A DNA stretch of 38,403 bases, taken from assembly GCA_025062235.1 (NCBI GenBank), contig JANXAE010000013.1, forward strand, positions 1 through 38,403, written 5' to 3'. Source of the DNA: Bryobacteraceae bacterium. Lineage in GTDB: Bacteria; Acidobacteriota; Terriglobia; Bryobacterales; Bryobacteraceae. Positions 1 to 38,403 of this stretch are shown here, in pieces. A model generated the notes under the pieces. It saw only the letters and a program-made list of their open reading frames with translations, was not told the DNA's origin and ran no database searches. Made by a program: the position numbers and the translations under genes. Positions within the stretch are counted from its first letter, which is position 1, and the number at the start of each line of letters is the position of its first letter.

Positions 1-1947
1 CTGGGTTTTTCCCAGAACCTCGCCAATTTGGTGGATCGCAGGCTGGCGACCATCCCCCGCATCAGCGTGGGCTCGCTTTCCACCATCAGCAACTGGGAGT
101 CGGGTGACGGCGTCACCGCCTCGATCAGCCACAGTGCGGTGGGGAATTTCATCTGGCTCAAGGACGATCACAACGTACGCTTCGGCAGCGAGGTCATGGT
201 GTTCCGTGAATTCCGGAACCGCTTCCCGACCGATGTTTCTCCTGATCTGAACTTCAGCAACTACTGGGCGCGGGGCCCCATGGACAACAGCCCGGCTCCG
301 CCGGTGGGCGCGGAGATGATCGCCTTGCTGGCCGGCATTCCCGGCGGCAGCATGTCGCGCACCGGCAGCTATGCCGAGCAGGACAAGTATTTCGCTGTCT
401 ATTTGCACGACGACTGGAAGGCGACGCGCAGGCTCACGCTGAATCTCGGGTTGCGCCTGGAGCGCGAATCCCCGATCACCGAGCGCTTCAACCGTTCGGT
501 GACGCAGTTCGATGCCGTCAGTCCCAATCCCATCGAGCCTGCGGCCGTCGAGCGCTATGCGCGCAATCCCATCCCGGAGCTGCCCGTCAGCCAGTTCAAG
601 GTGAAGGGCGGAGTGACCTTCGCTGGCGTGGGCGGGAATCCGCGCGAGTACTGGTCGAGCCAGGCCGTGCTGTGGATGCCGCGCGTGGGCATCGCCTATC
701 AGCTCACCCCCAAGACGGTGTTCCGCGGGGGTTACGGGATCTTCTACAGCTCGATCGGCATTTTGCGCACCAATTCGATCCTCTCCGGCTTCAGCCGCAC
801 GACGCCGATCGAGCCTTCGCCCGACAACGGGCTGACCTGGACGGCGACCCTCGACGATCCGTTCCCGAAAGGCCTTTTGCCCGTGCTCGGCGCTGCGGGC
901 GGCCTGGAGACCACCCTGGGGCAGGCGACCACCTTCTTCGCCAAGAACCGCAAGGCTCCCTATGCGCAGCGCTGGTCGCTGGGCTTCCAGCGTGAGCTGC
1001 CAGGCGGCCACCTTCTGGAAGCCTCCTACGTGGGCAACCGCACCACGCGCGCGGGCGTCACGCGCAACCTCAGCTACACGCCGCGCCAGTACTACAGCAC
1101 CCTGCCTTATCGGGACGAGGCGACCATCAATTTCCTGAGCGCCAACTTCCCCAGCCCGTTCTACGGGCTGCACCCGCAGTTCACCAGCTCCACCATCACC
1201 CGTGCGCAACTGCTGACCCACTACCCGCACTTCAGCAGCGTCCAGTACGACGACCCGGCGGGCTACTCCTGGTACCACTCGCTGCAGACCCGCATGGAGA
1301 AGCGCTTTTCCAGGGGTTACACCTTGCAAGTCTCCTACACGTGGTCGAAGGCAATGGAAGCCGTCGAGTTCCTGAACGTCTTCGATCCGATGCCTTACGA
1401 GTCGCTGGCCAGCATTGACCGCGCCCACCGGCTGACGGGCAGCGGCATCTGGGAGCTCCCCTTCGGCAAAGGGCGCAAATGGGGGGCGCAGTGGCACCCG
1501 GTGCTGAACTTCTTCCTGGGCGGCTGGCAGTTGAGCGGCGTCTACCAGCGGCAGAGCGGCGCTCCGCTCGGCTTCGGTCAGGCGCTCTTCATCGGGGACA
1601 GCCGTCTGATCCGGCTGCCCAAGAACCGGCGCAACACGGACCGCTGGTTCAACACCGACGTGTTCAACCGCGACAGCCGTCAGCAGTTGGCCTGGAACGT
1701 GCGCACCGCGCCGCTGCGCTACTCAAATATCCGCACGGACTCGCAGCGGCGCTGGGACTTCTCTGCGCGGAAGACCTTCCGCCTGCGCGAGCAGGCCTCG
1801 ATGATCTTTCGCGCCGACACCTTCAATGCCATGAACGAGGTCGTGCTGCGGACGCCGAACACCACGCCGACCAGCACGGCTTTCGGAACCGTCACATCGC
1901 AGGAGCCCCCGCGCTCCTGGCAGTTCTCGCTCCAGTTGCAGTTCTGA
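1..1947 (+). CDS. TonB-dependent receptor, Oar-like, C-terminal part (5' truncated by window)
   Basis: The reading frame is open from base 1, so the track's TTG start at 28 is only an artefact of the window edge; 648 residues are visible. The product looks like the beta-barrel half of an outer-membrane TonB-dependent receptor of the Oar/carboxypeptidase-regulatory-like type common in Acidobacteriota. Typical features are repeated aromatic barrel strands, segments such as RLTLNLGLRLE, GGYGIFY, LEASYVGNRT and LQVSYTWSKAME, and a C-terminal strand ending in Phe (SLQLQF), the usual signal for barrel assembly. The plug and N-terminal regulatory domain lie outside the window, so the substrate cannot be read. 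It converges on pheA across a short hairpin spacer. Family call is firm; substrate unknown. Confidence 0.88.
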   Translation: MGFSQNLANLVDRRLATIPRISVGSLSTISNWESGDGVTASISHSAVGNFIWLKDDHNVRFGSEVMVFREFRNRFPTDVSPDLNFSNYWARGPMDNSPAPPVGAEMIALLAGIPGGSMSRTGSYAEQDKYFAVYLHDDWKATRRLTLNLGLRLERESPITERFNRSVTQFDAVSPNPIEPAAVERYARNPIPELPVSQFKVKGGVTFAGVGGNPREYWSSQAVLWMPRVGIAYQLTPKTVFRGGYGIFYSSIGILRTNSILSGFSRTTPIEPSPDNGLTWTATLDDPFPKGLLPVLGAAGGLETTLGQATTFFAKNRKAPYAQRWSLGFQRELPGGHLLEASYVGNRTTRAGVTRNLSYTPRQYYSTLPYRDEATINFLSANFPSPFYGLHPQFTSSTITRAQLLTHYPHFSSVQYDDPAGYSWYHSLQTRMEKRFSRGYTLQVSYTWSKAMEAVEFLNVFDPMPYESLASIDRAHRLTGSGIWELPFGKGRKWGAQWHPVLNFFLGGWQLSGVYQRQSGAPLGFGQALFIGDSRLIRLPKNRRNTDRWFNTDVFNRDSRQQLAWNVRTAPLRYSNIRTDSQRRWDFSARKTFRLREQASMIFRADTFNAMNEVVLRTPNTTPTSTAFGTVTSQEPPRSWQFSLQLQF

Positions 1948-1955
1948 AGGCGTCA

Positions 1956-1983
1956 GGTGGGCGGGCTGTGGCTCGCCCCCACC
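1956..1983. terminator. Hairpin between convergent genes
   Basis: GGTGG-GCGGGC, loop TGTG, GCTCGC-CC-CCACC forms an imperfect GC-rich stem in the 37-base gap between the receptor stop and the pheA stop. No T-tract follows on either strand, so it is only terminator-like. Its position between convergent stops is the main support. Confidence 0.45.
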
Positions 1984-1984
1984 C

Positions 1985-2842
1985 TCAGTCCCCCCGGGGG
2001 TAGCAGCCGAGCACGCGCAGGAAGTCGGCCAACTCGGCCAGATGGCTGAGCGCGTTGCGCACTCGCGGTTCTCCCACGTGTCCGATGAGATCCAGATAGA
2101 AGAGGTACTCCCAGGGTTTGCCGCGCAAGGGCCGTGACTCGATCTTGGTCAGGTTCACGTCGCGCAGAGCGAAGGCTCCCAGGGCGCGGAACAGCGCGCC
2201 GGGAATGTTGCGGGTGGTGAAGACGAGCGAGGTTTTCCAACGGTCCAATCCGGCCGCCGGACGCGGCATGGAAGGTGCGTCGGCGGCGCGGCGCAGCAAG
2301 AAAAAGCGCGTATAATTGCGCCGGTCGTCCTCGATCGAACGGCGCAGGATGCGCGCGCCGTAGATCTCGGCGGCCACCCCGGAGGCGATCGCGGCCGCGT
2401 CCCTGAGGCGCTGCTCGACGATCATCTTCACGCTGCCGGCCGTATCGTAAAAGGGAACCTTCTCCAGGCGCGGATAACGCTCGAAGAACTTCAGGCACTG
2501 GCCCAGCGCCACCGGATGGGAGTAGACGCGTCGCACCTGCCGGAAGCGGACTCCGGGCAGCGCGATGAGGTTGTGGTTGATGCGGACGTTGGTCTCGCCC
2601 GTGATGCGGAAGTCGTAGTGCAGCAGGTGATCGTAGTTTTCGTGGACCGAGCCGGCCAGCGAGTTCTCGATGGGGACGACGGCCGCGTCCACCCGCTTTC
2701 GTTTCAGGCTCTGGAAGACCTCCTGGAAGCTGGGCAGAGGAACGACCTCGACGTCTCTGCCGAGCAGCTTGTAGACGGCCTCCTGGCTGAAAGCGCCCAG
2801 CTCACCCTGGAAAGCCACGCGTTCCCTGTTCTTTCTGCCCAT
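1985..2842 (-). CDS. pheA: Prephenate dehydratase
   Basis: Monofunctional prephenate dehydratase (285 aa) that converts prephenate to phenylpyruvate in phenylalanine biosynthesis in the cytosol. The N-terminal catalytic domain (about 1-183) starts with VAFQGELGAFSQEA and carries PIENSLAGSVHEN and the catalytic-Thr motif NYTRFFLL. A C-terminal ACT domain (about 200-280) has PGALFRAL and KIESRP, the two motifs that bind phenylalanine for feedback inhibition. No chorismate mutase domain is present. The track opens this ORF at 3415, but the upstream 190 codons are antisense to the next gene. The ATG at 2842 (MGRKNRERVAFQG) matches the family start. It is divergent from the C-N hydrolase gene, with 102 bp between. 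Confidence 0.94.
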   Translation of the reverse strand: MGRKNRERVAFQGELGAFSQEAVYKLLGRDVEVVPLPSFQEVFQSLKRKRVDAAVVPIENSLAGSVHENYDHLLHYDFRITGETNVRINHNLIALPGVRFRQVRRVYSHPVALGQCLKFFERYPRLEKVPFYDTAGSVKMIVEQRLRDAAAIASGVAAEIYGARILRRSIEDDRRNYTRFFLLRRAADAPSMPRPAAGLDRWKTSLVFTTRNIPGALFRALGAFALRDVNLTKIESRPLRGKPWEYLFYLDLIGHVGEPRVRNALSHLAELADFLRVLGCYPRGD

Positions 2843-2944
2843 GGAGAGCGACCGGATCTCCCAACGCCTCAGCGTACTAGAGCGGGGCGCGCCGCGTCCA
2901 CCGGTTCGCCTGGCGCGCGTTAAACTCGTCCGGTACGGCAGGCC

Positions 2945-3784
2945 ATGGCGATCGAGTTCCTGCTCGGCATGGGCCAGATGCTGGTCGAGGGCGGCCAGCC
3001 GGAGGCCAACTTGCGCCGCGCCCTCGCCATGATCCGGGAGGCTGCGCGCCGTGGCTGTCGCGCGGTCGTGTTGCCGGAGTGTCTGGATCTGGGCTGGACG
3101 CATCCGGCCGCGCGCACTCTGGCGCAGCCCATCCCCGGGCCCTACAGCGACCTTATCTGCGAGGCTGCGCGCGAGGCGGGCATCTACGTGGTCGCCGGGC
3201 TCGCCGAGCGCTGCGACGACAGGCTCTACAACGCGGCCGTCCTGGTTTCGCCCCAGGGAACGGTCCTGCTCAAACACCGCAAGATCAACGAACTGGCCAT
3301 TGCACACGACCTCTACGCCACCGGCGACCGCCTCGGCGTCGCCGACACGTCTCTGGGCGTCGTTGCCGTGAACATCTGCGCGGACAATTTCCCCGAGTCG
3401 CTCGCGTTGGCTCACGCCCAGGCGCGGATGGGCGCACGGATTCTGTTATCGCCCTGTGCGTGGGCGGTGGAGGCCGATCACGACCAACAGCGGCAACCCT
3501 ATGGGGATCTCTGGCTCCGCTCCTATACGACGCTGGCGCGCCTCTACGACATGACCGTGGTGGGGGTGAGCAACGTGGGCTGGTTGCGCGAGGGGCCCTG
3601 GCGCGGCCGCAGGTGTATCGGCTGCTCGCTCGCCGTGGGACCGGGCGGGCGCATCCTCGCGCGCGGTCCCTACGGCGAGACGGCGGAAGCCATGCTCGTC
3701 GTGCCGGTGCGAGTCGAACCCTTGCCGGCGCGCGGTACGGCCCTGCTCGATCTGCTGCGCGAGCGCGGCTACGAGGGGCCGTAG
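2945..3784 (+). CDS. Carbon-nitrogen hydrolase (nitrilase superfamily)
   Basis: A 279-aa cytosolic amidase/nitrilase-superfamily enzyme. The Glu-Lys-Cys catalytic triad is recognisable: Glu in VVLPECLDLGW, Lys in LLKHRKIN and the nucleophile Cys in VNICADNFPES. These appear in the order and spacing of the CN_hydrolase fold, and length is normal for a single-domain member. Substrate specificity (omega-amidase, N-carbamoyl-amide hydrolase or other) cannot be decided by eye. The ATG at 2945 lies just after the divergent spacer with pheA. The next gene, a sugar-isomerase-like TIM barrel, is about 110 bp downstream behind its own possible promoter, so a joint pathway is not implied. Confidence 0.88.
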   Translation: MAIEFLLGMGQMLVEGGQPEANLRRALAMIREAARRGCRAVVLPECLDLGWTHPAARTLAQPIPGPYSDLICEAAREAGIYVVAGLAERCDDRLYNAAVLVSPQGTVLLKHRKINELAIAHDLYATGDRLGVADTSLGVVAVNICADNFPESLALAHAQARMGARILLSPCAWAVEADHDQQRQPYGDLWLRSYTTLARLYDMTVVGVSNVGWLREGPWRGRRCIGCSLAVGPGGRILARGPYGETAEAMLVVPVRVEPLPARGTALLDLLRERGYEGP

Positions 3785-3821
3785 TCCCGCGTGGCCGTGT
3801 CACCCGGCTCTGCTGCCTGAG

Positions 3822-3851
3822 TTGCGCAGCGCCGCCGTCCCGCGGTATACC
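3822..3851 (+). promoter_or_regulatory. Possible sigma-70 promoter for the TIM-barrel gene
   Basis: TTGCGC at 3822-3827 and TATACC at 3846-3851 are separated by 18 bp, 42 bp before the ATG at 3894. The match to -35/-10 boxes is moderate and found by eye in a GC-rich spacer, so it is tentative. Confidence 0.35.
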
Positions 3852-3893
3852 TTGGCAAGCGCGGGCGGCCTTGCTCGCAGCAGGGAGGCGGCG

Positions 3894-4724
3894 ATGGCCA
3901 TCGAGGTGGGCTTGAACTTGGAGTTCGTCCGGCACTCGGACAAATCCTTCCTGGCGGGGGTCGAGATGGCGGCCGCCATGGGATACCGGTACGTGGAACC
4001 GCTCGTGCACACCGGACGGGAACTGCTGAGCGAGGCCGGCTACTATCATTCCCTCTCCATGGAAGAGGATCCCCACTTCGCCAGGGACGTGCTGGACCGC
4101 TACGGCGTGAAAGCCTCCGGGTTGAGCGCGCATTGCCCGCTGATGCGGCCCGAAATCAGCGTGAATTACCTGCAGCGAGCCATCCAGTTCGCCGCGGTGC
4201 TCGGCGCGCCCGTGGTCAACACCGACGAGGGGATGCGTCCCGCCTGGATCACCGAGCAGGAAGCCTGGAGCCTCATGCGTTACACCTTGAAGGCCGTCCT
4301 GCGCGTGGCCGAGCGATACGGCGTGGCCATCGGCATCGAGCCGCACCAGGAGATTTCGAAAACCACCGAGGGTCTGCTCAGCATTGCCACCTTGGTGGAC
4401 CATCCGCTGCTGCGTATCAACTACGACACGGGCAACGCCTACCTTGCGGGCGCTGACATTTACCAGGCTCTGGAACGCATAGGCCCCAGGCTGGTGCACG
4501 TCCACGCCAAGGACATTTCCTTCGAGCACGCCGAGGCCGAACGCGGCAAGGTCACGGGAACGCCGGTGGGCTGCGCCTGCGGAGATGGTGTGGTGGACTG
4601 GGCACGGGTGATTGCCATTCTTCGGAGTCAGGGCTTCAGCGGCGTGCTCTCGGTCGAATGCGGGACGCCCGAGCAGGCCGAACGCAGTCTGGCGCACCTG
4701 AGGGCGCTGCTGGCCGCTGCCTGA
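3894..4724 (+). CDS. Sugar phosphate isomerase/epimerase-like TIM-barrel protein
   Basis: A 276-aa AP-endonuclease-2/xylose-isomerase-like TIM barrel. Candidate divalent-metal ligands sit at the expected strand ends: Glu in IGIEPHQE, Asp/Asn in INYDTGNA, His in LVHVHAKD and Glu in LSVECG. Members isomerise or epimerise sugars or inositol derivatives; the substrate here is unknown. The track's start (3822) is too early: the ATG at 3894 has AGGGAGG just upstream and gives MAIEVGLNLEFV, the normal beginning of the barrel. It lies between the C-N hydrolase and the 2-oxoglutarate dehydrogenase gene on the same strand, with 69 bp to the latter. Confidence 0.86.
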   Translation: MAIEVGLNLEFVRHSDKSFLAGVEMAAAMGYRYVEPLVHTGRELLSEAGYYHSLSMEEDPHFARDVLDRYGVKASGLSAHCPLMRPEISVNYLQRAIQFAAVLGAPVVNTDEGMRPAWITEQEAWSLMRYTLKAVLRVAERYGVAIGIEPHQEISKTTEGLLSIATLVDHPLLRINYDTGNAYLAGADIYQALERIGPRLVHVHAKDISFEHAEAERGKVTGTPVGCACGDGVVDWARVIAILRSQGFSGVLSVECGTPEQAERSLAHLRALLAAA

Positions 4725-4793
4725 CGCTGCCGCGCGACAGGCCGTCGGAGGGCGCACGGCGATCCTCGGATATCATGGAAACAAGGTCCCGCC

Positions 4794-7700
4794 ATGTCCC
4801 GTTCTGCGGAGGTCACGCTGGGAATCAATAGCTGGCTGGAGGACGAACTCCAGCAGTATTATCGTCACGATCCTGCCGCGGTGGATCCGAGCTGGCGCGA
4901 GCGGTTCGCGCACGAGGCCCGGGTGGAGCCGCGAACGCCCGGCCCGGCTGCTGCGGCCTCGCCCCCTGTCGCGCAGGCTGGTTCGCACGAGGGGGAGCTG
5001 GTCCCGCTGCGAGGGGTAGCCGGCCGCATCGCCGAGAACATGAACGCCAGCCTCACAGTGCCTACGGCCACCTCCCAGAGGACGATCCCGGTCAAAGTGG
5101 TCGAAGAGAACCGGCGAATCATCCACGAGCACCGCGAGCTCACCGGGCGCGGCAAGGTTTCCTACACCCACCTGATCGCCTGGGCCGTCGTGCAGGCGCT
5201 CAAGGAGTTCCCGGTTCTGAATCACGCCTACGTGGAGAAGGACGGGCAGCCGTACAGGCTGGTGCGCTCCCGCATCCACCTGGGCATCGCGGTAGACGTA
5301 GCCGGCAAGGATGGTTCCCGTGCGCTGCTGGTGCCGAACATCAAGGATGCGGGCTCGCTCGACTTCCGCCGGTTCCTCGACGTCTACGACGATCTGATCG
5401 TCAGGGCGCGCTCGGGCAAGCTTTCGCCGGAGGATTTCCAAGGCACGACGGTTTCGCTGACCAACCCGGGCACCGTCGGCACGGTGGCCTCGGTGCCCCG
5501 GCTGATGGCGGGGCAGGGCGCCATCATCGCCACAGGCGTGATTGACTATCCCGCCGAGTACCGCGGCGTGGCGCCCGAGGTGCGCGCGATGCTGGGCATC
5601 GGCAAGGTGATGACGATCACCTGCACGTACGATCACCGCATCATCCAAGGCGCCGAGTCCGGGTTGTTCCTGGCGCGCGTGCAGGCCTTGCTGGAGGGGG
5701 CGGACGGCTTTTACGACCGCATGTTCGCCGACCTGGGCATCCCGCACCGGCCGGTGCGCTGGGAGCCCGATCGGCAGGCCTGCCTGCCGGGAGCGGGGGA
5801 TCGCCTCGCCGAGGTCGCCAAGGAAGCCGCAGTGCTACAGCTCATCAACGCGTACCGCGTGCGGGGCCACCTGCTGGCGGATCTGGACCCGCTCGGTTCG
5901 GCGGCGGCGTATCATCCCGAGCTCGACCCTGCAACCTACGGGCTCACGATCTGGGACCTGGACCGCCCGTTCATCACCGGCACGCTGGCCGAGGCGCTGG
6001 GCCATGGCGGCCCGCAGCCCGTCGCCACGCTGCGCGAGATCCTCGAGACGCTGCGTCGCACCTACTGCGGCAAGATCGGTTGCGAGTACATGCACATCCA
6101 GGTCCCCGAGCAGAAGCGCTGGCTCCAGCAGCGCATGGAACCGCAGGCCAACCAGTGGCCGCTGGAACGCGAGACGCGGTTGCGGATCCTCGACCGGTTG
6201 CTAGAAGCCGAAGCGCTGGAGCACTTCTTGCACGCACGTTTCGTCGGCCACAAGCGCTTCTCGCTGGAAGGCGCCGAGAGCGCGATCCCCATGCTCGACG
6301 AGCTGCTGTTCCGGGCCTGCGCGCTGGGGGTGGAAGAGGCCGTGATCGGCATGGCGCACCGCGGGCGCCTGAACGTGCTCGCCAACATCGTCGGCAAGCC
6401 TGTCGAGCAGATCCTTTCCCAGTTCGAAATGCAGGATCCCGAAAGCATCCAGGGCTCCGGGGACGTGAAGTATCACTTGGGCGCCAGCGGGCTGCGTGCC
6501 TATCCCAACGGCCGCTCCATCGCAGTCACCGTGGTGCCGAATCCCAGCCACCTGGAAGCGGTGGACCCGGTGGTCGAGGGGGTGGCGCGCAGCAAGCAGA
6601 GCCGGAGGGGCCCCTACGGAGCGGATCAGGTCCTGCCCGTGCTGATCCATGGCGACGCCGCCTTCGCCGGTCAGGGGGTGGTGGCCGAAACCTTGAATCT
6701 CTCGCAACTGGAAGGCTACTGGACGGGCGGGACGGTGCACATCGTGATCAACAATCAGATCGGTTTCACCACGCCGCCCAAGGAGGCACGCTCGTCGGTC
6801 TACGCCACCGACGTGGCTCGCATGGTCCAGGCGCCGATCTTCCACGTCAACGGCGACGATCCCGAGGCGTGTCTGCGCGCCATCCAGGTTGCTTTCGAGT
6901 TCCGCCAGCGTTTCCACCGGGACGTGGTGGTGGACATGTTCTGTTACCGGCGCCACGGCCACAACGAGAGCGACGATCCCAGCTACACGCAGCCCGTCAT
7001 GTACCGCAAGATCCGCGAGCACCCATCGGTCACCACCCTCTACGCGCGTCGCCTGATCGAGGAGGGACTGGTCAGCGAAGAGGAGTTGGATCGCAAGAAA
7101 GCCGCGATCGGGGAGCGGTTGGCGCGGGCTTACCGCGCGGCACAGGAGGGGGGCGTGCGCTTCGAGATGCAGGAAATCGGGCCGCTGCGCGAGCTTGCGC
7201 CGCGTGCCCGGGGTGCGGAGACCGCCGCCGGGCGGGACGTCCTCGAACAGGTCGTCCACGGATTGGCGCGGCTGCCGGAAGGCTTCCGGCTCCACCCCAA
7301 GCTCCGCGCTTTCCTCGAGCGCCGCGAGCAGGTCTTCCGTGAAGGCGGTCCGGTAGACTGGGCGCTGGCCGAGGCGCTGGCCTTCGGCAGCTTGGTGCTG
7401 GAAGGCGTTCCTGTGCGGCTCTCCGGGCAGGACTCCGCCCGGGGAACCTTCAGCCAGCGGCATGCCATCCTCTACGATTACGAGGACGGCTCCGAATACT
7501 GCCCGCTCAAACATCTGGCGCCCGGCCAGGCTTCCTTCGAGGTCTACGACAGCCTGCTCAGCGAGAACGCTGTGCTGGGCTTCGAGTTCGGCTATTCGAT
7601 CGCAGACCCGCACTCGCTGGTGATCTGGGAGGCCCAGTTCGGCGATTTCGCCAACGGCGCGCAAGTGGTCATTGACCAGTTCATCGCGGCGAGCGAAGAC

Positions 7701-8429
7701 AAGTGGGGACAGCCGAGCGGCTTGGTTCTGCTGCTGCCTCACGGCTACGAAGGGCAGGGGCCCGAACACTCCAGCGCGCGCATCGAGCGCTTCCTTCAGT
7801 TGGCAGCGGCGGGCAACATTCAGGTGGCGTTCCCGAGCACGCCCGCGCAGTATTTCCACTTGCTGCGCAGGCAGATGTTCGGGGCCGGGGGACGTCCGCT
7901 GCGCAAGCCGCTGATCGTGTTCACCCCCAAGAGTCTGCTGCGTCACACGCGGTGCGTCTCGCGTGTGGAGGAGCTCATTTCAGGGACCTTCCGCGAGGTT
8001 CTGCCGGGGGCGACCCCGGCCGATCCGGAGGCCGTTGCACGTCTGCTGCTGTGCACGGGCAAGATCTTCTACGAGCTGGAGGCCGAGCGCGAGCGCTTGC
8101 AGGCCACCCAGGTAGCGATCGTGCGCATCGAGCAGCTCTATCCCTTCCCTCACCGGCAGGTGCACGAACTGCTGGAGAGCTTCCCCGCCACCGCCGAAGT
8201 GGCCTGGGTTCAGGAGGAGCCGCGCAACATGGGCGCGTGGCGTTTCGTGCAGGAGCAGGTCCAGCCGCTGCTGGCCGCTAGCAGGCGTTTGCTCGAGTAC
8301 GTGGGGCGCCCGGAAAGCCCCAGTCCGGCGACCGGTTCCTACAAGCGACACCTCGTCGAGCAGCGCGAAGTCATCGAGCGTGCGTTTCTGCCGGTCGGCG
8401 GCTTCAGCCGCTTGCGGCGCGCCGGTTGA
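4794..8429 (+). CDS. kgd: Multifunctional 2-oxoglutarate dehydrogenase (E2-catalytic domain fused to E1)
   Basis: A 1211-aa TCA-cycle enzyme of the actinobacterial KGD/OdhA architecture. Residues 1-45 resemble the E1 N-terminal segment (SWLEDELQQYYRHDP), then an Ala/Pro-rich linker. Residues 65-305 form a dihydrolipoyl succinyltransferase catalytic domain with the active-site His near 281 in YDHRIIQGAESG. The remainder is the ThDP-dependent E1 (MAHRGRLNVLAN, HGDAAFAGQG, INNQIGFTT, RRHGHNESDDP). There is no lipoyl or peripheral-subunit-binding domain in the chain, so it must use a lipoylated E2 encoded elsewhere. ATG 4794 is the natural start; the Shine-Dalgarno site is weak. No E2, E3 or OdhI-like FHA regulator gene is present in the window. 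Confidence 0.95.
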   Translation: MSRSAEVTLGINSWLEDELQQYYRHDPAAVDPSWRERFAHEARVEPRTPGPAAAASPPVAQAGSHEGELVPLRGVAGRIAENMNASLTVPTATSQRTIPVKVVEENRRIIHEHRELTGRGKVSYTHLIAWAVVQALKEFPVLNHAYVEKDGQPYRLVRSRIHLGIAVDVAGKDGSRALLVPNIKDAGSLDFRRFLDVYDDLIVRARSGKLSPEDFQGTTVSLTNPGTVGTVASVPRLMAGQGAIIATGVIDYPAEYRGVAPEVRAMLGIGKVMTITCTYDHRIIQGAESGLFLARVQALLEGADGFYDRMFADLGIPHRPVRWEPDRQACLPGAGDRLAEVAKEAAVLQLINAYRVRGHLLADLDPLGSAAAYHPELDPATYGLTIWDLDRPFITGTLAEALGHGGPQPVATLREILETLRRTYCGKIGCEYMHIQVPEQKRWLQQRMEPQANQWPLERETRLRILDRLLEAEALEHFLHARFVGHKRFSLEGAESAIPMLDELLFRACALGVEEAVIGMAHRGRLNVLANIVGKPVEQILSQFEMQDPESIQGSGDVKYHLGASGLRAYPNGRSIAVTVVPNPSHLEAVDPVVEGVARSKQSRRGPYGADQVLPVLIHGDAAFAGQGVVAETLNLSQLEGYWTGGTVHIVINNQIGFTTPPKEARSSVYATDVARMVQAPIFHVNGDDPEACLRAIQVAFEFRQRFHRDVVVDMFCYRRHGHNESDDPSYTQPVMYRKIREHPSVTTLYARRLIEEGLVSEEELDRKKAAIGERLARAYRAAQEGGVRFEMQEIGPLRELAPRARGAETAAGRDVLEQVVHGLARLPEGFRLHPKLRAFLERREQVFREGGPVDWALAEALAFGSLVLEGVPVRLSGQDSARGTFSQRHAILYDYEDGSEYCPLKHLAPGQASFEVYDSLLSENAVLGFEFGYSIADPHSLVIWEAQFGDFANGAQVVIDQFIAASEDKWGQPSGLVLLLPHGYEGQGPEHSSARIERFLQLAAAGNIQVAFPSTPAQYFHLLRRQMFGAGGRPLRKPLIVFTPKSLLRHTRCVSRVEELISGTFREVLPGATPADPEAVARLLLCTGKIFYELEAERERLQATQVAIVRIEQLYPFPHRQVHELLESFPATAEVAWVQEEPRNMGAWRFVQEQVQPLLAASRRLLEYVGRPESPSPATGSYKRHLVEQREVIERAFLPVGGFSRLRRAG

Positions 8430-8456
8430 GCCGGCCGCGCGCCGCCGTTCGGGCGT

Positions 8457-8462
8457 TACAAT
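8457..8462 (+). promoter_or_regulatory. Possible -10 box upstream of the YbjN gene
   Basis: TACAAT sits 92 bp before the YbjN ATG in the spacer after kgd. No convincing -35 hexamer lies 16-18 bp upstream, so this is only a candidate. Confidence 0.3.
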
Positions 8463-8554
8463 AGTGGCGGTTTTCGTTCACCGCTGGCGCCCGTGACGAG
8501 CCGCAGCCCGCCTCGGGCCGGGGCGAACGGACCGCTCATGGCAAGGAGGAGGCT

Positions 8555-8983
8555 ATGTGGCTGTTCGGCTCAAGGGAGCCCGCCAAAGGCATCATCACCA
8601 CCGTCAGTGGCGAGGAGATGGCCCAGCTCGTGCGCGAGGAGGGCTACGCGCCGGAGTTGGGTTTCGATTCGCACGGCGATCCCCTGATCCGCTTCCGCAT
8701 CGAGGGCTACAACTGCCTGCTCTTCTTTTACGGGGTCGAGGACGGGCGCGCCATGAGCCTGCAATTCCGCGCCGCATTCCGCGAGCAGGTGGACATCGAA
8801 AAGATCAACGAGTGGAACCGTAGGAAGCGGTTCCTGAAGGTTTACCTGGACGAGGACGGTGACATCAACATGGATATGGACGTAGATCTGGAGGGCGGCG
8901 TCACGCGCCAGTATCTGGTCGAACGACTGCGGACTTGGCGGGCCGCTTTCCTGGCCTGCGTACGTTTCATGTCCGAGCTCTGA
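8555..8983 (+). CDS. YbjN domain-containing protein
   Basis: A 142-aa cytosolic protein with a YbjN/DUF1790-type fold, related to type III secretion chaperone-like folds. The recognisable part is INEWNRRKRFLKVYLDEDG followed by an acidic strand DINMDMDVDLEGGV and a C-terminal helix. The molecular function of the family is unclear. The start at 8555 is well supported by AAGGAGGAGG four bases or so upstream, one of the strongest ribosome-binding sites in the window. It is followed by a GC-rich hairpin (9041-9074) and converges on the small exported-protein gene. Confidence 0.85.
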   Translation: MWLFGSREPAKGIITTVSGEEMAQLVREEGYAPELGFDSHGDPLIRFRIEGYNCLLFFYGVEDGRAMSLQFRAAFREQVDIEKINEWNRRKRFLKVYLDEDGDINMDMDVDLEGGVTRQYLVERLRTWRAAFLACVRFMSEL

Positions 8984-9040
8984 GGGTCGCGGCGCAAGTC
9001 GGACGCGCCACGGGCCGGTCGGTCTGCCTGAGGGGAAAAG

Positions 9041-9074
9041 CCCCTGGCGGTCCGGGACGGTGAACCGCCAGGGG
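9041..9074. terminator. Strong inverted repeat between convergent genes
   Basis: CCCCTGGCGGT and ACCGCCAGGGG form a perfect 11-bp stem with a 12-base loop between the YbjN stop and the small exported-protein stop. No T-run follows. The left arm can also pair with AGGGG at 9031-9035 (AGGGG-AAAAG-CCCCT), giving a mutually exclusive shorter hairpin. Likely a bidirectional terminator. Confidence 0.6.
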
Positions 9075-9104
9075 TGCGCGGGATTGCGGAGGGAGGGTCG
9101 GGAA

Positions 9105-9275
9105 TCAGGACTTGGGAGTTGCTTCCTTCTTCTTTTCTTCGCCCTTCTTGCGGGTCTTCTTCTTTTCCTGTTTCGTCTCCTGCTGCTCCTGCTTTTGCTC
9201 TTGCAGCGGCTGCGGTTGGGCCAATGCCGGCAGAGTCAGGCAGCCAGCGATCAAGGCAACGATCAGCTTCTTCAT
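9105..9275 (-). CDS. Small exported Lys/Glu/Gln-rich protein (missed by the ORF track)
   Basis: A 56-codon ORF below the track's length cut-off. It begins MKKLIVALIAGCLTLPALA, a textbook signal peptide with a signal-peptidase-I site after ALA. It continues as a short, highly charged tail of Gln, Glu and Lys (QEQKQEQQETKQEKKK) and ends EATPKS. AAGGAGG (9283-9289 on the complement) lies seven bases before the ATG, so translation is very credible. The mature part is about 37 residues, low-complexity and probably unstructured. A Cys at residue 12 preceded by IAG resembles a lipobox but the leader would be unusually short. Function unknown; similar small exported charged proteins are common in Acidobacteriota. 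Confidence 0.72.
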   Translation of the reverse strand: MKKLIVALIAGCLTLPALAQPQPLQEQKQEQQETKQEKKKTRKKGEEKKKEATPKS

Positions 9276-9499
9276 TCGTCAACCTCCTTTTACGGAACCG
9301 GATGCATTCTCCCGGGACATGATCAGAATGGCGTAGCACCTCTCGAAGTGCCATCGCCCCGGTGGGCTAAGATGGCTTCCCCCGGTGGGCGATATCCCTG
9401 GCCGGTCCACAGCCCGCTCCCGTGGGGGATTCGCCTGGGTCGGTCAGGGGATCGTGCGGCGGGTTGGGTCCGGGCGAAAATAAAAAAGGAGCCGTGCGG

Positions 9500-10828
9500 T
9501 TGCCCAGCGGCGAAGTTACGCCGAGGACGATTTTTCGCCTCCTGCTCGGGGGCTTCCTGCTCGTCATAGCCCTGCTGGTGGCGGCGGGTTTCATCGCCAT
9601 CGAGAACATCCGCTCGATCCGCGACAGTGCACAGCAACTGGCCAGCCAGGAGCTGGTAGCCACCAGGCTGCTCGAGGATGTCCAGCGCGAACAGGCGGCC
9701 TTGAGCGCCATTTTTCACAAGCTGTCGCGCGGGCCCGAGCTGGTGGACCGCGAGAAGATCCTGGCGGAGCTGGACGAAGCCGACGACCGGCTCGAGGAGA
9801 TCAGCGCCTCCGTGGTGGGCACGCCGGAAGAGCCGCTGTGGAGGGAGCTCAAGCAGGCTTCCAATTCCTTTTCCGCGGAAGCCCGAAGGCTGCTGAGCCA
9901 GGAGTCTCCGTCCACGCTGCTTTCGCGCGATCTTTTCCGCCGGCACGAAGAGGCGCTTTCGCTGGTCGCGCGTCTTGCGTCGGCCAGCTACGCGCGTGCG
10001 GCAGCGACCAAGCGGCAGATCGAGGAGCGGTCGCGCGAGCTGTTGTTGAATTCCGTGGCGCTGCTGGGCAGCTCGGTGCTGCTCGCATTGGGATGCGCGC
10101 TGCTGACGGTGCGGCTGGCCACCAACATGCTGCACAAGATGGAGGCCCAGGCCTCCGAGCTGAGCCGCGTCTCCTGGCACATGCTCCAGAGCCAGGAGAC
10201 CGCCGCGCGGCGCTTCTCGCACGAGCTACACGATGAACTGGGACAGTCGCTCACCGCGGTGAAGGCCAACTTGCTTGCCATGCGGGCGCAGCAGGGTGCG
10301 AACGGGCGTGTGGACGACTGCGTGGCTGCGGTGGACCGGGCCATCCAGAACGTGCGTGAGCTTTCGCAACTGCTGCACCCGACGATCCTGGACGACTTCG
10401 GTCTGGATGCGGGACTGCGATGGCTGGCCGAAGGGTTCATGCAGCGGACCGGCATCGAGGTCGAGTACCACTCCGACTTCCAGGGGCGACTGCCCGAGGA
10501 GACCGAGACGCACCTGTTCCGGATCTGCCAGGAAGCCCTGACCAACGTCGCCCGCCACTCCGGCGCCACGCGGGTCCGGATCGAACTGCGACACACCGGT
10601 TCGGAAGTACGCGTCACCGTCGCGGACAACGGCCGGGGCTTGCCCCGTGACGACTCCGTGCTGCGCAAGGGACTCGGATTGATCGGCATGCGGGCCCGCG
10701 CGCGCAACGCCGGTGGCGAGGTTCGTTTTGCCAACCAGCCGGGCGGAGGCCTGCGCATCGAAGTGAGGATTCCCGTCGAGGGCACCCATCATGACGAAAA
10801 GGAAGATACGGGTCCTGCTCGCGGATGA
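9500..10828 (+). CDS. Sensor histidine kinase, NarL-partner type (HisKA_3)
   Basis: Inner-membrane sensor kinase. TM1 is at about 12-35 (FRLLLGGFLLVIALLVAAG), a roughly 145-residue helical periplasmic domain of four-helix-bundle type follows, and TM2 is at about 183-204. The HisKA_3 dimerisation domain carries the phosphoacceptor His (about 244) in FSHELHDELGQSL. The HATPase has an N box in CQEALTNVARHS, then VADNGRGLP and GLGLIGMRARA. The track starts at GTG 9422; I prefer TTG 9500, eight bases after AAGGAG (9486-9491), with GTG 9494 as an alternative. The 3' end overlaps the response-regulator gene by 38 nt, so the two form a translationally coupled two-component pair. The ligand is unknown. 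Confidence 0.9.
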   Translation: MPSGEVTPRTIFRLLLGGFLLVIALLVAAGFIAIENIRSIRDSAQQLASQELVATRLLEDVQREQAALSAIFHKLSRGPELVDREKILAELDEADDRLEEISASVVGTPEEPLWRELKQASNSFSAEARRLLSQESPSTLLSRDLFRRHEEALSLVARLASASYARAAATKRQIEERSRELLLNSVALLGSSVLLALGCALLTVRLATNMLHKMEAQASELSRVSWHMLQSQETAARRFSHELHDELGQSLTAVKANLLAMRAQQGANGRVDDCVAAVDRAIQNVRELSQLLHPTILDDFGLDAGLRWLAEGFMQRTGIEVEYHSDFQGRLPEETETHLFRICQEALTNVARHSGATRVRIELRHTGSEVRVTVADNGRGLPRDDSVLRKGLGLIGMRARARNAGGEVRFANQPGGGLRIEVRIPVEGTHHDEKEDTGPARG

Positions 10829-11432
10829 TCACGCACTGGTGCGACAGGGCTTCCGGCTGATCCTGTCGGCTCAGCCGGATATCGAGATCGTCGGCGAGGC
10901 GGGCAATGGGCGCGAGGCCTTGGAGCTGGTCGAGAAGCTGCGCCCGGACGTCGTGGTCATGGACGTGGCCATGCCGGAGATGAACGGAATCGAGGCGACG
11001 CGCCGGCTGGCTGCATTGGCTCCGCGCACGCGCGTTCTCGCTCTGAGCATGCACAAGGATTCGGTCTACGTGCGCGAGATCCTGCGCGCCGGCGCCAGGG
11101 GGTACCTGTTGAAGGACGCCATTGACCGCGACCTGCTGGCGGCGGTGCGGGCAGTCGCCTCCGGTGAGGCCTACTTGAGCCCCGCCGTGTCCGAAGCCGT
11201 GCTCAGCGATTACCGCCGGCACGTAAGCGATCCGCTGGACCTGCTCACCAGCCGGGAGCGCGAGGTCCTGCAACTGATCGCCGAGGGCAAGACCAACAAA
11301 GAGATCGCCTCCATCCTCAACCTGAGCGTTTATACCGTGGACGCGCACCGCGGGCGCATCATGGAAAAGCTGAACGTCCACAGCGTCAGCGAGCTTGTCC
11401 GTTTCGCGGTCCGGGCCGGCCTGGTGGATTGA
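10791..11432 (+). CDS. Response regulator, NarL/FixJ family
   Basis: A 213-aa transcription factor that pairs with the overlapping upstream kinase. The receiver domain has the acidic pair at residues 12-13 (LLADDH), the phosphoacceptor Asp 58 (VVVMDVAMPEMNG), the switch Ser in LALSMH and Lys 108 (GYLLKDA). The C-terminal LuxR-type helix-turn-helix spans about 150-210 (LTSREREVLQLIAEGKTNKEIA, then a recognition helix in YTVDAHRGRIMEKL). All functional residues are intact. ATG 10791 lies inside the kinase gene. The degenerate GGDEF gene starts about 90 bp downstream on the same strand and may be co-transcribed. Confidence 0.94.
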   Translation: MTKRKIRVLLADDHALVRQGFRLILSAQPDIEIVGEAGNGREALELVEKLRPDVVVMDVAMPEMNGIEATRRLAALAPRTRVLALSMHKDSVYVREILRAGARGYLLKDAIDRDLLAAVRAVASGEAYLSPAVSEAVLSDYRRHVSDPLDLLTSREREVLQLIAEGKTNKEIASILNLSVYTVDAHRGRIMEKLNVHSVSELVRFAVRAGLVD

Positions 11433-11522
11433 GGCGCGCCTGTCTGCCGCCCACTTTCCGGGGTCGAATTACAGCAAACGGATTCCCCGGCCGATCAGTA
11501 ATAGGGGCGGGCGGGCGAGACC

Positions 11523-12539
11523 ATGTTCATCAGCCTGAAGCGCTACCTCAGCGGCGCCGAGCAGGAGCTGGCGGAATCCTTCCAGCGCATGGCTCTCTTG
11601 CTCCTGGAGGCCATCCGGCTCCACGCCGTGGTGGGCGAGCCCGACGAGCACCAACGCTTCCAGCAGGACATCGGCAAGCTGGAGAGCAAACTCCGGGAGG
11701 ATTTCTCTCCGCAACAGGTGCTGGTCGTGGCCGGAGCCGTGGCCAAGACGCTGGAAACTTACAACCAGCGCACGACGCGCTTCATCCGCATGCAAAGCGC
11801 GGAGCTGCAGGCCATGCTCGCCATGCTCACCGAGACCGTGGCCGCCATCTCGGCCGGCTCCGATCGAACCGTGGCGCGCCTGCAAACGATCGAGAAACAA
11901 CTGGAGCGGGCCTCCGTGATCGAGGACATCCGCTCTTTGAAGGCCAAGCTTTCCGAATGCCTGCTCACGCTGCGCGAGGAGGCACGCAAGCAGCGGGAGG
12001 AGACGGCCCGGACCATCGCGGAGCTGCGCAACGAAATCAAGCGTGTCCAACAACGTCAAAACGCCGTCACACCCGCCAAGCAGAACTCCGCTTGCGGATC
12101 CCTGGGCCGGGCGGAGGCCGAGGCTGCCTTGGCGCGGGCAATCGAGCAGAGAACGCACACCTACGCGGCCATTTTCGTGCTCGAGCGCTTCGATCTGATC
12201 AGCGGGCGCTTCGGCCCGGGCGCCGCGGAGCAACTCTCGCGCTTCTTCTGGCACCACCTGACCCAAGGTCTCCTTTGTTCCGACGCGGTCTACCGTTGGA
12301 CCAATGCCAGCTTCCTGGTGCTGATGGAGCGCTCCGGGGCCCTGGAGGAGGTGCGTGCCGAGGTTCAGCGGGTCGCATCGGTGCGGCTCGAGTGGACGCT
12401 CCAGCTCGGCACGCGCACCGTGTTGTTGCCCGTGAGCAGCCGCTGGGCGGTGCTTGCTGTGTTCCAGTTCCCATCGCTGCGGCTCGTGCTCGAGGAGATC
12501 GAGACCATCGTAGCCGGGACGGCTGCGGCTCTCTCCTGA
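11523..12539 (+). CDS. Coiled-coil protein with degenerate GGDEF-like domain
   Basis: 338 residues, predicted cytosolic. The first 180 residues are helical with heptad-like stretches. From about 195 the layout follows a diguanylate cyclase domain: RAEAEAALARAIEQ for the first helix, AIFVLERFDLISGRFG where active enzymes have LLDLDRFKxINDxxG, and YRWTNASFLVLM where active enzymes have RxGGDEFxxLL. The signature GGDEF is thus TNASF and the metal-binding Asp of the LDLDRF strand is gone, so cyclase activity is very unlikely. It may be a structural or signalling remnant acting with the upstream two-component pair. The domain assignment is by eye and should be treated as probable rather than certain. 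ATG 11523. Confidence 0.7.
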   Translation: MFISLKRYLSGAEQELAESFQRMALLLLEAIRLHAVVGEPDEHQRFQQDIGKLESKLREDFSPQQVLVVAGAVAKTLETYNQRTTRFIRMQSAELQAMLAMLTETVAAISAGSDRTVARLQTIEKQLERASVIEDIRSLKAKLSECLLTLREEARKQREETARTIAELRNEIKRVQQRQNAVTPAKQNSACGSLGRAEAEAALARAIEQRTHTYAAIFVLERFDLISGRFGPGAAEQLSRFFWHHLTQGLLCSDAVYRWTNASFLVLMERSGALEEVRAEVQRVASVRLEWTLQLGTRTVLLPVSSRWAVLAVFQFPSLRLVLEEIETIVAGTAAALS

Positions 12540-13000
12540 GGGTCGGTCGAGAATGCCTGCATGGGTCCGAATCCGAAGCCCTCGAGGCAAGTGGGAGCTT
12601 CCAGCGGGTCCACGCAGATGGACTGGCAGGCTCTGAAGGGATTCGTACCGGTGCTTTATCAAGAAAAGGCCAGGAGTCCGTAGAAGTCCCGTCCGGGCAC
12701 CGCAGCGCCCGACCAGTCGCTCTCCGTGCGTCAGCGATGATTTCTCCACTGCGAGGTGGGCGAGCCGAATCGGGAGACGCCCCGAAGGGAACTTCTCGTC
12801 GTGCCCGTGGCCCGCTGGACTAACCGTAGGCGCCTGTTCCCGCCCGCACCCGCGCGGCGTGACCCCAAAAAGCGCGAGAAGAGATTGGCTTCGCCCTCGT
12901 GCGGTTGAAATCACTCACTTGCGGGGGGTGAAAAATTTGCTTCAGCGCCAGCAGACGCTTTGACTCGTACCCCCCAAGAGCGTAGACTGGACGACAAGGG
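12540..13000. other. 461-bp spacer without a credible gene
   Basis: ORFs crossing here are antisense or out-of-frame extensions of neighbours with no recognisable domain. I see no tRNA, strong terminator or repeat. The last 100 bp are relatively A/T-rich (GGTGAAAAATTTGC) and may hold the promoter of the next gene. Confidence 0.5.
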
Positions 13001-14569
13001 ATGCAAGCGAGCGATCCTGCGCCTGGCGGGGCGATTCGCCTGCCTCGCCGGTCCATAGTTGCCAGTGCGGGCGCCCTCCTGCTGGCCGCAGCTTGGTGGT
13101 CCCTGACGGATGAGCACTTGGCCCACTTCGATGCAGTGAATTTTGCGCTGGCGATCGAGCGTTTCGACCCGCTCCTGCATCAGCCGCAGCCACCAGGCTA
13201 TCTGCTGGCGGTAGCTCTGCTCCGTGGGCTGGCCGCCTTGGGGGTCGAAGCCCGTGACGCCTTGCTGCTGGCGGGAGTGATTGCGGGTGCTACGGCGGTT
13301 TGGTTCCTCTGGTCGCTTGCGGAGCGGATGGGCGGGACGCCGATGGCGTTCTACGCTTGCAGCCTGCTGCTGTTTCACCCCTTCACTTTGCTCACTGGGA
13401 TGCGCAGTCCGCTCCGCCTGTGGCTGGCGGCGGGCGCCTGCGCTGTGGCGTACTTTTCCTGGAGGGGTTTGGCGGGCGAGGGCAAGCAATGGTTTCGGGG
13501 CGCCGCCGTCGCATTGGCCATCGCGGCGGGTTTCCGGCCTGAAGCCATGCTCTTGCTGTTTCCGCTAGCGCTGTTGCCGCTACAGAGCCGGCGGTATCCT
13601 GTGCGAGAGGCTCTTCGGGCTGCCGCTCTGGCAATCCCGGTCGCGCTGGCCTGGCTTGTGCCTTTGACGCATGCATTCGGGGGATGGCGCGATTTCGGCT
13701 TCGTCCTCTGGCACTATCTGCGCGAGCAGTTCGGTGGCAGTTCGGCACTGTTCGGAGCCGACTGCACCCAAGCGCTCGGTATGGCCGTGAAGGCGTTGAC
13801 CTGGGTTGCATTGGGAACACTGTGCTGGCTCTGGGCACTGCCGTGGGTACTGTGGCATCGAAAAGCCGCTGCACCCCCTGGGAGCGCCCGGTTTTTCTTG
13901 GTTTGGATCGTTCCGGCTGCGCTGTTCTACGCTTTCGTTCACGTGGGCGATCCCGAACACACGCTCGCGACGGCCCCTGCGGTCAGCCTGCTCGGCGGAT
14001 GGATTTTGACGCAGTGGGCAGCCGGGTCCCGCCCGAGGGCGGTGCTAGCTGGAGCGCTGGCCTGCGGGTTGAGCCTCGGGCTTTTTTTGTCGCCGGAGTC
14101 TGCATGGGGTGGACAGTACTGGGCGGCGAGGAGAGCGGCGTGCGAGACAGCGGCGGTGGTGGAATCGTTGCGTGAGCAGGCCAGAGCAGCGCCGCTTTTC
14201 GTAGTCTCCTGGGAGGGGGCTGGCTTGTGGCGCCAGGTGTCCTACCACCTGCCGGAATCGTCCGTGCTGGTGCTCCATGGCGCTCCGGAGCAACCGGGTC
14301 TTGAGGCACGCCACATGTTCTACCGCAACCGCCGCCGGGGCCAGCCCCCGCTCGAAGGCACCCGAATCCGTGTGCCAGCCGGATCGCAAGTCTTCGTCCT
14401 AGCGCCGAAAGGCTGGCAACCGAGCGCCGAAGAGGGGCCGCTGAGGAAGTTGAACCCCGGAATCGGTCTTTTCCAGTTGGAAGCTGGAGAAAGCCGACGC
14501 CTTGGCGCCTACCTGGTCGCTTGGGAAAGGCCAGCGCTCGAACCTGGTCCGGTGGACGCCGGTGAATGA
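13001..14569 (+). CDS. GT-C fold membrane glycosyltransferase-like protein (GT39/PMT_2-like)
   Basis: A 522-aa polytopic membrane protein. The N-terminal layout fits dolichyl/polyprenyl-phosphate-sugar-dependent GT-C transferases: a first TM segment (SAGALLLAAAWWSL), then an external loop with an acidic residue (HFDAVNFALAIERFDP) and HQPQPPGYLLAVALL, matching the D...HPPGYP pattern. About nine further hydrophobic segments follow, then a soluble C-terminal domain of about 150 residues. Members move sugars from lipid carriers to protein or glycan; the acceptor is unknown. ATG 13001 directly abuts an AAGGG, so a slightly different start is possible. It stands alone, flanked by gene-poor spacers on both sides. 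Confidence 0.72.
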   Translation: MQASDPAPGGAIRLPRRSIVASAGALLLAAAWWSLTDEHLAHFDAVNFALAIERFDPLLHQPQPPGYLLAVALLRGLAALGVEARDALLLAGVIAGATAVWFLWSLAERMGGTPMAFYACSLLLFHPFTLLTGMRSPLRLWLAAGACAVAYFSWRGLAGEGKQWFRGAAVALAIAAGFRPEAMLLLFPLALLPLQSRRYPVREALRAAALAIPVALAWLVPLTHAFGGWRDFGFVLWHYLREQFGGSSALFGADCTQALGMAVKALTWVALGTLCWLWALPWVLWHRKAAAPPGSARFFLVWIVPAALFYAFVHVGDPEHTLATAPAVSLLGGWILTQWAAGSRPRAVLAGALACGLSLGLFLSPESAWGGQYWAARRAACETAAVVESLREQARAAPLFVVSWEGAGLWRQVSYHLPESSVLVLHGAPEQPGLEARHMFYRNRRRGQPPLEGTRIRVPAGSQVFVLAPKGWQPSAEEGPLRKLNPGIGLFQLEAGESRRLGAYLVAWERPALEPGPVDAGE

Positions 14570-15659
14570 CTGCGGAAACCGTAAAGATTAGGCTCGATTC
14601 CCCGGCCGGCTCCCGCGTGGCGTGGGTGCAGGGGCCATCGCGACAGGCAGCGGCGGTTCGAACGCGCGACCGATTCGCGGGAGCTGTTTCGCGAGGCATG
14701 CCGCCTCCACGGGCGACGGCGATTTGTCTTCCCGTCGTTCGCATGCGGCGAGTTGCCGCGATGGCCCACGAGCCGTACCTGTCGGCGTCCGGGCCAGCGC
14801 TGCTCGAACCGCGGAAACTCGACGACGCCGCCGTGCGCGTTTGGTTCCCCGCGCGATCGTCTGCGAACGGTTCGCGCCACGTCCAGCGCATACGCCGCAC
14901 CCTCCCAGCAGCACAAGGTGGGGCAGCGGGCACAACGGACAATGCCCGCCACAACCGGCAGGCGGCGCGGGCAGAAACGGCTCAGCGATCTGCTTCGCTG
15001 CCTACCCCTCCGGCGGGGCACTTGGAAGCAGCACGACCATGGATCCTTTCGCCGCCCTCGGCGAGAGGGGCCCCCGCCGCAGGCCAGCGACACTGGAATC
15101 GGTTCCGCCGGTGACCCGCGCCGGCATGCGAAGCGCACGGGCGCACCGTCTGAGCGGCTTTTCCTGCGGCGCTGTTCGAGGTCCAAGCGCTTCCGCTCCG
15201 TCGGACCGGCTGTGAGCGGCCATCGAGGCCGCCGTGCCTACCCTCGGACGGCGAGATCCGACTTTCTGGCCCTTGTCCGCTGCTGGGGCGCCAGATGTCG
15301 GTGTCCGTGCGGGCTCGTCAGGGACGCGCCCCGCTGGCGAACGCGCGGACGCAACGGACACGCCGCCGTCCGCAGCTCCCCTGTTCCGGACTCCGACCGC
15401 ACTGGCGCCCCGCTTTTTGCCCAGGCGCCAACGCCTCAGGCCGGTTGCGGGCCTCGCGCAGCCCGCAGGGCGAGGCCTTGAGCGCTCCCGAGTGCGAGAG
15501 GCTTTCGTGGGGACCCCCGATGAGCGGGCAAGCCTTTCTGTCGGGTTCGGAGGCGATTTCCCGCGGCCTGCGTCAGGTCTTCCGGTTGCGAGGGAACGAG
15601 GCCGTCCATGGACCGACACGGCCTATGGTTTCTCCAGGAGCACCATTTGCCCAGGCAGG
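14570..15659. other. About 1.09 kb without a credible gene
   Basis: Long ORFs cover this stretch in several frames on both strands (for example 14566-15114, 14622-15215, 14753-15481), but all are Arg/Ala/Gly/Pro-rich with no recognisable motif. This is the pattern of chance ORFs in GC-rich non-coding DNA. I found no RNase P, tmRNA, SRP or group II intron signature, no tRNA and no obvious terminal repeats. It could be a decayed gene or an unrecognised RNA. Confidence 0.5.
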
Positions 15660-16019
15660 CTACTCGGAGGTGTTCTTCCCGGGCTCGGCCGCGGCCTCGC
15701 CCTCCTCGTCGAGACCGCCACGCTCGATCTCCTCGAGCGCTTCTTCGAACTCCTCGCTGTCCTCGCCGAGTTCCTGGCCCATTCGGCGCATCCAGCGAGC
15801 CACGCTCTTGGGATCGTTCTCATCAATGCCTGCCGTTTCGACCTCGTCGGCCAGGCGCTCGAGACGGTCCTCCTCGGAGCGAGCAAAGGCAAAGCGGGAG
15901 TACAGGCGGGTCAGCCGCGTGGAACCGCATTTCGGGCAGGCTTGCGCCTCTTCGCCCATGCGCATGAGCAGGCTCAGCTTTCTCCCACAGGCTTCGCAAC
16001 GGTATTCGTAGATCGGCAT
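15660..16019 (-). CDS. FmdB-family zinc-ribbon protein
   Basis: A 119-aa protein that starts MPIYEYRCEACGRK and continues to CPKCGS, giving the two CxxC knuckles of an FmdB/CxxC_CXXC_SSSS zinc ribbon in the first 40 residues. The rest is helical and strongly acidic (SEEFEEALEEIERGG). FmdB-type proteins are small putative regulators of uncertain function. ATG 16019 has AGAGG upstream. It follows the Mut7-C gene on the same strand after 134 bp. The acidic tail makes it longer than the minimal family member. Confidence 0.85.
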   Translation of the reverse strand: MPIYEYRCEACGRKLSLLMRMGEEAQACPKCGSTRLTRLYSRFAFARSEEDRLERLADEVETAGIDENDPKSVARWMRRMGQELGEDSEEFEEALEEIERGGLDEEGEAAAEPGKNTSE

Positions 16020-16153
16020 TGCGTACCTCTGCTCGAACGCTCGTCAGTCGGAGCCGGGCGGCGCAGCACGCCCCGCGCGCCGGCGCCACGCACAGGGAAA
16101 ACGTGTCCTCGTTTCGCAAACATCTTAGCCGGAGGGCCAACTTGCGCTCAACG

Positions 16154-16882
16154 TCACCGGATCGCGCGCACCCACTCCTGCATCCGCCGATAGTGTGAGC
16201 CTTTCCAGTAGTGGCGCCCGCAGCCCGGGCAGCGCCAGAACTCGGTGTGGCGTTGGCGAACCGCTGCGGGAATGCTCGGGGGAGGATCGCCCTCCAGGCG
16301 CTCGAGCAGCCCGTTGCAGCGAAGGCAGCGAGTGAACGGCTCGATCCACCGTTCGAGCTGGAACCTCCGCACCACCTCGGCGGCCTGACGCCTCGGCTCG
16401 GTTTCGCGAACGTAGTAGCCGTGGGTCACCGATCCGTGCTTGAGCAAGCCGGCATCCCTCGTCAACAGGATGCGTCCTTCCCCGGCCAGGTTCGCCAACT
16501 CGTGGTCGGACGCGTCACTGCGGTAGATCGAGTCGAAGCCGAGCAGGCGCAGATAAGCGGCCAGTTTCCCGAGGTGGGCGTCCAGTACGAAACGGGGATG
16601 CCGCAGCGGCGCTGGTCGGACTCTCACCAGCGGACCGATGTCGAGCGACTCGAAAACCGGGAAGACGCTGATCCGATCACCGTCCCGCACCAAATAGTGG
16701 AACCCGACGCTCTCGCCATTGGCCAGAATGAGCTCCACTTCGGGGTGGGGCACGCCGAGCCCCTCGATCATATCCTTGACCGGCGCGCTGAGATCGAAGC
16801 GGTGAGGGAATGCCTTTTGGCGACGAGAGGGTGGCAGGAAGTCGTTCAGTTCGCCGTAGAAACGGAACCACGCCTGCGGCAC
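16154..16882 (-). CDS. Mut7-C RNase-domain protein with N-terminal ubiquitin-like domain
   Basis: 242 aa. Residues 1-85 match the Ub-Mut7-C beta-grasp domain (FRFYGELNDFLPPSRR, ending DRISVFPVFE). Residues 95-235 match Mut7-C, a PIN-like RNase fold with acidic residues in FVLDAHLGKLAAYLRLLGFD, SDASDHEL and LLTRDAGLL. A zinc ribbon (CLRCN ... CPGCGRHYWKGSHYRRM) lies at the C-terminus. The start is GTG 16882; a later start would cut into the conserved beta-grasp domain. Role in RNA metabolism is inferred from the fold only. It lies between a lone receiver gene (101 bp upstream) and fmdB-like. Confidence 0.87.
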   Translation of the reverse strand: MPQAWFRFYGELNDFLPPSRRQKAFPHRFDLSAPVKDMIEGLGVPHPEVELILANGESVGFHYLVRDGDRISVFPVFESLDIGPLVRVRPAPLRHPRFVLDAHLGKLAAYLRLLGFDSIYRSDASDHELANLAGEGRILLTRDAGLLKHGSVTHGYYVRETEPRRQAAEVVRRFQLERWIEPFTRCLRCNGLLERLEGDPPPSIPAAVRQRHTEFWRCPGCGRHYWKGSHYRRMQEWVRAIR

Positions 16883-16983
16883 GCGTCTCTGTCGGGGCGC
16901 CGGTGCGGGGGCTGCGCGATCAGCCCGACACCCGCTGCTTCAACCTTTTCGAAGAAGCCACGTGGATGGTCTCGGGAGCGAAT

Positions 16984-17418
16984 CTACCGCCGCGCAACCA
17001 GTTCCCGCTCCACGCGGCGGGTCGCCCGCTCGCTGATGAGATCCGCCACGCGGCTCAGCAGCTCCGGCAAATCCTCCGGTTTGATGAGAACCGTACCGTC
17101 CGGACGCTTGGAGCGGCCTCGGGTGTCCTGGTACGTGGTGACCAGCGCCGTGGCGGGCTTGTACTCCATCAAGCGGGCGTAGGCCAACACCTTCAACCCC
17201 GCCTCTGGGGATTCCATGCGCAAATCCGTGAGGACGAGCTCGTACTCGTGTTTCTCGAGCTTCTCGATGGCCTCGGCCGCCGACGCCGCTGCGTCCACAT
17301 GGTACCCGCCTGCCTCCAGTACCGTCTGCAAGGTCAGTCGGGACGTCAAATTGTCGTCCACGAGCAGGACGCGGGCCAGATCCAAGTGCCTGTGCGGGGT
17401 CTTCTGGGCCTTGTTCAT
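16984..17418 (-). CDS. Stand-alone response regulator receiver
   Basis: A 144-aa single-domain receiver with Asp 21/22 (LLVDDN), phosphoacceptor Asp 65 (LVLTDLRME) and Lys 113 (VLIKPED). All core residues are present and there is no output domain. Such proteins work as phosphorelay intermediates or by protein-protein contact. No kinase gene is adjacent. The ATG at 17418 is preceded by an A/T-rich spacer that separates it from purB on the same strand, suggesting an own promoter. Confidence 0.88.
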   Translation of the reverse strand: MNKAQKTPHRHLDLARVLLVDDNLTSRLTLQTVLEAGGYHVDAAASAAEAIEKLEKHEYELVLTDLRMESPEAGLKVLAYARLMEYKPATALVTTYQDTRGRSKRPDGTVLIKPEDLPELLSRVADLISERATRRVERELVARR

Positions 17419-17454
17419 CCCTCAGCCCATCCTTCCTGTCGAGCTCCCAAATCT

Positions 17455-17545
17455 CAGTGTAACCGAAAGGAAGGAAAAAGGCACGAACAAAAGTTGTCTT
17501 TCTTAACAATCATTAATCTTTACCGGCCTTAACTTCTTTCCCGTT
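17455..17545. promoter_or_regulatory. A/T-rich spacer with two CTTAAC repeats
   Basis: This is an unusually A/T-rich patch for the window, upstream of the receiver gene. CTTAAC occurs at 17502-17507 and 17528-17533 (26-bp period) on the plus strand. I could not place a clean -35/-10 pair. Possible promoter/operator region. Confidence 0.3.
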
Positions 17546-17627
17546 CCAAACGGCCGCCTTCCATTCACCACACAGGCTGGGTATCGGATTCATCCGCAAA
17601 GAGGGCTGGGGTTCGGGTCTGTTCGAG

Positions 17628-18944
17628 CTAGTCTCCCGGTCCGAAGACCCGCTCGTAGATTCTCCCGACGTGCCGCAACTGACGTTGCAAGGAGAAGGCC
17701 TGGTGGATCTGCTCGGGGGTCAACTTGGCCGCGATCGCCGGATCGGCCTCGATGGCGGCCCGGAAGTCGCCACCTTCTTCCCAGCAGCGCATGGCGTGGC
17801 CTTGCACGATCCTGTAAGCCTCCTCTCGCAGCATGCCGGCTGCGGCCAGGTCGAGCAACAGTTGGCCGGAGAAGATCAGGCCGCGCGTCAACTCCAGGTT
17901 ACGGCGGAGGCGATCCGGGTAGACCCGGAGGTTCTCGACGACCTCGGCGGTGCGGGCCAGCAGGTAGTCCACCAGGATGGTCGAGTCAGGCAGGATGACG
18001 CGTTCCACCGAGGAGTGGGAGATATCGCGTTCGTGCCAGAGGGCGATGTTCTCGAAGGCCGCGAGGGCATTGGCGCGTACCAGCCGGGCCAGTCCGCAGA
18101 TCTGTTCGCAAACCACTGGGTTGCGCTTATGGGGCATGGCTGAGGATCCCTTCTGGCCCTCGGCGAAAGGCTCCTCTGCCTCGAGCACCTCGGTGCGTTG
18201 CAGGTGGCGGATTTCGAGCGCGATCTTCTCGACGAGGGCGGCGATCAAGGCCAGGACTGTGAGATAGTGGGCGTGGCGATCGCGGGAGACGACTTGGGTG
18301 CTGACCCGGGCCGGTTTCAGCCCGAGCCGGGCGCAGATCCGCTCCTCCGCTTCCGGCCCCACGTGCGCGTAGGTCCCGACGGCGCCGGAAATCTTGCCCA
18401 CGCAGACCTCCTGCTCGGCCGCGCGCAACCGCTCCAAGTTGCGGCTCGCCTCGTCGTACCAGAGCGCGAACTTCAGCCCGAAGGTGACAGGCTCGGCGTG
18501 CACGCCATGCGTGCGGCCCACTTGAGGTGTCTGCTTGAACTCGAAGGCCCGCCGTCTGAGCACCTCCAGCAAGCGCTGGAGTCCGGCCTCGATCAGCCTG
18601 TTGGCCTGTCGGATCTGAAGGGCCAAGGCCGTGTCCACCACGTCGTAGGAAGTCAGCCCGTAGTGCAGCCACCGGGAGGCGTCCGCATAGCCGGCGGCCG
18701 CCAGGTGCTCGGCGACGGCGGTGGTGAAAGCGATGACGTCGTGGCGAACCTCGCGTTCGATCTCGTGGATTCTCTCCAGCCGGAAGCCGGCGTGCTCGCG
18801 CAACTGGCGCGCGGCCTCGACTGGCACCTCGCCCAGTTCCGCCAGCGCCTCGGCGGCCGCCAGCTCGACTTCCAGCCAGGTTTGGAACTTGTTCTCGTCG
18901 CTCCAGATACGACCCATTTCCGGGCGCGTGTAGCGTGGGATCAT
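17628..18944 (-). CDS. purB: Adenylosuccinate lyase
   Basis: A 438-aa cytosolic enzyme of purine synthesis. It cleaves SAICAR to AICAR and adenylosuccinate to AMP, releasing fumarate. Characteristic motifs are all present: SYDVVDTALALQI, the His-containing GRTHGVHAEPVTFG and the fumarate-lyase signature GSSAMPHKRNP with the mobile-loop catalytic Ser. Length is that of the short bacterial PurB class. ATG 18944 overlaps the upstream MBL-fold gene's TGA (ATGA), so the two are translationally coupled. Confidence 0.96.
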   Translation of the reverse strand: MIPRYTRPEMGRIWSDENKFQTWLEVELAAAEALAELGEVPVEAARQLREHAGFRLERIHEIEREVRHDVIAFTTAVAEHLAAAGYADASRWLHYGLTSYDVVDTALALQIRQANRLIEAGLQRLLEVLRRRAFEFKQTPQVGRTHGVHAEPVTFGLKFALWYDEASRNLERLRAAEQEVCVGKISGAVGTYAHVGPEAEERICARLGLKPARVSTQVVSRDRHAHYLTVLALIAALVEKIALEIRHLQRTEVLEAEEPFAEGQKGSSAMPHKRNPVVCEQICGLARLVRANALAAFENIALWHERDISHSSVERVILPDSTILVDYLLARTAEVVENLRVYPDRLRRNLELTRGLIFSGQLLLDLAAAGMLREEAYRIVQGHAMRCWEEGGDFRAAIEADPAIAAKLTPEQIHQAFSLQRQLRHVGRIYERVFGPGD

Positions 18945-19711
18945 AGCTCGAAGACCTCGGTCTGGCAGCGTTGTTCGACGACCACGAGCCGCGTGGAAAG
19001 TCCGCGGCTGCGCAGCGCCTGGCTCGCAACGAGGCGGACCAGATCGGGATGGTTATTGTTCTCGCTCAGGTGGGCTAGGACCAGCGTGCGAGTGCACGGT
19101 TCCAAATGGCTGCGGATGTACTGCGCCACTGCGTCGTTGGAAAGATGCCCCTGGCGGCTCATGACCCGCTGCTTGACCGGCCAGGGATAGGGGCCGACTT
19201 TGAGCATCTCGAGGTCATGGTTGGACTCCAGCACCAGCAGGTCGGCCCCGCGGATCTGGAAACGGATCGCGTCCGGGATGTAGCCCAGGTCGGTCACGAT
19301 GGCGATCTTGCGTCCCTCGGCCTGGAAGCAGTAGCCCACTGGGTCGGATGCGTCGTGCGGGACGCTGAAGCTGGTGACCTCGATGTCCCCGATCTGCCAG
19401 CGCGCGCCGGCCGGGAACAACTCCAGCGGCGGCGGCTCCCCGTTCCAGGCAATGGCAGCAGCGGTGAGCGCGGTCAGGAAGACGGGACAGGGGGCTCGGC
19501 GCGCCAGCGCGGTCAACCCCGAGACGTGGTCGGTGTGTTCGTGCGTCACGAGGATGGCGTCCAGCCGCTCCAGCGACTCGCCCGCCAGCGCCAGCCGTCT
19601 TTCGATCTCGCGGGCGCTCAGGCCTGCGTCCACCAGAAGCCGCGTCCGGGCACTCGCCACCAAGGTGGCATTTCCCGAGCTCCCGCTGGCCAGTACGCAC
19701 AGGCGAACGAT
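18941..19711 (-). CDS. MBL-fold metallohydrolase, YycJ-like, with apparent AUC start
   Basis: Metallo-beta-lactamase-fold hydrolase of the YycJ/WalJ-like group. It carries metal ligands in VTHEHTDHVSG, a downstream His in SVPHDASDP, Asp in IVTDLG and His in LAHLSENNN. The track starts at TTG 19663, but the conserved family beginning, C-V-L-A-S-G-S-S-G-N, is encoded in frame upstream of it. That region contains no ATG, GTG or TTG before an in-frame TAG. The only codon correctly spaced from a Shine-Dalgarno (GGAGG, 5-nt gap) is ATC at 19709-19711, giving 256 aa. I therefore place the start there. Alternatives are a sequence error or a frameshift from the out-of-frame ATG at 19734. It is coupled to purB by ATGA. 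Confidence 0.85.
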   Translation of the reverse strand: MVRLCVLASGSSGNATLVASARTRLLVDAGLSAREIERRLALAGESLERLDAILVTHEHTDHVSGLTALARRAPCPVFLTALTAAAIAWNGEPPPLELFPAGARWQIGDIEVTSFSVPHDASDPVGYCFQAEGRKIAIVTDLGYIPDAIRFQIRGADLLVLESNHDLEMLKVGPYPWPVKQRVMSRQGHLSNDAVAQYIRSHLEPCTRTLVLAHLSENNNHPDLVRLVASQALRSRGLSTRLVVVEQRCQTEVFEL

Positions 19712-19787
19712 GGCGGCCTCCGCGAACCCCTCATGGTAGCATCCCGCGCCAGGGCCGTGCCCGGTCCGGCGTGTCTGCTCGGACGGC

Positions 19788-19793
19788 TACAAT
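19788..19793 (+). promoter_or_regulatory. Possible -10 box for dusB
   Basis: TACAAT lies 12 bp before the dusB ATG, with AAGG between, implying a very short 5' leader. No clear -35 box is visible in the GC-rich upstream sequence. Confidence 0.35.
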
Positions 19794-19805
19794 GATAAGG
19801 CAGAC

Positions 19806-20819
19806 ATGGCGCTCATCCCGCAGGTGCTCAGGATCGGAACGGTCGAGATCCGGCCCGCAACCGTGCTGGCGCCGATGGCAGGCATCACCGACACCGTGTT
19901 CCGGCGGCTGATTCGCGAGCTGGGCGGCTGCGGCCTGATCATGACCGAATTCACCAGCTCGCACGGCATCGTCAACGCGGTGCGGGCGGGCGGCAAAGGG
20001 CGGACGCTCAAGTATCTTTATTTCGAGCCGGACGAGCACCCGATCGGGGCCCAGCTGTTCGGGGCCGACCCGGACGTGTTGGCCGAGGCGGCGCGGCATT
20101 GCGAAGCAGTGGGCTTCGATCTGGTGGATATCAATCTCGGCTGCCCGGCGAAGAAAGTCTGTCGGTCCAACGGCGGTTCCGGACTACTGCGCGATCTCGG
20201 GCTCATCGAGCGCATCTTCCGCAAGGTCCGCGCCGCCATCCGCATTCCCTTGACCGCGAAAGCGCGCGCCGGCTGGAGCTGGCAAGAAATCGTCGCCGTC
20301 CCGGTGGCGCGGCTGGCCGAGGACTGCGGCCTCGATGCCTTCACGCTGCACCCGCGCACGCGCGACCAGGGCTTCGGGGGGCGCGCCGACTGGCGCCTGA
20401 TCGCCGAGGTCAAGGCGGCGGTGCGGATTCCGGTCATCGGCAACGGCGACATCGTCACGCCCGAGGATGCCGCGCGGATGGTGGCCGAGACCGGCTGCGA
20501 TGCGGTCATGATCGGGCGCGCGGCCTCCTACAACCCGTGGATCTTCCAACAGATCGCCGATTACTGCGCCACTGGGCGCTATCGGCAGGCCTCCCAGCAG
20601 GAGCGCTACCAGCTCATGCGCCGCTACTACGCGATGCTGATCGAGCGCGGAGATCCGGAGACCGTGGGGAAGATGAAACAATTCGCAACCTACTTCACCC
20701 ATGGGGTGCGCAACGGGGCGCGCCTGCGCGCCGCCGTCTATCGCGCCCAGCAGCCCGGGGAAATCCTCGAAATGGTGGACGAGTTCTTCACCCGCGAAGT
20801 CGAGCCGCAGGCCGCATGA
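19806..20819 (+). CDS. dusB: tRNA-dihydrouridine synthase, DusB type
   Basis: A 337-aa FMN-dependent TIM-barrel enzyme that reduces uridines in the tRNA D-loop. Typical motifs are [15 protein letters not shown], the catalytic Cys in [46 protein letters not shown] and the FMN-phosphate-binding [11 protein letters not shown]. The C-terminal helical domain (about 250-337) is complete. ATG 19806 follows AAGG. Its stop overlaps the rnhA start (ATGA). Assignment to the DusB subgroup rather than generic Dus is by overall resemblance. Confidence 0.93.
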
Positions 20820-21283
20820 AAAAAGTCCGGCTCGTCACCGACGGCGCTTGCAAGGGCAATCCCGGGCCGGGCGGCTGGGCGGCGATCCTCATCTACGGCA
20901 AGCACCGCAAGGAGCTCTCGGGCGCCGAGCCCGACACGACGAACAACCGCATGGAGTTGCGGGCCGCCATCGAGGGGCTGCGGGCGCTCAAGGAACCCTG
21001 TGAGGTCGAGATCGTTACCGACTCCGAGTATCTGAAGAAAGGCGTCACCGAGTGGCTGCCGCGTTGGAAGAGCCGGGGCTGGACGACGGCCTCGCGCAAC
21101 CTCGTGCGCAATGCAGAGCTATGGCGCGAGCTGGACGAGCTGGCCCGGCGCCACCGCACGCGCTGGGTCTGGACGCGCGGACATGCGGATCATCCGGAAA
21201 ACCGCCGCGCCGATGAGCTGGCCTCCCGCGCCGCACAGGAGCTGGCCGCTCGTGCGAAGATGGCAACTCAGGACGAGCGCTAG
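20816..21283 (+). CDS. rnhA: Ribonuclease HI
   Basis: A 155-aa enzyme that cuts RNA in RNA-DNA hybrids. The DEDD active site is intact: Asp 9 in [16 protein letters not shown], Glu in [10 protein letters not shown], Asp in [11 protein letters not shown] and Asp in the RRADELA region after the catalytic-loop HADHPEN. The ORF track hides it inside 20099-21283. The true start is the ATG at 20816, which overlaps the dusB TGA. The basic substrate-handle region ([10 protein letters not shown]) is present. It forms a compact run with dusB and the downstream barrel protein gene. Confidence 0.96.
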
Positions 21284-21297
21284 CGAACAGGACGACG

Positions 21298-21942
21298 ATG
21301 CGCTTCAGGTTCCCCAAGTTCCTCTTCGTCGCTTTCGCGCTGTGGTCGAGCGGTTGGTGCCAGCGCCCCTCCTTCGGGTTGAAGCTGGGCTGGCCGGCGA
21401 CCGACGCCTTCAAATCCCAGAGCTGGCCGGGCGGCAAGTACGAAGCTGCCAGCGGCCGCTGGGTCCTGGGGCCGGTCTTCGAACTGATGCTTCCTTGGCG
21501 CCTGAGCGTGGAGGCCGACCTGCTGCACCGGTCGGTCGAGTACCGCTCGCAGGGACCGGGCGAAAGCCTGGTGACGACGGGGCGGGTTTGGACCCTGCCC
21601 CTGATGGGAAGACTGCGGCTTTCGGACCGTTGGGTCGCTCCCGTGGTCGGGGGAGGCTTGGTTTGGCAGCGGTTTACCGGCCTCAAACAGACCGGCACGG
21701 AGCCGGCAGGCGCGCTGCCCCGGCAACCGGTCGCGGTCCATCGCAACTGGCCTCGCGAGCTCGTGAACAAGACGCCCCGAGGCTACGTCTTTGCCCTGGG
21801 TCTGGAAGGCAACCTCCTCGGGCCGCGCTTCATTCCGGAATTGCGCTACACCCGTTGGCGCACCGACGCCTTCCGTATGCCGGACGGATCAGCGCTGAGC
21901 GGCCGGAACCAGTTCGAATTCATCCTCGGACTCATGTTCTGA
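21298..21942 (+). CDS. Outer-membrane beta-barrel protein
   Basis: A 214-aa protein with an N-terminal signal peptide (KFLFVAFALWSSGWC region), followed by alternating amphipathic strands. It ends in a terminal Phe strand (FEFILGLMF), as expected for a Bam substrate. Internal strands such as GPVFELMLPWRLSVEADL and YVFALGLEGNLLG suggest an 8-stranded OmpA/porin-like barrel. No enzymatic motif is seen. ATG 21298 lies 14 bp after rnhA. It sits between rnhA and nadD and is probably co-transcribed with them. Function unknown. Confidence 0.78.
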   Translation: MRFRFPKFLFVAFALWSSGWCQRPSFGLKLGWPATDAFKSQSWPGGKYEAASGRWVLGPVFELMLPWRLSVEADLLHRSVEYRSQGPGESLVTTGRVWTLPLMGRLRLSDRWVAPVVGGGLVWQRFTGLKQTGTEPAGALPRQPVAVHRNWPRELVNKTPRGYVFALGLEGNLLGPRFIPELRYTRWRTDAFRMPDGSALSGRNQFEFILGLMF

Positions 21943-21962
21943 GCGATCCAAGAGGTCCCGGG

Positions 21963-22550
21963 TTGCGCCTGGCGATTTTTGGCGGCACGTTCGACCCCGT
22001 CCACTGCGCACATCTGGAAGTAGCCAGGGAGGCGCTGGTCCGATGCGCGCTGGACCGCGTCCTTTTCGTTCCCGCCTCCCACCCCCCTCACAAAGGCTGC
22101 CGAGCCCAAGCTCCCTTCGAAGACCGTGTCCGGATGCTCGAGCTGGCGTGCGAGGGCGAGCCCCGGTTCGAGGTCTCCAGGCTCGAGGAGGGCGAGGAGG
22201 TCAGTTATTCGATCCATACCATCGAAAAGGTCCGCGCCACGCTCGGATCCTCCGACGAGCTTTTTTTTCTCATCGGGGCTGATGCCTTCGCGGAGCTGCC
22301 CACTTGGTACCGCTGGAGGGATGTGGTGCGCTTGGTGACGTTCATCGTAGCCAGCCGGCCTGGACATGCATACCAAGTGCCAGAGGGCGCCAGAGTCGTG
22401 CCAATGATGACACTGGCTTTGCGGGTCTCCTCCAGTCAGTTGCGGGCGCAGCTGGCAGCCGGTCACGAACCGCCAGAAATTCCGCCGAAGGTGCTAGTGT
22501 ACATCCGGAAGCGCGGATTGTATCGTGGCAACCAATCAACGCCGGGCTGA
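21963..22550 (+). CDS. nadD: Nicotinate-nucleotide adenylyltransferase
   Basis: A 195-aa nucleotidyltransferase that adenylates nicotinate mononucleotide in NAD synthesis. It has the nucleotide-binding start LRLAIFGGTFDPVHCAHL (T/HxGH-like motif with Ala for Gly), PASHPPHK, SYSIHTIEKVR, IGADAFAELPTWYRW and the C-terminal VSSSQLRAQL, equivalent to ISSTxIR. The track begins at 21111, which is a run-on. TTG 21963 gives the canonical N-terminus and is preceded by AGAGG. It ends the housekeeping run; 258 bp separate it from the redox island. No rsfS or proA neighbour is present here. Confidence 0.94.
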   Translation: MRLAIFGGTFDPVHCAHLEVAREALVRCALDRVLFVPASHPPHKGCRAQAPFEDRVRMLELACEGEPRFEVSRLEEGEEVSYSIHTIEKVRATLGSSDELFFLIGADAFAELPTWYRWRDVVRLVTFIVASRPGHAYQVPEGARVVPMMTLALRVSSSQLRAQLAAGHEPPEIPPKVLVYIRKRGLYRGNQSTPG

Positions 22551-22808
22551 GCAAGGCCCTCGCCCGTGGAAATTCTCAACGTCTTGTTGAATCGCGAAAC
22601 GCCGCTGGCGACTTTCCATTCAGCGACTTCCGGATCTCTCGGTCAGGATATGCTGATTTCGTCAACAATGGTGTCTCGAGCCGGGCCTCCTACGCGAAGG
22701 GAGCCCGATCTTCTAAGCCGTTGAAATATTGCTGGCTACAAGCCACTTGGGACATCTGGCCAGTGCGGTGTGCGAATTGCTCAGCGATTGGTGAAAGGAG
22801 CACGCACC

Positions 22809-23474
22809 ATGGTCGCTCTGCTGGTTCTCGCAACGTTCGTTGCGTTCATCATCATTGACGTGCTACTTCACCGCGAGAAGTACCGCTTCCCGGTGGCCGA
22901 GCCCGTCCCCACGGAAGCCAAGCCCGAAACGGTACCGATGGTAGCTGGGGTGGCGCTGCCGGACACGCTGGCCTACCATCCCGGCCATACATGGGCGATG
23001 CAGCGGGGGCATGGGCGGATCCGGATCGGCGTGGATGAGTTCGCTGCGAGCCTTTTGGGCCGCGTGTTGAAAATCGAAGGGCCTCCGGCCGGGCGCTGGC
23101 TACGTCAAGGGGAAAAGGGTTGGACCATGAAAACCGTCCATGGCGAGGCGGTCATGGTAGCTCCGGTCGAGGGCGAGATCGTGGCGGTCAACGAGCGAGT
23201 GCGCGAGGACCCCTCGCTGGTGGGCCGCGATCCTTACGGGGCTGGCTGGCTGTACGAGGTCTATTCGCCGGACGTGGAGGTCAGCCTTCGCAACTTGCTT
23301 TCCGGGGCGCTGGCGCGGCGCTGGATGGAATGGGCGGTGATGGAGCTCCGCCAGATGCTGGCGCCGAACGCCCTCGCCACGGCGCTGGACGGCGGGCGGC
23401 TTCAGCCCGAACTGGGCTTGCAACTCGGCGCCGAGCGGTGGCGCGAGGTGACGCGCCGGTTCTTCCTCGTTTGA
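22809..23474 (+). CDS. Membrane-anchored GcvH-like protein lacking the lipoyl lysine
   Basis: 221 aa. Residues 3-20 form one TM helix (LLVLATFVAFIIIDVLL) followed by HREK, so the main domain probably faces the cytoplasm. Residues 55-155 resemble glycine-cleavage H protein: YHPGHTWA, IRIGVDEFAASLLGRV, APVEGEIVAVNERV, then DPYGAGWLYEV. Aligned by eye on APVxGEIVAVN, the position of the lipoylated Lys (ESVKA in H protein) is His 111 (KTVHG), so normal lipoylation is unlikely. A helical C-terminal extension follows. ATG 22809 is chosen over the track's 22770 because GAAAGGAG lies eight bases upstream. First gene of the redox island, ten bases before the ferredoxin gene. It should not be read as a glycine-cleavage component. 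Confidence 0.82.
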   Translation: MVALLVLATFVAFIIIDVLLHREKYRFPVAEPVPTEAKPETVPMVAGVALPDTLAYHPGHTWAMQRGHGRIRIGVDEFAASLLGRVLKIEGPPAGRWLRQGEKGWTMKTVHGEAVMVAPVEGEIVAVNERVREDPSLVGRDPYGAGWLYEVYSPDVEVSLRNLLSGALARRWMEWAVMELRQMLAPNALATALDGGRLQPELGLQLGAERWREVTRRFFLV

Positions 23475-23483
23475 GGTGTCCCC

Positions 23484-24245
23484 ATGCGAGCGCTGCTGTT
23501 TGACGTGACCCGGTGCGTCGGCTGCGGTGCCTGTGTGGCTGCCTGCTGCGAGGCCAATGGCTTGCCTGGGCCGGAGAGCACCGATCTCGGTCCCAGTCGC
23601 TACACGGTCGTCCGCAAGACGACGACCCCGACAGGGGAGGTCTACTATCGGCGGCTGTGCATGCATTGCCTGGATCCTGCCTGCGCCTCGGTGTGTCCGA
23701 TCGGCGCCCTGAAGAAGTCCGCCTCGGGGCCGGTGGTCTACGACGCCTCGGTGTGCATGGGCTGCCGCTACTGCCTGCAAGCCTGCCCTTTCGAAATCCC
23801 CCGCTACGAGTGGAACAGCCGTGCGCCCAAGCTCGGCAAGTGCTCACTCTGCGCGGGCCGGCTGGCGAAGGGGAAGCCGACGGCTTGCGCCGAGGTCTGC
23901 CCTACGGGCGCGACGATCTACGGGGAGCGCACCGAGCTGCTCAAGGAGGCGCGGGCTCGCATTGCCGCCGAGCCGGACAAGTACGTGCACCACGTCTATG
24001 GCGAGCGGGAAGTGGGCGGGACCTGCGTGCTCTTTCTCTCGAATGTGCCGTTCCGCAGGCTGGGCCTGCCCGAGAACCTGCCGCTGGAGCCGCTGCCCAA
24101 CTACACCGGCCGCGCGCTGTCGCAGATCCCGCCCTTGGTCGGGTCGGCAGGGATCCTGCTGGCCGGGCTGTGGTGGCTGACCAATCGCAAACAGGAAGTG
24201 GCCCGTGCCGAGTGCGTCGGGCGGGCGGGAGGTAACGCGGCATGA
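23484..24245 (+). CDS. 4Fe-4S dicluster ferredoxin-type electron-transfer subunit, C-terminally anchored
   Basis: A 253-aa subunit like HybA/HmcB/FdnH. Four cysteine groups for four [4Fe-4S] clusters are visible: CVGCGACVAAC, CMHCLDPACASVCP, CMGCRYCLQACP and CSLC...CAEVCP. A hydrophobic helix near residues 215-235 (SAGILLAGLWWL) anchors the C-terminus. There is no N-terminal Tat signal, so unlike HybA the clusters are probably on the cytoplasmic side. It should pass electrons between a partner and the quinone-reactive NrfD-like subunit encoded next. GAGGTG precedes ATG 23484; the stop overlaps the NrfD start (ATGA). Confidence 0.92.
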   Translation: MRALLFDVTRCVGCGACVAACCEANGLPGPESTDLGPSRYTVVRKTTTPTGEVYYRRLCMHCLDPACASVCPIGALKKSASGPVVYDASVCMGCRYCLQACPFEIPRYEWNSRAPKLGKCSLCAGRLAKGKPTACAEVCPTGATIYGERTELLKEARARIAAEPDKYVHHVYGEREVGGTCVLFLSNVPFRRLGLPENLPLEPLPNYTGRALSQIPPLVGSAGILLAGLWWLTNRKQEVARAECVGRAGGNAA

Positions 24246-25387
24246 TCCAGCGACTGTTCTGGCGTTGGCTGGCCCTGGCCATTCTCGCCGCGGGCGCTTA
24301 CGCGACAGTGGTGCGGTTCGCCAAGGGTCTGGGCGCCGCCACCAATCTTTCCGATCAGATGCCGTGGGGCTTGTGGGTAGGCTTCGACGTGCTCTGCGGC
24401 GTGGGTCTGGCGGCGGGCGGGTTCACGATCACCACAGCGGTTTACATTCTGCACCTGGAAAAGCTGCGTCCGATCGTCCGGCCCGCGGTGCTGACGGCTT
24501 TCTTGGGTTACCTGCTCGTGATCCTCGCGCTCGTCTACGACCTCGGACGGCCGTGGAACATCTGGCGGGCGACCGTGATGTGGAATCCGCGCTCGGTCAT
24601 GTTCGAGGTCGCCTGGTGCGTGATGCTCTACACGACCGTGCTTGCGGTGGAATTCTCGCCCCTGCTCTTCGACAAGCTGGGATGGTGGCGCGCCTCACGG
24701 GTGGCGCGCGCAGCGATCGTGCCGCTGACGGCGGCGGGCTTCATTCTTTCCACGCTGCACCAGTCCTCCCTCGGCAGCCTCTACTTGATCCTGCCCACCA
24801 AGTTGCACCCTCTCTGGTACAGCCCCTTGCTGCCTTGGTTGTTCTGGTTTTCGGCTGTCGCGGGCGGACTGGCAATGGTAATCTTTGAGAGCGGGATGAG
24901 CGCGCGGGCTTTCGGGCGGGCGCTGGAGCTGGACGTCCTGGAAAAGCTGGCCAGGGCGATGGCGGTCTTCGTCGGCCTATTCGTGTTCCTGCGCTGGTGG
25001 GACCTTCTGGTGCGCGGCCACGCCGCCGCCGCCCTGCATGTTGCAGGGCCGGGTTCGCTGGCTGTGCAGCTGTTCTGGCTTGAGCAGGCGCTTTTCCTCG
25101 TGCCCGCTGGGCTGGCGCTCTCGGCGCGGTGGCGGCACAATCCGCAGCGGCTGTTCGCCCTGGCTTGCACGCTGGTGGCAGGCTTCCTGGTGCACCGGTT
25201 GAACGTTTCCACGACGGCGCTGGCTGCAGGCTCGAGCTACCTTCCCTCCTGGATGGAGGTCGCAGTGACCCTGATGCTGGTGACGCTGGGTGTGGTTGCG
25301 TTCCGGTGGGCCGTGCGTCATCTGGCCGTCTTCCCGTCACCGCACCGCCTGAAGGAGGAGCAACCGGCGCAGGCTGTGTATGCATAG
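24242..25387 (+). CDS. NrfD/HybB-like integral membrane quinone-interacting subunit
   Basis: 381 aa with about ten hydrophobic helices. The N-terminal half matches the HybB/NrfD (PsrC) family, with the pattern DQMPWGLWVGFDVLCGVGLAAGGF and DLGRPWNIWRA. Family members oxidise or reduce menaquinone/ubiquinone and exchange electrons with a ferredoxin-type partner, here the preceding gene. No catalytic molybdenum, hydrogenase or multihaem subunit is encoded in the window, so the ultimate substrate is open. Overlaps the upstream gene by 4 nt and the downstream kinase by 8 nt, implying tight translational coupling. Confidence 0.9.
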   Translation: MIQRLFWRWLALAILAAGAYATVVRFAKGLGAATNLSDQMPWGLWVGFDVLCGVGLAAGGFTITTAVYILHLEKLRPIVRPAVLTAFLGYLLVILALVYDLGRPWNIWRATVMWNPRSVMFEVAWCVMLYTTVLAVEFSPLLFDKLGWWRASRVARAAIVPLTAAGFILSTLHQSSLGSLYLILPTKLHPLWYSPLLPWLFWFSAVAGGLAMVIFESGMSARAFGRALELDVLEKLARAMAVFVGLFVFLRWWDLLVRGHAAAALHVAGPGSLAVQLFWLEQALFLVPAGLALSARWRHNPQRLFALACTLVAGFLVHRLNVSTTALAAGSSYLPSWMEVAVTLMLVTLGVVAFRWAVRHLAVFPSPHRLKEEQPAQAVYA

Positions 25388-26978
25388 GTTGGGCGTCAAG
25401 TTGACGGCGGGGCTGGCGGTGGCGATGGCCGCCGTCCTGCTGTGGCTGGGCAAAGCCAATCTGCGTGTGCTCCGCGAGAACCTGGAGACCACGGCGGTGC
25501 TTTCGGCCCGCAGCATCGCCGACATCATCTTCCGCGCCACGCACGACTCGATGATGCACAACAACCGCGAGGAGCTGATGCACATCATCCACAGCATCGG
25601 CGCGCAGACGGGCGTGCGGAAGATCCGGGTGTTCAACAAGAACGGCACGATCCAGCTTTCCACGCACGCGGGCGAGGTGGGCCAGATGGTGGATCAGCGG
25701 GCCGAAGCCTGCTACGCCTGCCATGCCTCGGACACCCCGCTCGAGAAGCCGGCCGCGCAGCACACCTACCGCTTCTACCGCATGGGGCAGGAGCGCCTGA
25801 TCGGGCTGATCCGCCCGATCGAGAACGAGCCGGCGTGCTCGAACGCATACTGCCATGCCCACCCACCCTCGCAGCGCATACTGGGAGTGCTGGACGTGGT
25901 GCTTTCCCTGGAGCCGGTGGACGAGGCGTTGGCGGCGCACGAGCGGCGCATGCGCGCCCAGGTGCTGATTTCCGCGGCCGTGCTGGTGCTGGTCGGGGGC
26001 CTGCTGGTATGGCTGCTCATCTCGCGCCCCATCCGGCGGTTGATCGAGGGTGTGAACCGGCTGGCGCAGGGTGAACTTTCCTGGCGGTTCCGCATCGAGC
26101 GCCGTGACGAGATCGGCGCCCTGGCCCGCGCCTTCGATCACATGGCGGAACAGGTCGAGTCGGCCAACCGCACCTTGGAGGAGAGGATCCGCCGCAAGAC
26201 CCAGGAGCTCGAGGCTGCCCAGCAGAAGCTGATCCACACGGAGAAGTTGGCCTCGCTCGGCCAGCTCGCAGCCGCAGTCGCGCACGAGATCAACAACCCG
26301 CTGGCCGGTATTTACACCTACGCGCGCCTGTTGGAGAAGAAGGCCGCCCTTTCGGGACCCGCGCTCGAATGGGTGCAAACCATCCAGCGGGAGAGCCGCC
26401 GCTGCGGCGACATCGCCAACAGCCTGCTCGTGTTCGCGCGCAAACAACCCACGCAGACGGCGCCCTGCGACCTGCGCACCATCGTGCGCTATACGCTGGC
26501 CGTGCTCGAGCACAAGTTCCAGGGCGCCGGCATCGAGGTGATCCAGGAGATCCCCGATCTGCCGCCCATTCCCTGCGACGGCTCGCAGATCCAGCAGGTG
26601 CTCACGGCTATCCTGGTCAACGCGGTGGATGCGATCGGCAGCCGCCCGGACCGGCGTGGCAGGATCGCGATCCGCGCCTCCCTGACGCCGGACGAGCGGG
26701 TGGACATCGCCATCAGCAACAACGGCCCCCCGATCCCCGAGGACGTTCTGCCCCGCATCTTCGAACCGTTCTTCTCGACCAAGCAGGCCGCCGCCGGCGT
26801 GGGACTGGGACTGTCGGTAGCCTATGGCATCGTGCAGCGGCACGGCGGCGAGATCCAGGTCTTCTCGAAGGAGGAGGAAACCACCTTCCACGTGCTGCTG
26901 CCGCTGGGTGAAGCCGCCAAATCCGCGGCCCCGGAGTCGTCCGATGTCCGAGCCGAAGCCCTCCATTCTGATCGTTGA
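25380..26978 (+). CDS. Sensor histidine kinase with c-type haem-binding sensor domain
   Basis: 532 aa. TM1 is at about 7-24, the periplasmic sensor at about 25-192 and TM2 at about 193-214, followed by HAMP, a coiled coil, HisKA with His 302 (AVAHEINNPLAG) and HATPase (NAVDAI, GVGLGLSVAYGI). The sensor holds CYACH (111-115, CxxCH) and CSNAYCH (153-159, CX4CH), both covalent haem c attachment patterns. Between them lies IGLIRPIENEP. This points to a haem-based redox or gas sensor, like haem-containing sensors known in Geobacter. ATG 25380 overlaps the NrfD gene; the 3' end overlaps the sigma-54 regulator gene by 35 nt. The kinase class (NtrB/ZraS-like) fits a sigma-54 partner. Confidence 0.92.
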   Translation: MHRLGVKLTAGLAVAMAAVLLWLGKANLRVLRENLETTAVLSARSIADIIFRATHDSMMHNNREELMHIIHSIGAQTGVRKIRVFNKNGTIQLSTHAGEVGQMVDQRAEACYACHASDTPLEKPAAQHTYRFYRMGQERLIGLIRPIENEPACSNAYCHAHPPSQRILGVLDVVLSLEPVDEALAAHERRMRAQVLISAAVLVLVGGLLVWLLISRPIRRLIEGVNRLAQGELSWRFRIERRDEIGALARAFDHMAEQVESANRTLEERIRRKTQELEAAQQKLIHTEKLASLGQLAAAVAHEINNPLAGIYTYARLLEKKAALSGPALEWVQTIQRESRRCGDIANSLLVFARKQPTQTAPCDLRTIVRYTLAVLEHKFQGAGIEVIQEIPDLPPIPCDGSQIQQVLTAILVNAVDAIGSRPDRRGRIAIRASLTPDERVDIAISNNGPPIPEDVLPRIFEPFFSTKQAAAGVGLGLSVAYGIVQRHGGEIQVFSKEEETTFHVLLPLGEAAKSAAPESSDVRAEALHSDR

Positions 26979-28308
26979 CGACGAGCAGGTCGTACGCGAC
27001 TCGCTGGTGCACTGGTTTGCCGAGGAAGGCTACCACGTGGAGGCCGCTGCCAGCGCCGCCGAGGCGCTGGCGCGGCTGGCGGCGGGCGACCTGGACCTGG
27101 TCATCGCCGACATCCGCATGCCGGGCATGGACGGGTTGGAGCTGCTCGAGCGCATCCAGTCCGAACAGCTCGACACCGCGGTCATCGTCATGACCGGCTA
27201 CGCCAGCGTGGAGAGCGCGGTGCGCGCGCTCAAGCACGGGGCCTTCGATTACGTCACCAAACCGTTCGATCCGGACGATCTTTCCGTGGTGGTGCGCAAC
27301 GCCATCGAGCAACAGCGCCTGAAACGCGAGAACCGCATGCTGCGCGAACAGCTCAGCGAGTCGCTGGCCACCACCGAGCTGGTCGGGCAGAGCGAAGCCA
27401 TGCGGCGGGTGCGCGAACAGATCGAGACCGTGGCGCCGGTGGACACCACGGTTCTGATCGTGGGCGAAAGCGGAACCGGCAAGGAGCTGGTGGCGCGGGC
27501 CATCCATCGCCTCAGCCCCCGACGATACAACCCCATGGTGGTCGTGCATTGCGGCGCGCTCACCGAAACGCTGATCGAAAGCGAACTCTTCGGCCACGAA
27601 AAGGGTGCTTTCACCGGCGCGCAGTATCGCAAGAAGGGCAAGTTCGAAGCGGCCCATGGCGGCACGATCTTCCTGGACGAGATCGCCGACATCAGCCTGA
27701 AGACGCAGACGGACCTGCTGCGCGTCTTGCAGGAACGCGAGATCGTGCGCGTGGGAGGCACGCAGCCCATCAAGGTGGACTTCCGCGTCGTCGCGGCCAC
27801 CAATCGCGACTTGGCGGAGCTGGTCAAGGAGGGACGCTTCCGCTCGGATCTGTACTACCGGCTGAACGTCTTCACCATTCAACTGCCGCCGCTGCGGGAG
27901 CGCCACGGCGACGTGCCCCTGTTGGCGCAGTACTTCCTCGAGAAGTACAGTCGTCAGATGAACCGCAGGTTCACCGGGTTCGACCGCGCCGCCATGGAGA
28001 TTCTGGTCAGCCACAACTGGCCCGGTAACGTGCGCGAGCTAGAGAACATCATCGAAAGGGCTGTCGTCGTGGGGCGCGAACCGCTCATCCGCGCTTCGGA
28101 TCTGGCGATCAACCGCTCGGTCGAGGTCGGCGAGGATCTGACGCTCGAGGCGGTCGAGCGCAAGCACATCATCCGGGTGCTCGAGGACTTCGGCTGGAAC
28201 CAGACCCAAGCCGCCAAAGCCTTGGGCATAGACCGCGTCACGCTGTACCACAAGATCCGGCGCTACGGGTTGAAGCCGCCCGAGCGTACGCGGTCCACGC
28301 GTGTGTGA
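26944..28308 (+). CDS. Sigma-54-dependent response regulator (NtrC family)
   Basis: 454 aa. The receiver has Asp 12/13, phosphoacceptor Asp 56 (LVIADIRMPGMDG) and Lys 106. The AAA+ domain has Walker A GESGTGKE around 174-181, the sigma-54 contact loop GAFTGA at 221-226, Walker B TIFLDEIADI and an arginine-finger region FRSDLYYRLNV. A Fis-type helix-turn-helix lies at the end (NQTQAAKALGIDRVTLYHKI). All parts are intact. The track starts at 26824; ATG 26944 gives MSEPKPSILIVDDE and is correct. It should activate sigma-54 promoters in response to the overlapping haem kinase. I found no GG-N10-GC promoter in the 258 bp before the island, so the target may be elsewhere. Confidence 0.95.
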   Translation: MSEPKPSILIVDDEQVVRDSLVHWFAEEGYHVEAAASAAEALARLAAGDLDLVIADIRMPGMDGLELLERIQSEQLDTAVIVMTGYASVESAVRALKHGAFDYVTKPFDPDDLSVVVRNAIEQQRLKRENRMLREQLSESLATTELVGQSEAMRRVREQIETVAPVDTTVLIVGESGTGKELVARAIHRLSPRRYNPMVVVHCGALTETLIESELFGHEKGAFTGAQYRKKGKFEAAHGGTIFLDEIADISLKTQTDLLRVLQEREIVRVGGTQPIKVDFRVVAATNRDLAELVKEGRFRSDLYYRLNVFTIQLPPLRERHGDVPLLAQYFLEKYSRQMNRRFTGFDRAAMEILVSHNWPGNVRELENIIERAVVVGREPLIRASDLAINRSVEVGEDLTLEAVERKHIIRVLEDFGWNQTQAAKALGIDRVTLYHKIRRYGLKPPERTRSTRV

Positions 28309-28877
28309 ACCGTCCGTCTCCAGTGCCGGGCGCCCGTCTGGTCGCCGTAGGCGACTTTCCCGAGACCCTGCTTGCGGAACTTTCCCGCCGCAGCGGCTTG
28401 CCTCGGATGCCCGGCCGTTTCGATCCTGCCCCCGCGTGGGATCCCGCGCGCGGACAGTGCGATTCCACCCGCCTCATCCTGGCGTTGCGCGCGCGCTACG
28501 CCCTCCCTGTCGTGGGCGCCACCACGCTCGACCTGTTCATCCCCGTGTTCAGCTTCGTTTTCGGCGAGGCGGAGCTCGGGGGGCGCGCCGCGGTCTTCTC
28601 CATCCACCGGCTGCGTGAGGAGTTCTACGGCCTGCCGCCCGACCCCGGGCGGCTCGTCGAGCGCGCGCTGCGCGAGCTGTTGCACGAGCTGGGACACATG
28701 GCAGGACTGGTGCATTGCCACGAGGCGGCCTGTGTCATGCGGCCCTCGCACTCGGTCGAGCAGGTGGACGCGCGAATGGACGACTACTGCGAGTCTTGCT
28801 GGAGCCTGATCGGGCAAAGACGGGCGATGGCCCGCGTCAGTGAGCCTCCGCCTCCAGAAAGCGCTCCGCTTCGATAG
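28305..28877 (+). CDS. Archaemetzincin-type zinc metalloprotease
   Basis: A 190-aa protein with the archaemetzincin signature: HELGHMAGLVHCHEAACVM, that is HExxHxxGxxxCx4CxM, then CESC sixteen residues later. The first zinc is held by the three His; the four Cys form the second structural zinc site seen in AmzA structures. Members are putative peptidases of unclear physiological substrate. GTG 28305 overlaps the regulator's TGA (GTGA), so translation is coupled to the sigma-54 regulator. The 3' end runs 41 nt into the convergent trxB. No signal peptide, so cytosolic. Confidence 0.92.
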   Translation: MNRPSPVPGARLVAVGDFPETLLAELSRRSGLPRMPGRFDPAPAWDPARGQCDSTRLILALRARYALPVVGATTLDLFIPVFSFVFGEAELGGRAAVFSIHRLREEFYGLPPDPGRLVERALRELLHELGHMAGLVHCHEAACVMRPSHSVEQVDARMDDYCESCWSLIGQRRAMARVSEPPPPESAPLR

Positions 28878-29760
28878 CGGCCATGCAACCGGCTGCCGCC
28901 GCCGTGATGGCCTGGCGGTAGACACGGTCCTGCACGTCGCCGGCATGAAAGACGCCCGGGACGCTCGTGCGTGCGCCGCCCTTGGAGACGATGTAGCCGT
29001 CCGCGTCGAGCTCGATCTGGCCGCGGAACGGAGCGGTGTTGGGTACGTGGCCGATGGCAATGAACAGACCGTCCACCGGCTCCTCCCAGGTGCGGCCGGT
29101 CTCGACGTCCCGGAGCCTGACGCCGGTGACCAGGCCTTTCTCCACGTCGAACACCTCGTCCACCACAGCCTTTGTGATCCAGCGGATCTTGGGATTGGCC
29201 CGCGCTCGCTCCAGCATGATCTTGGAGGCGCGGAACTGATCGCGGCGGTGCACGATGGTTACCTGGCGGCCGAAGCGGGTCAGGAAGATGGCCTCCTCCA
29301 TGGCGGAATCGCCGCCGCCTACCACCATGATCAACTTGTCGCGGAAGAAAAAGCCGTCGCAGGTGGCGCAGGAGCTGACGCCGCGACCGATCAGCTTCTG
29401 CTCGCTGGGCAGGCCCAGCCAGCGCGCGCTGGCGCCGGAGGCGATGATGAGAGCCCGACACTCTTCCCACACCTCGTCAATTCGGATCCGAAACGGGCGG
29501 CGCGAAAGATCTGCCTCGGTCACCGAACCCTGCACGTATTCGGCGCCGAATCGCTCGGCCTGCCGGCGCATGTTCGCCACCAGCTCCGGCCCCTGGATCC
29601 CCTCCGGGAACCCGGGAAAGTTCTCGACCAGCGTCGTAAGCGACAGTTGCCCGCCGGGCTCGTGTCCGCTCACCACGAGCGGCTTCAGGTTCGCCCTGGC
29701 CGCGTAAATCGCCGCCGTATTTCCGGCGCAGCCCGAACCCACGATGATCAGATTCCGCAT
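28837..29760 (-). CDS. trxB: Thioredoxin-disulfide reductase
   Basis: A 307-aa FAD/NADPH flavoenzyme that reduces thioredoxin. FAD-binding motifs are NLIIVGSGCAGNTAAIYAA at the N-terminus and GVFHAGDV near the C-terminus, the redox-active pair is SCATCDG, and the NADPH motif is VVGGGDSAMEEA. The FAD glycine motif has Cys-Ala where many have Pro-Ala. The track's start (29829) adds an unlikely leader; ATG 29760 gives MRNLIIVGSG. Its 3' end overlaps the archaemetzincin gene tail by 41 nt. No trxA gene is adjacent. Confidence 0.95.
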   Translation of the reverse strand: MRNLIIVGSGCAGNTAAIYAARANLKPLVVSGHEPGGQLSLTTLVENFPGFPEGIQGPELVANMRRQAERFGAEYVQGSVTEADLSRRPFRIRIDEVWEECRALIIASGASARWLGLPSEQKLIGRGVSSCATCDGFFFRDKLIMVVGGGDSAMEEAIFLTRFGRQVTIVHRRDQFRASKIMLERARANPKIRWITKAVVDEVFDVEKGLVTGVRLRDVETGRTWEEPVDGLFIAIGHVPNTAPFRGQIELDADGYIVSKGGARTSVPGVFHAGDVQDRVYRQAITAAAAGCMAAIEAERFLEAEAH

Positions 29761-30090
29761 GGCTCTGAACTTCCCTATGCTAGCCCATGTGCACGCTTCT
29801 CGATGGCTGGACTGGGCAAGCCGTTCCATCGGAGCGGCGCGATCGTTCCGCTCGGGGACAGCGTCTCAATGGCGCCTCCTCCGCTGCGCGACCGCTCGGG
29901 CATGGATCCCCGTCGCGGGACCCGGCATCGCGGACGCGGAGCCCCCGGTAGCTCGGCCTTTGCCGCGAGCTCGTGAGAGGAGCGCAGCCGCAAATTTGCT
30001 CCGGACCCTGCCGAGGGTGCGCACGTGGATCTCCCGCAATCCGGCCGCACAGCCGAGCTTGGGTTGCGGGGGAACACTGCCGGCAAATTC
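29761..30090. other. 330-bp spacer without a credible gene
   Basis: This GC-rich stretch lies between trxB and the phosphatase gene. Overlapping ORFs in several frames have no recognisable motif. The trxB end contains a weak TAGCAT (reverse strand) that might be a -10 box. Nothing else is seen. Confidence 0.45.
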
Positions 30091-30561
30091 CTAGAGAACG
30101 GGGTTGGCCCGAAGCGCGGCGCGGATCGGATCCGGATTCGGCTGGCAGTAGCGCCGCTGGGTGACCAGCGCGTAAGCCTGTTCGAAACTGAGTCCCCTTC
30201 GCCAAACGAGCCATGCGATGGCGACGCTAGGCGAACGCTGCACGCCCGCGGTGCAATGCAGGTAGACAGTGTGACCATCGGCCAGGAGCCGGTCGAGCGT
30301 TCGTGCGCAGCCGGGAATGCGCTCGCTAAGGTGTTCCGGATCGAAATCGCGCACCGGTTCGCGCACGGGGAGAATCTCGGCTTGCCGGCACCAGTGCTCG
30401 ACATCGCTCCATGCGTAGCCTCTCTCGGCCACATCTTCGTCCGTTTGAAGGCTCAGCAAGGCGGTGGCGCCGGCCCTCTTGATTTCGAGGACCTCGGCGG
30501 GATTGTCGGGACAGGATCCCACCAGGAGGCCGGGAACGATCTCGTCGTAGCTCAGACCCAT
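30091..30561 (-). CDS. Dual-specificity protein phosphatase
   Basis: A 156-aa compact cysteine phosphatase. The P-loop is HCTAGVQRSPS (HCx5R, with Cys nucleophile and Arg). A general-acid Asp is likely in REPVRDFDPEHL. The N-terminus (SYDEIVPGLLVGSCPDNP) and the helix AYALVTQRR are typical of the DSP fold, with some likeness to glucan-phosphatase-type DSPs. The substrate (phosphoprotein or phosphoglucan) cannot be decided. ATG 30561 is only nine bases from TATGCT on the reverse strand, so the message may be leaderless. No kinase gene is adjacent. Confidence 0.88.
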   Translation of the reverse strand: MGLSYDEIVPGLLVGSCPDNPAEVLEIKRAGATALLSLQTDEDVAERGYAWSDVEHWCRQAEILPVREPVRDFDPEHLSERIPGCARTLDRLLADGHTVYLHCTAGVQRSPSVAIAWLVWRRGLSFEQAYALVTQRRYCQPNPDPIRAALRANPVL

Positions 30562-31065
30562 AAAAACTTCAGCATAACCGGATCGTGCTGTTCTCCCGGC
30601 GCGTTCCCCGGCATGCGGCCTGTTCCTCTAGCTTTTGGGTACGCCGTCCGCCAGCGGATGCGCCGGGAAGTTCGCGTCCCGAGGGTGGGCGTGCTCACGC
30701 CTATCCGGCCAGCCGCCGCCGGTTTTGTCCGTCGCAACCGGGCGTGTCGTCACGGAGTCCAGGCTCTGCGGATGGAAACCGGACTGGCCTTGGCCCCACG
30801 CGCGGACTTCTGCCGACGCGGGATCCTTCCGGCAATCGAAACAGGCCCGAACGGAAGCCGGATCTCCCGAACCTGGACACGGGCGTCGTGCCGGAACCGG
30901 TGCTGCCGGGGAGCGGGCCCTTGCGGGGACGGCTACCAGACGCTGGCGAGACGAGGGAGAAGGTTCGATCTTGCGAACCGCCAGGGCCATGCATGTCCGG
31001 ATCGTGTGGGATCCTTCTCCGCCCCGCGCGGCCCGTACTAGCGAGCTAGGCTGGTTCTTGTAGGT
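30562..31065. other. 504-bp divergent spacer without a credible gene
   Basis: This stretch lies between the divergent phosphatase and YkgJ genes. ORFs in all frames are compositionally biased and motif-free. GGGATCCTTC occurs twice (near 30820 and 31008). No tRNA or known RNA signature is seen. Probably promoters plus non-coding sequence. Confidence 0.45.
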
Positions 31066-31689
31066 ATGACGGGCTGGGAGGCAGCAGATCGGGAATTGCT
31101 GGTCCGGCTCGACGGGGCGCTAGAGCTCGCGGCGCGCCGGGCGGGAAGTCACCTTGCCTGCCGGCCGGGTTGCATCGAGTGTTGCATCGGGCCGTTTCCG
31201 ATCACTGCCCTCGATGCCTGGAGACTGCGCCGTGCGTTCGGGGAGCTGGAAGCTCGCGACCCCTCGCGTGCGGAAGCCATCCGGCGCCGCGCGGAAATGG
31301 CGGCTGCCCTGATGCGCGCGGATTTCCCCGGCGATCCGCAGACGGGCATTCTGGCGGGGGAAGCGGAGGCCGCAGAGCGCTTCTTCGAACGCCACGCCGC
31401 CTTGCCTTGCCCCCTGCTCGATCCGGCGACGGGCCTCTGCGAGCTCTACGAGGCCCGTCCCCTCTCCTGCCGCACTTTCGGCTTGCCCGTGCGCATCGGC
31501 AGCGAAGACCTTCCTCCCTGCCGTTTGTGCTTCCGCCAGGCCAGCGCCGCCGAGATCGAAGCCTGCCGGGTCGTCATTGATCCCGAGGGGATCGAAGACC
31601 GCCTGCTCGCCGAGGCGGAGGACGCCGAGAGCGTCATTGCGTTCGCGCTGATTGGGATTTTCGCGCCAGAGCCACGCCTTGGGTCGTGA
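31066..31689 (+). CDS. YkgJ-family cysteine cluster protein
   Basis: A 207-aa protein with the YkgJ/CxxCxxCC pattern: ACRPGCIECCIGPFPI at the start, CPLLDPATGLCELYEARPLSCRTFG in the middle and PPCRLCF later. Eight or so Cys could bind zinc or an Fe-S cluster; the function of the family is unknown. ATG 31066 is the only sensible start (weak Shine-Dalgarno GTAGG). Its last 56 nt overlap the convergent oxidoreductase gene. Confidence 0.87.
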   Translation: MTGWEAADRELLVRLDGALELAARRAGSHLACRPGCIECCIGPFPITALDAWRLRRAFGELEARDPSRAEAIRRRAEMAAALMRADFPGDPQTGILAGEAEAAERFFERHAALPCPLLDPATGLCELYEARPLSCRTFGLPVRIGSEDLPPCRLCFRQASAAEIEACRVVIDPEGIEDRLLAEAEDAESVIAFALIGIFAPEPRLGS

Positions 31690-33034
31690 CGGCGTACTTG
31701 GCGAGCATGTTGGGAGCTTCCCATGCCGGCAGCCGATGCGGCTCTTCCAGGTAGGAGAGGAACTGCTCGACAACCTCTCCGAAATGCGCTTCGTGCCCGA
31801 CCCGGAGGGCGTCGGGAATCGTGATCCACAACTCGTCGCCATATTCCCGGAGCGCGAGGCCGGGAAAGCGGGTCTGCCACTGCGCCAGGCGGCGTTCGAG
31901 AACGGAACGCAAGGATGGAAGGTCGCCGGAGCGGTTGGGAATCACGTATAGCTCGGGACGGAACTTCTCGGGCGCGCCCTGGCGGATCTCGATGCGCGAG
32001 CGTGAGCCGCGGAAGACGGCGTGGTGGGTGTCGCCCGCCCCGGGCGGCGCTTCGTAGCGCCAGAGCGCATCGAGCCGCACGTGCACGCCGCGCAAGCGGT
32101 AGGTCACTTGATTGTTGCAATAGTAATGCAACCGATCCTCCCGCACCCACGGCCGCAGTTTCTCGGGGAAGTCCTCGATTCCGGTCACCAGGCGGAACTG
32201 TTCGCGCGTCAGGGGCTCGGGCCAGCGCTTGCCTTCGAGCACGGCGACATCGGTCCGCCAGTCGAGGGCCTGGTCCGGGAACAGGATCCACTGAACGAGG
32301 TCCACCAGGTGCGTGCCCACGTCGGTGAGGCCTTCGCCCTGCTCTTCGATGTCGAAGAAGGAGGCGGGGCGCAACGCCGGCACGCCTGCCACGGTCTTGA
32401 AGATGTGGTGCACGCTCTCCATGACGACGGCGGGCGAAGACGGCGAGCCGGGTTCGATTTCCCCGAAGATCTCCCGGTCGGCAACCAGTTCCCTTTGCAG
32501 CGCATTGGTGACCTCGAAACGCTCGGTCATGATGTCGTAAGCCAGCAGGCCCGCACCTTGTGCCTTGCGTAGTGCAACCTCGAGCTCCGGCAGCTCGGCC
32601 GGTTCGAGGATCCACGGCTTGTCGGCCAGCACGTGGAGCCCGGCGTCCAGGCAGGCCTGGATGCGCCGTATCTTACCGCGGTTTCGCCCCGAGAGCACGA
32701 CGATGTGCCCGCGCTTCTCGGCCAGCATGCGTTCCAGGAAGTCAGGGCCGGCGTAAAGGATCAGTCGCCAGGAGGTAGGGTCTTGCTGCCGCGAGTTGAA
32801 CTGGTGAATGCGCGCAAGGTGGGCCAGAAGGTCAGGCCCGAGAGGTGCGTAGACGTACGCCTCCGGTGACACATCCGGATACGACCGCTTGTGAATCAAT
32901 GCCGCGTGAAAGTGACCGGGGTCGAGTGTCACCAGTTGCCATCCGCCCTTCGGCTTGCGCGGTTTCCGCGCGGGGAGGACGTCGCGCCCGGCCGCCAGAA
33001 GAATGACCGCCAGCGAAAGGATTTCGCTCCACAT
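31634..33034 (-). CDS. Gfo/Idh/MocA-family oxidoreductase with dedicated C-terminal domain
   Basis: 466 aa from ATG 33034; the track's GTG at 33040 would add two residues. A hydrophobic leader (ILSLAVILLAAG) precedes LVTLDPGHFHAALIHK, the diagnostic start of the secreted-type oxidoreductases with the Oxidoreduct_C (PF16490-like) domain. The nucleotide-binding fold lacks a classical GxGxxG. Catalytic Lys is probably in ADKPWIL, and VGTHLVDLVQW carries the usual Asp/His. The natural substrate, likely a sugar or polyol, is unknown. Possible export is inferred from the leader only. Overlaps ykgJ-like at the 3' end by 56 nt. Confidence 0.86.
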   Translation of the reverse strand: MWSEILSLAVILLAAGRDVLPARKPRKPKGGWQLVTLDPGHFHAALIHKRSYPDVSPEAYVYAPLGPDLLAHLARIHQFNSRQQDPTSWRLILYAGPDFLERMLAEKRGHIVVLSGRNRGKIRRIQACLDAGLHVLADKPWILEPAELPELEVALRKAQGAGLLAYDIMTERFEVTNALQRELVADREIFGEIEPGSPSSPAVVMESVHHIFKTVAGVPALRPASFFDIEEQGEGLTDVGTHLVDLVQWILFPDQALDWRTDVAVLEGKRWPEPLTREQFRLVTGIEDFPEKLRPWVREDRLHYYCNNQVTYRLRGVHVRLDALWRYEAPPGAGDTHHAVFRGSRSRIEIRQGAPEKFRPELYVIPNRSGDLPSLRSVLERRLAQWQTRFPGLALREYGDELWITIPDALRVGHEAHFGEVVEQFLSYLEEPHRLPAWEAPNMLAKYAVTTQGVALARKSQSARTQ

Positions 33035-33446
33035 AGACACTCACCATACACCGAAGCTGCGGCGGACGCACCTGGCGGGCGCCGGGCGGGCGTGCCGCGA
33101 GCTGTTTGGCGCGCGGTGCGACGGCCCGGCTCGAGGTTCTCGCGCGCGACGCGCGGCGGACTCCCGAAGGGATCTGTCCGCGCGATTGGCGCCTCGCGGG
33201 CGAAGACCCTGCCGCAGGCATGAGAGGTCGCATCTTGCGGCGGGGCAGGGAATTGGCTTCGGCCCCGCAGAAGAGGGCCACCACCGCCCGGGAAGGACTC
33301 ACTGTGTGAAGGCCGTGTGGCGCGATCTGCTCTCCGACAGCTCGCGCGTGCAGCACAAACCTTTCACCGACAGGTGCGCCGGGGCGGCGCCAGGCCTCTG
33401 CTGTCGCCGGAACGCTTCGATCCGTACGGGTGCTTGCTCGCACCGG

Positions 33447-33463
33447 AAGCTTCGGCGAAGCTT
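33447..33463. repeat. Palindromic stem-loop AAGCTTC-GGC-GAAGCTT
   Basis: A perfect 7-bp inverted repeat around GGC (AAGCTTCGGCGAAGCTT). It lies about 140 bp beyond the nitroreductase stop and may act as that operon's terminator or as an operator. No T-tract. Confidence 0.4.
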
Positions 33464-33489
33464 GCTGGCCGGATCGGCTCGTGAGGGAT

Positions 33490-33514
33490 TGATCGCGACA
33501 GGGGTGATCGCGAC
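33490..33514. repeat. Direct repeat TGATCGCGAC x2
   Basis: Two identical 10-mers (33490-33499 and 33505-33514) are separated by 5 bp, a 15-bp period. Could be a protein-binding site or chance in GC-rich DNA. Confidence 0.4.
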
Positions 33515-33603
33515 GCGCGCACCACAGCCCTCCGGCAGGCGCCTGCGTAGGTTGCTTCCGATGCCGCCAGCAGCAAAGACCAAGCTGGCTTCATCGAGTC
33601 TGC

Positions 33604-34119
33604 TCAGATTTCGTGCACGAGGTCCGCCAGGGAGCGCCGCGGTGCGGGTGCGGGGTGCTCGGCGGGATAGCCGATGGGGAGGATGGCGACCGGCTGGTGC
33701 CCCTCCGGCGCACGGATGGCCCGGCGCACGCCCTCGTCGTCGAAGGCGCCGACCCATACCGAGGCCAGGCCCAGCTCGGTCGCGGCCAGCATCGCGAACG
33801 TACAGGCGATGGTGGCGTCCTGCAAGGCGTAAAGACGCGCACCGCGGCGCCCATACTTGCTCGCCGAGCGCTCGGGATGCGCGCAAAAGACCAGCGCCAC
33901 CGGGGCCTCGCTGACGAACCACTGATCGAGGGACGCTCGCGCCAGCTCCACTCGCACCTGGCGATCGCGCACCAGATAGATTTCGTATGCTTGCAGGTTC
34001 CCGGCCGAAGGGGCCAGATTGGCAGCCGTCAGGATTTGCTGGACCTTGTCCTCCTCGACAGGCCGCGGCGCGTACGCCCGGACCGACCGCCGCGCACGGA
34101 TCAGATCGAAGAACTCCAT
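33604..34119 (-). CDS. Nitroreductase family protein
   Basis: A 171-aa FMN-dependent oxidoreductase fold. It has RARRSVRAYAPRPV (FMN phosphate contact), APSAGNLQAYEIYLV and the C-terminal LPIGYPAE stretch typical of the family; SVWVGAFDDEGV is the dimer/FMN region. Substrate unknown. It lies six bases after the AmmeMemoRadiSam radical SAM gene on the same strand, so the two are almost certainly co-transcribed. ATG 34119; GGAG lies 12 bases upstream. Confidence 0.9.
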   Translation of the reverse strand: MEFFDLIRARRSVRAYAPRPVEEDKVQQILTAANLAPSAGNLQAYEIYLVRDRQVRVELARASLDQWFVSEAPVALVFCAHPERSASKYGRRGARLYALQDATIACTFAMLAATELGLASVWVGAFDDEGVRRAIRAPEGHQPVAILPIGYPAEHPAPAPRRSLADLVHEI

Positions 34120-34125
34120 CTCTTC

Positions 34126-35193
34126 TCAGTCTCCTTTCTTGCCTTCAGACTCCCATACTCCGTGGATCCAACGCCGGCACCAGGGGCATCGGTTCTCGCG
34201 AATTTCCGAGCGGATCAGGCTCGAGCCCGAGCGCAAGACGAGCAGCGCGCCGCAACCGGGACAGTACGTGTTCTGCGCCGGGTGTCCGGGCATGTTGCCC
34301 GCGTAGACGTAGTGCAACCCGGCTTCGCGTCCGGCGCGCAGCGCCCGCTCAATGGCCGCGCGGGGAGTAGGCGGCGCCTGGAAGCGCCAGGCCGGGCAAT
34401 AGGCCGTGACATGCCATGGCGTGTCGCGCCCCAGCTCGCGCACGATCCGCTGGGCGATCCCCACCAGCGTATCTTCTTCGTCGCTGACTCCGGGGACCAA
34501 CAGCGTCGTCAACTCGACGTGGATACCCAGATGCCGAGCGGCGCGACAGTTCGCCCAGATCCGGTCCACCGCGACCTGTTTGCAGTGTTTGCGCACCGCC
34601 TCGCCGTCGCCCTTGATATCTACGTTCATGGCGTCGAGGCCCGCCCCGGCGAGCAGTTGCAGTGCGGTCTCGGTCATGTAGCCGTTGGTCACGAACGTGT
34701 TGTAGAGGCCGCGCCGGCGCGCCAGCTTGAAGACCTCCAAGGACCACTCCAGCGACAGCGTTGGCTCGTTGAAGGAAACCGAAGTGCCCTCGCAACCCAT
34801 GCGGATGGTTTTCTCGACGAACTGCTCGGGCGACAGCCAATCGCCGGCAGGCGGGGGCGGTCGCTTGCTGATTTCCCAGTTCTGGCACCAGGGACAGCCG
34901 AAGTTGCAGGACCAGCTTCCCGCCGTCAGGAAGTAGGTGCCGGGAAGAAAGTGATAGAGAGGTTTCTTCTCGATGGGATTGGCGGCGAGCGAAGAAACCG
35001 CGCCGTAGGTCAGCGTGTAGAGCCTGCCGCCGCGGTTCTGGCGCGTTCGGCACCAGCCGAGTCCGCCTTCGACGAGCAGGCAGCGCCTCTCGCACGTCAG
35101 ACACCGGACGCGGTTGCCCGCGCGCTCCTGCAAGAGCGCCTCGCGCACGCAGGCCGCGTCGCTGCCCGGCAGTTGCAGCCGCCCCAGCCGCAT
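34126..35193 (-). CDS. amrS: AmmeMemoRadiSam-type radical SAM enzyme
   Basis: A 355-aa radical SAM protein with CX3CX2C in SCNFGCPWCQNW, which binds the [4Fe-4S] cluster that cleaves S-adenosylmethionine. Before it is a Cys-rich segment (RCLTCERRCLLVEGGLGWC). The C-terminus adds a likely zinc ribbon (CPGCGALL ... CPWCRRW). This layout is that of AmrS of the AmmeMemoRadiSam set, but the AMMECR1 and Memo partners are not in the window. ATG 35193 with AAAGGGG upstream is preferred over the track's 35316. It is divergent from a related radical SAM gene and operonic with a nitroreductase. The reaction is not known to me. Confidence 0.9.
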   Translation of the reverse strand: MRLGRLQLPGSDAACVREALLQERAGNRVRCLTCERRCLLVEGGLGWCRTRQNRGGRLYTLTYGAVSSLAANPIEKKPLYHFLPGTYFLTAGSWSCNFGCPWCQNWEISKRPPPPAGDWLSPEQFVEKTIRMGCEGTSVSFNEPTLSLEWSLEVFKLARRRGLYNTFVTNGYMTETALQLLAGAGLDAMNVDIKGDGEAVRKHCKQVAVDRIWANCRAARHLGIHVELTTLLVPGVSDEEDTLVGIAQRIVRELGRDTPWHVTAYCPAWRFQAPPTPRAAIERALRAGREAGLHYVYAGNMPGHPAQNTYCPGCGALLVLRSGSSLIRSEIRENRCPWCRRWIHGVWESEGKKGD

Positions 35194-35217
35194 CCAGGCC
35201 CCTTTCTGGCATCCGAG

Positions 35218-35223
35218 TATAAT
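35218..35223 (+). promoter_or_regulatory. Consensus -10 box (TATAAT) eight bases before an ATG
   Basis: A perfect TATAAT in the 38-bp gap between the divergent radical SAM genes. Its distance to ATG 35232 predicts transcription start at or next to the start codon, that is a leaderless mRNA. No -35 consensus is visible. Confidence 0.5.
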
Positions 35224-35231
35224 ACCGGCGG

Positions 35232-36329
35232 ATGCAGGACAGCGGGGCCACGCGCCGCACGGGTGCAGCGCGCTGTCGTCTGTGCGGCGTTCAATCGCCG
35301 CCCGTGGCCGCCGCACTGGCGGTGTGTGGCGGGTGCGTCCGCGCGCGGCCCGCCGAGGCGCTCCCCGAAAGCGAAGCAGCGCATCGCCGAGCCAGGCAGC
35401 CTTTCAACCTGCCGCCTGTCCCGCCGGAGGACGCCCGTGGCGTGCGCTGCGTGCTCTGTGCGCACCGCTGCCAGATTGGTGAGGGGGAACGCGGATATTG
35501 CGGGCTTCGCACCGTGCGCAATGGAAGGCTGGTGCACCTTGCGGGCGTGCCGGCGCGGGGCATGCTCGAGTGGTACCGCGATCCGTTGCCCACGAATTGC
35601 GTCGCCGACTGGGTGTGCGCGGGCAGCCGCCACCGCGGCTTCCACAACCTCGCGGTGTTCTACGAAGCCTGCACGCTGGACTGTCTGTTCTGCCAGAACT
35701 GGCACTTCCGCAGGCGCAGGCCGGAACAGGGCGGCCTGCTGAGCGCGGAACAACTGGCGGCGGCGGCCAACCAGCGCACATGGTGCGTCTGCTTTTTCGG
35801 CGGCGATCCCGCCCCGCAAATGCCGCATGCGCTGGCCGCCGGCAGGTTGCTGGCGCGCCGGGGAATCGCTGTCTGCTGGGAGACGGCTGGCACCGGCCAC
35901 CCGAAGCTCCTTGACCAGGCCGTCGAGCTCTCGCTCGCCACCGGTGGGTGCATCAAGTTCGATCTGAAAGCGCACGATCCGGCGGTCTACCGCGCGTTGA
36001 CCGGCGCTTGCAATGAAACGGTTCTCGAGAACTTCGCGCGCGCTGCGGCCCGCTTTCGCCAACGGCCGGAACCGCCTCTGGTCGTGGCCAGCACGCTGCT
36101 GGTTCCGGGTTACGTGGACGCCGGGGAAGTGGGACGGATCGCCCGCTTCATCGCGCAATTGGACCCGGACATTCCTTACGCGCTGCTGGGCTTCGCGCCG
36201 CAGTTCGCCATGACCGACCTGCCGCCCACTTCGCTACGGCACGCGGAAGAAGCTGAGCGTGAGGCGCGTGCGGCCGGCTTGCGGCGAGTCCGCATCGGCA
36301 ACCGCCACCTGCTCGGGTGGGACTATTGA
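35232..36329 (+). CDS. Radical SAM protein, PflA-like
   Basis: 365 aa. The N-terminus has a zinc-ribbon-like CRLCG...CGGC. It is followed by RCVLCAHRCQIGEGERGYC, which resembles the equivalent stretch of the divergent AmrS, then the radical SAM CX3CX2C in ACTLDCLFCQNWHF. Conserved CFFGGDPAPQ and KFDLKAHDPAVYRAL strands follow as in PflA-type activases. It is likely an activating or modifying enzyme; the target is unknown. No ribosome-binding site is visible before ATG 35232, consistent with a leaderless message. Converges on rplK. Confidence 0.9.
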   Translation: MQDSGATRRTGAARCRLCGVQSPPVAAALAVCGGCVRARPAEALPESEAAHRRARQPFNLPPVPPEDARGVRCVLCAHRCQIGEGERGYCGLRTVRNGRLVHLAGVPARGMLEWYRDPLPTNCVADWVCAGSRHRGFHNLAVFYEACTLDCLFCQNWHFRRRRPEQGGLLSAEQLAAAANQRTWCVCFFGGDPAPQMPHALAAGRLLARRGIAVCWETAGTGHPKLLDQAVELSLATGGCIKFDLKAHDPAVYRALTGACNETVLENFARAAARFRQRPEPPLVVASTLLVPGYVDAGEVGRIARFIAQLDPDIPYALLGFAPQFAMTDLPPTSLRHAEEAEREARAAGLRRVRIGNRHLLGWDY

Positions 36330-36359
36330 GGATTCCCTGGGTTGCGCGGCCTTGCGGGG

Positions 36360-36380
36360 AGGGCCGGAGCGCTCGGCCCT
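36360..36380. terminator. Hairpin between convergent radical SAM and rplK genes
   Basis: AGGGCCG-GAGCGCT-CGGCCCT forms a perfect 7-bp stem in the 55-bp gap. No T-tract on either strand. Its position suggests a bidirectional terminator that ends the ribosomal operon right after rplK. Confidence 0.5.
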
Positions 36381-36384
36381 ATCC

Positions 36385-36819
36385 TCAGGAGGGCACGATC
36401 TCGACGCCCATGCTGCGGCAGGTGCCTTTGACGCAACGGATGGCTGCTTCCAGATCGAAGCAGTTCAGATCGGGCATCTTGATGCGTGCGATCTCTTCGA
36501 TCTGCTTTTCGGTGATCTTGGCCACCTTGTTCTTGTTGGGCTCCGACGATCCCTTGGCGATGTTCACCGCGCGCTTGATGAGCACGGGAACCGGCGGCGT
36601 CTTGGTGACGAAGGTGAACGACCGGTCCGAATAGACCGTCACCACGACGGGGATGATGAGGCCCTCTTGATCCTTGCCGGACGTCTTGGCATTGAAGGCC
36701 TTGCAGAACTCCATGATGTTGACGCCCTGCGGCCCCAGCGCGGTGCCGACCGGGGGCGCGGGCGTCGCCTTGCCTGCCGGAATCTGCAACTTGACTTGCG
36801 CTACGACTCTTTTCGCCAT
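36385..36819 (-). CDS. rplK: 50S ribosomal protein L11
   Basis: A 144-aa protein of the ribosomal GTPase-associated centre. Motifs are the N-terminal [24 protein letters not shown], then [16 protein letters not shown], and the rRNA-binding C-terminal domain ending [18 protein letters not shown] 36819 (MAKRVV) is preferred over the track's 36828. It is the last gene of the operon here; rplA does not follow. Confidence 0.97.
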
Positions 36820-36844
36820 CCTGACCACCTCGGTGCCAGGCGCG

Positions 36845-37579
36845 TCAGATCTTTTCGACCTGGCTGAATTCCAGCTCGACCGGCGTGGCCCGTCCGAAGA
36901 TCGTCACCAGGACGCGGAGCGTGTTGCGCTCCGTATTGACCTCGTCCACCTTGCCGGAGAAGCTGGCGAAGGGGCCATCGGTGATGCGGACTGTCTCGCC
37001 CTTCTCGAAGGTTTGCTTCGGGCGCGGACGTTCCGCGGCCGAGGCCTGCCGGTAGAGAATCTCCTGCACTTCCTGCTCGCTGAGCGGCACGGGCGTCGTT
37101 CCGCCGCCGACGAATCCGGTCACCCTCGGGGTGGAACGTATCGCGTGCCAGAGGTCGTCGCTCATCTCCAGCTCGACCAGAACATAGCCGGGATACATCA
37201 GCCGCTTGCTGGTGACCTTCCTGCCACCGCGGACCTCGACCACTTCCTCGGTCGGGATGAGGATCTGACCGATCTTGTCGGCATAGCCGAAAGCCTCCGC
37301 CCGGGTCCGCAAGGATTCGGCGACCTTCTGTTCGAAGCCTGAATAGGTGTGGATGATGTACCACTGCTTTTTCGGGGAGGCGGATTCTTGGGCGGCCTCC
37401 TCAGGCGGCGCGGCAACGCTCACAGCCTCGTCGGGGGCATGGGTGGCCGGCGGTTCGGCCTGCTCGGGTTGCCCCACTGCCTCCGACGCCGGGGGCCCCG
37501 CTCCGGGCATGCCCTGTTCGGCGGACGCCGAGCCGTTCTCATCCGGAGAGATGCCCGCGCTTTCCCATTCCTCCGACAT
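36845..37579 (-). CDS. nusG: Transcription termination/antitermination factor NusG, N-terminally extended
   Basis: 244 aa. The conserved NGN domain starts at about 71 ([21 protein letters not shown]) and includes [13 protein letters not shown]. The KOW domain is [24 protein letters not shown]. Residues 1-68 are an extra Glu/Ala/Pro-rich, probably disordered tail, absent from E. coli NusG. It binds RNA polymerase and links it to Rho or the ribosome. Lies 12 bp after secE and 25 bp before rplK. Confidence 0.96.
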
Positions 37580-37591
37580 CTTGGCGCTCCG

Positions 37592-37825
37592 TTATCTGGC
37601 GAAGTAGTTGAAGATCTTCGTAATCAACCGGCCGAAGATGAGATCTACGACGGCGAAGTAAGCCGCGAAAGCGAACACCGCGGCGATGACGACGGCCGTG
37701 GTGGCCTGCACTTGCTTGCGGTTCGGCCACGTCACACGCCGCATCTCGGCCTGCAATTCCTGGATGTACTCTTTCACGCGCCGCGGCCACCTGAGCAGCT
37801 TCTCGGCCCATGCACTGCCTGTCAT
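37592..37825 (-). CDS. secE: Preprotein translocase subunit SecE
   Basis: 77 aa, single-helix SecE of the short bacterial type. It has an amphipathic helix with the conserved [22 protein letters not shown], then one TM helix ([21 protein letters not shown]). Stabilises SecY in the inner membrane. Sits in the usual tRNA-Trp - secE - nusG order. Confidence 0.96.
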
Positions 37826-37853
37826 TGAAATTCTCGTCGAAGGGATGGGAGGC

Positions 37854-37928
37854 TGGCAGGGGCGGAGGGATTCGAACCCCCACTCGCGGTTTTGGAGACC
37901 GCTGGTCTACCGTTCAACCTACGCCCCT
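37854..37928 (-). tRNA. trnW: tRNA-Trp (CCA anticodon)
   Basis: On the minus strand a full cloverleaf is visible: acceptor AGGGGCG/CGCCCCT, anticodon stem GCGGT/ACCGC with loop CTCCAAA (anticodon CCA) and T loop TTCGAAT. The discriminator base is G. The 3' CCA is encoded in the DNA (37854-37856). Located between rpmG and secE. Confidence 0.96.
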
Positions 37929-37964
37929 GCTTCCGTCGTCATCACCAGCAACCGCTGGCGTCCC

Positions 37965-37982
37965 GCGCGCGGGGCCGCGCGC
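37965..37982. other. GC hairpin between rpmG and tRNA-Trp
   Basis: GCGCGCGG-GG-CCGCGCGC is a perfect 8-bp inverted repeat with a two-base gap in the spacer. It may help process the rpmG-tRNA transcript or attenuate it. Confidence 0.4.
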
Positions 37983-38003
37983 GAGCCCGTCATCCAGCTT
38001 ACC

Positions 38004-38156
38004 CTATTTTACCTCGCGGTGCACCTGGTGTTTGCGGCAATGAGGGCAATACTTCCGGAACTCGAGCCGCTCGCTCGTCGTCTTGCGGTTCTTGGTCGTG
38101 TTGTAGTTGCGCCGCTTGCACTCGGTGCACTGCAATGTCACGATCTCGCGGGGCAT
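38004..38156 (-). CDS. rpmG: 50S ribosomal protein L33 (zinc-binding form)
   Basis: A 50-aa protein too short for the ORF track. It begins [18 protein letters not shown] and contains CPHC, so both CxxC pairs of the zinc-binding (C+) L33 type are present. It starts three bases after the tuf stop and is followed by tRNA-Trp. Confidence 0.96.
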
Positions 38157-38159
38157 CGG

Positions 38160-38403
38160 CTACTCCAGGATCTCGGTGACGGTTCCGGCGCCGACCGTGC
38201 GGCCACCCTCGCGGATGGCGAAGCGCAGGCCCTTCTCCATGGCCACCTGCGAGATCAGCTCCACCTCCAGGTTGACGTTGTCGCCCGGCATCACCATCTC
38301 GACCCCCTCGGGCAGCCTTACCACCCCGGTGACGTCGGTCGTGCGGAAGTAAAACTGCGGCCGGTAGCCCGAGAAGAACGGCGTGTGACGACCGCCTTCC
38401 TCC
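38160..38403 (-). CDS. tuf: Elongation factor Tu, C-terminal part (truncated by window)
   Basis: The last 80 residues of EF-Tu domain 3 and the end of domain 2 are readable on the minus strand: [35 protein letters not shown] and the end [20 protein letters not shown]. The 5' part lies beyond base 38403. Heads the tuf-rpmG-trnW-secE-nusG-rplK run. Confidence 0.97.

Follow-up and report, generated by a model that had tools for sequence, protein, structure and literature searches.

Is a protein with the fold of the glycine-cleavage H protein still part of glycine cleavage when its gene heads a respiratory cluster and the lysine that carries lipoate is missing? This question is raised by a gene, here called gcvA, in a 38,403-nucleotide stretch of DNA from a Bryobacteraceae bacterium (contig JANXAE010000013.1), referred to below as the window. 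An earlier note, made from the sequence alone, had read the product as a membrane-tethered GcvH-like domain with His in place of the lipoyl lysine, repurposed among redox genes and liable to be mislabelled by automated annotation.

The gene and the fold of its product

gcvA starts with an ATG at 22809, and its stop codon ends at 23474. An alternative GTG start, at 22770, would give the product extra positive residues ahead of the transmembrane (TM) helix. It is disfavoured by the ribosome-binding site and by conservation of Met1, which is kept in 99% of homologues. Compared with its nearest relatives, gcvA has a dN/dS of ~0.1 (dN 0.12, dS about 1.3-1.6), indicating a real gene under purifying selection. 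The features of the gene and its product are as follows.

22794..22800, + strand: ribosome-binding site AAAGGAG, 8 nt 5' of the gcvA ATG
22809..23474, + strand: gcvA, encoding a TM-anchored, Lys-less GcvH-fold protein of 221 aa (Pfam, homologue alignment, AlphaFold model, Foldseek)
22812..22871, + strand: N-terminal TM helix, residues 2-21 (AlphaFold model; charge bias over 100 homologues)
22971..23303, + strand: H-protein domain, residues 55-165 (Pfam GCV_H; PDB matches)
23139..23141, + strand: His111 codon at the lipoyl-lysine position, tip of the hairpin 103-117 (phmmer, MAFFT, AlphaFold model)
23304..23471, + strand: C-terminal helical extension carrying D194-G-G and W211, both specific to the family (alignments, AlphaFold model)

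GcvA is a complete H-protein fold with one N-terminal TM helix and a C-terminal extension. Pfam GCV_H matches residues 55-165 with an E-value of 3.7e-20 and a score of 72.5 bits (cut-off 22.2), and a phmmer search of the PDB aligns residues 50-152 without gaps to the E. coli H protein (3a8i, E=4.5e-17); the H proteins of E. coli and T. thermophilus are the nearest solved structures. An AlphaFold model, built from a 21-sequence alignment, has a mean pLDDT of 88.9. The structural comparison that the earlier note had proposed bears out its assignment of the domain: in a Foldseek search of the PDB the model superposes best on the T. thermophilus H protein (1onl_A; E=1.5e-12, TM-score 0.91, 1.3 Å), and all 22 matches at E<=0.001 are to GcvH-L or to H proteins, alone or within complexes. 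The membrane tether is likewise seen in the model, where the helix at residues 2-21 has a pLDDT >90. Since there is no charge before this helix across 100 homologues, and a mean of +1.9 over the 12 residues that follow it, the H-domain is predicted to be cytoplasmic, and probably lies on that side.

The window genome has a gcvH of its own, on contig C46, which keeps the lysine and directly precedes gcvP; this agrees with the view that gcvA encodes a repurposed H-fold rather than a glycine-cleavage part. The expected mislabelling is only half right, since GcvA passes the Pfam GCV_H cut-off but falls below the NCBIfam curated gcvH cut-offs (69.5 against 115.85 bits for TIGR00527, and 84 against 117 bits for NF002270). 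Membership of the known GcvH-like NCBIfam families was rejected by the same measure, with 34.9 bits against TIGR03077 (not_gcvH; cut-off 144.05) and 33 bits against NF045810 (GcvH_rel_desulf; cut-off 150).

Loss of the lipoyl lysine

His111 lies opposite the lipoyl lysine of the E. coli H protein (the K65 column) without gaps in the phmmer alignment to the PDB. MAFFT with E. coli GcvH gives the same pairing; the reference sequence used agrees with the PDB alignment. In the AlphaFold model, strands 103-109 and 112-117 are joined by a turn at 110-111, which places His111 at the hairpin tip and Lys108 within the preceding strand. Hence, alignment and model both reject Lys108, the residue that the earlier note had named as the alternative lipoyl site.

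The homologue alignment finds the lysine consistently absent. Among 100 homologue rows, which come from loci, some taken twice, and so represent fewer than 100 distinct sequences, the lipoyl column has G in 82, S in 5, N in 4, D in 4, H in 3, Q in 2 and K in none; mostly, the lysine is replaced by a short R-[D/N/G]-G turn. A profile search over the collected loci gave 115 unique strong members, none with K, and among 32 weaker members in this search K is found only in a distant homologue (L140) and in the true GcvH of the window genome (L001). As a control, 19 of 19 genuine GcvHs from Acidobacteriota, plus that of E. coli, keep the lipoyl K and E14; the only control that lacks K, L206, belongs by its own sequence with the Lys-less proteins. 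All true GcvHs fall on one side of a branch with 100/100 support in a maximum-likelihood tree. On the basis of the column counts, controls and tree, we conclude that the loss of Lys characterizes the family, His being a local substitution: the conserved trait is the loss, and His itself is incidental. Thus, the earlier note had placed His111 correctly, whereas His as a conserved functional substitute for Lys is rejected, given its occurrence in 3 rows against 82 for Gly. Residues E12 and E14 of the E. coli H protein bind the amine of aminomethyl-lipoate (PMC7733448). The corresponding positions are Gly59 and Thr61 in GcvA, and G and T/A/S in nearly the whole family.

Could the site nevertheless retain a chemical function? 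GcvA might still be lipoylated on another lysine (K102 or K108) or, in relatives, on a lysine after the turn Gly; the window genome encodes lipA, and so makes lipoate, and 21% of homologues have a Lys at +1 from the site. However, no conserved Lys stands at or beside the hairpin tip, K108 is inside a strand in the model, and the E12/E14 pair is lost, so that we consider this very improbable. We give equally little credence to His111 as a purposeful replacement, such as a metal or haem ligand or a phospho-carrier: it sits exactly at the tip, but Gly is the norm there.

The operon, its distribution and its control

gcvA is the first gene of an operon in the order gcvA - ferB - nrfD - histidine kinase - sigma54 response regulator - archaemetzincin. 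The genes downstream of gcvA are the following.

23484..24245, + strand: ferB, four-[4Fe-4S] protein, HmcB/HybA-like, with no Tat leader and with a C-terminal hydrophobic helix (profile matches, sequence)
24242..25387, + strand: nrfD, HmcC/HybB-like NrfD-family quinone-site membrane subunit (profile matches)
25380..26978, + strand: HAMP histidine kinase, periplasmic sensor with CxxCH and Cx4CH haem-c motifs (domain matches, motifs)
26944..28308, + strand: sigma54-activating response regulator, receiver-AAA+-Fis HTH (domain matches)
28305..28877, + strand: archaemetzincin (M54) metalloprotease, HExxHxxGxxHC intact (domain matches, motif)

Profile matches confirm the redox neighbours mentioned in the earlier note. 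FerB and NrfD together make up a CISM-type core (an NrfD membrane subunit and a 4x[4Fe-4S] subunit). NrfD matches PF03916 at 4.8e-21, and the best matches of FerB and NrfD are HmcB (260 bits), HmcC (305 bits) and the HybB-type PRK10881 (283 bits), below curated cut-offs. FerB has no Tat leader, yet positive residues follow its C-terminal helix, leaving its sidedness ambiguous. A domain search found no catalytic or multihaem subunit among the operon genes of the window; such subunits are present in the Qrc-type sister loci described below. One CxxCH and one Cx4CH motif occur in 45 of 52 kinase orthologues, and the window kinase bears a weak similarity to Mcp40H-20, a family of haem-c chemoreceptor sensors. 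The archaemetzincin, last gene of the operon, is retained in most complete loci.

The GcvA family occurs throughout Acidobacteriota, travelling with a respiratory electron-transfer cluster and redox-sensing regulators. A scan of a genome collection yielded 80 named loci, nearly all from Acidobacteriota by title; those titled as Acidimicrobiia (L057) and Bacillota (L112) may be mis-named bins. gcvA has all five partners in 36 of the 80 loci and, together with an additional gene, gcvB, in 2 more, while ~17 others have part of the set, often due to contig ends. In many loci the partners are on the opposite strand or reordered, with adjacency kept, and further classes of Acidobacteriota have the set too, with between one and three GcvH-like genes. 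Among 200 genomes of the class, 39 have gcvA and the window-type NrfD, 7 have gcvA only, none has NrfD only and 154 have neither (p=1e-34, ignoring relatedness); hence, all 39 genomes with this NrfD also carry gcvA. In this count, relatives of NrfD whose open frame is 620-700 aa long were treated as a separate family.

GcvA is often duplicated or triplicated in tandem. One such gene, gcvB, found in several genera, is a second, divergent copy right after gcvA in which the lipoyl Lys is also absent (L007:2225-2932; also L005, L010, L012, L021, L024 and L025). Other variants include paralogous gcvA-ferB-nrfD loci without adjoining regulators (L044, L136), three genera that keep gcvA, kinase and regulator without ferB/nrfD (L038, L040, L042), and solitary gcvA genes with the remaining set elsewhere in the genome (L133-L135). 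The neighbourhoods of lone gcvA genes have no single constant partner, and the only recurrent one is a ferredoxin-oxidoreductase/acetyl-CoA hydrolase cluster. Clusters for 2-oxoacid:ferredoxin oxidoreductase lie <=9 kb from gcvA in about 10 loci, and this enzyme and gcvA co-occur in 29 of 37 genomes (p=4e-16, ignoring relatedness). Together, the nearby clusters and the co-occurrence suggest a ferredoxin connection. A ferredoxin oxidoreductase probe had no match in the window genome, which is 81% complete. Where the oxidoreductase genes are a few kb from gcvA, they are mostly accompanied by acetyl-CoA hydrolase (L092:3973-9419; also L047, L070, L062, L066 and L059).

We scanned for sigma54 (-24/-12) sites within 200 nt upstream of start codons, allowing <=2 mismatches and deriving the expectation from dinucleotide shuffles. 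Of 63 operon-linked gcvA loci, 49 have such a site where 4.6 would be expected, and so do all 22 lone gcvA loci, against an expectation of 1.3; most of the sites are 45-95 nt from the start codon. Sites upstream of nrfD, the kinase, the regulator and the archaemetzincin are at about background, and those upstream of ferB are modestly enriched. Most gcvA orthologues have strong sites; in the window and its nearest relatives the site is in the same place, but degenerate.

22766..22781, + strand: candidate weak sigma54 (-24/-12) site CGGTGTGCGAATTGCT, 3 mismatches, 43 nt before the gcvA ATG (sigma54 scan)

We infer that the activator of gcvA is the operon's own sigma54 regulator, which would act in trans on lone copies.

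In three acidobacterial sister loci, a QrcABCD complex is flanked by another pair of H-like proteins without the Lys and by a kinase-archaemetzincin-response regulator set.

L138:4537-15378 (also L137, L139): locus for a QrcABCD-like menaquinone reductase, with two GcvH-like proteins that lack the Lys

QrcA and QrcD score above the NCBIfam cut-offs, and QrcC and QrcB below. In a 2021 review (PMC8076601), QrcD was assigned to Deltaproteobacteria alone. The H-like proteins of this locus (L138:14230-15378 and 8316-9161, - strand) have N-terminal segments rich in Cys (CPFL...C; CRH...C...CxxC), for which Pfam has no matching family and which may bind metal. Glycine cleavage and GcvH are unmentioned in the NrfD review and the Qrc paper that we searched, and our literature search returned no paper joining GcvH, NrfD and lipoyl, or archaemetzincin with NrfD.

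Possible roles of GcvA and comparison with known systems

Because the Lys is lost and the family travels with a redox cluster and its regulators, GcvA has evidently been given a new job. We infer, with about an even chance of being right, that it serves a redox-induced FeS-NrfD quinone oxidoreductase as a docking or structural subunit that is not lipoylated and probably faces the cytoplasm. As a non-catalytic subunit of FerB-NrfD, GcvA would be kept beside NrfD by its TM helix, with the H-domain probably at the cytoplasmic face, where its barrel-sandwich surface would dock FerB and/or a soluble electron donor, e.g. ferredoxin; it would carry no substrate on a swinging arm. The di-haem-c kinase would sense the periplasmic redox state and phosphorylate the sigma54 regulator; when conditions are reducing or electron acceptors scarce, this would turn on gcvA and the complex. 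This reading is favoured by the loss of Lys and E12/E14, the synteny and co-occurrence, the regulator-free gcvA-ferB-nrfD loci, the H-like proteins of the Qrc loci, the sigma54 sites and the ferredoxin clusters. Against it stand the lack of a ferredoxin oxidoreductase match in the window genome, the ambiguous sidedness of FerB, the weak sigma54 site of the window, and the three genera with kinase and regulator but no ferB/nrfD, which a regulatory role fits equally well.

Those three genera speak for the main rival, that GcvA is a signalling adaptor whose H-fold senses the state of the quinone module, or of a cytoplasmic donor, and signals it to either the haem-c kinase or the response regulator. 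Such a role would also suit the soluble H-like protein of the Qrc locus, which has no signal or TM helix while the Qrc redox modules are periplasmic, and the sigma54 promoters retained by lone gcvA genes. However, a regulator's target need not belong to its signalling chain, and no set of kinase, regulator and protease of their own lies beside the paralogous gcvA-ferB-nrfD units; we regard an adaptor as possible, though not probable. An assembly factor that inserts or matures FerB (which lacks a Tat leader) or NrfD, and is absent from the finished complex, would account for the membrane tether, the conserved residues without cofactor ligands and the constant linkage to ferB-nrfD. We consider this unlikely, since frequent tandem duplication or triplication is unusual for a chaperone and gcvA is kept where ferB-nrfD is absent.

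As a tentative proposal, the six genes could represent an undescribed energy module spread across the Acidobacteriota. FerB, NrfD and one to three tethered, lipoate-free H-proteins, the latter as donor-docking subunits, would form an oxidoreductase that passes electrons from ferredoxin (or another cytoplasmic donor) to menaquinone; its own di-haem-c kinase and sigma54 regulator would induce it, and archaemetzincin would be a sixth, unexplained partner. The six-gene set recurs throughout the Acidobacteriota, abundant soil bacteria about whose respiratory flexibility little is understood, and the sigma54 promoter signature and haem-c kinase offer a direct way to find out when the module is in use. 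Annotation based on Pfam will label the GcvA family as glycine-cleavage H protein, and so hide the module.

The closest matches of FerB and NrfD are in HmcBC/HybAB (the Hmc complex and [NiFe] hydrogenase-2); unlike these, the window operon encodes neither a hydrogenase nor a multihaem catalytic subunit, its FerB has no Tat leader, and a GcvH-like subunit is added. The QrcABCD menaquinone reductase is also an NrfD-family complex, and its acidobacterial loci share with the window operon Lys-less H-like proteins and the kinase-archaemetzincin-regulator set, whereas the window operon has no QrcA/QrcB. GcvA has in common with GcvH (PF01597, TIGR00527) the whole fold including the hairpin, and the HxW and PYG-GW motifs, but differs in the lack of the lipoyl Lys and E12/E14, in its N-terminal TM helix and C-terminal extension, and in not being linked to gcvT/gcvP. 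Simiate/ABITRAM (FAM206A), a eukaryotic, actin-linked protein with about 20% identity to H protein, is likewise thought to be H-protein-derived and put to other use (PMC3859600). LbpA, of the sHdr sulfur-oxidation pathway, is another GcvH derivative recruited to a redox pathway, and is defined by hdr linkage and a strictly conserved Lys, retained in all 95 aligned LbpAs (PMC6067878). GcvA has no Lys at the lipoyl position and no Cys, and no hdr genes were seen nearby. The GcvA family shows a further outcome for the H-protein fold in bacterial redox biology, in which the cofactor site was discarded and NrfD-type quinone complexes were joined, whereas LbpA keeps its lipoate.
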